Translations under genes and position numbers: made by a program | Shown: in pieces, positions 1 through 55,986 of the stretch | How positions within the stretch are numbered: position 1 is the stretch's first letter | How the letters are laid out: each line of letters starts with the position of its first letter | Assembly: GCA_017502125.1 (NCBI GenBank) | Contig: JAFVVN010000010.1 | Span: 1 to 55,986 of the forward strand | From: Bacteroidales bacterium | GTDB taxonomy: Bacteria; Bacteroidota; Bacteroidia; Bacteroidales; UBA932 | Reading direction: 5' to 3' | DNA length: 55,986 bases | The notes under the pieces: model-generated | Databases searched by the model: none | What the model was told of the DNA's origin: nothing | What the model saw: only the letters and a program-made list of their open reading frames with translations

Positions 1-1820
1 ATTCCGTCTGCTGTGCCACATAATTCCGAGTGCAGGATTGCTCTACGATAGTAGAATTTGCGGAAGGCGGTTGAATCCATACCATTATCCAAAGCTTTCT
101 TGATAAGATGAGCCATATCGTCAAGACTATCCTTCAGTTTCTCTGTATCACCTTGCATTTCATAGGCTCTTGCCAACAGATACATTGCTCCGAAATGCTC
201 GGGGTTGAAAACAAGAAAATTCTCAAGCAACCTTTGTGCATCAAGGCTATGACCAGAGTATAAGTATCTGACAGCATTCAGAAACACTGCTTCTCTATTG
301 TCGTTTGATACAACTGGCCATGACACATGTCTCATCAGGCAGTCATCATCAGCCATATTCTGCAGAGCTCTGGAAACAAGGTCATAAGCATAGCTGATGT
401 CATTTGCTTTTACTGCTTTCTCCGCAATCTGGCATAATGTGGTGGCAAGTGCATCATAATCCTTCGTGGCTTCATGTTGGCTGATAGCCTCACCTATCTC
501 CAACTCGGTTGAAATGATTTTTTCATCATTGTATTCTTTTGCAAATGTGAGTATGTCTTTTGAAACCATGACGGAGTTCTGGTTGATATGCTGCATCAGT
601 TCAATTCCAGCAAAAGATCTCGCACGGCTCAAAGCCACATAAGTCTGTCCATAGGTAAATGCTCCTTTGCCAAAATTGATGGCAACCTTGTCAAAAGTCA
701 AAGACTGGCTTTTGTGGATTGTAATTGCCCATGCAAGTCGTAATGGATATTGTGTCATTTTGCCGATGACTTTCTTCTCAACCACCTTTGCAGCTTCATT
801 ATATTGGTACTCAAATGCCTCCCAGACTTCTGTCTCAACTTCACTCTCCATACCATTTTCCAGTCTTACCTTTATTAAGTCCTTACCAAGTTCTGACACT
901 ACGCCAATGGTACCATTAACGCAACCGTTTTTCTTGATATTTCGGATAAACATAACCTGTGCTCCTACTTTCAGAACAAGTTCTTCCTCGGCAGCATCCT
1001 TGCACTTGGAACAATCACCGGAGTACGTGGCCGTATATGTAAATGAGGGGGCATCAATCTCGGCCAATCTATTGTCATTTATAAGCGCTGCATCATCTCT
1101 TCTTGTTGTAAGGGTTATACGAAAACTGTCATCTATGCCGACAAGGTCCTCATCAACAACACGAGTATTAAGTTTGGCAATATCAGATTGTTGAACAGCC
1201 CCAACACGGAAGCGGTCCAGGAGTTCGATAAATGCTGGATCATTCTGACGATATACATTTGTAAACTCAATCTTTGGCAGTTTCACGTTACTGAGCACAT
1301 TAGAGTCGTAGAAATAGTACCCGGTTGACTTGTAGAACTTACGCAAGAGGGCCTTGTCTGCCATGTTTATAACAGGAGGCAACTGAAACAGATCACCCAC
1401 AAACACGACCTGAACGCCACCAAAAGGATGCGGATCATTTCTATGACGACGTAACATTCTATCCATGACATCGACCATATCACATCTTACCATTGATACC
1501 TCATCAATGATTATCGTATCAATTCTATTAAGAAGTTCTATGCGATCTTTATCTATGTTCCCATAGTTGTTAGGACCCTGAACACCAAAAGACAAGCCGA
1601 AAAAAGAGTGAATAGTCTGACCTCCGACATTCATTGCAGCAACTCCTGTCGGAGCCAGCACAACGAACCGCTTCTTGACTTCCTCGCAAATACGACGGAG
1701 AAATGTACTTTTACCAGTACCAGCCTTACCCGTCAAGAAGAAACTGTTGTTGGTATTAGCAATCATCCTGTAAGCATTCTGCTGCTCAAGATTTCCAGCA
1801 CATTCATCAAAAAAGCTCAT
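1..1820 (-). CDS. Pif1/RecD-like DNA helicase with C-terminal TPR-like region (partial, 3' end outside window)
   Basis: Superfamily 1B ATP-dependent helicase, read on the minus strand from an ATG at 1818-1820; the frame stays open to the left edge, so the C-terminus is missing. About 606 residues are visible. Walker A (GKAGTGKST) is at residues 31-39, an APTGVAA motif at 56-62 and Walker B (IIIDEVSM) at 103-110. A GDLFQLPP motif follows, then late helicase motifs WAITIHKSQS and YVALSRAR, typical of the Pif1/RecD2 group. After these the protein continues into a helical stretch resembling TPR or Sel1-like repeats (phrases such as NPEHFGAMYLLARAYEMQG). It may act in replication, recombination or mobile-element biology. 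A TACCTTTG -7 box lies just upstream. The surrounding DNA is AT-rich, which suggests an accessory gene. Family assignment is secure; the biological role is not. Confidence 0.92.
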   Translation of the reverse strand, partial: MSFFDECAGNLEQQNAYRMIANTNNSFFLTGKAGTGKSTFLRRICEEVKKRFVVLAPTGVAAMNVGGQTIHSFFGLSFGVQGPNNYGNIDKDRIELLNRIDTIIIDEVSMVRCDMVDVMDRMLRRHRNDPHPFGGVQVVFVGDLFQLPPVINMADKALLRKFYKSTGYYFYDSNVLSNVKLPKIEFTNVYRQNDPAFIELLDRFRVGAVQQSDIAKLNTRVVDEDLVGIDDSFRITLTTRRDDAALINDNRLAEIDAPSFTYTATYSGDCSKCKDAAEEELVLKVGAQVMFIRNIKKNGCVNGTIGVVSELGKDLIKVRLENGMESEVETEVWEAFEYQYNEAAKVVEKKVIGKMTQYPLRLAWAITIHKSQSLTFDKVAINFGKGAFTYGQTYVALSRARSFAGIELMQHINQNSVMVSKDILTFAKEYNDEKIISTELEIGEAISQHEATKDYDALATTLCQIAEKAVKANDISYAYDLVSRALQNMADDDCLMRHVSWPVVSNDNREAVFLNAVRYLYSGHSLDAQRLLENFLVFNPEHFGAMYLLARAYEMQGDTEKLKDSLDDMAHLIKKALDNGMDSTAFRKFYYRRAILHSELCGTADG

Positions 1821-1848
1821 ACTCTTTCTTCGTTTTTTGTTTACGAAG

Positions 1849-1856
1849 CAAAGGTA
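1849..1856 (-). promoter_or_regulatory. Bacteroidetes -7 promoter box upstream of the Pif1-like helicase gene
   Basis: On the minus strand this reads TACCTTTG, matching the Bacteroidetes TAnnTTTG consensus, 28 bp before the helicase ATG. No clear -33 TTG is present at the expected distance. Confidence 0.5.
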
Positions 1857-2079
1857 TGAGCCTTGTGCGAAGCGGAAGTTCGTTATTCTTCAGAAATGCA
1901 GAGACTTCTGACAAACCTGTACAGTAATTGTACTATTATCATTAAAGAAGAAATTTGCATCAGAGGAATTTGTAAAACAATCCCTTCCATAGTTTAATAA
2001 TGCCTTTGGCTATATGCTTCCTGCATAGGATGCATTCGAGACTTGCACCCGTCAGAAATGCCCACACGGGCGTATCAAT
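1857..2079. other. Intergenic stretch with no recognised gene
   Basis: Together with the flanking promoter and terminator this makes a 300-bp gap between two minus-strand genes. I see no coding frame or RNA gene in it. A short imperfect hairpin (CCCGT/ACGGG arms) lies around 2048-2070. Confidence 0.4.
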
Positions 2080-2116
2080 AAAAGTATAGCGAAAGACATA
2101 TATTCGCTATACTTTT
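2080..2116 (-). terminator. Intrinsic terminator of the DUF3825 gene
   Basis: A perfect 14-bp inverted repeat (AAAAGTATAGCGAA at 2080-2093 and its complement at 2103-2116) encloses a 9-nt loop and starts 5 bp after the DUF3825 stop codon. A U-rich run ends the minus-strand hairpin. As a perfect A/T-flanked palindrome it could work in both directions. Confidence 0.75.
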
Positions 2117-2120
2117 AATC

Positions 2121-3584
2121 TTATTTAATAAGAAGCGGATTTAACCACGACTCCTCTGGTTTAGCAATTAACCTTGCATCTTGATAAACTTCATCAAGAC
2201 CCAAAATCGTCTCTGGCGTATATATATGCTCATCAGCATGTGGAGTTAATACCAAAGCAAAATCAGGGCTTGAAGTGTAAGAGCTTTCAAGATAAATTGG
2301 CATCAACAACTGTATTCGCTTTGCTGAAGGATAATACATCGGAACGATAAACTTGTAGTTTCTTTGAGCAATCCTTTTAGCAAATAAGATAGCATTATCT
2401 AACTTTGCTCCTAAGTCGTCTAGTTCAAGATCCTTATATTTATCTGGGAATCTTTCAATTCTTTCCTCGATAATATGCTCATACTTTTGAAGGTTGGAAT
2501 CTACCTCCCATTCGCAATGAAAAATAATCTCATTAATATCTTTAAAAAACTGAGGTGGTGCTGGTTCGCATGAATCAAACCCCATTTTTTTCAGACCAAG
2601 TTTACTTGGACTCATTTCTAGGTTTGCTACATACTCTTTGCCACCCATATTCAGCAAATCTCCAGTAATATTAAGGTCATGTCCGAATTTATCAATAAGA
2701 TTCGTGTTAAATAGCACCTTTGTTTTATTGTTATTATACACAATCTTATCCTTAAAATTCAGCATTTCATGCTCATAGAAAAGTCTTTCTAGCTCGAACT
2801 CCAAATATGACTTGAGGATAGGAAAAATAAAAGTCTCATCTTTCTTATTTTTATACTCCCACGGTTCTTTGATGGTTTTCCCTTCAAGTTTCTTCAAAAA
2901 ATCGTTACATGCTTCCAAAGAGTCAAATGCCATTCTACCAATAAAGAACCTTTCCCTCTCTTTTCTCATAGAACGGAATTCTATATCTGTACCCCAATCT
3001 AATCCCTCATACTGTCCCTTAATATTTTTAGTAAACCAGCCGTACATAACCTCTCCGGCAGATGTTTTAAGAGATATTTTAAAGCGAGCGAATTTACCTG
3101 TTTTAGCATCAACTTTAGTTCCATCTGGAAATTTTGTATGCCCAGCTCCATTAAAGTACTCAAGTTCTCCTACAACAAAATCATCAAGATTATCAGTAGT
3201 AAGTAATTGGCCTGTCAAATCCTTGACTCGTTCAAAGCACTTAGGATTAATTCTACCAATACTACATATTGAAACCTTCCAGGTAACACCATTAAAAATA
3301 CCGGTCAGTTTATTTCTTGAAAAAACGCCAAAAATTTTATCTCCTCGTTTGGTTGTGACTGGTAGTTCGAACTTCAAAATTAAGGCATGAGATTCATCAG
3401 AAATTTCTCCAGATTCGCTGTAATAAACAACCTTAAACTCGTCAGAATCAATGTAATCATTAATAACTTTAGGTGGAACTGCGTTTCCCACTATCCTGTC
3501 TAAAATTGAGAAACAATTTTCCCCTTTCTCAGACTTTCTCAAGTTACGAACATAGCCTAATTTGGTAATTCCCGTCTTATCCAT
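2121..3584 (-). CDS. DUF3825 domain-containing protein
   Basis: 487-residue cytoplasmic protein with no signal peptide or membrane segment. The C-terminal part matches what I know of DUF3825: a PDFALVL strand, then PETILGLDEVYQDARLIAKP and a terminal SWL. The N-terminal third carries two related segments (KIFGVFSRNKLTGIFNGVTW near residue 90 and VMYGWFTKNIKGQYEGLDW near 185), which looks like an internal duplication of a small beta-rich domain. It follows the WYL regulator gene by 43 bp on the same strand and has its own -7 box. The function of DUF3825 is not established to my knowledge; co-location with a WYL regulator in AT-rich accessory DNA is compatible with a nucleic-acid or defence role, but that is inference only. 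Confidence 0.82.
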   Translation of the reverse strand: MDKTGITKLGYVRNLRKSEKGENCFSILDRIVGNAVPPKVINDYIDSDEFKVVYYSESGEISDESHALILKFELPVTTKRGDKIFGVFSRNKLTGIFNGVTWKVSICSIGRINPKCFERVKDLTGQLLTTDNLDDFVVGELEYFNGAGHTKFPDGTKVDAKTGKFARFKISLKTSAGEVMYGWFTKNIKGQYEGLDWGTDIEFRSMRKERERFFIGRMAFDSLEACNDFLKKLEGKTIKEPWEYKNKKDETFIFPILKSYLEFELERLFYEHEMLNFKDKIVYNNNKTKVLFNTNLIDKFGHDLNITGDLLNMGGKEYVANLEMSPSKLGLKKMGFDSCEPAPPQFFKDINEIIFHCEWEVDSNLQKYEHIIEERIERFPDKYKDLELDDLGAKLDNAILFAKRIAQRNYKFIVPMYYPSAKRIQLLMPIYLESSYTSSPDFALVLTPHADEHIYTPETILGLDEVYQDARLIAKPEESWLNPLLIK

Positions 3585-3610
3585 TCTATGAAAGTTTTAG
3601 CATTATTCAA

Positions 3611-3618
3611 CAAATATA
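3611..3618 (-). promoter_or_regulatory. -7 promoter box upstream of the DUF3825 gene
   Basis: Minus-strand TATATTTG, a full match to TAnnTTTG, 26 bp before the ATG at 3584. It lies in the 43-bp gap after the WYL gene, so DUF3825 may be transcribed separately as well as by read-through. Confidence 0.5.
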
Positions 3619-3627
3619 GGTAAAATA

Positions 3628-4719
3628 TTAATTATATAACTGTTCTAACGTTATAACATTACTAGCAATTTGCATTCTAACAGAATCGGGTGAGAGCACA
3701 ACCAACTTACTACCATAACTCATTAGCAATCTTGGCAACTCATAGTCATCCGGGATGCATTCGATGGTATAAAAAGTCCAATCATTGAATTTCGGATACT
3801 GCTGTCGCATCTTCTCCTGATCTGATAACATTAGTTTTATCTGACTGTTGTGAAGAGGTTTGGTATCTATATAAGGACTCGTTTCGGGAGCCACACAGAA
3901 TAGAATCTTTTGTAGTTCTCTATTAGCATGGTATGTTATACCTACGATATCCTGATATCGCTCTGCAATGTCAACGGGGCAATCTATATAGTCAACACCA
4001 GCTACCTCTTCGTAGGATTCTATACGATCCAGCGGAAGGTTCATCAGGAAGTCCGGGTTATATGAATATTCCTCTGTTCCATTATGGTTGCAGATAAGAT
4101 ACCACCTATCATTGTATTGCTTAAGATGATACGGATAGACGACAAAGTGTACTGGTTCACTAGAATTAAACTTACGGTACACTAATGAAACTACCTTCTT
4201 GTTTGCTATGGCTGAGAAGAACCAACCGAGTAATTCCTTGTTCCTAAGGTATTCATTTGAACTGAATGAGATAATCTTATGATTCATGCCATCGTCCATG
4301 TTGTAGTAGCCGCGTCCGAATGACTTTTTGTCATTAAGTTTGTTCTGCAAGTCATCAAGCCATGTGAAGTTATCAAGACCGGAGAACTGGCCAAGAGTAT
4401 TTAAGACTTCAGACAACAGGCGTTTCTCATCTGCAGTCATCGGTTTTGCAAAGAGCGATTGAGATTGGTCTGAATATCTTACTATGCGCTTACCACTTAT
4501 TACATGAGTATCTTCAACAATATCCATAGAGAACGGTGCTTCCTGAAGAGCCACTATATCCATTTCAATAGTCCTTTTATCAACAGTCTTAAATCCGTCT
4601 GCTAATAATTTCTCATTACATTTTTCTTTGAGATCAGTACGTGTATAATAATGGTGCCTATCAGATAGCATCTGATCTAGGTACATATATCTTATAACTG
4701 CGTTCTTATTTACTGCCAT
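3628..4719 (-). CDS. WYL-domain transcriptional regulator
   Basis: 363-residue DNA-binding regulator. I use the ATG at 4719 (MAVNKNAVIRYMYLDQ), because the upstream in-frame extension runs through the A/T-rich leader and a TTTGC promoter-like motif. The N-terminal 80 residues form the winged helix-turn-helix usual in this family (IRYMYLDQMLS, then TRTDLKEKCNEKL). The WYL core is around residues 175-240, with the RWYLI signature at about 205-209. A C-terminal WCX-like segment (YELPRLLMSYGSKLVVLSP) follows. WYL regulators sense ligands, sometimes nucleotides, and often control phage-defence loci. Here it sits between a 100-aa unknown and DUF3825 on the same strand and is divergent from the vWA gene. 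Its target is unknown. Confidence 0.9.
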   Translation of the reverse strand: MAVNKNAVIRYMYLDQMLSDRHHYYTRTDLKEKCNEKLLADGFKTVDKRTIEMDIVALQEAPFSMDIVEDTHVISGKRIVRYSDQSQSLFAKPMTADEKRLLSEVLNTLGQFSGLDNFTWLDDLQNKLNDKKSFGRGYYNMDDGMNHKIISFSSNEYLRNKELLGWFFSAIANKKVVSLVYRKFNSSEPVHFVVYPYHLKQYNDRWYLICNHNGTEEYSYNPDFLMNLPLDRIESYEEVAGVDYIDCPVDIAERYQDIVGITYHANRELQKILFCVAPETSPYIDTKPLHNSQIKLMLSDQEKMRQQYPKFNDWTFYTIECIPDDYELPRLLMSYGSKLVVLSPDSVRMQIASNVITLEQLYN

Positions 4720-4795
4720 AGTTTTTCTTTTTTTGCAAAGGTGATACCGAGCCACGAAATGTATTTTCGCAAAATTAAATATTAAACGGCAGACT

Positions 4796-5098
4796 TCAAA
4801 CTAAGTCTTGATATACCTTTAATATGCAGGACAGCATACTAATGTTATCTCCTCTGGCAAATTCGCAATTTTCAATACAAACATCTCTTAGCTGAACAGA
4901 CCCATCTTTATTGAAAGCACAATACATATTAGAAATAATATTGAGAAGAGTTGCAGGAGTTCTTGCTGAAACTTGCACCGCTACAGGCATGGTTACATTA
5001 TCTCCAACTAGTGCTTTACATGAAATATTTTTAATACCATTAGATGCGTTTTCATCACCATCTACGAACTCTAACTTGATTTGTTTGTTCATTATCAT
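4796..5098 (-). CDS. Hypothetical protein (100 aa)
   Basis: Small protein of unknown function with no signal peptide or membrane segment. It begins with closely spaced ATGs at 5098 and 5092, and the second (MNKQIKLEFVDGDE) may be the true start. Content is mixed beta/alpha with a few cysteines (KNISCKAL, YCAFNKDG, CIENCEF) that do not form a clear metal site. It lies 76 bp upstream of the WYL regulator on the same strand and is divergent from the vWA membrane protein gene. I do not recognise the family. Codon use matches the rest of the AT-rich island, so I regard it as real. Confidence 0.6.
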   Translation of the reverse strand: MIMNKQIKLEFVDGDENASNGIKNISCKALVGDNVTMPVAVQVSARTPATLLNIISNMYCAFNKDGSVQLRDVCIENCEFARGDNISMLSCILKVYQDLV

Positions 5099-5264
5099 AA
5101 TTATTGTTATTTAAATTATTAATATCTTTATTATCAGATGTTTACGACTTGCAATATGGTAATACTTTTTCGATTTTGCAAGGAGATTAAGCTTAAAAAG
5201 TCACGTCACAACGAGGTCCACGGTCATTATACCTTCAGCGAAATTCCACTTCGTAACTGTGCTT

Positions 5265-5272
5265 TACATTTG
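5265..5272 (+). promoter_or_regulatory. -7 promoter box upstream of the vWA gene
   Basis: TACATTTG matches TAnnTTTG, 20 bp before the ATG at 5293. No convincing -33 element. The remainder of the 194-bp divergent region (5099-5292) shows nothing I recognise. Confidence 0.45.
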
Positions 5273-5292
5273 CATCGTAACCAAAACTTTTA

Positions 5293-6084
5293 ATGAACAT
5301 GAACACAAATCTAAAAATCCTCATTGGCTGCATCGTAGCCATTTGTGCTGTAGGTATTACAGTATTTCTTTCTGTAAGAGGCAACAACGAAAAGAACAAG
5401 ACTACAGAAATCCCAACTGTTGCCGAAGCGGACACTGCAGCAATCAAAAGAGTGCATAACCTTATTATACTTGATGAGAGTGGGTCAATGTACGGACTTG
5501 AAAAGGTATCTGTTGGAGGTGTGAATGAAACCATCCAGACAATCAAGGAAGCATACTATGCTAATCCCGAACAGGAACAACTCCTGACGATGGTGACATT
5601 TTCCAGTCAAAGCAAGGTGAGGATTGTACATCATTATAGTTCACAAAAGATCCAAGATGTAGAGGAAATGCCATTGAATAAGTTCAGGCCCAATGGCATG
5701 ACACCTCTATGGGATGTTGTAGGCAAGATGTGTACACGAGTCGAAAAAGAAGCTGATGAAGAAAGTCTTGTACTGGTTACTATTATCACCGATGGTAGGG
5801 AAAACGCTTCAACCAAATATAATAGCAATAGTATCAAGGCATTAGTGGGCAGGCTCGATCAGGCTGGATGGGTATTTACATATATCGGAGCTAATCAGAA
5901 TGCAATTCATGAAGCCAATTCAATGGGAATCAGAAATGTCCTTCAATATGACTCAGACGAAGAGGGCACAAAAGCTATGTGGAATCAGGAAAGGAATTCT
6001 CGAAAGGCATTTTACGAAAGGGCTAAGACAATCAAGTCGAGAAGCCAGCTGAAGCGAGGATATTTTGACAAGGATAATGAGTAA
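5293..6084 (+). CDS. Membrane-anchored vWA-domain protein
   Basis: 263 residues. An N-terminal hydrophobic segment (about residues 8-27, ILIGCIVAICAVGITVFLSV) anchors it; the rest is a von Willebrand factor A domain. The metal-ion-dependent adhesion site is intact: DESGS with D61, the threonine of NGMTPLWD at T137, and D167 in ITDGRE. The layout resembles stand-alone bacterial vWA proteins such as the TerY type, which organise protein complexes through a divalent metal. The C-terminus is basic and charged. A 59-aa membrane protein starts 16 bp downstream and a strong terminator closes the pair. It is divergent from the 100-aa/WYL/DUF3825 run. Partner and process are unknown. Confidence 0.88.
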   Translation: MNMNTNLKILIGCIVAICAVGITVFLSVRGNNEKNKTTEIPTVAEADTAAIKRVHNLIILDESGSMYGLEKVSVGGVNETIQTIKEAYYANPEQEQLLTMVTFSSQSKVRIVHHYSSQKIQDVEEMPLNKFRPNGMTPLWDVVGKMCTRVEKEADEESLVLVTIITDGRENASTKYNSNSIKALVGRLDQAGWVFTYIGANQNAIHEANSMGIRNVLQYDSDEEGTKAMWNQERNSRKAFYERAKTIKSRSQLKRGYFDKDNE

Positions 6085-6100
6085 CGGAAAATGATTATAT

Positions 6101-6280
6101 ATGGAAGTTTTAATAGATTTCTTGCTGGTGTGGGCCCTGTTTTCTGTTTGCATTACACCTATCTTGCTCGCGATTCAGCTTGCCACAAACATACGTTGGT
6201 ATAAGAAATTTTATGAGACTATACGATCATGCAAACAAGACATTTACGACTATAAGATGCCGTCTGACGTGCGCGATTGA
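6101..6280 (+). CDS. Small membrane protein (59 aa)
   Basis: Short frame starting MEVLIDFLLVWALF, with one long hydrophobic segment (residues 3-27) followed by a charged tail (RWYKKFYETIRSCKQDIYDY). It begins 16 bp after the vWA gene stop and ends 25 bp before a strong hairpin terminator, so it is likely co-transcribed with the vWA protein. Support comes from position and from the amphipathic, membrane-protein-like composition; I do not recognise a family. It may be an interaction partner of the vWA membrane protein, which is inference. Confidence 0.55.
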   Translation: MEVLIDFLLVWALFSVCITPILLAIQLATNIRWYKKFYETIRSCKQDIYDYKMPSDVRD

Positions 6281-6305
6281 TAGTGTTTCAGAACAGCTTT
6301 TGTGC

Positions 6306-6345
6306 GAGGATGACATGACCCTGGATGTCATCCTCTTTCTTCTAC
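6306..6345 (+). terminator. Intrinsic terminator after the vWA/small-membrane-protein pair
   Basis: Perfect 11-bp stem (GAGGATGACAT at 6306-6316 with its complement at 6325-6335), 8-nt loop, then a T-rich run. It also faces the end of the opposing zinc-ribbon pseudogene. Confidence 0.8.
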
Positions 6346-6853
6346 ATTTTTTCGGATTGTGTTATATCTTGGACAGGCTCGCATTTAGGACAACGAATCT
6401 CATATTTTCCAATGGCTATTTGCATAAGTTTCTTTTCAGTTCCACATTTAGCGCAGAAGACTTGACCGGCATCCTCGTGTCCCTTTCCGATTTTTGATGA
6501 TAAATAAGCAGGTAGGACCTTGCCTTCTATACCTATCAGCCATTGATTCAAAGAACGAATTAGAACAGCATGAGCCGCAGTCTGGACATACATATAGCCC
6601 GGGTATCACGTGAATCAATCAGTCCTTTTTTGCATTTACGGCAATAATTTAAGTAAACCTCTTTATTGTACTCCGAACAACGAGGTGACATACACTTATA
6701 TTTATTATGACTTTTCAGTTGAGACGGGAACAGGATATGTCCACACTCTCTACAAGTGAGTCTTTTATAAGATTTTATAGCTTTGTTTATCTGATTAACA
6801 AATTGATTGTATGCTTGATTTGGGATACATCCTGCTGCTGTTTCATCAGTCAA
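6342..6853 (-). pseudogene. Frameshifted multi-zinc-ribbon protein fragment
   Basis: Two overlapping minus-strand frames (6853-6560 and 6593-6342) each hold part of one cysteine-rich protein. The first has CRECGH, CMSPRC and CRKCKK; the last has CAKCG and CPKCEP. The missing middle zinc knuckle (VCPDCGSCC) is readable only in the third frame at about 6560-6600. Removing one base in the CCCGGG run near 6600 and one in the TTCTTT run near 6555 would join all three into about 165 residues with at least three CxxC pairs. The frame is also open upstream of the TTG at 6853 into the GNAT gene and no proper ATG is seen, so this looks like the C-terminal piece of a larger, decayed gene. Homopolymer sequencing error is an alternative for the shifts. 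The parent family is not recognised. Confidence 0.55.
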
Positions 6854-7376
6854 CCAACTTTGTAAGATCGTAATACATCAAGCATGTATCAGTGTCTGCA
6901 TCAGCAGTAGTCTTATCAAGATATCTGAAATCATTCTTCAGATAGAATGGGATTGCTTCACGCAGGGCATCTACTGTTACGAATGAACATCCTGTTCTGT
7001 TTCCCGAGATGAAGAGATCCTTGACAAAATTAAGGATATCTGAACCAATGCCGTTGTCACGATACTTGCTGTTCACAGCAAGACGACCTATCTTCACCGC
7101 TGGATAATCACTTCTGTGCTTGCTATGAGGGAAAAGTGCCTTGATCTTTCTCCAAGTAGCCTTGTCGCTGTCCGGCACGGAAATCTTATCGTTAGACACG
7201 GAGAAATATGCAACAATATCATCGTCAGTCTCGAGGATATATGTCACTGACAAAAGTTTCTTTAGATAAGGTTTGGAGTCTGACAATAAAAAATCGTTCA
7301 AGTCCTGATTTCCACAATCGAAAGACTTGAACTGATAATCTTGTGTAAGACGAACAACTCTGATATTGTCTGTCAT
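6846..7376 (-). CDS. GNAT-family N-acetyltransferase, probable toxin of a toxin-antitoxin pair
   Basis: 176-residue GCN5-related acetyltransferase. The N-terminus has the signature of TacT/AtaT-like toxins (FDCGNQDLNDFL, residues 19-30), and the acetyl-CoA binding region is visible as IGRLAVNSKYRDNGIGSDIL. The C-terminus is normal (TCLMYYDLTKLVD). Toxins of this group block translation by acetylating charged aminoacyl-tRNA; whether this one does is inferred from the family. The 52-aa gene ending 9 bp upstream is the probable antitoxin, and both lie behind one good promoter. The 3' end overlaps the zinc-ribbon pseudogene by 8 bp. It lies in the AT-rich island. Confidence 0.88.
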   Translation of the reverse strand: MTDNIRVVRLTQDYQFKSFDCGNQDLNDFLLSDSKPYLKKLLSVTYILETDDDIVAYFSVSNDKISVPDSDKATWRKIKALFPHSKHRSDYPAVKIGRLAVNSKYRDNGIGSDILNFVKDLFISGNRTGCSFVTVDALREAIPFYLKNDFRYLDKTTADADTDTCLMYYDLTKLVD

Positions 7377-7385
7377 AGAATCCTG

Positions 7386-7544
7386 TTAAAAGTTGAATGT
7401 AAGCATCTTCTTGATGCGTTCGGCTCCAGCCTTGACACGAGCTCTCTCTGCCGTAGTCGCTTTCTTCTGCTGTTCCATCTCAGCGAAGAAGTCCACTGCA
7501 GCCTGACCTGTTAATGGTGGAGTTGGTGCTATAGGTTTTGCCAT
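7386..7544 (-). CDS. Small protein upstream of the GNAT gene, candidate antitoxin (52 aa)
   Basis: Short frame starting MAKPIAPTPPLTGQAAVDFF and continuing with a charged helical tail (AERARVKAGAERIKKM). The proline-rich KPIAPTP start followed by a helix is, from general familiarity, a pattern of small Bacteroidetes proteins found directly upstream of GNAT toxins. It ends 9 bp before the GNAT ATG and has a near-consensus promoter upstream. It is not one of the classical ribbon-helix-helix antitoxins, so autoregulation is not evident. Assignment as antitoxin rests on position and this resemblance. Confidence 0.72.
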   Translation of the reverse strand: MAKPIAPTPPLTGQAAVDFFAEMEQQKKATTAERARVKAGAERIKKMLTFNF

Positions 7545-7569
7545 AATACATTTTGTTTTAATTCATTGG

Positions 7570-7601
7570 CAAATATAGCAAGAATCGTGAAAGTGACAAA
7601 A
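7570..7601 (-). promoter_or_regulatory. Near-consensus Bacteroidetes promoter for the GNAT toxin-antitoxin pair
   Basis: On the minus strand: TTTTG (-33, at 7597-7601), a 19-bp spacer, then TATATTTG (-7, at 7570-7577). Both boxes and the spacing fit the Bacteroides sigma-ABfr consensus. The ATG of the 52-aa gene is 25 bp downstream. Confidence 0.75.
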
Positions 7602-7656
7602 CATTCCATTTTTTTGATGCCTGGAAAGGAGCCCTTGAAGAAGAAGCATCACAATC

Positions 7657-7785
7657 TCATTCCAGAGACTTGAACATCTGTTCGACGCATTTCTTTTTCT
7701 GGTCCATGTTGGGGTGGACATAGAGGTTGAGGATGGTGCTGATGCTGGAGTGGCCGAGAGTGTGAAACTTAAGTTTGTTGACAGA
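7657..7785 (-). pseudogene. Tyrosine recombinase (integrase) C-terminal remnant
   Basis: About 40 residues of the C-terminal catalytic region of a phage-type tyrosine recombinase: HTLGHSSISTILNLYVHPN, then MDQKKKCVEQMFKSLE and a stop. The motif holds the HxLGH histidine box and the tyrosine near the end (LYVHP). A stop codon lies just upstream in frame, so the rest of the gene is gone. It sits where AT-rich accessory DNA gives way to the GC-richer chromosome and probably marks an old integration event. The wider gap 7545-7858 otherwise holds only the two promoters. Confidence 0.8.
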
Positions 7786-7858
7786 TTAAAATGGAAATAT
7801 ACTCAATTTTAAGTATTGTATTTTCCGCAAAATCACGCCAACTTTGCATGGATCCAAT

Positions 7859-8842
7859 ATGCCACAAACAATGCAAGCAATGGAAAATGAACACATTACA
7901 CCGTTCGTTCAGTCCGACAGAATGAGACATCTCATCAAGTCGGACGCATCTCTTCTGATGGTTATAAGCAGGTTCGGAATATGCCTGGGATTCGGAGAGA
8001 AGACGGTGAAGGAGGTGTGCGCGGAACAGCAGATAGACACGGACACCTTCCTCTGTGTGGCAAACTATATTTCGGGACGCAGCACAGACTGCAGAAAGCT
8101 GTCTCTCAGGTCACTGATACACTATCTGAAGCAGGCACATTCATATTTCCTTGACTTCAAGCTGCCGATGATCAGAAGGAATCTGCTCGAAGCCATCGAC
8201 TGTTCCGGCTCGGATGAAATAGCCTTCCTCATCCTTAAATTCTATGATGAATATGTGACGGAGGTCCGAAGGCATATGGAATATGAAAATGATGTAGTAT
8301 TTTCATATGTGGAAGGTCTGATCTCCGGGGCGTTGAACGAAGAGTACCGTATAGACGACTTCGCCCGCAAGCACAACCATATAGAGTCCAAGCTGAAGGA
8401 ACTGAAGGACATCATAGTCCGTTACTATACCCAGAAGGACAGCAATCTGCTGTATTCGGTCCTCTTCGACATAATCAGCTGCGCCCAGGACCTTGACTCC
8501 CACTGCTCGGTGGAAGACCATCTTTTCGTTCCGTCCGTTGCCGATCTTGAAACAAAAATCAGAGATAGAAGGAGTTCCGGACAGGAAAAGGAAGAGGACG
8601 CCGTCGATCTCGATGAAGAGAAGACGGACATCCTCAGCCAGCGTGAGAAGGAAATCATAATCTGTGTTGCAAAAGGACTCTCAAACAAGGAGATTTCAGA
8701 TGTGCTGAACATCTCGATCCACACTGTGACCACGCACCGCCGCAACATTTCCGCCAAGCTCCAGATTCATTCCATCGCCGGAATAACCATCTATGCAATA
8801 GCTAACGGACTGGTCCGGATGAGTGAGATCAACATCCACTGA
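7859..8842 (+). CDS. LuxR-family regulator with N-terminal hemerythrin-like sensor region
   Basis: 327 residues from the ATG at 7859; an earlier TTG overlaps the TTTGC promoter motif and is unlikely. Residues 20-75 resemble the N-terminal part of ScdA/YtfE-type di-iron proteins (DASLLMVISRFGICLGFGEK, then VKEVC). Residues 90-225 look like a hemerythrin-type helical bundle with candidate metal ligands in YLKQAHSYF, RRHMEYE, RKHNHIESK and EDHLFVP. A NarL/LuxR helix-turn-helix occupies about 259-320 (LSQREKEIIICVAKGLSNKEI, here the standard LuxR core, and TVTTHRRNISAKL). It has no REC domain, so the di-iron module may itself sense oxygen, nitric oxide or redox state; that is inference. It is convergent with the GH2 gene, 25 bp apart. 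Confidence 0.85.
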   Translation: MPQTMQAMENEHITPFVQSDRMRHLIKSDASLLMVISRFGICLGFGEKTVKEVCAEQQIDTDTFLCVANYISGRSTDCRKLSLRSLIHYLKQAHSYFLDFKLPMIRRNLLEAIDCSGSDEIAFLILKFYDEYVTEVRRHMEYENDVVFSYVEGLISGALNEEYRIDDFARKHNHIESKLKELKDIIVRYYTQKDSNLLYSVLFDIISCAQDLDSHCSVEDHLFVPSVADLETKIRDRRSSGQEKEEDAVDLDEEKTDILSQREKEIIICVAKGLSNKEISDVLNISIHTVTTHRRNISAKLQIHSIAGITIYAIANGLVRMSEINIH

Positions 8843-8867
8843 GTCCAAAGATTTCTTCTCCAAGTCC

Positions 8868-11405
8868 TTATCGGACAGATATTTCACATACTGCCTTTTT
8901 CACTCCCTTGGCCTCAACCTCGACAATGATGTCCCCAGGCTCATGGCTTCCCTGGACAATGACGGTCAGCTGACCGCTGAACAGATGCATCTGCGGAAGG
9001 TGGAAAGGTTCCAGACAGGTGGGGTCGCCGTTGCCTATCGCCTTGAATGTTCCGGCACCCGACACCTTCACCTTGACAAGGCGACTGTCCACAGGAACAG
9101 GATTTCCGTTCCTGTCCACGAGACTGACATTCACAAAGCACAGGTCCTCACCATCTGCATTCAGCACGGTGCGGTCAGGAGTAAGCTTCAGGGCAGCCGC
9201 CTTACCGGCTGTCTTCACGATCTTCTCCGCAACTGACTTGCCATCAGCATCATACGCCACCACCTTCAGCTCACCGGGCTGATAGACCACATCATTCCAC
9301 ATAAGGCGGAAGCGCTTCATGGCCTTTTCTCCCAGACATGGAGTGACCCCATCGGCCTCTGCAAATGTCCTCACTCCCTGCGACACACCGTTCACGAACA
9401 GTTCGGCAGATGGATAGGATGTATATACGAACACAGGAGTAGCCTTTCCCTCTCGTCCTTTCCAGTTCCAGTGAGGAAGGACATGGAGCGTCTGGTCAGT
9501 ATCGTTCCACTGACTTCTGTACAGATAGAAACGGTCCTTAGGGATATATGCAAGGTCGACGATTCCGAAAACTGAAGAATGGTTAGGCCATGCATCCGTG
9601 TCATATGGGGAGGGCTCTCCGAGATAGTCGAAACCGGTCCAGACGAACTGTCCCATGCACCAGTCATAATCATCGTCTGCCGCCAGGTCCTCATCAGGAA
9701 TGTTCGACCAGTCGCAGTGACCTGTGTCATATGAAGATGACTGATGGTCCTCCTCCATCTGGTCAGGACCGACCTCCACAGGGAAATGGTACACTCCACG
9801 TGAGCTGACTGTCGATGCCGTCTCGCTTCCGAGAATCAGACGTTGAGGAAGCACTCCATAGGCCTGAGGATATCGTGCGACCTTATAGTTGAAGCCCACG
9901 ATATCCAGCCGCGCTGCAAAACCGTTCCCCACCACTGAATCGAACTGGTCCATGCCGCAGGTGACAGGTCTTCCCGGATCCTCGGTATGATAGAGGTCCT
10001 GAAGCCAGCCGGCCACCCTGATGCCATCAGCGCTATGCTGAGAAGGAACCTCATTGCCTATACTCCACATCACCACCGAAGGATTGTTTCTGAAATGGTG
10101 GATAAGATTGAGCATATCCCTTTCGGCCCATATCCTGCCGTCGCCGCTGTCGACATTGAACCATCTGTGATAGCCGTTCTCGCATTTGGCGATGTCCCAT
10201 TCGTCAAAGTTCTCGGCCATAACCATGAAACCCATCTCGTCGCAGAGCTCAATAAGTTCCTCTGCCGGCATATTATGTGAGGTCCGGATGGCATCACAGC
10301 CCATATCCTTCAGGATGGTCAGCTGGCGTCGGATCGCAGCCTTGTTCACAGCCGCTCCCAGAGGTCCAAGATCATGATGCAGACAGACGCCACGGAACTT
10401 GCGGAGCTGACCGTTAAGGAAGAATCCCTTGCCTGGGCGCAGCTCGACTGTCCTGATTCCGAAACGGGTGGTCACCGCATCCTGCACAACCGCTCCGTCC
10501 TCCTTGAGTGTCTTATAGGTCTTGTAATGTCCAGTGCCCCAGTCAGTATATATTCTCCCTCCTGTACACACCTGAGTCTCGGCATGATAGAGAAGCGGCG
10601 ACTCTGGAGACCAGAGCTTCGGAGATGGAACATCAATTATCTGCTCCACCACTCCGGACAGGATCTTTCTTGTGTCTGTCTGCTCCGCAACCACCTGACC
10701 TTCAGGGTCTACAATCCTCGTACGGAGTGTCACCACATCCTCACTGCCAAGTCCCTCTATCTTAGTGTGTACGCTGACCACAGCATATTCTCCACAGACA
10801 TATGGAACGGTCACATAGGTGCCCCAGACAGGAACATGTATCTCGGGAAGGGTAATATGCCTTACCTTGCGGTACAATCCTGCTCCAGGATACCAGCGGG
10901 AAGACTGCGGGCGGTTCTCCAGAAGGACAGACAGGCCATTCTCTCCTTCCTTGAGCACTGATGTCACGTCACACCAGAAGGAATTGTATCCATATGGCCA
11001 GAAGCACACCTTTTCCCCATTGACAAAGACCTGAGCCTCACTCATTGCACCATCAAAGAACAGGATGTGCCTGCGTCCATCAAGGGTTCCGGGAGCTATT
11101 TCCAGTGTCCTGCGATAGGCTCCTTTACCCATATATGGAAGTCCTCCCGTACGTCCGGTCTTTTCTGTGGCAACAGTCTCCCTGTTCTGAACGACTGCCA
11201 CTGTCTGCAGGTCATTCGAACGGTCAAAAGGCCCGTATATCGCCCAGTCATGGGGAACCGAAACCTTCTCCCAGCCTTCTACTGCATCAATGTCATGTCC
11301 ATGACGGAATTCCCACTCCTTCAGCAGGGTCTCTGTACGGACATTCTGTCCTGCAGCCGAAAGTGCAAGACAGAATATCATGATAATAAAGCAAATCCTT
11401 CTCAT
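8868..11405 (-). CDS. Glycoside hydrolase family 2, probable exo-beta-galactosidase
   Basis: 845 residues with a Sec signal peptide (MRRICFIIMIFCLALSAAGQ). Order: N-terminal jelly-roll sugar-binding domain (about 25-190), Ig-like domain, TIM barrel (about 300-600) and C-terminal Ig-like domains of the DUF4982 type. The acid/base is E452 in WSIGNEV and the nucleophile is likely E528 in LILGSETAST; the GH2 DEMGFMVMAE segment precedes them. It should release galactose from galacto-oligosaccharides in the periplasm. It is the distal gene of the galactan locus, 2 bp from the GH53 gene. Locus context makes beta-1,4-galactosidase the best call; beta-mannosidase or glucuronidase is less likely. Confidence 0.93.
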   Translation of the reverse strand: MRRICFIIMIFCLALSAAGQNVRTETLLKEWEFRHGHDIDAVEGWEKVSVPHDWAIYGPFDRSNDLQTVAVVQNRETVATEKTGRTGGLPYMGKGAYRRTLEIAPGTLDGRRHILFFDGAMSEAQVFVNGEKVCFWPYGYNSFWCDVTSVLKEGENGLSVLLENRPQSSRWYPGAGLYRKVRHITLPEIHVPVWGTYVTVPYVCGEYAVVSVHTKIEGLGSEDVVTLRTRIVDPEGQVVAEQTDTRKILSGVVEQIIDVPSPKLWSPESPLLYHAETQVCTGGRIYTDWGTGHYKTYKTLKEDGAVVQDAVTTRFGIRTVELRPGKGFFLNGQLRKFRGVCLHHDLGPLGAAVNKAAIRRQLTILKDMGCDAIRTSHNMPAEELIELCDEMGFMVMAENFDEWDIAKCENGYHRWFNVDSGDGRIWAERDMLNLIHHFRNNPSVVMWSIGNEVPSQHSADGIRVAGWLQDLYHTEDPGRPVTCGMDQFDSVVGNGFAARLDIVGFNYKVARYPQAYGVLPQRLILGSETASTVSSRGVYHFPVEVGPDQMEEDHQSSSYDTGHCDWSNIPDEDLAADDDYDWCMGQFVWTGFDYLGEPSPYDTDAWPNHSSVFGIVDLAYIPKDRFYLYRSQWNDTDQTLHVLPHWNWKGREGKATPVFVYTSYPSAELFVNGVSQGVRTFAEADGVTPCLGEKAMKRFRLMWNDVVYQPGELKVVAYDADGKSVAEKIVKTAGKAAALKLTPDRTVLNADGEDLCFVNVSLVDRNGNPVPVDSRLVKVKVSGAGTFKAIGNGDPTCLEPFHLPQMHLFSGQLTVIVQGSHEPGDIIVEVEAKGVKKAVCEISVR

Positions 11406-11407
11406 AA

Positions 11408-12490
11408 TCAGTTTTTAAAAGGGTCCAGTGCAACGGTCGGTCTGCCATCCTTGAATGCGCCGAGTCCGTAACCGTCGTTATAGCCGTTCGGAGCCTGAGG
11501 TTCCCAATAGAACACTCCCTTGCAGCAGTCCAGAGCCTTTGTCTTCTCCAGAAGATAGCCAAGCATTTCCTTGGCGTTCTCCGGATTATCCACAGGCATT
11601 CCGGTCTCACATATCATCACCTCCTTGCCGTAGGTCTCATATACCTTCTTTATATTGGCTATACACGCGTCGGTGTTCGGTCTCCAGTCAGTGTCGAAAG
11701 CTCCCTTCTCATCGTTCCACCAGCAAGGATAAAGCGACATTCCTATCATGTCGTACTTTCCTCCGTTAGCCTTAAGAACCGAGAATATCCTCGTATACAG
11801 ACTTATGTCATGGCCTCCGTCCAGATGGACTATGACCTTCGCTTCCGGATAGACCGACTTCACAGCATCATATCCGGCATTGGTCAAGGCTGTATAGTTC
11901 TTGCCGCCATTCTCCTTGTAGCTTCCCAACGGCCACATCATTCCTGTCCTTGTCTCATTGCCCACCTGAACCCATTCGACCTCGATTCCATACTTCTTGA
12001 AAAGAGAAAGAGCCTCCGTAGTGTGGTCTGCCAGGGCCTTGGTCAGCTGACCGATGTCGTATGAAGTCCATGAGACCGGCGGATTCTGTTTACCGGGATC
12101 TGCCCAAGTGTCGCTATAATGGAAATCTATCATGATCCTCATTCCGAGTTTCTGAGCCCTCAATGCCTTGACCAGTACGTCTGTAGCGGAATTCCATCCA
12201 TCCACCGGATTCACCCAGACACGATATCTGACCGCATTCATGCCAATCTCCTTCATCAGGGCCGTACACTCCTTCTCCACTCCTTCGGAATTGTAGAACT
12301 TCATTCCCTGACTCTCCATCTGAGTCACCCAGCTGATGTCTGCGCCCTTGGCAAAGGCAGTCCTGTCGACCACCACATTCTCCGGCTTGCCGGCATCTGC
12401 GTGAGGCAGCTCCGAACTGTCGCAAGAGCAGCATGCGGCAATCGATACCGCCACAATGCCTGCTCCTAAAATTGTCTTGACAAATTTCAT
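11408..12490 (-). CDS. GH53 endo-beta-1,4-galactanase, lipoprotein
   Basis: 360 residues with a lipoprotein signal (ACCSC around residues 19-23), so probably tethered to the outer membrane facing out. GH53 hallmarks are clear: FAKGADISWVTQMES, NAVRYRVWVNP, MRIMIDFHYSDTWADP, the acid/base E179 in VQVGNET and the nucleophile E295 in VMICETG. It cuts the beta-1,4-galactan side chains of pectin into oligosaccharides for the adjacent SusCD importer. 360 residues is the normal length for the family. It lies between the GH2 gene and the SusE-like gene in a tight operon. Confidence 0.95.
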   Translation of the reverse strand: MKFVKTILGAGIVAVSIAACCSCDSSELPHADAGKPENVVVDRTAFAKGADISWVTQMESQGMKFYNSEGVEKECTALMKEIGMNAVRYRVWVNPVDGWNSATDVLVKALRAQKLGMRIMIDFHYSDTWADPGKQNPPVSWTSYDIGQLTKALADHTTEALSLFKKYGIEVEWVQVGNETRTGMMWPLGSYKENGGKNYTALTNAGYDAVKSVYPEAKVIVHLDGGHDISLYTRIFSVLKANGGKYDMIGMSLYPCWWNDEKGAFDTDWRPNTDACIANIKKVYETYGKEVMICETGMPVDNPENAKEMLGYLLEKTKALDCCKGVFYWEPQAPNGYNDGYGLGAFKDGRPTVALDPFKN

Positions 12491-12498
12491 ATGATATA

Positions 12499-14223
12499 TT
12501 ATTCTATAAGTGTCATAGTGTAGGTTGGGGCTGCGAAGTCAGACAGATCAAGTTCGATCTTATACTTTCCTTCAGCCGCAGGAACGGTGTTATCATTGTC
12601 TCCCACGATGCTCAATGTGCCGTCCAGATCGGTATCAGCATATTTCCATCTCCAGTTACCTGAAGCATCATCCAGCACGAACTTCAATCCCCAGCCTATA
12701 TTGGTTATATCACATACCACTTCCCACTTCCTTGTCTCCATATTGAATGTAAACTGGTCTGTATCAAGACTCCAGGCATTGAAGTCACCTGTGACAGCCA
12801 CCTTTGTCACCTGAGTCTCGGACCAGGTCATGGTCGTGAAATCCGCAACCACATAGTTCATTCCGGTGTTCCCGCTCCAGCAGTTCCAGCCACCCTCTCC
12901 AAGAACGTACTGACCGTCAGAGTTGCTGCTGTATACCGCCCCGTCAGCCACGAATCTGAAGTTACTCAGATCTGTGCCCCATGCAGGGTCAGTCCATATG
13001 AATCCCTCGAAGATGCCGTCTTCGGTGGTCTCCGCCATCCGGCAGGCAAGAGCGAACTGATCGGAAGCCTCCTTATAATAGTAGTACATGGCTACATTTT
13101 CAGGATAGTTCACCACAGGAGGTTCTTCCGCACCCTCCTTGAGAGACCATTTATAGTCAGAAACATTGAATGTTATGGTATATGTTCCCGCATTTTCAAC
13201 GGTGAAGGCTCCGGAAGCAACCGATGAATTCACAAGTTCGAAACCGTCTGAACCGACAGGAACAAGGCAGAACGGATATGAGATTCCTGCTATTCCGGCA
13301 TCGGTACCGGTGGTTATATCGAATCTGGCACCCGTTCCTGTCACAGTGATGGAAGCACCCGCCCCCACGGTTATGACTCCGCTATATCCGCCGGCAGTCT
13401 TGGAATATTTGAGTTCCACAGCTGTCCCGTCAATGTCGAGATTGACAGCAGGCACATCCACATGCCACCAGAGTTCGTTCTCCGTGTCGGCATATACATA
13501 CTGGCAGCCTGACGGCTCTGCAAACCAGCAGTTGTTCTGTGAATCAGCCACAAGAGAGAAGGCAGTCCAGTCCGCGTTGCAACCCCACTGAGTTCCGTCT
13601 GAAGCAATGAAGAAGCAGTTATACCATCCGCCTGCAGGCACAGCAAAACCCTCATAAAGCATAGGGGTGGCATCCTTACAGCGAAGCGTCGCAAGTACAT
13701 CGGTCAGGTCGGTCTTGTTCACGATCTGCATCCAGCCTGTCTCCACTTCATAAGGAGTTATCTTCAGCACAAGAACATCACCATATGTATATGAAGTTCC
13801 CATTTTTATGGCCAGGCGCACATAGACGTCATATTGCCGGACCTCGGTCATTCCGAGCTTCATCAGAAGCTGGCTGAGTTCTCCTCCTGTAAACTGGAGG
13901 GTTGTCTGGTCCGCCTCCAGGAAGACCTCTGAATATGAGGCAAAAGCCTCAGTAGCAGAGAACTGCATGCTCAGTTGCGTAAGGTCATCCGGAAGGGCCA
14001 CTGTGGAATCGCTCACCTGCGGGAGAGCTCCGGCATTCCAGAACAGTGACAATGCCAGGGCATCAGTGCCATCACTTGTAAGGACGATTTCAGTCGAACT
14101 GGCACCGAAATCGGATGGAGCACCCGGCTCCTTGACTATCAGCTTTTCTCCATCCTTCTCACAGGCTGTCGTCAGAAGGAGGAGGGATATGATTGAATAT
14201 ATGAATCTTTTCATTTTAGTCAT
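12499..14223 (-). CDS. SusE/SusF-like surface glycan-binding lipoprotein
   Basis: 574 residues with a lipoprotein signal peptide (cysteine in LLLLTTACEKDG). The N-terminal SusE domain is around residues 30-150 (GAPSDFGASSTEIVLTSDGT). It is followed by beta-sandwich modules of the SusE/F type that hold the polysaccharide at the cell surface, with aromatic-rich strands such as GGWYNCFF, QYVYAD and NWRWKYAD. Two nearby ATGs (14223 and 14214) could start it. Located between GH53 and SusD, the usual slot for a surface glycan-binding protein, here probably for galactan. Confidence 0.88.
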   Translation of the reverse strand: MTKMKRFIYSIISLLLLTTACEKDGEKLIVKEPGAPSDFGASSTEIVLTSDGTDALALSLFWNAGALPQVSDSTVALPDDLTQLSMQFSATEAFASYSEVFLEADQTTLQFTGGELSQLLMKLGMTEVRQYDVYVRLAIKMGTSYTYGDVLVLKITPYEVETGWMQIVNKTDLTDVLATLRCKDATPMLYEGFAVPAGGWYNCFFIASDGTQWGCNADWTAFSLVADSQNNCWFAEPSGCQYVYADTENELWWHVDVPAVNLDIDGTAVELKYSKTAGGYSGVITVGAGASITVTGTGARFDITTGTDAGIAGISYPFCLVPVGSDGFELVNSSVASGAFTVENAGTYTITFNVSDYKWSLKEGAEEPPVVNYPENVAMYYYYKEASDQFALACRMAETTEDGIFEGFIWTDPAWGTDLSNFRFVADGAVYSSNSDGQYVLGEGGWNCWSGNTGMNYVVADFTTMTWSETQVTKVAVTGDFNAWSLDTDQFTFNMETRKWEVVCDITNIGWGLKFVLDDASGNWRWKYADTDLDGTLSIVGDNDNTVPAAEGKYKIELDLSDFAAPTYTMTLIE

Positions 14224-14240
14224 AATTTAGAAACTGTTTC

Positions 14241-15863
14241 TTAGAATCCGTATTGGATATTTATTGCCTTGAGGTCCGGATTGGCAGAAAGTTCGGCCTC
14301 CGGAATAGGAAGGACAGCATACTTGGAGTCAACATCCTTTCCTGCTTTCACTCCTCCCTTCCAGTTCCACTGATATCCGGAAGTATATTTACCGAATCGT
14401 ATCAGGTCAGTCCTTCGGGTGGCCTCCGTATAAAGTTCCCTCGCCCTTTCATCAAGAATGAAATCAAGAGTGAGTTCAGATGCTGATATATTTCCGGAAT
14501 CACTGCCGAAGGCCCTTGTGCGGATCTGGTTCACATAACCGAGGGCTTCGCTGCTTGAGGCACCCTGCCCTCCTCTGAGCACGGCTTCAGCCAGCATGAG
14601 ATACACATCCGCAAGACGGAACATCGGGAAGTCAGTTTCAGCACCGTTCACGCCTGTATCTGAAGCTGTCTCTCCTGCATCGGTGAGGTTGCTCCATTTG
14701 TTGATGAGCCAGCCTGAAGTGGTCTCGTCATGTCCGACGATCTCCTTCGGACGGTCCTGATATACATATTTCACATCACCGTCCACCTTGTACCAGCCTT
14801 CCTCCGGAGCATCGGTATAAGCTGCCCTGTTACGGCTTCCGAAATAGCCTCTCAGGTCACCTTCACTGAACTTGTCTACAAGTTCCGGACGCGCCCTGAG
14901 ACAGTTCCAGTAAGCTGCCACGCCGAAGTCCTCAGCCATTCCGGCATCGAAGTCAAAGCGGGTGGCGCAGACCATATATGTTCCGGCACCCCAGGCCACG
15001 GTGTTGGTGGCGTTGCAGGCCAGGGCAAAGATTATCTCATTGGTCCTCTTGTGATTGTCGGCATTGAAAAGGTTGAAATATGAGCCCTCCAGGCTATATC
15101 CGCAGGCGATCACATCCTTGCAGGCCGCAATGCACTCGCTGTATCGGCCTTCCTTGATATAGACTTCAGCATTGAGATACATCCTGGCAAGGATTGTGGC
15201 TGCTGTGCCTCTGGTCACATGGCCGTACATCATAGCAGGAAGCACATCCGGCTGCGAGAGTTCCTTAAGTTCGTCTTCCAGATACTCGAAAAGCTGGTAT
15301 CTGTCATAGGTTTCAGGAATATATGAGCCCACCGGGTCGTCTTCATCCACAAAAGGGACCGCAGGGAAAAGGTCAAGGGCATGGTAATATGCCAGAGCCC
15401 TGAGGCAGCGCGCCTCGTTCCTCCATCCCACGATCTTCTTCCTGTCCTCCTCGGAGAAGGAAGCTATCCTTTCGTCCGAAGCATTGCGGATGAATTCATT
15501 GGAAAGGGCCACTATATTATATATATGGTAATATATTGCCGAAATCCACGGATCGCCTGCATTCCAGGCAAGGTCATTCAGGTCTGTGGTGCTTTCACCG
15601 GCAGCCCAGACGTTGTCCATGTTGTCTGTGGTGGCCTCCTGAAACATCAGAAGAGCTCTGGTGTAGTTCTGGAAACGGTCGTCGCTCGAGATGCTTGACA
15701 GGTTGACTATCATCGACGTATATATTCCAGAGAGGACAGATTCATAATTGGCAGCGCTCACATAGACGTCCTTGGATGTCGTCTCGGTATGAGGATACTG
15801 GTCAAGTTCGCAGCTTGCCAGAAGCGCCATTGTGCAGAATATTGCAAATATCTTTTTCATCAT
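14241..15863 (-). CDS. SusD/RagB-family outer-membrane lipoprotein
   Basis: 540 residues with a lipobox (LLASC, cysteine near residue 18). It contains the SusD N-terminal region (NYESVLSGIYTSM), the TPR-like helices (RALAYYHALDLFPAVPFVDE) and the C-terminal ending with ELYTEATRRTDLIRFGKY and AVLPIPEAELSANPDL. It caps the SusC channel and captures oligosaccharide. The gene stops 18 bp from the SusE-like start and begins 10 bp after the SusC stop. Substrate, pectic galactan, is inferred from the GH53/GH2 neighbours. Confidence 0.95.
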   Translation of the reverse strand: MMKKIFAIFCTMALLASCELDQYPHTETTSKDVYVSAANYESVLSGIYTSMIVNLSSISSDDRFQNYTRALLMFQEATTDNMDNVWAAGESTTDLNDLAWNAGDPWISAIYYHIYNIVALSNEFIRNASDERIASFSEEDRKKIVGWRNEARCLRALAYYHALDLFPAVPFVDEDDPVGSYIPETYDRYQLFEYLEDELKELSQPDVLPAMMYGHVTRGTAATILARMYLNAEVYIKEGRYSECIAACKDVIACGYSLEGSYFNLFNADNHKRTNEIIFALACNATNTVAWGAGTYMVCATRFDFDAGMAEDFGVAAYWNCLRARPELVDKFSEGDLRGYFGSRNRAAYTDAPEEGWYKVDGDVKYVYQDRPKEIVGHDETTSGWLINKWSNLTDAGETASDTGVNGAETDFPMFRLADVYLMLAEAVLRGGQGASSSEALGYVNQIRTRAFGSDSGNISASELTLDFILDERARELYTEATRRTDLIRFGKYTSGYQWNWKGGVKAGKDVDSKYAVLPIPEAELSANPDLKAINIQYGF

Positions 15864-15872
15864 GTTGCTGAA

Positions 15873-18818
15873 TTAGAAGTCCAGTCCGAGACTGAGTGAA
15901 ACAATGCGTGGACGCGGATAGAACGAGCTGTCGAATCCGCTTGGCACTTCAGGATCCACACCGGAATATTTTGTCCATGTGAACACGTTCTGCACAAGTA
16001 CGGATGCTCTGAGTCCCATGGTGTTCCTGAACACTCTTCCGAAGTCGTAGCTTACGGTAAGATTGTCCATCTTGAGGAATGAGGCATTCTCCACATAGTG
16101 GTCGGAATAGAACTGTCTTGTCCTGAAACCTGTCTCAAGATAGCTTGAATGAAGATTGCTCAGCTGAGGCGCACTGTATTTCATGGTCTCGAGTGCTCCT
16201 GTGTTCACAGCCATTGCGTTATACACATAGTTGCCGAGGCTGGCACGGAAGGCTGCTGAAACCGAAAGGTTCCTCCATCTGAGACTGGTGTTGAAGCCCA
16301 GAAGCACATCGGCAGCAGGAGAATGATAGCAGTATCTGTCATCGATCGTGATGACTCCGTCGTCGTTCAGGTCAGCATAGGCCCCTTCGATCGGCTTTCC
16401 TGCCGTGTCATAGAGCTGCTTGTAGACAAAGAAACTGTATGGTTCCTCACCTTCGGTCATCACCTGCACATATTTTCCGTCGATCATCGGGCCGACGAGA
16501 GTCTCTGTGACCTCACCGTTGTCCACCAGAGTCAGGTTGGTGATGTTCACATTCTGCCATGTGGCATTGGCTCCGACCTCCCAGGTCCAGTCCTTTGTCT
16601 GCACAGGAATCACATTGAGAGAGGCCTCAAGTCCGTAGCTTTCCATATTTCCGACGTTAGTGGTTATGGACTTGGTGAAGTTGGTTCCGGCAGCAGCCGG
16701 AACGGTCGCGAGCAGGTCCTCTGTCTTCCTTGTATAATAGTCAAAGCTACCTGTGATCCTGTCATCGGCAAAACCGAAGTCAAAACCGGCATTCCAGGAT
16801 CTTGTGGTCTCCCATTTCAGGTCAGACACATAGGCAGAAGGAAGATAGGTATTCACCATATTGCCGTCTGCACCGATATACTGGCTGTTTTCCGTTCCTG
16901 ACCAATAGACAGGAAGGTAGTTGTAGTTTCCTATTCCGTCCTGCTGGCCGGTGACTCCGTAACTTGCTCTGAGCTTGAGGTTTGTGACTGCTTTGGAATC
17001 TCTGAGGAAAGCTTCCTCGGCAATGTTCCATGCAAGAGCCACAGACGGGAATGTTCCCCAGCGGGTGTCAGGAGAGAATCTTGAAGTTCCGTCCCTTCTT
17101 ATGGTTGCAGTGACCATATATCTTGAATCATAAGAAAGGTTCACGCGGCCGTAATATGACATCAGGGCATGTCTCTGGTCAGTTGCCTTATAGGCTCCGT
17201 TGAGACTTTCCCTGGCTGCATTGTAGACATCGCCTGCCGGAGAAGTTGCCTTCCAGTACTGCCAGTCATATCCCGCAGTGACGTCGATCCTGAACTTCTT
17301 TATATCTGTATTATAGTTAAGATAGGCTGTAAAAAGGTTGTTATGCTTCTCAGCTGGACCATATGGGGCATAATATCCCTTCTGGTCATAGTTGGAGGCT
17401 GCGGTCTCCGGAACAAAGGTGTAGCCCTTGCCGGTGGCATAGTCATAGCCATATGCAAGGTGGAGCTTCAGGTCAGGGAGGAAGTGCATCCTGTAGTCCA
17501 CCTCAGCGTTGCCGACCACCCTGTACACCTGGCTCTGGGCATCTGTCTGCTCCAGAAGTCCGAGAGGGTTCTTGACTGCCTCAGGGTTAGGAGATCCGTT
17601 GCTGGTGATCTCGGTGTAGCCTCCGAGCTCCTCCTTGCCTGAATATACAGGAAGGGTCGGATTGAAGGTGGCCGCATTCCAGATGGCTCCTGTCTGTGCG
17701 AAATGATTATGGTTATAGGCTCCCTTCACATTGATTCCTATCTTGATATAGTCGTCGAAGAAGGACGGATTGAGCGAGATGTTGGCTGTAGCTCTTTCCG
17801 CATTGTCAGTCTTGAGGATACCGTCCTGATTATAGTATCCGACAGAGGCTCTGAAAGGAAGATTCTTCACTATACGTCCGGAAACGCTGACGAGATTGTC
17901 AGTTCCGAATGCCGGTGCATAGATCTGGCTGTTCCAGTCTGTGCGGGCGTCACCCAAAAGAGAAGTATAGCTTTCATCAAGACCGTTCACCACATTGAGG
18001 AACTCGTCTGTGGAAAGCATGTCCGCCAGCTTGGTCTTCCACTGGACGGACTGTGTGGAATTCACATTTACAGTGATCTTGCTGCCTGTACCCTTCTTGG
18101 TGGTGATAATGATGACACCGTTTGATGCTCTTGAGCCATAGATGGCTGTCGAGGAGGCATCTTTCAGCACGGTCATCGACTCAATGTCGGAAGGGTTGAT
18201 CATGGAAAGGAAGTTGCCGTCATTTCCGCTGATTCCACCGATTTCGAGAGGAATGCCGTCAAGGACGATGAGAGGGTCGTTGGACGCGTTGAGTGATGCA
18301 CCGCCTCGGATCCTGATGGTGCTTCCTGCTGTAGGGGAACCGCTGCTGGACATGATCTGCACTCCGGCCACCTTTCCGTTGATCAGCTGCTCAGGAGAAG
18401 ACAGCAGACCATTGTTGAAGTCCTTACTGCCCACCGCCGAAACAGAGCCGGTCAGGTCCTTCTTTGCAGTAGTACCATAACCGATCACCACGGCATCGCT
18501 CAACAGTTCAGTGTCGGGCATGAGCTGGATATCGATCCGGTTTCTTCCCTCCACAGCGACGATCTGGGTCTCATATCCGAGATATGAGAATGTCAGAGAG
18601 GCATTTTCCGGGACATTGATCCGGTAATTTCCATCAATGTCAGTCGTCACACCGTTTGTGGTCCCTGTGACTATCACTGTCAGGCCTATCATCGGAGCCC
18701 CGGTCTCGTCGATGACGGTTCCGCTGACTGTCCCTGATTGCGCCATGACAGAATGAGGACTGAATATACCGGCAGCAACGGCCAGCAATACAGTAATTTT
18801 CAGAAACAAGTGTTTCAT
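15873..18818 (-). CDS. SusC/RagA-family TonB-dependent outer-membrane transporter
   Basis: 981 residues with a signal peptide ending ...SVMAQ. A CarboxypepD_reg-like domain (SGTVSGTVIDETGAPMIGL) is at about 28-110, then the plug domain (about 110-240) with the SusC signatures LSDAVVIGYGTTAKKDLTG, IRIRGGASLNASNDPLIVLD and TAIYGSRASNGVIIITTKKG, and a 22-strand barrel ending in an aromatic residue (SLSLGLDF). It imports galactan oligosaccharides with the SusD lid. No full -7 box is evident upstream; the first gene of such operons is usually activated by the hybrid two-component regulator, here encoded next door. Confidence 0.96.
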   Translation of the reverse strand: MKHLFLKITVLLAVAAGIFSPHSVMAQSGTVSGTVIDETGAPMIGLTVIVTGTTNGVTTDIDGNYRINVPENASLTFSYLGYETQIVAVEGRNRIDIQLMPDTELLSDAVVIGYGTTAKKDLTGSVSAVGSKDFNNGLLSSPEQLINGKVAGVQIMSSSGSPTAGSTIRIRGGASLNASNDPLIVLDGIPLEIGGISGNDGNFLSMINPSDIESMTVLKDASSTAIYGSRASNGVIIITTKKGTGSKITVNVNSTQSVQWKTKLADMLSTDEFLNVVNGLDESYTSLLGDARTDWNSQIYAPAFGTDNLVSVSGRIVKNLPFRASVGYYNQDGILKTDNAERATANISLNPSFFDDYIKIGINVKGAYNHNHFAQTGAIWNAATFNPTLPVYSGKEELGGYTEITSNGSPNPEAVKNPLGLLEQTDAQSQVYRVVGNAEVDYRMHFLPDLKLHLAYGYDYATGKGYTFVPETAASNYDQKGYYAPYGPAEKHNNLFTAYLNYNTDIKKFRIDVTAGYDWQYWKATSPAGDVYNAARESLNGAYKATDQRHALMSYYGRVNLSYDSRYMVTATIRRDGTSRFSPDTRWGTFPSVALAWNIAEEAFLRDSKAVTNLKLRASYGVTGQQDGIGNYNYLPVYWSGTENSQYIGADGNMVNTYLPSAYVSDLKWETTRSWNAGFDFGFADDRITGSFDYYTRKTEDLLATVPAAAGTNFTKSITTNVGNMESYGLEASLNVIPVQTKDWTWEVGANATWQNVNITNLTLVDNGEVTETLVGPMIDGKYVQVMTEGEEPYSFFVYKQLYDTAGKPIEGAYADLNDDGVITIDDRYCYHSPAADVLLGFNTSLRWRNLSVSAAFRASLGNYVYNAMAVNTGALETMKYSAPQLSNLHSSYLETGFRTRQFYSDHYVENASFLKMDNLTVSYDFGRVFRNTMGLRASVLVQNVFTWTKYSGVDPEVPSGFDSSFYPRPRIVSLSLGLDF

Positions 18819-18924
18819 TTTGTCTGGTTTAATTGGTTAATATTAGTGTCATACCGCAAGTTTAGACATTGTCAGAAGCGAATGAAACACCAAATCGGAC
18901 AAAAAGCAACGCTATTCGGACACA

Positions 18925-21900
18925 TCAGGAATCTGTCCTTTTTCTATATTCCTTCGGAGTCATTCCGAACTCTTCCGCAAAGCATTTCGAGAAATATGAA
19001 GCGTTCGAATACCCCACAAGGAACATCACCTCAGATACGGTGAACTTGTCCTCCTCAAGAAGTATCGACGCCTTCCTCATTCTCAGCTTACGTATATAGT
19101 TAACCGGAGTGGAGCCTGTGAGCTGCTTGAGCTTCCTGTAGAGCTGCTTGCCGTCCACAGCCACCATCTCTGCAAGAGAGGACACATTGAACTCCTCCCG
19201 TCCCATATTCTCCTCTATCACCTTGGTCACCTTCTCCATGAAGACCTCATCCGGTGATTTGAGTTCACGGCACTCCTTGAAATCAGGTCTGGATGTAGCT
19301 TCTATACGCACAGCCTCCTCTATCGAGTTCCTCTTCCTGAGAAGCTGGGCTATCCTCAGCTGAAGTTTCCTTATATCGAAAGGTTTAGGCATGAATATAT
19401 CGACCCCTGCCTTTATGCTCTCCATCTCTGTAGCCATATCCTCCTTTGCCGTAAGCATTATTATAGGTATGGTGGAAGTGCGATAGTCTCTGCGGACAGC
19501 GCGACACAAAGTGAACCCGTCCATCTGAGGCATCATCTGGTCGACGATTATAAGGTCCGGAATGAAGTCCGCCATGATGTCCAGCGCTTCCTTTCCGTCA
19601 TAAGCCTTCCGACATTCATAATGCTCCGAAAGAGTCTCTGCAAGAAAGGCCACGATCTCCTTATTGTCGTCAATTATCAGAATTCTGGCTGAAGTGCCGT
19701 CAGAAGACTCCTCTGCAATGATATCCCCATCTTTGTCTATATAGGAACTCTCCACACAGGAATTCTCTCCAGTGAGCGGGATGTTGAACCTCACTGTCGT
19801 GCCCTCATCACTTTCTATTGTGATCCGGCCCCCATGAAGCTCTATGTATTTCTTCACCAGATAAAGACCGATTCCGCTTCCCTCCCTGCGTTTTCCGTTC
19901 TTTCCCTGAAAATACCTGATGAACACCAGGGACAGCTCCTCCTTGTCGATTCCGCGCCCGTTATCGGATATGGTGATGACGGCACTCCCACTCACATTCT
20001 CAAGCCGGACATCCACTCTTCCGGTGTCCTCACTGACATACCTGATGGCATTGGACAGGAGATTGATCACTGCCGATTCCAGTTTGAGGGCATCAATATT
20101 AGCCCACAGCATTCCTTCCGGGCGATGCAGATTCAGGGATATCCTCTTTTCCTCAACAACTGCACTGAAGGTCCTGATGCTGTTGTCCAGCAGAGAGCCG
20201 AGCTCTGTGTGAGACCTTATGAGGATGTCCTCGCTCTCCACCTCCAGTTGTTTGAAATCCAGGATCTTATGAATCAAGGTATTCAGTCTCAAAGCGTTAT
20301 TATGGATAGTGGAAAGGGTTTCCCTCTGCCGGGCATTGGTCGTTTCGGAAAGCATCCTGCTCACCGGAGCCATGATCAGACTGAGAGGAGTCTTCAGTTC
20401 GTGTGATATGTTGACGAAGAAGTCCATCTTCATATTGGACAGTTCCAAGGTCCTCTCCTTCTCACGAAGTTCGAACTCCCTTCTGTTTCTCACATGGATT
20501 ATCCTCACACCCGTCACGATCAGAGCAACAAGAAGGACGAAATATATGACAAAGGCCTGCCAGCGCAGATACCACGGATATGGAACTGCTATGGAATAGG
20601 TGGTTATCACTGCAGACGGGCTGTCAGAAGGATTGGAGGCGCTCAACTGCAGGGAGTATGTTCCTCCGGGAAGATTCACCAGGGATATATGATTATTGCC
20701 TTTGCCGAGGGCCTGCCATTTTTCTTCATCGCCGAACCGGTAGTGATAGGATTCCTCTGGCCGATAGGAATATGAAGACAGTTCTATGGTTATGTCTGTC
20801 TCCTGCCTGAGTCCGATGTGATTTCCTTCCTGCACATAATCCTCCTTCAGCCTCATCAGTCTGCCGTCGGAAACCAATGAGGTGATGACGACCGGATCGG
20901 AAACCAAATGGAAGTTCCTCCTTCCGGCATCAATACGCGTCAGGCAGTCCTCGCCTCCAAGCAGGATCTCGTCGTTCCGACCGTCATACAGACCGCACAT
21001 ATGGTTGTCTTCAGTATTCAATATGCTTGTGACCTGAGAGGTTACAGGATCGATGCACGCAACACCTTCGGAAGAAGTGAACCACACCCTGCCGTTTTCC
21101 AGAAAGAAGGAATGGATTTTACGACATGTCTTCGAAAAGTCCAGGCTCACGTCCTCTTCACTGATTGTGTCGTAGCGATGCAGCTTGCCGGAAATTGAAT
21201 ACCAGATGTCGTCGCCAAGACAGACCATATTGTCTGCATACAGACCATGACTTTTCACAGCAAGAGTATTTACATCAATGGATACCAGGCCGTTGGAAGT
21301 GCTGGCCCATATATGGTCCCCACCACCGTCCTGCAGGAGATATACGTTGTTACCGGTGCCGGAGTCCTCACCGAAGTGATGAAGGATATCGAGATTGTCC
21401 TTCCGGCAAATGAAGAGTCCGCCCATGTATGAGGCTATCCATATCCTGCCGAGGCTGTCCTCCAGGATGGAATATGCCCAGTTCGCGTTCTTTCCGGACT
21501 CTTCTACCTGTATCTGATGGAAATCAAACCTCCTGTTCCTCCTGTCATATCTCGCCACTCCTCCGTCAGAGGCTATCCAGATGTCGTCAGAACTGTCCTC
21601 ATACACGCAGCGGATGTGGTTGTGCCTTATCGGATATCGGTCAGAATCCTGTCTGAACCACTCCACTTCATAGGGACTTGCACCGTTGATGTGGATGAGT
21701 CCGTTCTCTCCACCGAGCCAGTAGTCCCCGCGGGAGTCCATCAGCATATATGTGAACAGGTTACCGTCTCCTGAGTTCACTATCTCCGAAAGATGAATAT
21801 CATGCCTTCCGGCATCAGTCCTGGCAAGGGAGACTCCCCTTCCTGTGGCCAGCCATATGTTCCGGTCCTTGTCACGGAGAATGTCCCATACTATGTTGTT

Positions 21901-22788
21901 GCACAGCGACCTTGGATTTCTTGAGTCATGCACCACCCATGTGTGCGAACCTGAGTCAAAGTCATAGACAAACATACCGGCATCCGTCCCTATAAGCAGA
22001 TTGTCGTCAGCATCCAGAGCCAGAGCCTTGAAGGAATTTCCTGCCAGCAAGGACTTTCTATGTGCCTTCCCCGAGCTGAAATCATATTTATAAAGGTATC
22101 CTTCCGTACCTGCCCATATGCAGTTTCTGCCCCTGTCCCAGAGCAAGGAGTTCACCATCAGCCTCTCCGAGCTTCCAAGCTCAATGACACTTCTGCTGGC
22201 GTTCTTGGAGTCAAAACAGCTGAGATACTCATAGGAGGCCACAAAAAGCTTGTCCCCAGCCGGCTCCAAGGAATATATGGTCGTCTCATCACTTCCCGCC
22301 AGTCCCACATCCTCCACAAGACCGTCATCCAGACACATTCTTCTGAGTCCGTGGTCGCGGGTTCCTATCCATAGATATCCGTCAAAGAGGGCAAGGGACC
22401 GGACAGCCTCGGACAGGTCCACATCGGAGTATGGACAGCCGAAAGTCTTGTCCTTCAGGCTGAACCACCTGACCCCGTTGTCAGTTCCGAGACAGAGGTG
22501 ATCTCCACAGATCTGAACTATGGAAAATACAGGATTTCCTAAAGGATAGTCAGCGTCGATATGCTCATGGAGATCATATCCGTTGTAGCTGTATAATCCA
22601 CGCAAGGTGCCCATCCACACCATGCCGTCATCATCCTGAAACACTGTGTTCACTATGTTGGCATCAACAGGAAGGGATATATTCTTGAATGTCTGATATG
22701 ACTGCGTACGGCTCAGAGGATGGGACGGCATCCCGGTCATCACCTGAACTGAGATCAGCACCGTAGCAAATATTAGTTTCAGCCTCAT
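18925..22788 (-). CDS. Hybrid two-component system regulator of the galactan locus
   Basis: 1287 residues from the ATG at 22788 (MRLKLIFATVLISVQ); a longer in-frame extension runs through the promoter and is rejected. Order: signal peptide, periplasmic two-bladed beta-propeller with Reg_prop repeats (FQDDDGMVWMGTLRGLYSY and many like it, about 25-620), Y_Y_Y domain (about 640-725), membrane segment (about 742-765), HisKA with H796 in NISHELKTP, HATPase_c (NGRGID and GSGIGLYL), receiver domain with phospho-acceptor D1083 in LIIVDQMMP, and an AraC-type DNA-binding domain (about 1185-1285, ending GMTPKEYRKR). It senses a galactan oligosaccharide in the periplasm and activates the sus genes. All catalytic residues checked are present. 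Confidence 0.95.
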   Translation of the reverse strand: MRLKLIFATVLISVQVMTGMPSHPLSRTQSYQTFKNISLPVDANIVNTVFQDDDGMVWMGTLRGLYSYNGYDLHEHIDADYPLGNPVFSIVQICGDHLCLGTDNGVRWFSLKDKTFGCPYSDVDLSEAVRSLALFDGYLWIGTRDHGLRRMCLDDGLVEDVGLAGSDETTIYSLEPAGDKLFVASYEYLSCFDSKNASRSVIELGSSERLMVNSLLWDRGRNCIWAGTEGYLYKYDFSSGKAHRKSLLAGNSFKALALDADDNLLIGTDAGMFVYDFDSGSHTWVVHDSRNPRSLCNNIVWDILRDKDRNIWLATGRGVSLARTDAGRHDIHLSEIVNSGDGNLFTYMLMDSRGDYWLGGENGLIHINGASPYEVEWFRQDSDRYPIRHNHIRCVYEDSSDDIWIASDGGVARYDRRNRRFDFHQIQVEESGKNANWAYSILEDSLGRIWIASYMGGLFICRKDNLDILHHFGEDSGTGNNVYLLQDGGGDHIWASTSNGLVSIDVNTLAVKSHGLYADNMVCLGDDIWYSISGKLHRYDTISEEDVSLDFSKTCRKIHSFFLENGRVWFTSSEGVACIDPVTSQVTSILNTEDNHMCGLYDGRNDEILLGGEDCLTRIDAGRRNFHLVSDPVVITSLVSDGRLMRLKEDYVQEGNHIGLRQETDITIELSSYSYRPEESYHYRFGDEEKWQALGKGNNHISLVNLPGGTYSLQLSASNPSDSPSAVITTYSIAVPYPWYLRWQAFVIYFVLLVALIVTGVRIIHVRNRREFELREKERTLELSNMKMDFFVNISHELKTPLSLIMAPVSRMLSETTNARQRETLSTIHNNALRLNTLIHKILDFKQLEVESEDILIRSHTELGSLLDNSIRTFSAVVEEKRISLNLHRPEGMLWANIDALKLESAVINLLSNAIRYVSEDTGRVDVRLENVSGSAVITISDNGRGIDKEELSLVFIRYFQGKNGKRREGSGIGLYLVKKYIELHGGRITIESDEGTTVRFNIPLTGENSCVESSYIDKDGDIIAEESSDGTSARILIIDDNKEIVAFLAETLSEHYECRKAYDGKEALDIMADFIPDLIIVDQMMPQMDGFTLCRAVRRDYRTSTIPIIMLTAKEDMATEMESIKAGVDIFMPKPFDIRKLQLRIAQLLRKRNSIEEAVRIEATSRPDFKECRELKSPDEVFMEKVTKVIEENMGREEFNVSSLAEMVAVDGKQLYRKLKQLTGSTPVNYIRKLRMRKASILLEEDKFTVSEVMFLVGYSNASYFSKCFAEEFGMTPKEYRKRTDS

Positions 22789-22816
22789 CTTTCGACCAAA
22801 TCTTGAATTTGACAAA

Positions 22817-22824
22817 CAAATATA
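22817..22824 (-). promoter_or_regulatory. -7 promoter box for the hybrid two-component regulator
   Basis: Minus-strand TATATTTG, 28 bp before the ATG at 22788. No clear -33 box. Confidence 0.5.
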
Positions 22825-22846
22825 AGTATTCTGTCTTGATTTTTTA

Positions 22847-22854
22847 TACCTTTG
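22847..22854 (+). promoter_or_regulatory. -7 promoter box for the VOC/sulfonolipid operon
   Basis: TACCTTTG followed by C, a full TAnnTTTG match, 75 bp upstream of the VOC ATG. The leader between them is very A/T-rich with repeated TTACTATAT-like words (about 22870-22915). Confidence 0.5.
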
Positions 22855-22929
22855 CAGCCCAATAGTAAATACACTTACTATATAGTTATTTACTGTATAA
22901 CAATTTACTATATTAAAAATCAATAGATT

Positions 22930-23997
22930 ATGGAAAGATTCTTAATATCCGGAATCCAGCAGATAGGTGTCGGAACCGAGGATTTCAGAAAGTCCTGGGA
23001 CTGGTACATAGACATGTTCGGCATCGATGTGAAGATTCTGGAAGACGACACTGTCGCTGAGAGGATGTTGCCATATACGGGCGGAAAGCCTCAGCAGAGA
23101 CATGCATGCATAGCTGTGAGCCTTCTGGGAGGAGGTGGATTCGAGATCTGGCAGTACTCTAAGCGCAAGCCTGTCTCCTGCCCGTTCACCATTTCCGTGG
23201 GAGATCTGGGAATTTTCGCCGCCAAGCTCAACTGCAGCGATATCGCCGCCTTCTACCGCGAACTGTCCGCCAAGTGGGAGCACTGCACCAGCCCTGAACT
23301 CCTTCCGGACGGCACTCCATGCTTCTATGTCAGGGACCTCTACGGGAACATATTCCAGATCGTGGAGAACAGAAAGGTCTTCATCAATCAGGGCCGCCTC
23401 ACCGGAGGAATGGCAGGAGCCGTGATCGGAGTTTCCGACATGGAGGCTTCAGTGAAGTTCTACAGCGAGGTCCTCGGATACAGCATAGTCAGAAGCGACT
23501 CCACCGGGATTTTCAGCAAGCACGACATAATGCCGGGAGCCGGAATGAACTGCCGCCGCGTCATCCTCGCATCTGAGAAACGCAAGGGAGCATTTGCAGA
23601 ACTGTTCGGAGATTCGACCATAGAGCTCGTCCAGGCCCTGGAACGCACACCACGAAAGATATATGAGGGACGATATTGGGGCGACCCCGGCTTCATCCAG
23701 GTGTGCTTTGATGTCACCAACATGACTGCCCTGGGAGCCTTCTGCAAGGAGCATGGCCATCCGTTCACCGTGGACAGCTGTCCGGACGGAAGGAAGTTCG
23801 ACATGGGGGACGCTTCTGGCCACTTCACCTACATTGAGGACCCGGACGGAACACTTATTGAATTCGTGGAGACACATAAGGTGCCGGTGGTCAAGAAACT
23901 CGGATGGTTCATCGACATGAGCCGACGCAACCCTGAAAAGCCGCTCCCTAAGTTCCTGTTCAGGATGATGGGAATCGTATCCAGACAAAAGAAATAA
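22930..23997 (+). CDS. Tandem VOC (glyoxalase/dioxygenase superfamily) protein in the sulfonolipid operon
   Basis: 355 residues with two vicinal-oxygen-chelate modules. The first covers about residues 5-150 (IQQIGVGTEDFRKSWDWYIDMFG, here the typical first strand and helix; ending in FYVRDLYGNIFQIVE). The second covers about 155-325 (GVSDMEASVKFYSEVLGY to FTYIEDPDGTLIEFVETH). Metal-ligand positions are suggested by the glutamates in FEIWQ, IVEN, IELVQ and IEFVE. Such folds act as isomerases, dioxygenases or lyases. No signal peptide. It begins the operon, 21 bp before the acyltransferase gene, so a step in sulfonolipid synthesis or tailoring is possible but unproven. The exact reaction cannot be read from sequence. 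Confidence 0.88.
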   Translation: MERFLISGIQQIGVGTEDFRKSWDWYIDMFGIDVKILEDDTVAERMLPYTGGKPQQRHACIAVSLLGGGGFEIWQYSKRKPVSCPFTISVGDLGIFAAKLNCSDIAAFYRELSAKWEHCTSPELLPDGTPCFYVRDLYGNIFQIVENRKVFINQGRLTGGMAGAVIGVSDMEASVKFYSEVLGYSIVRSDSTGIFSKHDIMPGAGMNCRRVILASEKRKGAFAELFGDSTIELVQALERTPRKIYEGRYWGDPGFIQVCFDVTNMTALGAFCKEHGHPFTVDSCPDGRKFDMGDASGHFTYIEDPDGTLIEFVETHKVPVVKKLGWFIDMSRRNPEKPLPKFLFRMMGIVSRQKK

Positions 23998-24018
23998 TCA
24001 TTAAAACATAAACCTGCC

Positions 24019-25284
24019 ATGTACACAGACATTTTTGACAGAATAAGAAAATCTACAGGAGGACCTATCGGTCAGTATCGCGAAAAGGCTGAAGGATATT
24101 TTGCCTTCCCTCGCCTGGAAGGTGAATTAGGTCCGCACATGAAATTCAACGGACAGGAGGTGCTCTGCTGGAGCCTCAACAACTATCTCGGTCTGGCAAA
24201 CCACCCGGAAATCCGCAAGGCAGATGCTGAAGCTGCAGCACGCTGGGGACTTGCCTACCCTATGGGAAGCCGTATGATGACAGGCCAGACTCATCTTCAT
24301 GAGGAACTTGAGCGCCGTCTCGCCGCTTTCGAGAAGAAGGAAGCCGCCTTCGAATTCAACTTCGGATACCAGGGAATAGTTTCCACCATCGATGCCCTCG
24401 TGAGCCGTCACGACGTGATAGTCTATGACGCAGAGGACCATGCCTGCCTTCTCGACGGAATCAGACTGCACATCGGAAGCAAATACAAATACCGTCACAA
24501 CGACATCAAGGACTGTGAAAGAGTGATTGCAAGGGCCTGCGCCGAGGCTGAGACAAAGGGCGGCGGCGTGCTTCTGATCACCGAAGGAGTGTTCGGCATG
24601 ACCGGAGCACTCGGAATCCTCGACCAGATAGCCGCACTCAAGAAGAAATACCGGTTCAGGATCATGATCGATGACGCCCACGGATTCGGTGCGATGGGAG
24701 AACACGGACGCGGAACCTCCGAGCACTTCGGCGTCATGGACGAGATAGACATATATATAGGTGCATATGCGAAGTCAATGGCCATCATCGGCGGTTTTGT
24801 CGCTGCGGACAAGGACATCATCGACTACCTGAAATACAATATGCGCTCCCAGATATATGCGAAATCGCTTCCTATGCCTATCGTGGAAGGCTGCCTCAAG
24901 AGACTCGACATCATAGACAGCCCAGAGGGAGACGCCCTCCGCGCCCAGCTCTGGAAGGTCACAAGACGACTCCAGCTGGGATTCCGCGAACTCGGATTCG
25001 AGATCGGACCGGCAGAGGCATGCGTCACTCCTGTCCATGTGAAGGCCGGTGTGAACCAGGCTTCCAACATTGCGGTGGCCCTTCGTGAAGAGTACCATAT
25101 CTTCTGCTCTGTGGTCATCTACCCTGTGATTCCTCCGGGAATGGTCATCTTCCGCATCATCCCGACGGCGGCCCACAGCATGGAGGACGTGGAAAGGACT
25201 CTCGCTGCATTCAAGGAGATCAAGGAGCGTCTCGACCGCGGAGAATTCGACAAGGAAATGCCGAATATGGCACTTATCAGATAA
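24019..25284 (+). CDS. Alpha-oxoamine synthase: probable cysteate fatty-acyltransferase (3-ketocapnine synthase)
   Basis: 421-residue PLP enzyme of the AONS/serine palmitoyltransferase family. Seen: the NNYLGLANHPEI N-terminal motif, EFNFGYQGIVSTIDAL, the cofactor aspartate segment MIDDAHGFGAMGEHGRGT and the PLP lysine K252 in GAYAKSMAIIGGF. The family condenses an amino acid with a fatty-acyl thioester, releasing CO2. A cysteate synthase two genes downstream makes cysteate the likely amino acid, giving 3-ketocapnine, the first committed step of sulfonolipid synthesis (known as SulA/CapA in Alistipes, Capnocytophaga and Flavobacterium work). The alternative is serine palmitoyltransferase for sphingolipids; the context argues against it. 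Stop codon is 3 bp before the SDR start. Confidence 0.85.
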   Translation: MYTDIFDRIRKSTGGPIGQYREKAEGYFAFPRLEGELGPHMKFNGQEVLCWSLNNYLGLANHPEIRKADAEAAARWGLAYPMGSRMMTGQTHLHEELERRLAAFEKKEAAFEFNFGYQGIVSTIDALVSRHDVIVYDAEDHACLLDGIRLHIGSKYKYRHNDIKDCERVIARACAEAETKGGGVLLITEGVFGMTGALGILDQIAALKKKYRFRIMIDDAHGFGAMGEHGRGTSEHFGVMDEIDIYIGAYAKSMAIIGGFVAADKDIIDYLKYNMRSQIYAKSLPMPIVEGCLKRLDIIDSPEGDALRAQLWKVTRRLQLGFRELGFEIGPAEACVTPVHVKAGVNQASNIAVALREEYHIFCSVVIYPVIPPGMVIFRIIPTAAHSMEDVERTLAAFKEIKERLDRGEFDKEMPNMALIR

Positions 25285-25287
25285 GCC

Positions 25288-26073
25288 ATGCAGTCGGTCT
25301 GGATAACAGGGGCATCCTCTGGCATAGGAGCCGAATGTGCATACAGATATGCTGCCGAAGGGGCGAGACTCGTTCTCACCTCTTCGTCGGCGGACCGGCT
25401 TGAGGCTGTCGCCGAAGGATGCCGCAGTCTCGGCGCATCAGAAGTGACGGTCCTCCCATATGACCTGTCGTGTCCTGACGGCATGGATTCACTTGCCGAC
25501 AAGGCATGGGAGGCAGTTGGAGGAATAGACATCGTCATGCTCAATGCCGGAATCAGTCAAAGGACTAATGTCGAGGACACCTCGATGGACATGATTCGCA
25601 AGATCATGGAAATCAACTACTTTGCACCAGTTGCCATCGCAAAGGCCCTGCTACCGAAGATGATCGGCAGAGGCGGAGGAAAGATGGCAGTGACAACCTC
25701 CATCGCCGGACGGTTCGGCTTCCCGCTGCGCTGCGGCTACAGTTCCTCGAAGTTCGCGCTGTACGGATTTTTCGAGACACTGCAGGCCGAATATCACGAC
25801 TCAGGCATAGGAGTCACCATCGTATGCCCTGGACGAGTGAGGACAAATATCTCCAGATATGCCCTTGACAAGGGAGGCATGCCGCATGGCAAGCTCGACC
25901 CGGGCCAGATGAACGGAATGCCGGCTGAAGCCGCAGCCAGAATCATCACGGATGCCGTGAGAAAGGGCCGCCGTGAGGTGCTGGTGGGAAGAAAGGAACT
26001 GCTGATGGTATATATAAAACGCTTCTTCCCGGGACTTTGCGCCGTCATGTCGCGAAAGATAAACCCTATGTAG
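25288..26073 (+). CDS. Short-chain dehydrogenase/reductase, probable 3-ketocapnine reductase
   Basis: 261 residues of the classical SDR fold: nucleotide-binding TGASSGIG at residues 8-15, NAGISQ, and the catalytic S138, Y151 and K155 (YSSSK). The C-terminus is hydrophobic and basic (LLMVYIKRFFPGLCAVM), as in membrane-associated lipid reductases such as DHRS7 or ketosphinganine reductase. It is 3 bp after the acyltransferase and 9 bp before cysteate synthase, so reduction of the 3-keto group of ketocapnine is the natural role. The order acyltransferase-reductase-cysteate synthase makes this more likely than a general reductase. Confidence 0.85.
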   Translation: MQSVWITGASSGIGAECAYRYAAEGARLVLTSSSADRLEAVAEGCRSLGASEVTVLPYDLSCPDGMDSLADKAWEAVGGIDIVMLNAGISQRTNVEDTSMDMIRKIMEINYFAPVAIAKALLPKMIGRGGGKMAVTTSIAGRFGFPLRCGYSSSKFALYGFFETLQAEYHDSGIGVTIVCPGRVRTNISRYALDKGGMPHGKLDPGQMNGMPAEAAARIITDAVRKGRREVLVGRKELLMVYIKRFFPGLCAVMSRKINPM

Positions 26074-26082
26074 TTTTTTGTT

Positions 26083-27366
26083 ATGGAACTTAAGAAAACA
26101 GAATATCATCTTAAGAATGTGGCCGACGGTCACGAATTTGAGGACGAGGGATGGTCTCTTGCAGATCCCTCCGCGAGCTCCCCTTCCCTCGTGCGCGCAG
26201 TCTATTCCAACAGGAAATTCACCCCGCGTGAAGACCTTGACGGAATCTACCGTTACGCGGACTGGATGCCTGTCAGGAGGACTTTGAAGAACTCCTGCGC
26301 TCCCGTGACCTACAAGTCAAAAGGCCTCGCTTCCTTCCTCGGTCTGGAGAATCTGTACATCACTTTCTCAGGATGGAATCCAAGGATAGGTGCAAGAATG
26401 CGTACCGGTTCCTTCAAGGAGACGGAAGCCTACAGCGTGCTGGCAAGGCTGGACAGTGATGAAAGACGCATCCTCGTCGTGCAGTCGGCAGGCAATACCG
26501 CCCGTGCCTTCGCACAGGTCTGCTCGGACAACCGCATCCCCGTGGTGATATGCGTACCACAGGACAACCTTCACGACCTGTGGTTCCGCAAGCCGCTGCA
26601 CAAATGCGTCAAGCTCGTTGCAGCACCGCACGGCTGTGACTACTATGACGCGATAGCTCTAGGAGAAAAGCTGGCCACAGATCCTCTTTTCCTTCTCGAA
26701 GGAGGAGCTAAGAACGTGGCGCGCAGGGATGGAATGGGAACTACCATTCTGAGCTGTGTGGAAAAGATGGGACGCATTCCTGATGCATATTTCCAGGCTG
26801 TGGGCTCAGGTACAGGAGCCATAGCCGCATGGGAGAATGCATGCCGTCTGGAAGAAGACGGACGGTTCGGGGAGAACAGGATGCGTGTCTATGTCGCACA
26901 GAATTCACCGTTCACCCTGATGTACGACGCATGGAAGGCAGGAAACCGCACACTTCCGGAAATGACTCCGGAGGAAGGCAGGAACAGGTCCGAAAGAATC
27001 CTTGCCACCGTGCTGTCCAACAGAAAACCTCCATACGGCATATCAGGAGGTCTCTACGATGTGCTCAAGGCCAGCAACGGAGATTTCTTCACCGCCACCA
27101 ACAACGACATATATCACTGGCTCCTCCAGTTCCGAAACCGTGAAGGCTACGACCTTCTCCCGGCATCATGCGTGGCGGTCGCAGCCCTGGCCCAGGCAGT
27201 CAGAGAGGGAGTGGTGAAGAAGGATGAATATATAATGCTTAACTGCACCGGAGGAGGCACCCTGGGCGCGATGTCAAGGGGGGCTGTCCATAAGGAGCCC
27301 GACCTTGTGCTCTCACCAGACCTTCCGGCCGAAGATGTGGTGAAGGCAGTGAAAGGACTGTTCTAA
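26083..27366 (+). CDS. Cysteate synthase (threonine synthase paralogue)
   Basis: 427-residue fold-type II PLP enzyme. The cofactor lysine is K112 in RTGSFKETEA, and the phosphate-binding glycine run is near residues 245-250 (AVGSGTGAIAAWE). N-terminal residues resemble threonine-synthase-like proteins, but the TGSFKE context and the LPASCVAVAAL and NCTGGG segments fit cysteate synthases, which turn O-phosphoserine and sulfite into L-cysteate. The product would feed the acyltransferase two genes upstream. The 3' end overlaps the convergent marR gene by 4 bp. Threonine synthase itself is the alternative; location in a lipid operon makes it less likely. Confidence 0.82.
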   Translation: MELKKTEYHLKNVADGHEFEDEGWSLADPSASSPSLVRAVYSNRKFTPREDLDGIYRYADWMPVRRTLKNSCAPVTYKSKGLASFLGLENLYITFSGWNPRIGARMRTGSFKETEAYSVLARLDSDERRILVVQSAGNTARAFAQVCSDNRIPVVICVPQDNLHDLWFRKPLHKCVKLVAAPHGCDYYDAIALGEKLATDPLFLLEGGAKNVARRDGMGTTILSCVEKMGRIPDAYFQAVGSGTGAIAAWENACRLEEDGRFGENRMRVYVAQNSPFTLMYDAWKAGNRTLPEMTPEEGRNRSERILATVLSNRKPPYGISGGLYDVLKASNGDFFTATNNDIYHWLLQFRNREGYDLLPASCVAVAALAQAVREGVVKKDEYIMLNCTGGGTLGAMSRGAVHKEPDLVLSPDLPAEDVVKAVKGLF

Positions 27367-27800
27367 AGCTTTGTGGCCGTCATATTGTTGCTGAGCTTAC
27401 GAAGAGTGGCGAGAAAGGAACGGAGTTCATCTTCGCTGATGCCGTCGAGCATCCTGTCCAGGATCATGATTCCCTTGCGCTTTGCATCAAGCTTGAGATT
27501 CTCCGCCTTTTCCGTAAGCACGAGAGTGTTCGAACGGCGGTCCTGAGGGTTGCGTCTTCTTTCCACAAAGCCCTTGCGCTCTATGGCATCCACAAGCTGG
27601 GTCACTGAATTCTTGTCCTTCTGCATCAGGTCGGCAAGCTGCTGCTGGGTCATTTCCCCCTGATTCCACAGAAGGTCGATGAGCATGAACTGCTCGGGGG
27701 TGAGAGGAACATCCATCGTTCTGAGCATCACAGCAATATATTGCCTGAGACGACATCCGGTGAGATGGAGTTCCACGGTTATCTCCTTGGATAGTAACAT
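27363..27800 (-). CDS. MarR-family transcriptional regulator
   Basis: 145 residues with the winged helix of the family (EMTQQQLADLMQKDKNSVTQLVDAIERKG, quoted in part: QQLADLMQKD, recognition helix near NSVTQLVDAI; wing RRRNPQDRRSN at about 90-100). It converges on cysteate synthase and is divergent from the YeiH-like transporter across 48 bp. MarR proteins usually repress themselves and a divergent neighbour in response to a small molecule or oxidant. Sulfite or a sulfonate is an attractive inducer given the neighbours, but this is inference. No clear palindrome operator was visible in the 48-bp gap. Confidence 0.9.
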   Translation of the reverse strand: MLLSKEITVELHLTGCRLRQYIAVMLRTMDVPLTPEQFMLIDLLWNQGEMTQQQLADLMQKDKNSVTQLVDAIERKGFVERRRNPQDRRSNTLVLTEKAENLKLDAKRKGIMILDRMLDGISEDELRSFLATLRKLSNNMTATKL

Positions 27801-27848
27801 AGGTATATAGTATAGAATTTTTACAAAATTAGAAAAAATAAGAAAAAC

Positions 27849-29201
27849 ATGAAACCTAATCTGAAAATATCGTTATCAAAACTTTGGAAAACAGAGGATT
27901 GGCTGGCCGTATGGATCGGATTCATCATAATTTCGGTGGGTATGATCTCTGTTCTCACCGGGGCATTCGACTTCAGCGCAGCCAAATTTTCCACATGGCA
28001 TCTTTGGGAGGATGTGGCCGAAAAGAAGTCACTTCTGGACCAGTTCACAGGACCTTTCTGGCTCAAGCTCACACGCACCTTCCTTGTGCTGGGACTGCTG
28101 TTCACAGCCGGAGTCAGGCTCCAGGGAGGAAAGATAAAGGAATATATCCCTGCCTTCGCAGCCCTCTTCGTCCTTGCAGTGGCAGTCCGCCTCATCAGCG
28201 CGGAATTCACCCTCAACCGCTATCTTGAATGGGCATTCTGGGCCCTCATCGTGGGTCTTCTCATATCCAACACCGTTGGCGTGCCTGCATGGCTCCGTCC
28301 AGCAATCCGCACTGAATTCTATATCAAGACAGGTCTTGTGGTGATGGGATTCAGCGTCCTGTTCAGCAATATAGCCAGATTCGGCCTCTACGGACTCGGC
28401 ATAGCATGGGTGGTCACTCCTATCGTGATAATCTTCATGTGGTGGTTCGGAACCAAGGTTCTCAAGATAGACAACAAACCCCTCGTGATCACAGTGGCCT
28501 CAGCCACTTCGGTGTGCGGGACCAGTGCCGCCATCGCCACCGGTGCAGCTGCCGGTGCAAAGAAGAACGACCTTGGAGTGGCAATCTCGATCTCCATCAT
28601 ATTCACCATCCTCATGATGGTCTTCGAACCCATGATAATCAAGGCTGCGGGAATGAACAGCCTGATGGGAGGAGCCCTCATCGGAGGTACTGTGGACTCG
28701 ACCGGAGCTGTGGTTCTCGCCGGAAACGCCCTCGGACCTGAAGGCGAACAGGCTGCAGTCCTTGTGAAAAGCATCCAGAACATCCTGATAGGCTTCATCG
28801 CCTTTTTCGTGGCCCTCTTCTTTGCGACAAAGGTGGACAAGACTTCGGACAGAAAGGTCGGAGCCGGAGAGATATGGACACGTTTCCCTAAGTTCATAAT
28901 CGGCTTCTTCGTGGCCTCTCTTGTGGCTTCCTTCATCGTCCAGCCTCTGGCAGGAAGCGCAGATGTGAAGGCCATCAACTCAGTGCTCGACCAATACAAG
29001 AACTGGGCATTCGTCCTTGCATTCACCAGCATCGGACTGGACACCAATTTCCGCGAAATAGCAAAACAGCTGCATGGAGGAAAGGTTTTGTGGCTCTACA
29101 TCGTCGGACAGCTCTTCAACATAGTCCTGACATTCTTCGCTGTATGGCTTCTCCTTTCAGGTGTCATTTTCGAAGTCCCTGTGCTTGAACTCTATAAATG
29201 A
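27849..29201 (+). CDS. YeiH-family putative sulfate/sulfite exporter
   Basis: 450-residue integral membrane protein with about ten hydrophobic segments (first around residues 22-42, WIGFIIISVGMISVLTGAF). It matches the YeiH/UPF0324 (PF03601) family, annotated as putative sulfate exporters; characteristic phrases are GLLISNTVGVPAWLRPAI, TSVCGTSAAIATGAA and GALIGGTVDSTGAV. In proteobacteria yeiH is linked to a sulfite-responsive LysR regulator. Here it is next to cysteate synthase, which consumes sulfite, so moving or venting sulfite or sulfate is a reasonable idea. It is divergent from marR and overlaps the next gene by ATGA. Confidence 0.88.
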   Translation: MKPNLKISLSKLWKTEDWLAVWIGFIIISVGMISVLTGAFDFSAAKFSTWHLWEDVAEKKSLLDQFTGPFWLKLTRTFLVLGLLFTAGVRLQGGKIKEYIPAFAALFVLAVAVRLISAEFTLNRYLEWAFWALIVGLLISNTVGVPAWLRPAIRTEFYIKTGLVVMGFSVLFSNIARFGLYGLGIAWVVTPIVIIFMWWFGTKVLKIDNKPLVITVASATSVCGTSAAIATGAAAGAKKNDLGVAISISIIFTILMMVFEPMIIKAAGMNSLMGGALIGGTVDSTGAVVLAGNALGPEGEQAAVLVKSIQNILIGFIAFFVALFFATKVDKTSDRKVGAGEIWTRFPKFIIGFFVASLVASFIVQPLAGSADVKAINSVLDQYKNWAFVLAFTSIGLDTNFREIAKQLHGGKVLWLYIVGQLFNIVLTFFAVWLLLSGVIFEVPVLELYK

Positions 29202-29482
29202 TGAAACACAAAGACAAGATCATGACTGCGGTCACGGCTGCAGTAGCCGTGGCCGTGGTTATCTGTGCCATAATAATAGCCGCCCGCCAGCTCGGAGTGG
29301 TGGAGGGATATGACTTCGGAGCCGGTGCCTACTACTATGCAGACATTCCGGGTTTCGAGACCCTCCTGAACGATGAAGCCTACACCACCTCCGTCCCACT
29401 ATGGGTGCACATCATCCTCTTCCTCGGCTGGGGCTGGCTGATGTGGCGCCTGTGGTCATGGGTGGAAAGAAAAACCGGCTGA
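29198..29482 (+). CDS. Small two-segment membrane protein coupled to the YeiH-like transporter
   Basis: 94 residues with two hydrophobic segments (about 9-28, MTAVTAAVAVAVVICAIIIA, and about 66-85, VPLWVHIILFLGWGWLMW), joined by a tyrosine- and glycine-rich loop (GYDFGAGAYYYADIPGFE). It starts inside the transporter stop codon (ATGA overlap), which implies translational coupling and probably a physical partner or accessory subunit. I do not recognise a family. Convergent with the phosphoesterase gene 1 bp away. Confidence 0.75.
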   Translation: MMKHKDKIMTAVTAAVAVAVVICAIIIAARQLGVVEGYDFGAGAYYYADIPGFETLLNDEAYTTSVPLWVHIILFLGWGWLMWRLWSWVERKTG

Positions 29483-29483
29483 T

Positions 29484-30878
29484 CTATCGGGCAAGCTCGA
29501 CAGTCCTGCTCCATTTCTGTCCGAACGGACTTTCTACGCAGACCGTGACCGTCCTGGCCGAAGGAGATGGGACGGCGGCAAAGTTATGTGAGCTCGGTCT
29601 GCCGCGTTTCCAACGCGGAATATCCTGTCCTGCAGTCCTATAGGCTGCCTCTATCTCGGCCGTGAAGACCGCCGAGACCGCACGGACCTGCTCCATCGTT
29701 CCCTTGAAGACCCCGTCCTCATACCATTCCACCTTCCAGTCAGGGTCCCAGTCCCATACATTCACGACCACAGCTTCAGGAAACTCCGGCGTCTCCCCCA
29801 AAGAGAAGACCTCGGCAATATGGTCCTTTCCCAAGCCCACCGGCTTATAGTACCAGCTCAGGCCGCCGTCCGACATCGTGAACACCTTGTATCCCCTCGG
29901 AGTGCCGTCCGTGCAGTGTTTCGTGTCCCACCATGCTCCGCAGACAGCACCCACGTTATGATCACGTATATCTTTCTCTATCAAATGGTTCGCATTCACA
30001 TGAGTGTGACCTGAAAGAAAGTTCACCCGCCTTCCGCGCACAAGGTCCAGAAGCCTGTCTCCATTGATTATCATCCTGTCGCCATGTCCCAGAGGAGCGT
30101 GCTGGGCTATATACAGTCCCGCATCTGCCGGCAGGACCTCAAGCAGTCCTTCCACCCACGACATCACCTGATCGGTATAGCCTATCCTGCATTTGAAATT
30201 CGTGTCATATATGATGTTGTCAAGGACCATGACCACCTCATTACCAAGGAAGAAGGCATAGTTTTCCGGTCCCATCTTCCTTCTGTATGAAGCCGAAGCC
30301 TCGCGGTCCCCCTGCACATAGGCCTCGTTGTCGTGATTCCCCACCACAGGGTAGAACGGGATGCCTGCCCTGACTATCTCCTTCTTGTACATATCCAGGA
30401 TCTCTATCCTGTCCCAGCTTATATCGCCCAGCACAAGTCCCACTCCCGTCCCCTCGAAGGCAGCCGCCGTACGGGCCATATCCTCCAATGGCAGAGCGGC
30501 AAATTCCGCGAAATGCTCATCGCTGTAGGTCTGGGGATCCGAAACCGCAATTATATGATATTCAGATCCTTCTGCTGTACGGGTCAACTGAAAGTCGAAC
30601 CTGTTACGTCCGGAGACAGGGATATAGAATGCAGGCACTCCGGATGACCAGTCAGCCACATGGCCGGCAGGGGTCACGATGTATACGAACTCTGCCTCGT
30701 CGCTGACTTCCAGCACGAACTTTCCGCTCTTCTGCGTCATTGCAAAGCCATAACCGTCCGTAACGACAACTCCTGAAAGAGGTTCCGCTCCGCATCTGAC
30801 TGTTCCCCTGACCTTTCTCGCCTGCGCGCTCATGCATGAGAGGGCAAGAACCAATATTCCGATGAAAAATTTCTTCAT
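29484..30878 (-). CDS. Secreted calcineurin-like metallophosphoesterase
   Basis: 464 residues with a signal peptide (MKKFFIGILVLALSCMSAQA). A small N-terminal beta domain (about 22-105, GTVRCGAEPLSGVVVTDGYG) precedes the catalytic core with the metal motifs SDPQ, GDISWD, GNHDN and GHTHVN, then a C-terminal beta domain (MetallophosC type). This three-part plan is common in Bacteroidetes periplasmic phosphoesterases. The substrate is unknown; a phosphodiester or phosphomonoester of nucleotides, lipids or sugars is possible. A TACTTTTG -7 box lies upstream and the gene diverges from the SPFH operon. Confidence 0.9.
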   Translation of the reverse strand: MKKFFIGILVLALSCMSAQARKVRGTVRCGAEPLSGVVVTDGYGFAMTQKSGKFVLEVSDEAEFVYIVTPAGHVADWSSGVPAFYIPVSGRNRFDFQLTRTAEGSEYHIIAVSDPQTYSDEHFAEFAALPLEDMARTAAAFEGTGVGLVLGDISWDRIEILDMYKKEIVRAGIPFYPVVGNHDNEAYVQGDREASASYRRKMGPENYAFFLGNEVVMVLDNIIYDTNFKCRIGYTDQVMSWVEGLLEVLPADAGLYIAQHAPLGHGDRMIINGDRLLDLVRGRRVNFLSGHTHVNANHLIEKDIRDHNVGAVCGAWWDTKHCTDGTPRGYKVFTMSDGGLSWYYKPVGLGKDHIAEVFSLGETPEFPEAVVVNVWDWDPDWKVEWYEDGVFKGTMEQVRAVSAVFTAEIEAAYRTAGQDIPRWKRGRPSSHNFAAVPSPSARTVTVCVESPFGQKWSRTVELAR

Positions 30879-30898
30879 GACCGTAATTTTATGCCCTA

Positions 30899-30906
30899 CA
30901 AAAGTA
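30899..30906 (-). promoter_or_regulatory. -7 promoter box for the phosphoesterase gene
   Basis: Minus-strand TACTTTTG, 20 bp before the ATG at 30878. The divergent gap 30879-30972 must also hold the promoter of the SPFH operon, for which I see no clear match. Confidence 0.45.
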
Positions 30907-30972
30907 GCGAATTGTTTCGTCCTTTGTGAAATAATATCTAATTTTACAAGTCATATAATAACACCAAGGCTT

Positions 30973-32244
30973 ATGAAAAGATCTATCATAGACTTTATCC
31001 GATGGTCAGGGGAGATAGGAGTTCTTGCCTACAGACATCCGAAGGCCAACATCAGCAAATATGCCAAGCTTCAGGTCAATGAGGCACAGGAGGCTGTCAT
31101 CATAGTGAACGGCACGAAATCGCAGAAGTTCGGTCCCGGTCAGTACGACATGGATTCGCCTAACCTGCCTATCCTCAGAGCCTTCTACGGCATCCCGTTC
31201 GGAGGGGAAAATCCATGGACCGTGCAGGCGTGGTTCGTCAACAAGCTCACACCCAAGGATGTGGACTGGGGCATCAGCGGCTTCCCTATCTTCGACCAGA
31301 CATTCCAGGCGCAGATTCCGATAGCCGCACAGGGAAAATACGGAATCACCGTTTCCGATCCTGAGAAGTTCATCATGAAGCTGGCAATGGGCTATCCTGG
31401 GGACTCCGAAGGAGGGGTCAACGTGACTGCCGACGACTTCACCGAGCAGCTCCGGGGAGAACTGACTTCCAAGACCAAGAGCCTTGTGACAAGGATATTC
31501 GCAACCAACAATTACGGAATCAATCAGATTTCCGCTCATCTGACCGACATCTCCGAGATGCTCGAGCGCGAACTCAACCCGTTCTTCAACGAGTTCGGAT
31601 GCAGCCTTTCCAAGTTCTATGTCACTTCCATCGACGTGGACACATCCACAGAGGCCGGCAGAGTGGCTCAGGAGGCCATCAACCAGCAGACTGCCCAGAA
31701 GATTTCCGGCCACACATGGCAGCAGAGCAAGATGTTCGAGACAGCCCAGCAGGCCGTGGGCGGCCAGGGCGGCGGCATCATGGGTGCGGTGATGATGGCA
31801 GGAATGTTCGGTGGTATGGGCGGAGGAGCCAACATGGCTTCCATGATGAACCCGCAGTACGACCAGCCGGCACCGGCTCCCCACGCAGGACAGCCGCAGG
31901 GACAGCCTGGCGGCCAGCCGATGATCAAGGACGTATACTGCTCAAGATGCAGCAAGCGCTTCAGGTCGGACAACAGGTTCTGTCCGCACTGCGGCAACCA
32001 GTACAATCCGTGTCCGAAATGCGGAGCGGACAACGACACGAGCGCTACAAGATGCGTGACCTGCGGCAGTCCGCTGGCATCGGGCAACATCAACCTATGC
32101 CCTAACTGCCACACCAGCCTGACTCCGGGTGCTGCGTTCTGCCCTTCATGCGGACGTCCGGTGTCGGAGCAGAAATGCCCAAGATGCGGAGCACCATCCG
32201 GCGGAGCAGCCTTCTGTTCAAAATGTGGAATGAAAATAAACTGA
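30973..32244 (+). CDS. SPFH-domain protein with C-terminal zinc-ribbon array (YdjI / virion-core-like)
   Basis: 423 residues from the ATG at 30973 (MKRSIIDFIRWSG); a longer frame through the promoter region is rejected. Residues 1-260 form an SPFH/band-7 domain of the YdjI type without an N-terminal membrane helix (EAQEAVIIVNGTKSQKFGPG; then LERELNPFFNEFG and FYVTSIDVD). A glycine/methionine-rich linker (about 270-320, MMAGMFGGMGGGANMASMM) leads to eight CxxC pairs, enough for four zinc ribbons (CSRC, CPHC, CPKC, CVTC, CPNC, CPSC, CPRC, CSKC). SPFH proteins assemble into large membrane-bound scaffolds. It heads a block of co-directional genes of unknown function. In Bacillus a similar protein (YdjI) sits with PspA-like and membrane proteins, so a membrane-integrity role is plausible. 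Confidence 0.88.
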   Translation: MKRSIIDFIRWSGEIGVLAYRHPKANISKYAKLQVNEAQEAVIIVNGTKSQKFGPGQYDMDSPNLPILRAFYGIPFGGENPWTVQAWFVNKLTPKDVDWGISGFPIFDQTFQAQIPIAAQGKYGITVSDPEKFIMKLAMGYPGDSEGGVNVTADDFTEQLRGELTSKTKSLVTRIFATNNYGINQISAHLTDISEMLERELNPFFNEFGCSLSKFYVTSIDVDTSTEAGRVAQEAINQQTAQKISGHTWQQSKMFETAQQAVGGQGGGIMGAVMMAGMFGGMGGGANMASMMNPQYDQPAPAPHAGQPQGQPGGQPMIKDVYCSRCSKRFRSDNRFCPHCGNQYNPCPKCGADNDTSATRCVTCGSPLASGNINLCPNCHTSLTPGAAFCPSCGRPVSEQKCPRCGAPSGGAAFCSKCGMKIN

Positions 32245-32250
32245 TGAGTC

Positions 32251-32946
32251 ATGAAGAATATAAATAAAGCCCTCTGCCTGTTCTTCCTTCTGGGAGGAGT
32301 GGCCCTCATAGTTGCAATATTCCTCCTTTTCCTCAAGGAAGTACTGGAGCCCGACATGCTGTACCTCAATATGGTCTCATGCTGCGTGGCCTACGCCATA
32401 ACCTTTGTCAGCGCAGCCGATATAATCGGGTCGGTCAAGCGTGTGAGCAAGGCTGCCCCGGGATATGGACTCAGATGGACTGCAGAATGGATATACCTCC
32501 CTGCAGTCATCGTGACGGTGGTCCTTTCCATCATCCTGAAACTGGGCTTCAACCTTTGTCTCATCCTGCAGATCAGCTATCTTTTCGTATTCCTGATGAT
32601 GACGGTGCTCAGCGTGGCACTCTCCCACAACGTAAACAGCTTCGAAGCGAAGGAGGAGGTCCGCAAGTCAGGACTTAAGGATATACAGACAAGGATAGCG
32701 ATGGTCGAGGCACAGTGCGCCATCAATGCCGGTGCGCTGTCTCCGAAGGTGGCTCAGATCAAGGAGGAGATCCGCTATGTGACCGCCTCGGACTCCCCTG
32801 CCGCTGCCGCACTTGAAGAGAAACTGATCGGGCAGCTGGCCCTTCTCGAAGTGAAGCTCTCGGAGCCCGTCATAGCTCAGGAATCTGTGGCTCAGGAACT
32901 TGAGACATGCCTGAAACTTATAGAACTTAGGAAGAAACAGTATTAA
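32251..32946 (+). CDS. Four-segment membrane protein with cytoplasmic coiled coil
   Basis: 231 residues. Hydrophobic segments are at about 7-28, 37-60, 80-100 and 102-126 (for example LVAL-type runs ending LMMTVLSVALSH). They are followed by an approximately 100-residue helical, heptad-rich cytoplasmic tail (SGLKDIQTRIAMVEAQ, AALEEKLIGQLALLEVKL, ELETCLKLIELRKK). It lies 6 bp after the SPFH gene and 10 bp before the large coiled-coil gene, so it is almost certainly in the same transcript. Family not recognised. It may be the membrane anchor of the SPFH assembly, which is inference from context. Confidence 0.75.
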   Translation: MKNINKALCLFFLLGGVALIVAIFLLFLKEVLEPDMLYLNMVSCCVAYAITFVSAADIIGSVKRVSKAAPGYGLRWTAEWIYLPAVIVTVVLSIILKLGFNLCLILQISYLFVFLMMTVLSVALSHNVNSFEAKEEVRKSGLKDIQTRIAMVEAQCAINAGALSPKVAQIKEEIRYVTASDSPAAAALEEKLIGQLALLEVKLSEPVIAQESVAQELETCLKLIELRKKQY

Positions 32947-32956
32947 AGACATCGAT

Positions 32957-35233
32957 ATGGAAGGTAAGATTTTCAGCGAATCCGCTAACATCTATCAGGA
33001 CCAGGCCAAGGTCTTGTATGAGTATTACAAGGCTGCGGCCGAGAAGATCGTCAGCGAAGAGAAGGTTCTTGAAGCCAAGATCAAGGATGCACAGTACCAG
33101 GTGACCAAGATGGACGCCGACCTGGGCAAGGCAAGCAGCGCAAAGACCGCCGGGATAGTGCTTCTGACTATAGGCATCCTGGCAGCGGCCGCGGGCCTCA
33201 TATTACCTGCTGCACTCAACCCTGAGACAGTTTCAGGACAGTTAATGGTTCTGTGCAAGGGAGCCCTCCTCGTCGGTGGCGCAATGGCTGTCATAGGACT
33301 CATCCTGCTTCTGACCCAGGGCTCGAAGGTGAAGAAGTTCCAGACCATGCTCAGCGAGAAGAAGGCTGAGATCGCAAGATACAAGGAGGCTCACAAGAAT
33401 ATATTCAGGGACTACAAGGTGACCAAGATGGGAGTTGCCTATGTGCCTGTGGCAAAGAGGATTGCATATAACGGAAAGAGCTTTGTCGTGGACCAGAGCG
33501 GCATCGCCAAGGAGGAGAAGTTCACCCTCCAGGTGATCAGGGAGAACGAACTGATCAACGAGGCGGTGACAGACCTCCAGGAACTCACCAAGTCAGCCCC
33601 TATAGTCGAGAACTCGAAGGAGCCGGAGAGCATCAGCACGGGAGAGATGTCCACATCCATCCAGAATGTCCGTTTCAACGACTACTTCGGCAAGATGGAC
33701 AGGACTCTGAGGACCATTTCCTACAGTCTCGGAAACGTGGAGGAGTCCAGCGTGGAACTTCCTGTCGTGTTCCCTGACACCCCATATGCAGACTTCCTGA
33801 AGGAGCACTCCACATCTGACGTTTCAGGTTCCCCTGTGTTCAACGTGTTCGACACCACAAGATATGAGGGTGCCATCGATAAGTTCAACCTTCTGAACGA
33901 GACCAGGCGCGCGCTCTCAAGCCAGTCTGAGCAGGTGGACCAGGTTCTGAAGACCCTGATGGTGGATATGGCGGAAGCCGTGCAGTCCACAGCAGCAAGG
34001 AAGATCGCTTCGGCCGGATCCCTTGTGGACTACTCGAACCGCATCCTCTTCAACATCCTGAAGGCTCCTTACAACTTCTATTCACCAGTCCTTGAAGCAG
34101 AGGAGATAGAAAGGATCAGGAACGAGAAGTTCGACTACGAGTCCATGGACTATAACTACAAGCCGTTCAACCTCAGGGAGAGCTCCAAGGTGAAGCTTGA
34201 CCTCAGGTCCATGAGCTGGGTGGCAGAGGACGGAAGCAGGACCACCGTTCCTTTCGGAATGAGCCAGATCCAGTCTGAGATCATCGCACCTATCGTGTCA
34301 AACCTTCTCAAGGACACGAGAAAGGAAAGAATGGAGATATATAACCACATCAAGGACCAGAAGATGAGCTACCTCAACAAGTGGCATCAGGACACCGAGG
34401 ACTTCTACGGACGCAACAGGGCAGAGGCTGCGGACATCATCAACCTGATGCGGAGCACACTTTCCGAGTACAGCGCGGCATACAACACCTTGAGTGCATA
34501 CAAGAAGACAGAAAGCAGCATGGCAATGTCCGGCTCGCTCGAGTCAGCTGTCACCGAAACCACAGACAACACCGCCGAGGTGCTTGCAGGATATCAGGCC
34601 CAGTCCCAGCAGGTCATGCAGACCCAGCAGGAGTTCACTGAATATATGGAAAGACTGCATGAGGACATAGATGTCCGTGCCGAGAAATTCGGATATGTGG
34701 AGTATTTCGACGCTTCTCTCCGCGACAAGAAGTCCAAGGAGGCGGCTGTCGCAGCCCAGAATGTAAGTCACCTTGAGGACAGGCGCAAGCCTCTTGCCGA
34801 GGTGAACCCGCTTCTTGCACAGAATTCCGATCTTCCACCGGTTCCGGATGTGGATGCGTTGGCTTACGAATATGCAGGAATGAACCTCAACGCAATGGCT
34901 CAGGAGGCTCTTGAGGAGCTTGAGGAGGCAGCCAAGGAACCTGTGGTGACCGATGAGGAGATTGTGGACCAGGTCATGCAGGACATTCTGGTCGATGAAG
35001 AGGCTGCAGAGGCCGTTGAGGAGTTTGTGAAAGCGGCAATGGAGGAAGATGAGGAAATGAGCGAGGAAGAGGAGGCTGATGAAGAAGCGGCCGATGAGGA
35101 GTATGAGGAAGATGACTGCGAGGGGGAGGATGATGAGTATGACGAAGACGAGGAATATGAAGAGGAGGACGGAGAATATGAGGAAGAGGAAGTGATCGAG
35201 TACGAAGAAGAAGATAACGAAGAGGAGAAATAG
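32957..35233 (+). CDS. Large coiled-coil membrane protein with acidic C-terminal tail
   Basis: 758 residues. A short N-terminal helix (residues 1-60, YEYYKAAAEKIVSEEKVL) is followed by a hairpin of two membrane segments (about 64-84 and 93-115), a helical region (KVKKFQTMLSEKKAEIARYK), a long helical cytoplasmic body (about 250-640) and a tail of about 70 residues made almost only of Glu, Asp and Tyr (about 690-758). No enzymatic motif is visible. The acidic tail could bind cations, basic proteins or the zinc-ribbon partners. It ends 2 bp before the next gene. Unknown family; probably a structural component of the operon's complex. Confidence 0.8.
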   Translation: MEGKIFSESANIYQDQAKVLYEYYKAAAEKIVSEEKVLEAKIKDAQYQVTKMDADLGKASSAKTAGIVLLTIGILAAAAGLILPAALNPETVSGQLMVLCKGALLVGGAMAVIGLILLLTQGSKVKKFQTMLSEKKAEIARYKEAHKNIFRDYKVTKMGVAYVPVAKRIAYNGKSFVVDQSGIAKEEKFTLQVIRENELINEAVTDLQELTKSAPIVENSKEPESISTGEMSTSIQNVRFNDYFGKMDRTLRTISYSLGNVEESSVELPVVFPDTPYADFLKEHSTSDVSGSPVFNVFDTTRYEGAIDKFNLLNETRRALSSQSEQVDQVLKTLMVDMAEAVQSTAARKIASAGSLVDYSNRILFNILKAPYNFYSPVLEAEEIERIRNEKFDYESMDYNYKPFNLRESSKVKLDLRSMSWVAEDGSRTTVPFGMSQIQSEIIAPIVSNLLKDTRKERMEIYNHIKDQKMSYLNKWHQDTEDFYGRNRAEAADIINLMRSTLSEYSAAYNTLSAYKKTESSMAMSGSLESAVTETTDNTAEVLAGYQAQSQQVMQTQQEFTEYMERLHEDIDVRAEKFGYVEYFDASLRDKKSKEAAVAAQNVSHLEDRRKPLAEVNPLLAQNSDLPPVPDVDALAYEYAGMNLNAMAQEALEELEEAAKEPVVTDEEIVDQVMQDILVDEEAAEAVEEFVKAAMEEDEEMSEEEEADEEAADEEYEEDDCEGEDDEYDEDEEYEEEDGEYEEEEVIEYEEEDNEEEK

Positions 35234-35235
35234 CT

Positions 35236-36165
35236 ATGGCAGATTTCAGATTCAACGTGAATACCCGCCCGATGGCCAACCAGCTCAGTTCCGTTTCAAA
35301 CAACGTGAACAAGGTCTCGGGAGCGGTCGTGGCGATGCAGGCAGCTGTGATCGCCGCGGAAAAGGACAGTGCCGACCGCATATGCCAGAACGTGAACAAG
35401 GGTTTCTATGCCATGATGCAGTCCCAGATCTCACAGAAGATCGCCCAGTTCACCAGCGTGGTGGAGTCCAAGCTTCTGGAGCTCGCTCAGTATGCCGCTG
35501 CACTGCAGAACATCCAGACCAGGATGCAGTCCGACTACAACATGATCTCAGCCAGATATACCAAGCTGTTCCAGTCCATCAACAACTCTCTGGAAGCAAG
35601 GGTGGCAGAGCTCGATATGCCTGTGTTCAAACTCGTGGACACGGACATGAAGGTTCTGGAGGGAAGGCCGCAGATGAGCTCGGCGAAGTTCACCGTCAAC
35701 CAGCTGGAGTCTGTCATGTTCTCCCAGCTCCTGGCCACGTCAAAGATGAAGGCAGATGCAGGAAAGGCCATTGCGGCCATGACACGATATATAGGTGATG
35801 CCGCCCAGGAGCAGAGGAAGTCAGGACGCTCGATGGAGGACATCGCTGTGGATTCTGCAGAGGACATATTCATTCCTGTTTCCATTATCGAATCCGCTTC
35901 GCCTGAAGGAGAGGCTTCTGTGACCTGTTATGTGGCAAGAAGCGGGAACGAGGAAATCGACAGCGACATTGACAGGTCTGTGCGCGAGCAGTCCCACAAT
36001 TCCGTCCTGCAAGGCAAGTGGGGAGAGATGGACGGGAAAGATATGGCGAAGATCGAGGCAGAATTCGTGAACATGCTCGTGAACTCTCAGGTGGAGGAAA
36101 GGGTGAAGGAGGAGATCATCAAGATGTTCAACCGCACCCAGAATGTTCAACAACTGAATCCATGA
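35236..36165 (+). CDS. Helical protein, paralogue of the next gene (309 aa)
   Basis: 309 residues, soluble, mostly helical. The central region (VVAMQAAVIAAEKDSADRIC, then DYNMISARYTKLFQSINNSL and VAELDMPVF) aligns by eye with the following gene (VIATEAAQVESKKASSKRIA, DYQMISKRYSKIFEDLDRET, IEQLDRPAF), so the two are an ancient duplication. No catalytic residues or signal peptide. It lies 2 bp after the coiled-coil gene. A heteromeric scaffold of the two paralogues is possible. Family not recognised. Confidence 0.75.
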   Translation: MADFRFNVNTRPMANQLSSVSNNVNKVSGAVVAMQAAVIAAEKDSADRICQNVNKGFYAMMQSQISQKIAQFTSVVESKLLELAQYAAALQNIQTRMQSDYNMISARYTKLFQSINNSLEARVAELDMPVFKLVDTDMKVLEGRPQMSSAKFTVNQLESVMFSQLLATSKMKADAGKAIAAMTRYIGDAAQEQRKSGRSMEDIAVDSAEDIFIPVSIIESASPEGEASVTCYVARSGNEEIDSDIDRSVREQSHNSVLQGKWGEMDGKDMAKIEAEFVNMLVNSQVEERVKEEIIKMFNRTQNVQQLNP

Positions 36166-36169
36166 TGCC

Positions 36170-37186
36170 ATGAGTTACACAGAATACCATTCAGCCAGTC
36201 TGCACTACTCCGGTTCGGTGTCATATCCGGCCAGTGAGAACGGAGGATCTGTTTCATACTCTGGAACCATCCCTGTGAACATCACTGTCTATGTCGACAC
36301 CGATGAGTTCGACCGGAGCGTCAGACACTGCAACACCTCCCTCAACGGGCTCACTGCAGCAGTGATCGCCACCGAGGCCGCACAGGTGGAGTCGAAGAAG
36401 GCATCGTCAAAAAGAATAGCCGACACCATAATAAAGGGCTTCTTCAATTATGTGGGTGCAGATCTCGCACAGAAGATAAAGGAACTTGCAGCAAAATGCG
36501 AGGCCACCTTCCTGGAACTCATGGACCAGAAGAGGACCTGCATGGAAAAGACCACCCAGATGCGGAATGACTACCAGATGATTTCGAAGAGATATTCCAA
36601 GATCTTCGAGGATCTGGACAGGGAGACAATTTCCAGGATAGAGCAGCTGGACAGACCTGCCTTCCAGTTCGCGGAAACGGCTCAGGCCGTGGCGGACAGG
36701 AACTGCAATTCGGACCTGCTCGGCCTGGCCACCGTCTCTGCCAACGAGAACCTTCAGCTCGAAGCCGTTCTCTCGTGCTCTCACGTCAAGATGCAGGCAA
36801 GGAATCTGATTTCAACCGCAAACGAATACCTCAAGGGCACATACAGGCTCGCCAATTCCGTCAGCAATATGCTCACCGAGGAATCCGAAGGTCATGACAT
36901 CCACCTTCCTGTCATATATTTCGAATCCGTGAACTCCGACAATCAGACCGTTTCCTCCATATATCGTCAGGAAAGCGGTTTCGCTCCGTCCGGAGACTCC
37001 GTGGATTCACATCTGCGCGCGAGGTTCATGTCCGACGGAATAATTTGGGAAGACATGCCTGCAGAGCTCAGGGAGCGCACAATGTCATATTTCAATTCTC
37101 TCCTTCAGGCCGGTCAGCAGGATGAAAGGGTCCTCGGCACCATAAGGGAACTGATGGAAAGAGACAATATACAAACCATTAAATAA
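36170..37186 (+). CDS. Helical protein, paralogue of the previous gene (338 aa)
   Basis: 338 residues. The first 35 residues are rich in Ser, Tyr and Gly (YHSASLHYSGSVSYPA), absent from its paralogue. A beta strand (VNITVYVDTDEF) then leads to the shared helical core (residues about 60-180). The C-terminal half is also helical. It follows the paralogue by 4 bp and precedes the bactofilin-like gene by 7 bp. Retention of both copies side by side suggests non-redundant subunits of one complex. No function can be assigned. Confidence 0.75.
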   Translation: MSYTEYHSASLHYSGSVSYPASENGGSVSYSGTIPVNITVYVDTDEFDRSVRHCNTSLNGLTAAVIATEAAQVESKKASSKRIADTIIKGFFNYVGADLAQKIKELAAKCEATFLELMDQKRTCMEKTTQMRNDYQMISKRYSKIFEDLDRETISRIEQLDRPAFQFAETAQAVADRNCNSDLLGLATVSANENLQLEAVLSCSHVKMQARNLISTANEYLKGTYRLANSVSNMLTEESEGHDIHLPVIYFESVNSDNQTVSSIYRQESGFAPSGDSVDSHLRARFMSDGIIWEDMPAELRERTMSYFNSLLQAGQQDERVLGTIRELMERDNIQTIK

Positions 37187-37193
37187 GACTGAA

Positions 37194-38171
37194 ATGAAAG
37201 AACTTAAAGATATAAGCTTTGACAGGGACAACATCATCCTCAATGGTCATCTGGTGAAGGGTGCCATCCTTCCCAAGAATGTCGGCGAGCTGGACCGTGA
37301 TGTGAAGATCCAGCAGGACACCGTGATCGAAGGTGCGGTGTATGGTCACAGGATCGAGGTTGAGAACGGTGATGCAGTGATAAAGGGTGCTGCATTTGCA
37401 CAGCAGGAGATATATATAAACAGCGGAGCCAAGGGAGTCGTGAAGTTCGAAAAGAGCATAGGAGCTGTCGACACTGTGGTTTCGCACGCAAGAGAGTGCA
37501 AGGTGATGATGCTCTCGGACATCAATGCCAGGGAGGTGCGCCTGACCAACGCCTTCGTGGGAGGAAGCATATTTGCCGATGAGATCACTCTTGTGAACTG
37601 CGTTGTGGTGGGCGGTGCATTTGCCAACAAGGCACTCGAGCTGAAGAGCTGCATAGTGGGCACCTTCAATGCTCCGTCAGTGACTATGGAAGGCGATAAC
37701 GGTCTGCTCCTTCCAAGTGCATTCTCGCTGGAGCCTGTCAAGTATAATCCGGCTGTCACCACTCTGTCCAACTATGCCCTTGCCGACCTCGGCGCACTTT
37801 ACAGGGGAACAGAGCCGACAGAGAATACCGGAAAGATCAGGATGAGCCTGGACAGCGACGAGGTCAAGAGTACACTGACTGACGAGGGACGCCAGGTGTC
37901 TGTGAGGAACTACACCGTGATCGGAAAGGTTCTGGCCACTGACCTGATCCACTGGGACAAGATGCAGAATCATTTCCTTCTCACCGCAGCAAGCCTCAAC
38001 ACCCAGCTCCTGAGCACCTACGACCTCGGTGTGGATGCTACAGGAAAGAATGCAGAGCTCACTCCGGAGAGGATATACGACTTCTTCATGGACCTCATGC
38101 TTGGCAAGATCCAGGTGAACGAGATAGACGGTTCATTCTCCATTGATTCATTGTCGGACAATTTAAAGTAG
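37194..38171 (+). CDS. Bactofilin-like beta-helix protein
   Basis: 325 residues. The first 170 residues contain short, regularly spaced beta-strand repeats that resemble the bactofilin/polymer-forming cytoskeletal fold: VIEGAVYGHRIEVENGDAVI, GAAFAQQEIYI, GGSIFADEITLVNCVVVGGA and KSCIVGTFNAPSVTM. The C-terminal half is a mixed domain (LTPERIYDFFMDLMLGKIQV). Bactofilins polymerise into filaments attached to the membrane. Standard bactofilins are shorter (100-200 aa), so this is at best a divergent relative. Six bp separate it from the zinc-ribbon gene. Its presence with an SPFH protein suggests a polymer-scaffold system. Confidence 0.72.
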   Translation: MKELKDISFDRDNIILNGHLVKGAILPKNVGELDRDVKIQQDTVIEGAVYGHRIEVENGDAVIKGAAFAQQEIYINSGAKGVVKFEKSIGAVDTVVSHARECKVMMLSDINAREVRLTNAFVGGSIFADEITLVNCVVVGGAFANKALELKSCIVGTFNAPSVTMEGDNGLLLPSAFSLEPVKYNPAVTTLSNYALADLGALYRGTEPTENTGKIRMSLDSDEVKSTLTDEGRQVSVRNYTVIGKVLATDLIHWDKMQNHFLLTAASLNTQLLSTYDLGVDATGKNAELTPERIYDFFMDLMLGKIQVNEIDGSFSIDSLSDNLK

Positions 38172-38177
38172 GATATC

Positions 38178-39023
38178 ATGATAATCAAGTGTCCAAAATG
38201 CGGCAATCTCGTGACTGACAGGGTGGCTGAATGTCCTTCATGCGGCGAGATTCTGAATGCAGAGCTTAAGGCGGCGGAAATCAAGGCAGCTGAGGAGGCG
38301 GCTCGGGCGGTGGAAGAGGCGGCGGCACGAGAGGCGGCGGCACGAGAGGCTGCGGTTCAGGTGGCTGCTCAGGAAGCTGTTCAGGAATCTGCTCAGGAAT
38401 CTGCTCAGGAAACTGTTCAGGATGTGGCGCAGGAAACTGTGCAGGATGTGGCGGAGCAGGAAACTGTTCAGGAAGCACAGGTGGCTGCACAGGAAGCACA
38501 GGTGGCTGCACAGGTAGTGGAAGTGGCTCAGGAAGCTGAAGCTTCTGCTGAGACTAAGGAAGTTGTGGAGACAGTCGCAGAGACATCTCCTGCCGAGATT
38601 CCTGAGGCTAAACCGAAAGAGACACCAGCGGAGTCTGTTTCTGCTGCTCAGACAGTTCCTGCAGCTCAGCCGACTCCTCCGGTTCAATCTGCTCCTGCAG
38701 CTCAGCCGGTTCCTCCGGTTCAATCTGCTCCTGCAGCTCAGTCAGCTCCAGTTGCTCAGACCGTTCCCGCTGCTCCCCAGCCAGCACAGGCTGAACCTCA
38801 AAAGAAAAAGAAATCATGGAAGGGACTCATCTGGGGTTCGGTTGCAGTCCTTGCTCTTGCAGGAATCCTCTGCCTGTATACCATGGCCATAACCAGAATG
38901 GGACTGGACACCATCAAGATAGAAGTACACTTCTACACCAAGCCTCTGGAAACCGTGGCTGACACAACAGCTCAGACAGTTGTGGCCGACACCACGGTAA
39001 CCCCTACACCAGCCGCAAAGTGA
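38178..39023 (+). CDS. Zinc-ribbon, low-complexity, single-span membrane protein
   Basis: 281 residues. An N-terminal zinc ribbon (CPKCGNLVTDRVAECPSCG) is followed by about 110 residues of Ala/Glu/Gln/Val repeats, probably a long helix (QEAVQESAQESAQETVQDVA). A Pro/Ala/Gln-rich stretch with a 36-bp direct duplication (SAPAAQPVPPVQ twice, about 38670-38750) comes next, then a basic stop (KKKKSWK), one membrane segment (about 212-233, LIWGSVAVLALAGILCLYTMA) and a short Thr/Ala-rich outside tail. The ribbon resembles those of the SPFH gene product, so the two may dock. The repetitive DNA gives long false frames on the other strand. Confidence 0.82.
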   Translation: MIIKCPKCGNLVTDRVAECPSCGEILNAELKAAEIKAAEEAARAVEEAAAREAAAREAAVQVAAQEAVQESAQESAQETVQDVAQETVQDVAEQETVQEAQVAAQEAQVAAQVVEVAQEAEASAETKEVVETVAETSPAEIPEAKPKETPAESVSAAQTVPAAQPTPPVQSAPAAQPVPPVQSAPAAQSAPVAQTVPAAPQPAQAEPQKKKKSWKGLIWGSVAVLALAGILCLYTMAITRMGLDTIKIEVHFYTKPLETVADTTAQTVVADTTVTPTPAAK

Positions 39024-39379
39024 AGATTCTGCTCACAATACTCGGCCTGATCTCTCTCGGCTTGGGAATCGTGGGAATGTTCCTGCCTGTACTCCCTACA
39101 ACGCCGCTGCTTCTTCTGGCAGCGGCGCTGTTTCTACGTAGCAACGACAGACTATATGACTGGCTCATGAACCATCCACGCCTCGGACCATACATCTCCA
39201 ACTTCCTGAAACACAAGGCCATTCCCCTGAAGGTCAAGATCATCTCCATCAGCATGCTCTGGCTGACTCTGCTCTACTGCGCCATCTTCGTAGCCGGGCA
39301 CTGGGCCCTCCGTCTCCTCTTCCTGGCCATCGCCACAGGAGTCACCATCCACATCCTCTCCTACAAAACCCTGAAATAA
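39020..39379 (+). CDS. DUF454/YbaN-family membrane protein
   Basis: 119 residues starting with GTG inside the previous gene's stop (GTGA overlap). DUF454 hallmarks are present: an N-terminal membrane segment with GLGIVGMFLPVLPTTPLLLLA, the ALFLRSNDRLYDWLMNHP motif, then two further hydrophobic segments. The family is widespread, inner-membrane and of unknown function. Translational coupling ties it to the SPFH block, but DUF454 genes occur in many contexts, so functional membership is uncertain. Confidence 0.88.
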   Translation: MKILLTILGLISLGLGIVGMFLPVLPTTPLLLLAAALFLRSNDRLYDWLMNHPRLGPYISNFLKHKAIPLKVKIISISMLWLTLLYCAIFVAGHWALRLLFLAIATGVTIHILSYKTLK

Positions 39380-39403
39380 CCCCTCTCCCATCCAGACCCC
39401 GGA

Positions 39404-39806
39404 CCGACAGGCAGAGTTTCGCCCGTTTCAGTGCCTGACGGTACCCAAAACACAGGCATATGCATGGTTTGGGAGACCGACAGGCAGAGTTTTGGCCGAT
39501 TTAGTGCCTGACGGTGCCCAAAACATGGGAATATGCATGGTTTGAGAGACCGACAGGCAGAGTTTCGCCCGTTTCAGTGCCTGACGGTGCACAAAACAAG
39601 GGAATATGTATGGTTTGAGAGATCGACAGGCAGAGTTTCGCCCGTTTCAGTGCCTATCGGTGCCCAAAACATGGGAATATGTATGGTTTGGGAGACAGAC
39701 AGGCAGAGTTTTACCCATTTCAGTGCCTGTCGGTACCCAAAACAAGGGAATATGTATGGTTTGAGAGACCGACAGGCAGAGTTTTGGCCGTTTCAGTGCC
39801 TGTCGG
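39404..39806. repeat. Tandem array of six 38-bp palindromes at a 73-bp period
   Basis: Copies start at 39404, 39477, 39550, 39623, 39696 and 39769. Each has a left arm CCGACAGGCA (some copies with one or two changes) and a right arm TGCCTGACGG or TGCCTGTCGG around an 18-bp centre (GAGTTTYGCCCGTTTCAG type). Between palindromes lie 35-bp linkers that are also conserved (ACCCAAAACA, then ATATGTATGGTTTG). Because linkers are conserved this is a tandem repeat of palindromic elements, not a CRISPR. Long open frames across it are artefacts of the 73-bp period. It fills most of the 568-bp gap between the DUF454 gene and btuG. Related copies lie at 55117-55227. Confidence 0.95.
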
Positions 39807-39947
39807 TCCGGGATGAAGAGGCCATATTTGCGACACTAAAAAAGGATTTGCCTGAACTGAATGAAGCAAGCAAATATTGATGGACTTACAGACTGACCTG
39901 CTTGATGAAAATATCAAACAATAGATTCATAGTGCAAGGGCTGGAGG
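39807..39947. other. Intergenic tail after the palindrome array
   Basis: A short open stretch reading RDEEAIFATLKKDLPELNEASKY then stop (about 39811-39880) looks protein-like but has no start of its own; it may be a gene remnant or chance. The rest shows nothing recognisable. Confidence 0.3.
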
Positions 39948-41033
39948 TCAGTGGGCCTTCAAGGGGTTCAGGCCTTGAGAGTCGAAGGTGTCGTGGAGGG
40001 TGCCGGAGGGGGTGAAGACGTGGATGTCGCCTGTGGTCTTGTAGTCTGAGCAGCCGACGTAGACATAGCCGTCGGAGGGGGCGGAGACTGAATAGGCATC
40101 GGGAAGGAGGGTGCCGTCCGTGACAAAGTTGCCAATCCTGGTGTTGGCTGCCATATCGTGCTTGCAGACAGTTCCGGGCAGAGGATTCCAGTTCTGGTCA
40201 TAGCCGGCGCAAAGAACGTACAGCACATCACCCGGTCCTTTGGCCACATCACTCACAGAAGCATAGTCGAGATCCGAGACCTTCCCGGTGGCTGTCTCGA
40301 TGACCTGAAGTTTAGAAGGACAGTCCGCATAATTTCCAAAGCTCGACACATAGACATATTTCCCGTCGGAAGAGGCCTCCACTCCGTAAGGATTGATATT
40401 GACCTCGATGGCCGATGTCTCGGAGAAAGTGGCAAGAGACACCACTGAGACCGTATTGTTGTAGTCAGGGTAGGACATTCCTCCGGAATTGGCCACATAA
40501 AGATTTCCTCCTGCCACTGCCAGTCCGTCCGGATTCGGGCCCACCTTGCAAAGGCTGACTGACCGGTCATCCGGAGATATCTTTCCCACAAATCCTTCAT
40601 AATAAGTCACATAGACCGCCCCATCTGCGACAGCAAAGGCCCTCGGAGAAAGCCTGGCCCCATCATTTTCGGCATTGATCTGGTGAAGGATCTTCAGCCG
40701 GAGGTCGGTCACGAACACTGTCTGGGATCCGCTGACAGCTATATACACCCGGTCCCCTGTCCGCACGATATCCTGCCCCAGGTCACCGAGCTTCATTCCG
40801 TTGACTGCGAAAAATGCATCCGGGACGTAGGTCCTGGTGGATGGAGAATATATGCCGATGCCCGAATCATTGCTTCCCCAGTTACCGTTGTTCAGTATAT
40901 AGGTCCCAGCCGACAATGTGAGCGGGTCGGAATCAGGAGTCCTTTCACACGAAAGCATTGCCGCACACAGGATGAGGGCAAAAGAAAATCTGCAGGACGC
41001 AACAGCATCCGGGATGTGGTTAAAATGTATCAT
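39948..41033 (-). CDS. btuG: BtuG-like cobalamin-binding surface lipoprotein (DUF5074 beta-propeller)
   Basis: 361 residues with a lipoprotein signal (LCAAMLSC, cysteine at about 29). The body is a seven-bladed YncE-like propeller with repeats such as GTYILNNGNWGSNDSGI, DRVYIAVSGSQTVFVTDL and PNPDGLAVAGGNLYVANSGG. It starts 6 bp after the btuB-like stop and shares the cobalamin riboswitch upstream of that gene. Bacteroides BtuG is an outer-membrane propeller lipoprotein that binds vitamin B12 very tightly and hands it to BtuB. Order btuB-btuG plus the riboswitch make this assignment strong; direct binding residues were not checked. Confidence 0.87.
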   Translation of the reverse strand: MIHFNHIPDAVASCRFSFALILCAAMLSCERTPDSDPLTLSAGTYILNNGNWGSNDSGIGIYSPSTRTYVPDAFFAVNGMKLGDLGQDIVRTGDRVYIAVSGSQTVFVTDLRLKILHQINAENDGARLSPRAFAVADGAVYVTYYEGFVGKISPDDRSVSLCKVGPNPDGLAVAGGNLYVANSGGMSYPDYNNTVSVVSLATFSETSAIEVNINPYGVEASSDGKYVYVSSFGNYADCPSKLQVIETATGKVSDLDYASVSDVAKGPGDVLYVLCAGYDQNWNPLPGTVCKHDMAANTRIGNFVTDGTLLPDAYSVSAPSDGYVYVGCSDYKTTGDIHVFTPSGTLHDTFDSQGLNPLKAH

Positions 41034-41039
41034 AATATA

Positions 41040-42983
41040 TCAGTATTTATAACGTAACGTCAGCCTGAAATGCCGTCCAGGCATGGGATAGCCATGAATG
41101 ACCTCATAATTTTCTCCCGAGAGGTTCAAGCCTTCCACACCTATATATATGTCATGACCGCCCCGCCTCCCGACCTGAAAGGTCCTGCTGACGACAAGGG
41201 AGTGGTCGGCATAGGCCTGCATAGCATTAGACGGCAGATTCTGACCAGAGGAATATCTCACTCCCACCGCAGTTACACGGTAGGAAAGGTCCAGCCAGGG
41301 GCTTTCAAGGCTCAGATATCCGCTCCCGCAGTGCCGCGGAGTGTATGGAATCTGATGATGGAAAGTCTTGGAATCTGAATCTGTGACATCCAGGGCATAT
41401 TGAAGCGACCAGTTCCCGGAAGCTCGGACAGAGAGTGTCCTGCATACTTTCCAAAGAACAGAAGAAGTCATATCGACACCATACATCGACACCTGCCCCA
41501 CATTCCTCATCTTCCATATGAACATGGTCGGAACGGCCACGATCTTGTCCTTGATGAAGTTATGATAGGCATCTGCCGTGACATCGAGGGCACCCCACCT
41601 CCAGGTTCGTCCGAAAGTGAGTCCCAGGTTGCACTGCCGGGCAATCTCAGGTCTGAGTCCGACATTTCCCACACGTGCATAGTAGAGATCATTGAAGGTC
41701 GGGGCCCTGAAGCCTTCCTTGAAGCCGACCCTCAGGCGCAGATTCCTGTGGAAGTTCCACGACAGACCCAGCATCGGGGAAAGCCGGCATCGGTCCGCCG
41801 GGGCCTCCCCCGTCTGAAGATATTCATTAATATATGTGCAGACCACCCCGGCTGAAGCCCTCAGACGCATGGATTCATATCGGGCCGAGAAGGCAGTCAT
41901 ATTGCTCAGGCGCACAGGAAACGGACATTCCGGAATGTCGGAAGACAAGGTGTTGACGAATATATCCTCGGCAAGAGACATTTTCCAACGCGGGGAAATC
42001 ACATATAATCCTCTGACAGAGAGGGAATACTCATTCTGGAGATATCTGCTGTCCTGTGGCTCCGGGTAGACCGGGTCGGTGTCCAGATGCCTGTTGAAAC
42101 TGAGGGAGAAGCCAGCATCGGCATGGAACCGCCATCTCTCCCCGAAACTGCGGTCATACATGACATTGGCAAGGGCAGCCCTGTCCCACAGGCGTTCACA
42201 GGCATTCCGGGTGTACAGGATGACCGAGCCGGGAAGTCCCCTTTCGCAGTCATGGTAATTGACCTTCGCCTTCAGCCTGCCTGCGCTGCCCCAGTCGGCA
42301 TGTAAATCCACCTCTGCGCCATATGACCGTACATCACTGCCTGACCTGCGTTCGATGGTAGTGACCCGACCGTTCGTCAGTTCGAAAGGATAGTTTCCGT
42401 TTGAGAAGGTCCCGTTCATGGAAGCCTTGAGGACATATCTCCCGGCAAGACGCTGACCGATGGATATGGAAGGCATAAAGGTCCCGAATGACCCGAAACC
42501 CATCCGCGCACGAACCGCTGTCTGACCACCGTCAAAGGAAGGTGCTGCAGACTCAAGACGCAGCACGCCCGCCGAGGTCATATGCCTCGCACTGCAGAAT
42601 ATATCGTCCTCCATTGCTATGGACATCGACACGGCCGCCATCCCGTCGGGACTGAAACGGGATATGTCCACCTGCCCGTTCTGGGCATCCGAAATGGATA
42701 TTCCGTCGTATATCACAGAGGTATGAGAGGCTCCCATATTCCTGACCGATACGGTCTTGAGTCCTCCTATCCCGCCATAGTCCTTCACGCTCACACCTGA
42801 AAAAAGGTTCAGGACCTCATGCAGTCCCACACTCCCCAGACGGGCGATTTGCGTCGCGGACATCGTCTGGGAAGGCAACGAAGCCATGACGGCGGCATTC
42901 CTTTCGGAGGAAACCGTCGCAACATCAAGGGTATCGCACAAAGGCACGACACAGCATAGCAAGACCAGAAGACCTGTGAACAT
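41040..42983 (-). CDS. btuB: BtuB-like TonB-dependent cobalamin receptor
   Basis: 647 residues, a normal BtuB size. A signal-like hydrophobic start (MFTGLLVLLCCVVPLC) is followed by a plug domain at about 35-160 (ARLGSVGLHEVLNLFSGVSV, VSVRNMGASHTSVIYDGISI) and a 22-strand barrel with the plug-proximal SFGTFMPS region, ending in an aromatic (LTLRYKY). Its transcript begins with a cobalamin riboswitch, the strongest evidence that the ligand is vitamin B12 or a related corrinoid. Expression should fall when B12 is abundant. The lipoprotein partner gene btuG is directly downstream. Confidence 0.93.
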   Translation of the reverse strand: MFTGLLVLLCCVVPLCDTLDVATVSSERNAAVMASLPSQTMSATQIARLGSVGLHEVLNLFSGVSVKDYGGIGGLKTVSVRNMGASHTSVIYDGISISDAQNGQVDISRFSPDGMAAVSMSIAMEDDIFCSARHMTSAGVLRLESAAPSFDGGQTAVRARMGFGSFGTFMPSISIGQRLAGRYVLKASMNGTFSNGNYPFELTNGRVTTIERRSGSDVRSYGAEVDLHADWGSAGRLKAKVNYHDCERGLPGSVILYTRNACERLWDRAALANVMYDRSFGERWRFHADAGFSLSFNRHLDTDPVYPEPQDSRYLQNEYSLSVRGLYVISPRWKMSLAEDIFVNTLSSDIPECPFPVRLSNMTAFSARYESMRLRASAGVVCTYINEYLQTGEAPADRCRLSPMLGLSWNFHRNLRLRVGFKEGFRAPTFNDLYYARVGNVGLRPEIARQCNLGLTFGRTWRWGALDVTADAYHNFIKDKIVAVPTMFIWKMRNVGQVSMYGVDMTSSVLWKVCRTLSVRASGNWSLQYALDVTDSDSKTFHHQIPYTPRHCGSGYLSLESPWLDLSYRVTAVGVRYSSGQNLPSNAMQAYADHSLVVSRTFQVGRRGGHDIYIGVEGLNLSGENYEVIHGYPMPGRHFRLTLRYKY

Positions 42984-43027
42984 ATTTCCAACTCATTGAG
43001 CGCCTGACCCCGGGCACCATCAGTTCG

Positions 43028-43196
43028 TCTCGTCATGGCAGGTCTTCTGACTTGTCCCCCTCCCGAGCCTTCCCGCCGTCCAGGCAGTGGCAACGAATTC
43101 AGGAGTCTTGAATCGGACTTACAGCTGCGGGCACAGTTCCGGATTTGCACCGGATTCCCTTTTCAAATGCACGACCCGAGCGGGGTCTGCAATCAC
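43028..43196 (-). ncRNA. Cobalamin (adenosylcobalamin) riboswitch
   Basis: On the minus strand all hallmark blocks appear in order: AAAAGGGAATCCGGTGCAAA at the 5' side (about 43147-43166), ATCCGGAACTGTGCCCGC, the B12 box GCAGCTGTAAGTCCG (43114-43130), GCCACTG near 43085, GGGAAGG near 43068, and AGTCAGAAGACCTGCC near 43036-43051. It ends about 45 bp before the btuB-like ATG. The following leader contains a GC-rich word (GGTGCCCGGGGTC) that may form the expression platform, though I could not fold it. Confidence 0.95.
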
Positions 43197-43207
43197 CATA
43201 ACTGACG

Positions 43208-43215
43208 CAAAGTTA
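43208..43215 (-). promoter_or_regulatory. -7 promoter box for the cobalamin riboswitch/btuB transcript
   Basis: Minus-strand TAACTTTG followed by C, a TAnnTTTG match, about 12 bp before the riboswitch start. No clear -33 TTG. Confidence 0.55.
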
Positions 43216-43274
43216 TAGTTTTTAATAAAAACTTCCTATATTTACATCCTAAAACAAACTAAACCTTAACTACT

Positions 43275-44636
43275 ATGTCAGCATTGAAAAAGGAAATGCG
43301 CCCGATTGATGTGTGGGGTCTTGCCCTTGGAGCCATCATCGGATGGGGTTGTTTTGTGCTGCCGGGCAGCGCTTTTCTTCCTAAAGCCGGTCCAGCCGGC
43401 ACAGCAGCCGGAATGCTCATCGGAGCTCTGCTCATCGTAGTGATTGCCATAAGCTACGGCTATCTCATCCGCAATTTCCCGAAGAGCGGAGGTGAATTCG
43501 TCTACACAAAAGAGGCTATAGGCAAAAGGAACGCATTCGTATGCGGATGGGCCATGATCCTTGCTTACTGGAGCCTTATTCCACTCAACGCCACAGCTCT
43601 GGCCCTCATCAGCCGATATATGTTCCCGGGAATCATCCAGCAGGGTCTCCTTTACTCCGTCGCAGGCTGGGATGTATATGCAGGTGAAGTCATTCTGGCG
43701 TCGGCAGCCATAATAATAATGGCACTGCTGAACATCAGGGGAATCAAGCAGGCTGCATGGATTCAGACAGCCATCGCTCTCACCCTCGTGGGCTGCATAC
43801 TCATAGTCTCGTTCCTCGTACTGGGATTCTCAGACTGGAAGAATCTGACCCCAGGCTTCCCTGACGGCACAAACTGGTGGCAGGGCGTATTCAGCATCGT
43901 GGCCATGGCGCCTTGGGCGTTCATCGGTTTCGACTGCATCCCTCAGAGTGCGGAGGAATATAACTTCAGCCATAAGAAATCCACAGGAATCATGATTTCA
44001 GCCATCCTTGTGGCTGCAATCCTCTATATCGCAGTCTGTACAGTGACCGCAGTGGGAGTGGAAGCTTGGCAGGACCTTCTCGCACAGCGCCACAACTGGC
44101 CTACAGGATATGTGGTCAGGAATACCCTCGGACTTGCCGGCATGATATTTCTCGGAATAGCTATGTTCTGCGCCGTTGTTTCCGGAATGAACGCATTCTA
44201 CATCTCGACATCACGTCTGATGTATGCGATGGCCAAAGAGGGCAGCCTTCCTAAATGGTTCGGAAAGCTGACTCCAAAATATTCGACTCCGCGCAACGCC
44301 ATCATATTCACAATGGTCATGAGCCTCTTTGCACCATGGTTCGGAAGAGAAATCCTCATCTGGATCGTGGACATGACCAGTGTCGGAGCAGCAATAGTCT
44401 TCGCATACACCACAGCATCAGCAGCCATCATAGCACGCAGGCAGGGCAACATCAGGCATATGGTATTCGGAGTCATCGGATGCATATTCTCACTCTTCTT
44501 CCTCTCGCTTCTGATCGTACCAGGAATGCCGGGATATCTTTCATTCCAGAGCCGCGTGGTGCTCTTTGCTTGGATCGGCATAGGTCTGCTGTTCTACCTC
44601 ATCATCAGAAAAGACTATGTCAAGGAACAGAACTGA
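43275..44636 (+). CDS. APC-superfamily amino acid permease
   Basis: 453 residues, about 12 membrane segments. The first has the APC signature (GLALGAIIGWGCFVLPGSAF). SGGEFVYTKEAIGKRNAFVCG is the usual loop, quoted in part. A conserved AFIGFDCIPQSAEEYNF segment sits near residue 215 and the substrate-site motif of helices 6-8 follows. It imports or exchanges an amino acid or amine; the substrate cannot be told. The downstream acyltransferase gene begins inside its last codons (20-bp overlap), so the two are translationally coupled, and the substrate may be glycine or serine for lipid synthesis; that is speculation. Confidence 0.92.
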   Translation: MSALKKEMRPIDVWGLALGAIIGWGCFVLPGSAFLPKAGPAGTAAGMLIGALLIVVIAISYGYLIRNFPKSGGEFVYTKEAIGKRNAFVCGWAMILAYWSLIPLNATALALISRYMFPGIIQQGLLYSVAGWDVYAGEVILASAAIIIMALLNIRGIKQAAWIQTAIALTLVGCILIVSFLVLGFSDWKNLTPGFPDGTNWWQGVFSIVAMAPWAFIGFDCIPQSAEEYNFSHKKSTGIMISAILVAAILYIAVCTVTAVGVEAWQDLLAQRHNWPTGYVVRNTLGLAGMIFLGIAMFCAVVSGMNAFYISTSRLMYAMAKEGSLPKWFGKLTPKYSTPRNAIIFTMVMSLFAPWFGREILIWIVDMTSVGAAIVFAYTTASAAIIARRQGNIRHMVFGVIGCIFSLFFLSLLIVPGMPGYLSFQSRVVLFAWIGIGLLFYLIIRKDYVKEQN

Positions 44637-45462
44637 TTATCTTCTCGACCTGAATGAAATTCTTGGGCCGGAAATGAGCCGCAGACTGCCGGGATTCGTC
44701 AAAAGATTTCTCGGCAGGCGTCTCCATATAAAGGACATAAACGACTGCATAATGAAGGCCGAGCACTATGCAGGTGCAGGTTTCTTCGACGAGGCTCTCG
44801 ACTATATCGGCATCACATACCGCATACGGGGAACCGAGAATCTCGATCTCTCCAGGAAATATATATTCGTGTGCAATCACCCTCTCGGTGGGCCGGAAGC
44901 ATTGATAATCGGTTCCATATTCAGAAAGATCTATGGTGAGGGCTTCATTGTTCCTGCGAACCAGATCCTCTATAACATGAAGCCTCTTCAGGAGTTCTTC
45001 GTGCCTGTGAGCATCGTGCCCGGAAAGCAGAAGAAGGAAATCGGAGAGACCTTTGCCAGAATGTTCGAGTCCGACAGCCAGGTGCTGGTCTTCCCTGCAG
45101 GAGTCTGTGCAAAGCAGATCAAGGGAAAGGTCAGGGAAATGCCATGGAAGAAGATGTTCGTGACTCAGGCACGCAAATATGAAAGAGACGTGGTTCCCGT
45201 GCACATATCCGGGCATAACTCCAAATGGTACTTCTTCCTGAGCTGGCTCAGCCGCACGCTCGGACTGAAGTTCAACATCGGCATGCTATATCTCGTGGAC
45301 GAGCTCTTCAACCAGGCGGGAAAGGAGTTCGTGATCACCTTCGGAAAGCCTGTGCCGCACGCCACATTTGACAAGAGCAAGACAGACCTACAGTGGGCAG
45401 ATCATATAAAGAACATGGTGAAACTGCTGTCTGAGGACAACGGCTGCACCCCAAACATGTAA
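44617..45462 (+). CDS. glsA: PlsC-like O-acyltransferase, probable GlsA of glycine-lipid synthesis
   Basis: 281 residues. Lysophospholipid-acyltransferase family with a variant catalytic motif NHPLGGPEA (N-H-P...) at about 88-96 instead of NHxxxxD, and the FPAGVCAK block III. This variant matches the O-acyltransferase GlsA of Bacteroides thetaiotaomicron as I recall it. It is 4 bp before the GNAT-type partner (GlsB-like), the same pairing as in Bacteroides, where the two make N-acyl-3-acyloxyacyl-glycine lipids. The start overlaps the APC permease by 20 bp; an internal start is possible. No membrane span is evident. Confidence 0.85.
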   Translation: MSRNRTDYLLDLNEILGPEMSRRLPGFVKRFLGRRLHIKDINDCIMKAEHYAGAGFFDEALDYIGITYRIRGTENLDLSRKYIFVCNHPLGGPEALIIGSIFRKIYGEGFIVPANQILYNMKPLQEFFVPVSIVPGKQKKEIGETFARMFESDSQVLVFPAGVCAKQIKGKVREMPWKKMFVTQARKYERDVVPVHISGHNSKWYFFLSWLSRTLGLKFNIGMLYLVDELFNQAGKEFVITFGKPVPHATFDKSKTDLQWADHIKNMVKLLSEDNGCTPNM

Positions 45463-45466
45463 CAAT

Positions 45467-46387
45467 ATGCTACCACCTATCATTGAACCTATTGATGTAG
45501 CGCTTCTCAAGAGCGAGCTCAACGAAAAGACTTTCTTACGCGACACTAACAGAGGAAACAACAAGATATATATAGTCAACAACGAAACCGGCCCAAATGT
45601 CCTCAGGGAGATCGGCCGTCTTCGTGAAGTGTCCTTCCGCGCTGTAGGAGGAGGAAGCGGAACCTCATGCGACCTCGACCATTTCGACCTCGAGGACAAG
45701 GCATGTTTCCAGCTTGTGGTGTGGAATCCTGAGGCCGATGAAATCATCGGAGGCTACCGGTTCACCAAATGGGCACTTGCATCCTTCCATGAGAACGGAC
45801 AGCCATATGTGAACACGGAGCACCTCTTCGACTTCTCACAGAAGTTCCTGGATGAATATTTCCCATACTGCATTGAGATGGCAAGAGCCTTCGTGCAGCC
45901 GAAATATCAGTCTGCACAGATGGGACGCAAGGCCCTGTTTGCCCTGGATAATCTTTGGGACGGAATAGGAGGACTTGTGGCTTCCGACCCTTCAGTGAAA
46001 TATCTCACAGGAAAGGTGACCATATACAGTTCCAGTCCGGAACTCAGCCGCAAGGCGATGGTGTATTACCTCGACAAGCATTTCGGAGACAGGGAAGGTC
46101 TCATCACTTCCAAGAATCCGGAGCGATGGACCCCCGAGCAGGCCGAAATGTTCGACGAGATGTTCACCGGAGCATCCTACAAGGAGAATTATCAGATCCT
46201 CAACAACTATGTGAAGTCACTCGGAGACACCATTCCGCCGCTCATCCATTCATATATAGGTCTCTCCCCTACCATGAAGACCTTCGGAACCACCTTCGAC
46301 CCTGACTTCGGAGACTGCTACGACACTGCGATGATGATCACAATCGCAGACATATATGAAGAAAAATCAAGCCGGTATATAGGATAA
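45467..46387 (+). CDS. glsB: GNAT-type N-acyltransferase, probable GlsB of glycine-lipid synthesis
   Basis: 306 residues. Resembles the OlsB/hemolysin-like acyltransferase group, with REIGRLREVSFRAVGGGSG, the catalytic-region EIIGGYRFTKWALA and EMARAFVQPKYQS. In Bacteroides the equivalent GlsB joins a 3-hydroxy fatty acyl chain to the amine of glycine. It follows the GlsA-like gene by 4 bp and ends 17 bp before a convergent gene. Ornithine-lipid or serine-lipid formation is the alternative substrate class. Confidence 0.88.
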   Translation: MLPPIIEPIDVALLKSELNEKTFLRDTNRGNNKIYIVNNETGPNVLREIGRLREVSFRAVGGGSGTSCDLDHFDLEDKACFQLVVWNPEADEIIGGYRFTKWALASFHENGQPYVNTEHLFDFSQKFLDEYFPYCIEMARAFVQPKYQSAQMGRKALFALDNLWDGIGGLVASDPSVKYLTGKVTIYSSSPELSRKAMVYYLDKHFGDREGLITSKNPERWTPEQAEMFDEMFTGASYKENYQILNNYVKSLGDTIPPLIHSYIGLSPTMKTFGTTFDPDFGDCYDTAMMITIADIYEEKSSRYIG

Positions 46388-46404
46388 GGTCACTGCCGCA
46401 TCCG

Positions 46405-46992
46405 TTATTTTACTTCAAGGCAGGAATATATTCCTTCCAGTACTCCTGACCGGCATTTGTAAGCCACATTGGCCGAGAACAAAGCCTGCTGCGCCTTCTG
46501 ATGGGCACGGCGGGCTTCTTCCATAAGGTCATAGGTCTTGGCCACATAATTTCCTATGCGGTGGGACTCCAGACGGAAACCGGCACTCTTGCGAAGCCTG
46601 CGAAGGGCTTTCTGACGGGCGAATATGCCGGCAGACTGCCATATTCCGAAGGTTTCCTTGGCGAGTTCGTGAAGGATCCGGGCATCGTCCGCCTTCCTCC
46701 CAGCCTCTTCAAGGGCCAGTGAATATGGAGCCAGACCTGCTTCAGCTTCAGCCCTGAGGGCATTCCCGTCGACCAGGGAGTCGAGCACGTCCTTATGCCT
46801 TTCATATGCAAGACGATATCCTGCAGCGGCTTCAGATGTCACCGGCGCCGGAGTTCCGTTCTCCTTCATGGCCAGAAGCGAGTCCAGAAGGTCATATGCA
46901 CTGACCTGCATCTGAAGGGTGTATGTTCCTGAGGTTACGGCATCATATATGTCTGATGTACATGCCGCTATATGGGATTCAAGTGTTACCAT
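46405..46992 (-). CDS. Hypothetical helical protein (195 aa)
   Basis: 195 residues from the ATG at 46992 (MVTLESHIAACTSDIYDA); a longer frame extends over the gpmI promoter and is not credible. Highly helical and Ala/Glu/Arg-rich, with no signal peptide or membrane span (ALEEAGRKADDARILHELAK, AKTYDLMEEARRAHQKAQ). Divergent from gpmI across 73 bp. Family not recognised. Confidence 0.7.
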   Translation of the reverse strand: MVTLESHIAACTSDIYDAVTSGTYTLQMQVSAYDLLDSLLAMKENGTPAPVTSEAAAGYRLAYERHKDVLDSLVDGNALRAEAEAGLAPYSLALEEAGRKADDARILHELAKETFGIWQSAGIFARQKALRRLRKSAGFRLESHRIGNYVAKTYDLMEEARRAHQKAQQALFSANVAYKCRSGVLEGIYSCLEVK

Positions 46993-47017
46993 ACTGCAAG
47001 TATATGAAATTTTATTG

Positions 47018-47025
47018 TATCTTTG
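47018..47025 (+). promoter_or_regulatory. -7 promoter box for gpmI
   Basis: TATCTTTG followed by C, a TAnnTTTG match, 40 bp before the ATG. It is followed at once by a small hairpin (CGCGGC AAA GCCGCG, about 47027-47041) at the start of the message. Confidence 0.6.
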
Positions 47026-47065
47026 CGCGGCAAAGCCGCGAAACAACAAAAAAACAATATAGAAA

Positions 47066-48589
47066 ATGGACAAGAAAGTTCTACTTATGATCCTCGACGG
47101 ATGGGGCGAGGGAAGACAGGATGAGTCTAATGTCATCTACACTCAGGGAGCTCCCTACATCGAGAGCCTCCGCAAGAACTATCCTATGGCCACTCTCAAG
47201 GCATGCGGCGAAGCCGTAGGTCTTCCTGACGGTCAGATGGGTAACTCAGAGGTGGGTCACCTCAACCTCGGTGCAGGCCGAGTGGTGTACCAGGACCTCG
47301 TGAAGATCAACATCGCATGCCGTGAGCACAAGCTTCTTCAGAATGCCGAGATCAAGGCTGTCTACGATTATGCAAAGGCAAACAACAAGCAGCTCCACCT
47401 GATGGGACTCGCTTCAATGGGTGGCGTTCACAGCTCTCTCGAGCACGTGTACGAGTTCCTCAACGTAGCCAAGGAATATGGCCTCGAGGATGTGTTCGTG
47501 CACTGCTTCATGGACGGACGTGACACTGACCCTAAGAGCGGAAAGGGCTTCGTGGAGGCTCTGGAGGCCGAAATGGCGAAGTCAACAGGAAAGGTCGCTT
47601 CTGTCTGCGGACGTTTCTATGCAATGGACCGCGACAAGAGATGGGAGCGCGTGAAGGAGGCATATGACCTTCTCGTTGAAGACAAGGGAGTATATGCAAC
47701 TTCTGCAACAGAGGCCATCCAGGCATCATATGACGCAGGAGTGACCGACGAGTTCATCAAGCCAATCGTCATCACCGATGCTGCCGGTGCACCTCTTACA
47801 AAGATCGAGGAAGGCGACGCAGTGATCTTCTTCAACTTCCGTAACGACCGTGCACGTGAGCTCACAGCTGTCCTCACCCAGCAGGACATGCCTGAGTTCG
47901 GAATGCACACCCTTCCGCTCTACTACTGCTGCCTCACTCCATATGACGCATCATTCACCGGTCTTCATATCCTCTTCGACAAGGAGAACGTTCAGGAGAC
48001 TCTCGGAGAAGTCGTTTCAAAGGCAGGTAAGAACCAGCTCCGTATCGCTGAGACTGAGAAGTATGCCCATGTGACATTCTTCTTCAACGGCGGTGCAGAG
48101 GCTCTCTTTGAGAACGAGGACAGAATCCTCGTGAACTCGCCTAAGGTTGCCACTTACGACCTCCAGCCTGAGATGAGCGCACCTGAGGTTGCCGACAAGC
48201 TTGTTGACGCCATCAACACCGGACGCAACGACCTGATCATCCTCAACTTCGCTAACGGCGACATGGTCGGCCACACAGGAGTGTACGAGGCCATCCGCAA
48301 GGCAGTCTCCGCAGTGGACGGCTGCGTGGAGAAGGTTGTGGAGGCTGCAAAGGCACAGGGTTATGTGATCCTGCTGACTGCAGACCACGGAAACGCAGAC
48401 TACGCAGTGAACGACGACGGCACCCCTAACACAGCACACTCCCTCAACGATGTTCCATTCATCGTGATCAACGCAGGTGACGCCGTGTCAGAGGTCAAGA
48501 ACGGAAAGCTCGCAGACGTCGCTCCGACCATCCTCAAGCTGATGGGCATCGAGCAGCCTGCAGCCATGACCGGAACACCGCTCGTATAA
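47066..48589 (+). CDS. gpmI: 2,3-bisphosphoglycerate-independent phosphoglycerate mutase
   Basis: 507 residues, the normal length. The alkaline-phosphatase-type fold is shown by MILDGWGEG at the N-terminus, the phosphoserine nucleophile S61 in [34 protein letters not shown] and the metal-binding HTGVYEA and TADHGNAD near the C-terminus. It interconverts 3- and 2-phosphoglycerate in glycolysis and gluconeogenesis with Mn2+. Codon use is strongly biased, as for a highly expressed gene. A large bidirectional terminator follows. Confidence 0.98.
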
Positions 48590-48628
48590 GCACACACAGG
48601 AGTGTTTAACTCATTAAACACCAGCCAC

Positions 48629-48674
48629 TTAAGCAAAAACGCCTGCGTCATTTGATGCAGGCGTTTTTGCTTAA
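48629..48674. terminator. Bidirectional intrinsic terminator between gpmI and the M3 peptidase gene
   Basis: 18-bp arms (TTAAGCAAAAACGCCTGC at 48629-48646 and its complement at 48657-48674) with A-rich and T-rich outer ends, so it should stop both convergent transcripts. The 10-bp centre can extend the stem with one wobble. Confidence 0.92.
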
Positions 48675-48708
48675 AGCGCTGATAATCAGCAATTAAAACA
48701 GCAAGGCA

Positions 48709-50724
48709 TTACAGGCCGCGGGCGCGGGTGAGGGCTGCCGGGTCGGGATCTGCACCACGGAAGCGGCGGTAGAGGTCCATCGGCTCATCGCTGCCTCCCT
48801 TTTCGAGGACGTTGTGGCGGAATGACATCGCTGTCTCAGGGTCGAATATGCCTTTCTGCATGAAGAGCTCGAAGGCATCCTTGTCCAGAACCTCGGCCCA
48901 GAGATAGCTGTAGTAACCTGCACTGTATCCGCCGCTGAAGATGTGGGCGAAATATGTGCTGCGGTAGCGTGGGATGATTTCGTCGATCAGACCCATTTCC
49001 TTGCATGTTGCGGTCTCGAACTCCTCCACGAAAGATGTCTCTGCTGATGGCATCTCTGAAAGCATATGCCACTTGAGGTCGAGGATGGAAGCTGCAGCAA
49101 GCTCTGTGGTCATGAAGCCCTGATTGAAGTTGCCGGCTGCCGTGATCTTGGCCACGAGAGAGTCAGGAATCACCTCGCCTGTCTCATAGTGACGGGCATA
49201 GTCTGCAAGAACCTCCTTCTGGAAGGCCCAGTTCTCCATGATCTGTGAAGGGAGCTCCACAAAGTCACGTGCAACCGAAGTTCCTGCAACGCTCTTGTAT
49301 GTACACTGGCTCAGAAGACCGTGAAGGGCATGTCCGAACTCATGGAACATTGTCTCCACCTCGTCAAGGGTAAGAAGACCAGGCTTACCGTCCACAGGCT
49401 TGCTGAAGTTGCCCACATTCACGATTACAGGGCGGATGTCGTTTCCGTCAAGAACCTCCTGATTCACAAAGTTGTTCATCCACGCACCTCCTCTCTTTGT
49501 GCTGCGAGGGAAATAGTCGGTAAGAAGGATTCCGATGAGGCTTCCGTCTGCGTCAGTCACCTTGAAGCCTTCCACTTCCTCATGATATACAGGAATATCC
49601 TCAAGCTTCTCGAAGTTCAGGCCGAAGAGCTTGTGGGCAGTGCTGAACACGCCGGCACGCACATTCTCCATCTGGAAATACGGCTTGGTCTGCTCTTCGT
49701 CGAGGGCATACTTAGCCTTGCGGACCTTCTCGGCATAATATGCCCAGTCCCATGGCTCGATCACAGAACCCTCAGGGAGAAGTCCTGCAGCGATGTCCTG
49801 GTCCATCACAGCCTGCATATCCACGATCTCTTCCTTTGCCCTCTTGACAGCCGGAGCCATGATGCCGGCCAGGAAGGTGTCGACAGCCTCAGGGTTGCCT
49901 GCCATCTTGTCTGCCAGAATCATCTGGGCAGGATTCTCATATCCAAGGAGCTTAGCCTTCTCGATACGGAGGGCCATCATCTTCATTATAAGGTCCTTGG
50001 TATCGTTCTCGTTGCTGTTGTTTCCGCGTGAGGCATAGGCCTTGAACATTCTCTCGCGAAGGGCGCGGTCATCGCAGGAAGCCATCGCTCCGCCATATTC
50101 CGAGATTGCCACTCCGAACTCCTCGGCAAAGGCATTGTTCTCAGCAAGAAGTCTGTTGCCGAAGGTGTTGGACATGGATGAGAGTTCCATATTGATTTCC
50201 CTCATACGCGCCTGCTCAGCCTCACCGAGGGCCACACCGTTCTTCACGAAGGCGTTATAAAGTTTCTTCAGAACCATCTTCTGCTCCTGATTCAGACCGA
50301 GGTTGTCCATGTCGTCATAGAGGACCTTCACCTTTGCGAAGAAATCAGGATTCATGAATATGTTGTCCGAGTGGACTGAGAACATAGGAAGAACCTGCTC
50401 CACTATCTTCTGGAGCGACTCTGTGCCGTCTGTCTCGGAAAGATTGAAGAGGACTCCGGTCACCCTGTCGAGGATGGCTCCTGAGCGCTCATAGGCTGCC
50501 ACCACATTCTCGAATGTAGGGGCTTCGGTATTCGCGATGATTGCATCGATCTCTGCCTGCTGCTGGGCAACACCGGCTTCCACAGCCTCCACATAATGAT
50601 TTTCCTTGACCTTAGAGAAGTCTGGAATGCCATACGGAGTGTCCCATCCGGTGAGGAAAGGGTTGGGGGTCGTGCAGGATACTGATGCCATGATTAGTGC
50701 TGTAATGAGTGATGTTTTTTTCAT
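48709..50724 (-). CDS. dcp: M3-family metallopeptidase (peptidyl-dipeptidase Dcp), lipoprotein
   Basis: 671 residues with a lipoprotein signal (ALIMASVSC, cysteine near 17). The thermolysin-like zinc motif HEFGHALH holds H461, E462 and H465, with the third ligand in the downstream FVELPSQIMENW region. Length and motifs match Dcp/oligopeptidase A-like enzymes that remove dipeptides from the C-termini of peptides, here in the periplasm. It starts next to an intergenic repeat cluster and stands alone as a transcription unit. Confidence 0.95.
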   Translation of the reverse strand: MKKTSLITALIMASVSCTTPNPFLTGWDTPYGIPDFSKVKENHYVEAVEAGVAQQQAEIDAIIANTEAPTFENVVAAYERSGAILDRVTGVLFNLSETDGTESLQKIVEQVLPMFSVHSDNIFMNPDFFAKVKVLYDDMDNLGLNQEQKMVLKKLYNAFVKNGVALGEAEQARMREINMELSSMSNTFGNRLLAENNAFAEEFGVAISEYGGAMASCDDRALRERMFKAYASRGNNSNENDTKDLIMKMMALRIEKAKLLGYENPAQMILADKMAGNPEAVDTFLAGIMAPAVKRAKEEIVDMQAVMDQDIAAGLLPEGSVIEPWDWAYYAEKVRKAKYALDEEQTKPYFQMENVRAGVFSTAHKLFGLNFEKLEDIPVYHEEVEGFKVTDADGSLIGILLTDYFPRSTKRGGAWMNNFVNQEVLDGNDIRPVIVNVGNFSKPVDGKPGLLTLDEVETMFHEFGHALHGLLSQCTYKSVAGTSVARDFVELPSQIMENWAFQKEVLADYARHYETGEVIPDSLVAKITAAGNFNQGFMTTELAAASILDLKWHMLSEMPSAETSFVEEFETATCKEMGLIDEIIPRYRSTYFAHIFSGGYSAGYYSYLWAEVLDKDAFELFMQKGIFDPETAMSFRHNVLEKGGSDEPMDLYRRFRGADPDPAALTRARGL

Positions 50725-50783
50725 ATTTGGATATTTTAATTCTTATAAAGATCCTTCGCTGCGCTCAGGATGAAAGGATGGAG

Positions 50784-50934
50784 ATCCCCGATCAGGTCGG
50801 GGATGACGAGGGGTCGGTTACAAAAGGTGGGGGATGACGAGGAATCGGTTACAAAAGGTTGGGAATGACGATCAAAACACCAGGTTGGATCAAAATATCC
50901 GGTTGGAAACGTCATGCCCGGCTTGACCGGGCAT
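50784..50934. repeat. Intergenic repeat cluster: two palindromes and a 31-bp direct repeat
   Basis: Palindrome ATCCCCGA/TCGGGGAT at 50784-50804; direct repeats of period 31 bp starting at 50799, 50830 and (partly) 50861 (GGGGATGACGAGG, then TCGGTTACAAAAGGT); palindrome ATGCCCGG/CCGGGCAT at 50914-50934. The GATGACG-flanked palindromes resemble common intergenic repeats of many bacteria. The last hairpin sits 3 bp after the DUF5689 stop and may act in 3'-end formation. Confidence 0.85.
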
Positions 50935-50937
50935 CTC

Positions 50938-51987
50938 CTAATACCAATTGGTTCCGTCTGCCTTCTTCACGCCGTCAAGGTCGATGAGGGTGAACTGGGC
51001 AGCTCCCTTATACTCCGTGAGGATTCCGGTGAATGAAACAGTGGCTGTTCCGTCAAGCACCTCCTGAGGAATTTCAGTGTCCGCAAAACGGGCATAGCCG
51101 CTGGTACGCACCTGGACATCAGTCGAGCCCATCTTGAAATACTGGCTTACTGAATAGGCCATGGAGCCGATTCCATATGATCCGTCGGCTTTCTTGAGAT
51201 CTCCGACAGTACCTCCCGCAGCTTCGACAGAGTCGAAATTTCCCGCATTCAGATATTCCTTCCACTTCACCTCGGAACATGCCCATGTGGTCACGCCATA
51301 ATTGTCCGGACCTTCCTCGTCGATGAAGATGCCGTTGTTGGTATAGTCCTTGCGGTCTCCATTAGGATCCACATAGGCAAGGATGAATATATGATTGCCG
51401 TACTTGAGATTCTCGATGGTCACAAGACGTCCGAGATTTGTCTTCTTGTGAAGGTCTGCCTCAGTCACCACAACCGGTTTGACAGCCTCTGCATATTCTC
51501 CCTTGAATATGTGAGTATCAATGATATATGCATGTTCAAGATAGCCGGTTTCATACTCTCCGGTAGGGTCCTCATAGCCTATGTTGATCATGCCGTTGTA
51601 GTCCCCGACAGTCAGGCCGGAGCAGTCGACATAGATCCACTGACCGAGTTTATATTCGTTGTAGAGACCGTTCTTTCCGATCTTGATCTCTATTCCGGCA
51701 GTCTCATCCTGGATATAGAGGCTTTTGTAGAGGTTACCGACCTGGTCAGATGTGGTCACCTGTCCCTTGATCACGCAATGCTTCTCGACCTTATATGGTC
51801 TGCTTCCGTTGCCGGCGTACATATCCTTCACCTCGGCAATCGTGGTGAACTTTCCGCCGAAATCATCATCGGTGTAGATCTTCTGATCGGCCGGATTCTC
51901 ATACTTGCCGGTGAAGACTGGCTGGAACTCCTCGCAACCTGCAAGGAGGGACGCTGCAGCAATGATTATTGTATATATTTTCTTCAT
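50938..51987 (-). CDS. DUF5689-domain lipoprotein
   Basis: 349 residues with a lipobox (LLAGC, cysteine near 18). DUF5689, an OB-fold-like domain of Bacteroidetes, spans about 40-220 (FTTIAEVKDMY, VIKGQVTTSDQVGN, LYIQDETAGIEIKI), then a second similar beta domain (VSFTGILTEYKGAAQFTLID). Likely outer-membrane anchored. It follows the TonB-dependent receptor gene, separated by an 84-bp inverted-repeat element, and belongs to a receptor/lipoprotein/EEP-enzyme set. Binding specificity unknown. Confidence 0.9.
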   Translation of the reverse strand: MKKIYTIIIAAASLLAGCEEFQPVFTGKYENPADQKIYTDDDFGGKFTTIAEVKDMYAGNGSRPYKVEKHCVIKGQVTTSDQVGNLYKSLYIQDETAGIEIKIGKNGLYNEYKLGQWIYVDCSGLTVGDYNGMINIGYEDPTGEYETGYLEHAYIIDTHIFKGEYAEAVKPVVVTEADLHKKTNLGRLVTIENLKYGNHIFILAYVDPNGDRKDYTNNGIFIDEEGPDNYGVTTWACSEVKWKEYLNAGNFDSVEAAGGTVGDLKKADGSYGIGSMAYSVSQYFKMGSTDVQVRTSGYARFADTEIPQEVLDGTATVSFTGILTEYKGAAQFTLIDLDGVKKADGTNWY

Positions 51988-52002
51988 AACTTATCCTGTT
52001 AT

Positions 52003-52086
52003 AGATTTCTCGACTCCGCCTTTGGCCTCGCTCGAAATGACTGTTTGTCTTGTCATTTCAGCCTGGCGAAGCGAGCGGAGAAATCT
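52003..52086. repeat. 84-bp inverted-repeat element
   Basis: Ends AGATTTCTC (52003-52011) and GAGAAATCT (52078-52086), with matching inner words GAAATGAC/GTCATTTC near 52034-52059. It sits between the receptor and DUF5689 genes without coding capacity; a MITE- or REP-like element that may form a hairpin in the transcript. Confidence 0.75.
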
Positions 52087-52092
52087 TTCAAT

Positions 52093-55077
52093 CTAGAATC
52101 TGAAATAGAGGTTCAACATATAGTTGATGCCCTGCATATAGAAATACTTCGAGTCGAAACGGTAGTATCTCTCCATGCTCTTGCTGTCGATCAGACGTGT
52201 CTGCTCATATCCGCCGGTCTTCACGCCACGGTTGTTGGTGATGTTCTGGACATTGAGCGAGAATCCGAAGTTATATTTGCGGTCGATGTACCAGGACTTG
52301 CCCACACTTGCATTCAGAAGGAACACAGGGGCGAACTTCTCCTGAGCCGTCATATACTCGATCTCCACAGGGGTCACGATCTTATCAGGTCCTGACACCG
52401 CCATATCTGTCCTGTAAAGAGGGTTCATGTCGAGATATGAATTTGCAAAATACTGAGCATCAATCTCAAAGAACCAGTACGAATTGGTCCTGTAGTTAAG
52501 TCCGAGGTCGGCAGCAAGCTGTGGAGTGGAAGGAACATAGTGCTTCTGATACTTCTCGACCTCAGGCATTGCACCCGCAACCGGAAGGCCGTTCTCGTCA
52601 AGATCTCCAGCTGCATACATATACTGCCCGGCAGCATCCTTCCTGAACACAGGGCTGTTCGCCCAGAACGGAACCATCTGGTTGTCGAAGATCACTTCTG
52701 CACTGTTGTCCACCGTCTGGGTCATGCGAGGGATGGAAGTATAGATATATTCTCCCCAGCTGAGAGCACCCTCCACAGAGAGTCCCTGGACAGGAAGAGG
52801 AACCTTGAATCCGAGCTCGACGCCCATGTGACGCTGGTCGATGCCGCTCATCGCGAAGTTCGTGAACGAGTTCTGAGAGTCGTCATAGAAGCTCATCATG
52901 TCGGTCTGGTCCATTATCTTGGTGAAGAATCCCGTCACACGGACATTGTATCCGTTGTTGCTGAACTGATAGTTGATGTCAGTGGAAATGGTCTTCATTG
53001 TCTCAAGATTAGGCACAAGCGAATTTCTCGTACGAGGCGAGATGAAGGACTGGGCGAATGTTGGGGCATCATTGAAATAGCCTGCATTTGCATATACCCT
53101 GTGACCTCCTTCGATATGGTACTGGAGTCCGAGCTTCGCCGAATAGGTGAAGAACTGCGGAGCGGCAGACTTGCCCTTCGAGGTGATAGGGGTCTTCACA
53201 CCGTTCACCATCTCATATGTGGTGAAGTTCTGGCCATCGATGATGAACTCGCTTCCGTCATCGTTGAGACCGGCAAAAAGTCCCTTTCTGACAAGACCTT
53301 CCCTCCAGAAGCTCATATAACCGGCCTCCAGTGCGAGATTGGCCTTGAAAGCCCCCATATCAAGGGCTCCGTTTGCCCAAAGGTTGGCATTACGGATGTG
53401 GGCATAATAGTCATATCCGTACTTGTCACCCTTGTGAAGTACCTGTGCACCTCCATTGGCAAGATAATAGTCCAGATCATTCTGCACCATAGCAGGAGAC
53501 GAGGCAAAATCACGCTCGGCAAACTGGTCGATATTGAGATAGTACTCACCTCCGAGGAGGTCGTCCATCTTCTTGTAGTATTCGGTGCGGTTCCACTTGA
53601 AGTTCACACCGCCGGTGAGAGTGAAGATCCTGGCTGCGTTCCACTTCACATTAGCCCCAAGGTTCACATCATTCTGGTCCACACGACGCTCCTCGATAGC
53701 ATATTTCGAGCGACGACGGCCATCTGCATCAAAATTGTGGTAGTTCACATTGTACAGACGGTCCCAGTTGAGATGTGTGTACTGAGGGATGTTCTGTTCC
53801 CATGCATCCTTTGCCCATGCATATTTCTCGAAGTTGGCACGGTCATAATCAGGATCCTCCATGTAGTAGTAGCTCGGAAGATTACGGTAGTAGTCCGGAC
53901 GCGGATCGGCCGCATCGTACCAGTCCATTGCCGTATATCCGTTCTTTCCTGTGCGCCAGAGCACGGTGGCTGAAGCTTCGAGGTCATCAGAAGGGGTGAC
54001 GGTGTATTTCAGGATGGTCACAGGCTCGAAGGTCTTGCGGACACGGGCATTACGCACCTTGCCGTTCTGATATCCCCAGTTCGAGTTGTACATATTGTCG
54101 CCCATCAGGTCATAGACCTCCTGGGTCGAAGCGTTCTGAGCGCCACGCTGTCCGGGAGCCGCGAAAGTCACGAGGCTGAGACGATGCATGTCACCGAACT
54201 TCTTCTCCACACCGGCATAGTATGCAAAGTTGCGGTAGTAGACTCCTTTCACCCAGTCGTTTCCACCGATTCGGGCAGAGACGTTGAACGCATATGACCA
54301 GCCGTTGTCAAGCTCACCGGAAGCATAGGTGGCCATGAGACGGAGACGGTAAAGGGCGCTGTTGGTCAGGGCGCTGAAACGCCAGCCTGTACGTACGCTT
54401 GAAGGCATTGCATGGATGTTGGTCACACCGTTGTATCCGCCGTAACCATAGTCAGACACCTCGTTGCCGATAGTGGTCTCCTTGCTTCTCATAGCCTCGT
54501 TGAGACCGCTCCAGAGGGAATAAGGAGAATAGCCTGTGATGGCATCGTTCATCCTTATGCCACTGAGGTATACATCCTGGGACTCGCTGGTATAGCCCCT
54601 GTTCTTGAAGCGGATGTTGCTGAAACCGAAGCTGGCAATGTTGGTGAACGGGTCATTGCTGTCGAAGAGAATCGATGGAGCGTCCTCGAAGCCGGAGTCA
54701 TCCATATCGAACTCCGCAAAATTCGAGTCGTCGACATCTGTCACGACCTGCTCCACGACCATACCCACGAAGATAAGGTCCTTCACATAACCCTCGACAG
54801 TCACGTTCACATTGGCATCAAGGAAGCCAGGAGCCTTGACTGTCATGTCATATATGCCATTAGGAAGGCCCTCGATGAGGAACTTGCCTTCGGCATCGGA
54901 AGTTGCAGTCGCCTGCTCGGTCCCGTTCTGGGAAACAGTGATGACGGCTGATGCAATCGGAGTCCTGCCGGCACGGTTCACGACAGTCGCCTTCACACCA
55001 CCCCAGTCACTCTTCTGAGCGAAGAGACTGCATGCGCAGAGCATTGCTGCAATTGATAGTAGTAGTTTCTTTGTCAT
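52093..55077 (-). CDS. TonB-dependent receptor with carboxypeptidase-regulatory-like N-terminal domain
   Basis: 994 residues from the ATG at 55077; an upstream TTG is unlikely. Signal peptide MTKKLLLSIAAMLCACSLFAQ, then a CarboxypepD_reg domain (about 25-110, GGVKATVVNRAGRTPIASAV), a plug region (about 130-240; short acidic loop VDDSNFAEFDMDDSGFEDA) and a beta barrel ending LNLYFRF. It lacks the SusC signature region and no SusD is nearby; instead a DUF5689 lipoprotein follows. Substrate unknown; the upstream secreted EEP nuclease/phosphatase suggests products of nucleic-acid or phosphoester breakdown, as inference. Confidence 0.93.
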   Translation of the reverse strand: MTKKLLLSIAAMLCACSLFAQKSDWGGVKATVVNRAGRTPIASAVITVSQNGTEQATATSDAEGKFLIEGLPNGIYDMTVKAPGFLDANVNVTVEGYVKDLIFVGMVVEQVVTDVDDSNFAEFDMDDSGFEDAPSILFDSNDPFTNIASFGFSNIRFKNRGYTSESQDVYLSGIRMNDAITGYSPYSLWSGLNEAMRSKETTIGNEVSDYGYGGYNGVTNIHAMPSSVRTGWRFSALTNSALYRLRLMATYASGELDNGWSYAFNVSARIGGNDWVKGVYYRNFAYYAGVEKKFGDMHRLSLVTFAAPGQRGAQNASTQEVYDLMGDNMYNSNWGYQNGKVRNARVRKTFEPVTILKYTVTPSDDLEASATVLWRTGKNGYTAMDWYDAADPRPDYYRNLPSYYYMEDPDYDRANFEKYAWAKDAWEQNIPQYTHLNWDRLYNVNYHNFDADGRRRSKYAIEERRVDQNDVNLGANVKWNAARIFTLTGGVNFKWNRTEYYKKMDDLLGGEYYLNIDQFAERDFASSPAMVQNDLDYYLANGGAQVLHKGDKYGYDYYAHIRNANLWANGALDMGAFKANLALEAGYMSFWREGLVRKGLFAGLNDDGSEFIIDGQNFTTYEMVNGVKTPITSKGKSAAPQFFTYSAKLGLQYHIEGGHRVYANAGYFNDAPTFAQSFISPRTRNSLVPNLETMKTISTDINYQFSNNGYNVRVTGFFTKIMDQTDMMSFYDDSQNSFTNFAMSGIDQRHMGVELGFKVPLPVQGLSVEGALSWGEYIYTSIPRMTQTVDNSAEVIFDNQMVPFWANSPVFRKDAAGQYMYAAGDLDENGLPVAGAMPEVEKYQKHYVPSTPQLAADLGLNYRTNSYWFFEIDAQYFANSYLDMNPLYRTDMAVSGPDKIVTPVEIEYMTAQEKFAPVFLLNASVGKSWYIDRKYNFGFSLNVQNITNNRGVKTGGYEQTRLIDSKSMERYYRFDSKYFYMQGINYMLNLYFRF

Positions 55078-55116
55078 ATTATTCAATTATATGATCATTC
55101 AATACTTATATATTGA

Positions 55117-55227
55117 CCATCAGGCATCAAATCGGCCAAAACTCTGCCTGTCGGTGCTTAGAATCAGGTAAATTGATGCATTTTCGGTACCGTCAGGCGC
55201 TAAACCGGTCAAAACTCTGCCTGTCGA
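55117..55227. repeat. Two inverse copies of the 38-bp palindrome, again 73 bp apart
   Basis: Palindromes at 55117-55154 (CCATCAGGCA / TGCCTGTCGG) and 55190-55227 (CCGTCAGGCG / TGCCTGTCGA) carry the complement of the GAGTTTTGGCCG centre seen at 39.4 kb, so they are in the opposite orientation, but keep the same 73-bp spacing. They fill the gap between the receptor and the EEP gene. Confidence 0.92.
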
Positions 55228-55251
55228 TGTCACATGATTGACTTTGCTCAA

Positions 55252-55986
55252 TCATTTAGTTATTACAATATAAGTCGGATAGTGGTCGCTGTATCCCCCG
55301 ATGAAGGCTCCGTTGGAGAATGTCCTGAACGGGGTACCCTTGTACTGACCCTTCTGGTTGGTCAGGAACTTAGGATTATATACGCGTCCGTAATATCCCT
55401 TCTTATGGAGCTGAAGGAGACCGAAAGTGCCGTCCTGCGGATTTGCAAGGGCATTGTTCACAAGCAGAAGGTCATATATGCTCCACACTCCCTGATATGC
55501 CAGAGAGCCGAAGCCGGCCTTCAGCATGGATGTGAACGGAGAGAAGAAGTCCTTGTCGGTGACCTCTTCCCTGGTCTCCCTTCCATGAAGATACTCAGCC
55601 ATGCTCGGGTCTGTGGGATTGTCGTTCATGTCGCCCATGCACACGATCTTGATGCCCGGATATTTCTCCTGCATCATCATGGCATGGTTGTACATGATCT
55701 CGCCTCCACGGTCACGGAGCTGGTTGCCGCCCTTCTTTCCGCCTGCACGGGAAGGAAGGTGCGCAACATAGAACGCGAAGTGCTCGCCGTCGATGGTTCC
55801 ATGCACCATGAGGATGTCACGGGTACGGAAATAGTCCCTCTCCTCTTTGCTCTGGATCCAGTCTATGGTGCTGCCCTCGAAAGTGAACGGAATAGATTCG
55901 CTTTCAATGAATTTGAACACCTCAGGCTTATAGAGCAGAGCCACGTCCACTCCACGTCTGTCCGGTCCGTCATAGTGGATGATCTG
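55252..55986 (-). CDS. Endonuclease/exonuclease/phosphatase-family protein (partial, 5' end outside window)
   Basis: The frame is open to the right edge; about 244 residues of the C-terminal part are visible. EEP-fold motifs: HYDGPDRRGVDVALLYKP, HLPSRAGG, the catalytic GDMNDNP and the terminal SDHYP. The GTG at 55950 is internal, not the start. The family includes nucleases, sphingomyelinase-like and inositol phosphatases; Bacteroidetes homologues in this setting are usually secreted, but the signal region is outside the window. It lies upstream of the receptor and DUF5689 genes on the same strand, with the palindromic repeats between. Confidence 0.9.
   Translation of the reverse strand, partial: QIIHYDGPDRRGVDVALLYKPEVFKFIESESIPFTFEGSTIDWIQSKEERDYFRTRDILMVHGTIDGEHFAFYVAHLPSRAGGKKGGNQLRDRGGEIMYNHAMMMQEKYPGIKIVCMGDMNDNPTDPSMAEYLHGRETREEVTDKDFFSPFTSMLKAGFGSLAYQGVWSIYDLLLVNNALANPQDGTFGLLQLHKKGYYGRVYNPKFLTNQKGQYKGTPFRTFSNGAFIGGYSDHYPTYIVITK

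Follow-up and report, generated by a model that had tools for sequence, protein, structure and literature searches.

Six of the eight tightly packed genes at this locus are one inherited unit, which in the clade of the window (the whole stretch of DNA analysed, 55,986 nucleotides) includes a seventh gene; the unit does not extend to all eight. Judged from profile searches, most proteins of the set appear to belong to no described family. In our opinion, with a probability slightly below one half (about 0.45), the set is a mobile accessory system whose proteins assemble, on the cytoplasmic side of the inner membrane, into a scaffold without enzymatic activity that protects or repairs the envelope.

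The original prediction described eight co-directional, tightly spaced genes, and this is indeed what the locus contains. Eight open reading frames are packed on the plus strand at 30973-39379 (Table 1); the gaps between genes 1 to 7 are 6, 10, 2, 4, 7 and 6 bp, while genes 7 and 8 overlap by 4 bp. For genes 2-6, searches of Pfam, NCBIfam and PADLOC gave no family that scores above its cut-off, and no enzyme domain passed the Pfam cut-off in any of genes 1-6.

Table 1. The eight genes of the locus, with positions in the window
Gene	Position	Strand	Description	Basis
1	30973..32244	+	SPFH protein (Band_7_1), 423 aa, four C-terminal zinc ribbons, no predicted TM	Pfam, hydropathy
2	32251..32946	+	231-aa four-TM protein, no known family	Pfam, hydropathy
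3 (signature)	32957..35233	+	758 aa, predicted TM hairpin in long helical hairpin, central helices	profiles, model
4	35236..36165	+	309 aa, predicted 132-residue helix and alpha/beta C-terminus, gene 5 paralogue	BLASTP, model
5	36170..37186	+	338 aa, gene 4 paralogue with extra N-terminal segment	BLASTP, profile-profile
6	37194..38171	+	325 aa, highly conserved, weakly bactofilin-like	profile searches
7 (accessory)	38178..39023	+	zinc ribbon at the N-terminus, then a low-complexity linker, a single TM at about residue 214 and a short tail	Pfam, hydropathy
8	39020..39379	+	DUF454 membrane protein, probable passenger	PF04304, E 1.4e-38 (Pfam)

Conservation of the gene order had been proposed as a check, and the order is kept in the 80 relatives that were fetched, some of them near-duplicates (e.g. 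L053/L055). Wherever the contig reaches far enough, gene 3 is followed by genes 4-6, and the pair of SPFH and four-TM genes precedes it in 70 of the 75 relatives with enough upstream sequence. Further, distances are correlated for all 15 pairs of genes 1-6 (r 0.85-0.95, Mantel p 0.001) across those 42 cassettes, the window's among them, for which the alignments contain every one of the six genes. Because the order is kept in 80 relatives and every pair of distances is correlated, this conservation exceeds chance. The claim of a single set thus stands for genes 1-6 (with gene 7 in the window's clade), but not for gene 8. Since BLASTP finds no DUF454 relative among the open reading frames of the 80 loci, gene 8 is probably a passenger, and we reject an eight-gene unit.

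The set is sparse and has been transferred horizontally between distantly related bacteria. In the genus it is present in 3 of 101 genomes (own genome included), in two lineages; in the order, gene 3 occurs in 6 of 198 genomes, again counting its own, and genes 4/5 in the same six, though five order genomes with the block are probably among the 80 loci and hence not independent. The set was predicted as one of Bacteroidales, where it does occur, but it is also found in contigs whose titles name Flavobacteriaceae/Flavobacteriales, Chitinophaga, Ignavibacteria and Acidobacteria (the last two are MAGs, as are most relatives). Labilibaculum filiforme and Barnesiella sp. An55 are natural carriers too. 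The transfer shows in Bacteroidetes GWF2_33_38 and a Lutibacter MAG, whose DNA is 89% identical over the six genes, the 285 bp that precede them and the 42 bp that follow, with no match at E<=1e-20 outside that stretch. Carriage by plasmids or phages was considered and dropped: gene 3 has no match in plasmids or viral contigs, nor gene 6 in phages. A candidate distant variant, G216, was also discarded, as no open reading frame in its 18-kb stretch hit any of the six profiles at E<=1.

In a sub-clade of the relatives the unit adjoins, or sits between, structure-conserved attC-like hairpins, much as integron cassettes do. In Bacteroidales bacterium CF, whose sequence record is CP006772.1, it is a 7.7-kb cassette between such hairpins, and the array comprises 23 attC-like sites, all on the minus strand (2251046-2305949), headed by a tyrosine recombinase ORF at 2306646-2307512. 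The sites of the sub-clade, as distinct from the window, have the conserved AAC...GTT ends, the folded bottom strand and the covarying stem of attC. Eight of them, chosen by eye, fold with z of -2.6 to -4.5, against -0.6, +0.8 and -0.3 for three control stretches, and two-sided changes occur at 16 of 18 predicted stem pairs (10 sites). Of the 16 junction stretches examined, several upstream ones (L022, L169, L171, L173, L030) have no long hairpin between their ends; first-position junctions are read as attI-like. An interpretation of the end modules as transposon inverted repeats gave way to attC-like sites once the junctions were folded. One junction searched against Rfam gave no match, and neither attC-like sites nor end modules occur in the genome of the window itself.

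What sets this carriage apart from known integron cassettes is the size of a cassette of six genes, together with the recombinases. Two of these score 166.8 and 196.2 bits against TIGR02249 (IntI; cut-off 265), a model that alone is unspecific, giving sub-cut-off signals in 14 of 14 control genomes too. The best model for both is NF040815 (tyrosine recombinase/integron integrase), at 192.2 and 210.2 against a cut-off of 220, and both stay below every listed NCBIfam cut-off, the IntI and XerA models included. Apparently they also lack the extra insertion of IntI: just 33 and 16 of their residues stand opposite 74 and 58 model positions that are left unmatched. The IntegronFinder 2.0 paper names a complete integron in Bacteroidetes itself just for Salinibacter ruber M1 (PMC9024848).

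The SPFH protein with four zinc ribbons and the four-span protein were both described correctly from the sequence. Gene 1 matches PF13421 (Band_7_1) at E 2.8e-27 (96.2 bits, cut-off 24) in addition to its ribbons, which assigns this gene, and no other of the set, to the SPFH superfamily by profile. Gene 2 is found at all loci where gene 1 is. The pair is nevertheless dispensable, and SPFH is not the core of the set, because genes 1-2 are missing at five of the 75 loci whose upstream sequence is long enough to tell; the four of those five genomes that were searched contain no such SPFH, just zinc-ribbon pieces.

A likeness in outline, but not in parts, to the Bacillus ydjFGHI cluster had been suggested, and we agree. 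In the description given in PMC11237479, the Bacillus set consists of a band-7 protein with a zinc ribbon, TPM, a zinc ribbon with a YpeB-like protein, and PspA. B. subtilis YdjI is described in PMC8581546 as an SPFH/zinc-finger protein without a membrane anchor that requires YdjG and YdjH. Common to pspA-ydjGHI and the window set are an anchorless SPFH protein that carries its zinc ribbon(s) at the C-terminus and whose gene lies next to genes for membrane proteins, and a probable inner-membrane scaffold. On the other hand, none of the eight window proteins matches PspA, TPM (YdjH) or YpeB-like (YdjG) in Pfam; here there are five other proteins without a family, the SPFH protein is dispensable, and the set is sparse and transferred. 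PspA (PF04012) was found in 3 and not found in 17 of 20 carrier genomes, a sample outside the window's own genome (78% complete) in which G109 and G599 are probably one genome; because of those 17, the set is not ydjFGHI. It is therefore very improbable that we are dealing with a phage-shock operon of the PspA/ydjFGHI type in Bacteroidota: the zinc-ribbon SPFH beside membrane proteins would fit, but the identity fails on the defining genes. Nor do genes 3 and 4 match a PspA profile, although one built from 3 sequences is a weak test; with hhalign probabilities of 0.2% and 0.1%, respectively, we reject their kinship to PspA/ESCRT-III.

Gene 3 had been called a coiled-coil membrane protein with an acidic tail. 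It has two TMs by hydropathy, and D/E make up 65% of its last 80 residues; in the predicted structure the tail is of low confidence, and the model is of moderate quality (pLDDT 69, pTM 0.40), as is that of gene 4 (pLDDT 79, pTM 0.32). Neither model matched a solved fold at E<=0.001. Foldseek pairs gene 3 with VIPP1, IpaB and MakA just at E>0.1, as with other helical hairpins, and we set these matches aside. The paralogy of the helical proteins 4 and 5 is confirmed (BLASTP 7e-27; profile-profile probability 100%).

The suggestion that gene 6 is a bactofilin-like beta-helix protein fared less well. PF04519 is matched at E<=0.1 by 40 of 58 members of the gene 6 family (best 1.1e-4), and the sole PDB profile match is bactofilin A (BacA, E 0.06). 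The window protein itself, however, reaches E 0.43 and 11.3 bits against a gathering score of 27.9, hhalign gives 4% against a profile of 13 real bactofilins, and the rung periodicity is not significant (p 0.17). Neither of the last two results supports polymer formation by gene 6. The window's genome also encodes a separate canonical bactofilin. Bactofilin membership of gene 6 is thus not established.

Gene 7 was correctly seen as a zinc-ribbon, single-span protein, its ribbon falling just under the Pfam cut-off (25.1 vs 27 bits). All six other members of the window's clade have a zinc-ribbon gene in this slot, and at 7 of 61 loci a ribbon lies directly downstream of the unit, whereas none of 247 genes farther downstream has one (Fisher 9e-6). 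In another clade the slot holds GYF_2 proteins with a TM; YARHG or FGE-sulfatase domains occur in some of them. In both clades the slot protein begins with an adaptor domain (zinc ribbon or GYF_2) and has a TM and C-terminal parts that vary, and gene 7 is a clade-specific accessory seventh member.

Block inheritance, sparseness, transfer, topology and models, the accessory proteins, the absence of a recognised enzyme domain and the precedent of YdjI support the scaffold reading. Against it count the moderate quality of both models and their lack of a solved-fold match, the results on polymer formation by gene 6, the failure to find PspA in most of the carriers searched, and the predominance of MAGs among the relatives. 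Of the membrane-linked scaffold originally proposed, the co-inherited, membrane-linked and apparently enzyme-free set survives; SPFH is not its core, and the bactofilin part is not established. Genes 2 and 3 would anchor the assembly in the membrane; gene 1 would form an SPFH assembly recruited to that anchor, by analogy with soluble YdjI and its need of YdjG/YdjH; genes 4, 5 and 6 would form a coat or filament; and gene 7, or the GYF_2 protein, may read the periplasmic side. The trigger may be a chemical stress on the membrane or else a phage entering or leaving the cell, and the protection would perhaps be directed against phage.

A scaffold could instead serve a specialised intracellular or membrane structure (a compartment, contact site or secretion platform). 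Two long-helix-type paralogues, a coiled coil anchored by TMs, receptors whose C-terminal domains vary and the lack of a recognised enzyme would suit that role, but we find it unlikely: there is no constant cargo or enzyme neighbour (the largest flank family is at 8 of 80 loci), and the SPFH pair is dispensable.

Anti-phage defence, in which the scaffold would sense or block membrane events of infection (entry, membrane replication, lysis) without a nuclease, is possible, though we doubt it. Kiwa and other membrane-sensing defence systems likewise comprise a multi-TM membrane protein with its partner(s), a likeness by description, but no PADLOC model of any system matches the window set beyond noise; the best PADLOC-DB 2023 signals for genes 1-8 are single short stretches (E 0.0059 for gene 8, 0.022 for gene 6). 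Sparseness and mobility would fit defence, as would the cargo in two carriers (G065 and G012), where sibling cassettes with the same end modules hold a DrmMII/DrmE_C/NERD-helicase set (DISARM-type), an MmeI-type IIG enzyme and an Mrr/ResIII helicase protein; the CF array contains a type IV restriction enzyme. Yet when 10 proteins were chosen from the CF stretch, 7 had no PADLOC match at 1e-5, one had helicase matches alone, and of the remaining two with a match one lies past the last site. Other cassettes presumably carry efflux, arsenic and regulatory cargo, as read from their sequences, and we count these against defence. The nearest flanking genes match 26 PADLOC families, of which the 25 listed bear 11 names, and distant genes match 11 families with 4 names. 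This is possibly a modest excess, but the listing gives no count of distinct proteins, the near set has more residues, and several near names, such as GlgB, DEDDh and subtilase, are generic. In Pfam, the first 25 of 115 families listed for the nearest genes are diverse, and most of them turn up no more than twice.

Returning to the protective scaffold, its fullest version is tentative: a new membrane-scaffold machine of undescribed families, in which the SPFH layer is optional and the receptors that span the envelope can be exchanged, might guard against envelope attack, phage included. It might have spread partly as an operon-sized cassette, moved by an integron-like recombination system of Bacteroidota that is not of the IntI type and also mobilises cassettes with DISARM-type, restriction and resistance-like genes. 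The carriage itself suggests that some Bacteroidota have large integron-like arrays with multi-gene cassettes and a recombinase below integron-model cut-offs. Several families without an assigned function now belong together in one unit, and since a recent transfer marks out its limits, the parts list is testable. If the scaffold reading is true, the unit would be an SPFH-optional, PspA-independent machine for membrane protection.

Eight open reading frames lie on the + strand between positions 30973 and 39379, 2-10 bp apart and with one 4-bp overlap, and the original prediction of a co-directional, tightly packed run was therefore right. By Pfam, gene 1 encodes an SPFH protein (Band_7_1 group) that carries zinc ribbons, and gene 8 a DUF454 protein; genes 2-6 reach no Pfam cut-off, none of the eight reaches one in NCBIfam, and PADLOC returned nothing beyond noise for any of them. 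Genes 4 and 5 are paralogues of each other. By hydropathy the protein of gene 2 has four transmembrane segments, that of gene 3 two and that of gene 7 one; those of genes 1, 4, 5 and 6 have none. In the gene 3 model (pLDDT 69, pTM 0.40) a helical hairpin (12-147) encloses the transmembrane pair, followed by beta strands, further helices (304-368, 435-524, 539-577) and a low-confidence acidic tail; the gene 4 model (pLDDT 79, pTM 0.32) consists of a helix of 132 residues and another long helix, with a small alpha/beta end. Neither model matched a solved structure at E<=0.001. The window's genome, of which it is contig 31 and which is 78% complete, also holds a separate canonical bactofilin (G000:C28:118623-118910), and a tandem repeat (73 bp, 5.6 copies; 39402-39807) lies immediately 3' of the DUF454 gene.

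Genes 1-6 are inherited as a block. An exact-word search with the gene 3 profile in a one-genome-per-species collection (84,980 species) found at least 125 encoding loci, and the best 80, some of them near-duplicates, were fetched. Seventy of these 80 have genes 4-5-6 behind gene 3 on its strand, and each of the remaining 10 has a contig end no more than 1.5 kb from gene 3; the proposed check of gene order in relatives is answered further by genes 1-2, which also lie upstream in 70. Five of the ten loci without a visible pair have a contig start within 3 kb, and in five the pair is absent. Four of these five genomes were searched for an SPFH protein of the gene 1 type and none was found, zinc-ribbon pieces alone matching in two, with MAG gaps possible. 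Since genes 4-6 accompany gene 3 wherever the contig allows and genes 1-2 are sometimes absent, genes 3-6 are the core, and the SPFH and four-span proteins form a nearly constant layer upon it. Across 42 cassettes with all six genes aligned, the window included, the pairwise distances of the genes correlate with one another (r 0.85-0.95). DUF454, which had been counted with the set, probably does not belong to it: the 80 loci yielded no relative.

The first position downstream of gene 6 is an accessory slot. In 7 of 61 loci it is taken by a gene whose product has a zinc ribbon at the N-terminus, and such a gene occurs at 0 of the 247 positions beyond it (Fisher 9e-6); upstream, genes of this kind take 2 of 71 first positions, with three more further out, all in one locus (L027). 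Six of the seven loci, together with the window, make up the whole membership of one supported split in a quick gene 3 tree (SH-aLRT 100), at a place where long branches meet. They are the window, three Bacteroidales-type MAGs, one Ignavibacteria and two Acidobacteria; the seventh locus (L021) lies outside the clade and has a gap of 177 bp. Another clade, of six rows, has a GYF_2 protein with a transmembrane segment 3-12 bp downstream in four (L061, L070, L076, L077); Pfam confirmed GYF_2 in all four, with YARHG also in one and an FGE-sulfatase domain in one (L077, 15022-16134, directly after the cassette). As to the other two rows, a gene of similar appearance comes 183 bp downstream in L087, and the contig of L090 ends soon after the cassette. 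Three tandem genes 3' of the cassette in a further locus (L025, 15247-18954) cluster by BLASTP with GYF_2-type genes elsewhere.

The cassette is rare, and it has been transferred. Counting the window's own genome each time, gene 3 occurs in 3 of 101 genomes of the genus, 6 of 198 of the order (genes 4/5 in the same six) and 1 of 395 of the phylum, the last with one weak chance match besides. Taxon names come from the submitters, and MAGs may be contaminated; L088, among the 80 loci, is titled Clostridiales, yet sits among Muribaculaceae in the gene 3 tree. Two congeners carry two cassette lineages, one of the seven-gene type (G643, gene 3 71% identical to the window's) and one of the six-gene type (G660, 47%). 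No flanking protein of the G643 stretch matches the window's. G660 shares one, about 3.4 kb upstream and presumably MarR-like, hence an insertion hotspot near this gene is possible. Bacteroidetes GWF2_33_38 (L022) and a Lutibacter MAG (L030) share 89% DNA identity from 285 bp upstream of the six genes to 42 bp downstream of them; beyond that stretch nothing matches at E<=1e-20, with both flanks present.

In a sub-clade the cassette lies beside or between attC-like sites, in Bacteroidales bacterium CF within an integron-like array. Conserved end modules mark its edges in 6 of 80 loci (in one, the upstream edge only), and recur seven times each in two genomes, G065 and G012, where they also flank other genes; one of the G065 matches is its own cassette. 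Eight junctions picked by eye form long hairpins on the bottom strand, with z from -2.6 to -4.5, where three other stretches gave -0.6, +0.8 and -0.3; several first-position junctions show no such fold. In a ten-site alignment 16 of 18 predicted stem pairs carry two-sided changes, and at its ends TAAC and CGT are invariant, the following T being present in nine. A covariance model was built from these ten, which match it by construction; as at most 150 candidates were scored per genome, its counts are lower bounds: at least 23 attC-like sites in Bacteroidales bacterium CF, 31 in G065, 65 in G012, 26 in Labilibaculum filiforme, and 3, 3 and 1 in three other genomes. Under the same limit, the window's genome, G028 and G109 gave no site. 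Over the window and the 80 loci, strong sites appear in L022, L026 and L038 only; L030, L041 and L060 have end modules and lack a model site. The window's own copy shows no end module, attC-like site or array, in the window or elsewhere in its genome.

In CF, titled a complete genome, the 23 sites all share one strand across 55 kb, and a tyrosine recombinase ORF heads the array. Distances between sites range from 271 to 9410 bp and the cassettes are multi-gene; some genes inside we take to be insertion-sequence-like. In L. filiforme 90 bp separate the end of a recombinase gene from the upstream module. An attI-like sequence of 145-148 bp precedes two arrays and stands beside a recombinase of G065. 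Against the IntI model (cut-off 265 bits) the recombinases of CF and L. filiforme reach 167 and 196, and against the best model (cut-off 220) 192 and 210. Further Bacteroidota stretches (L168-L177) have co-oriented attC-like hairpins with multi-gene cassettes.

Coordinates of array features and of the shared upstream gene
Feature	Position	Remark
CF integron-like array and recombinase	2251046-2307512 (L202-L204)	co-oriented attC-like hairpins
CF six-gene unit	between sites 2262838-2262991 and 2270701-2270810	covariance-model sites
attI-like copies	L178 998-1142; L169 6310-6457; L022 7561-7708	97-99% identical, one genome
Gene pair, presumably MarR-like	window 27363-27800; L209 16361-16804 (congener with the other cassette lineage)	75% identical; each about 3.2-3.4 kb upstream of its cassette

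How might the set work? Genes 2 and 3 would be the membrane anchor, to which the SPFH protein of gene 1 may be recruited much as YdjI is by YdjG/YdjH in Bacillus, according to PMC8581546; genes 4-6 would form a coat, and the seventh-slot protein would read the periplasm. The suggested resemblance to ydjFGHI stands for the SPFH protein with zinc ribbons and fails at PspA, the partner in Bacillus, which was not found in 17 of 20 carrier genomes searched (two probably one genome). Hence the effector differs from that of Bacillus.

Among the papers listed, with bioRxiv and most subscription journals outside coverage, no title or abstract start gave a description of this set. In our opinion the set is new in kind, since its core genes reach no described family and it can do without the SPFH layer; anyone who gives that layer more weight would call it a new form of SPFH operon. 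Other small SPFH operons, with zinc-ribbon proteins, adjoin attC-like sites in G012 (L174 473-3250, L175 1021-2667), one including what we take to be a TerB-like protein.

Around the loci as a whole, the nearest flanking genes match 26 PADLOC families and the distant ones 11, at most a possible modest excess: families, not proteins, were counted, and the near set has more residues. Among the module-flanked genes of G065 and G012 are DrmMII (E 1.7e-163) together with DrmE_C and NERD-helicase proteins, an MmeI-type IIG enzyme, an Mrr/ResIII helicase and a 2CompART, helicase and DUF1848 set; the CF array includes a type IV restriction enzyme. Other sibling cassettes are, as we read their sequences, presumably efflux, arsenic and signalling operons. 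Given this mixed cargo, the way the unit is carried suggests that it has an accessory, adaptive role and does not serve defence alone.
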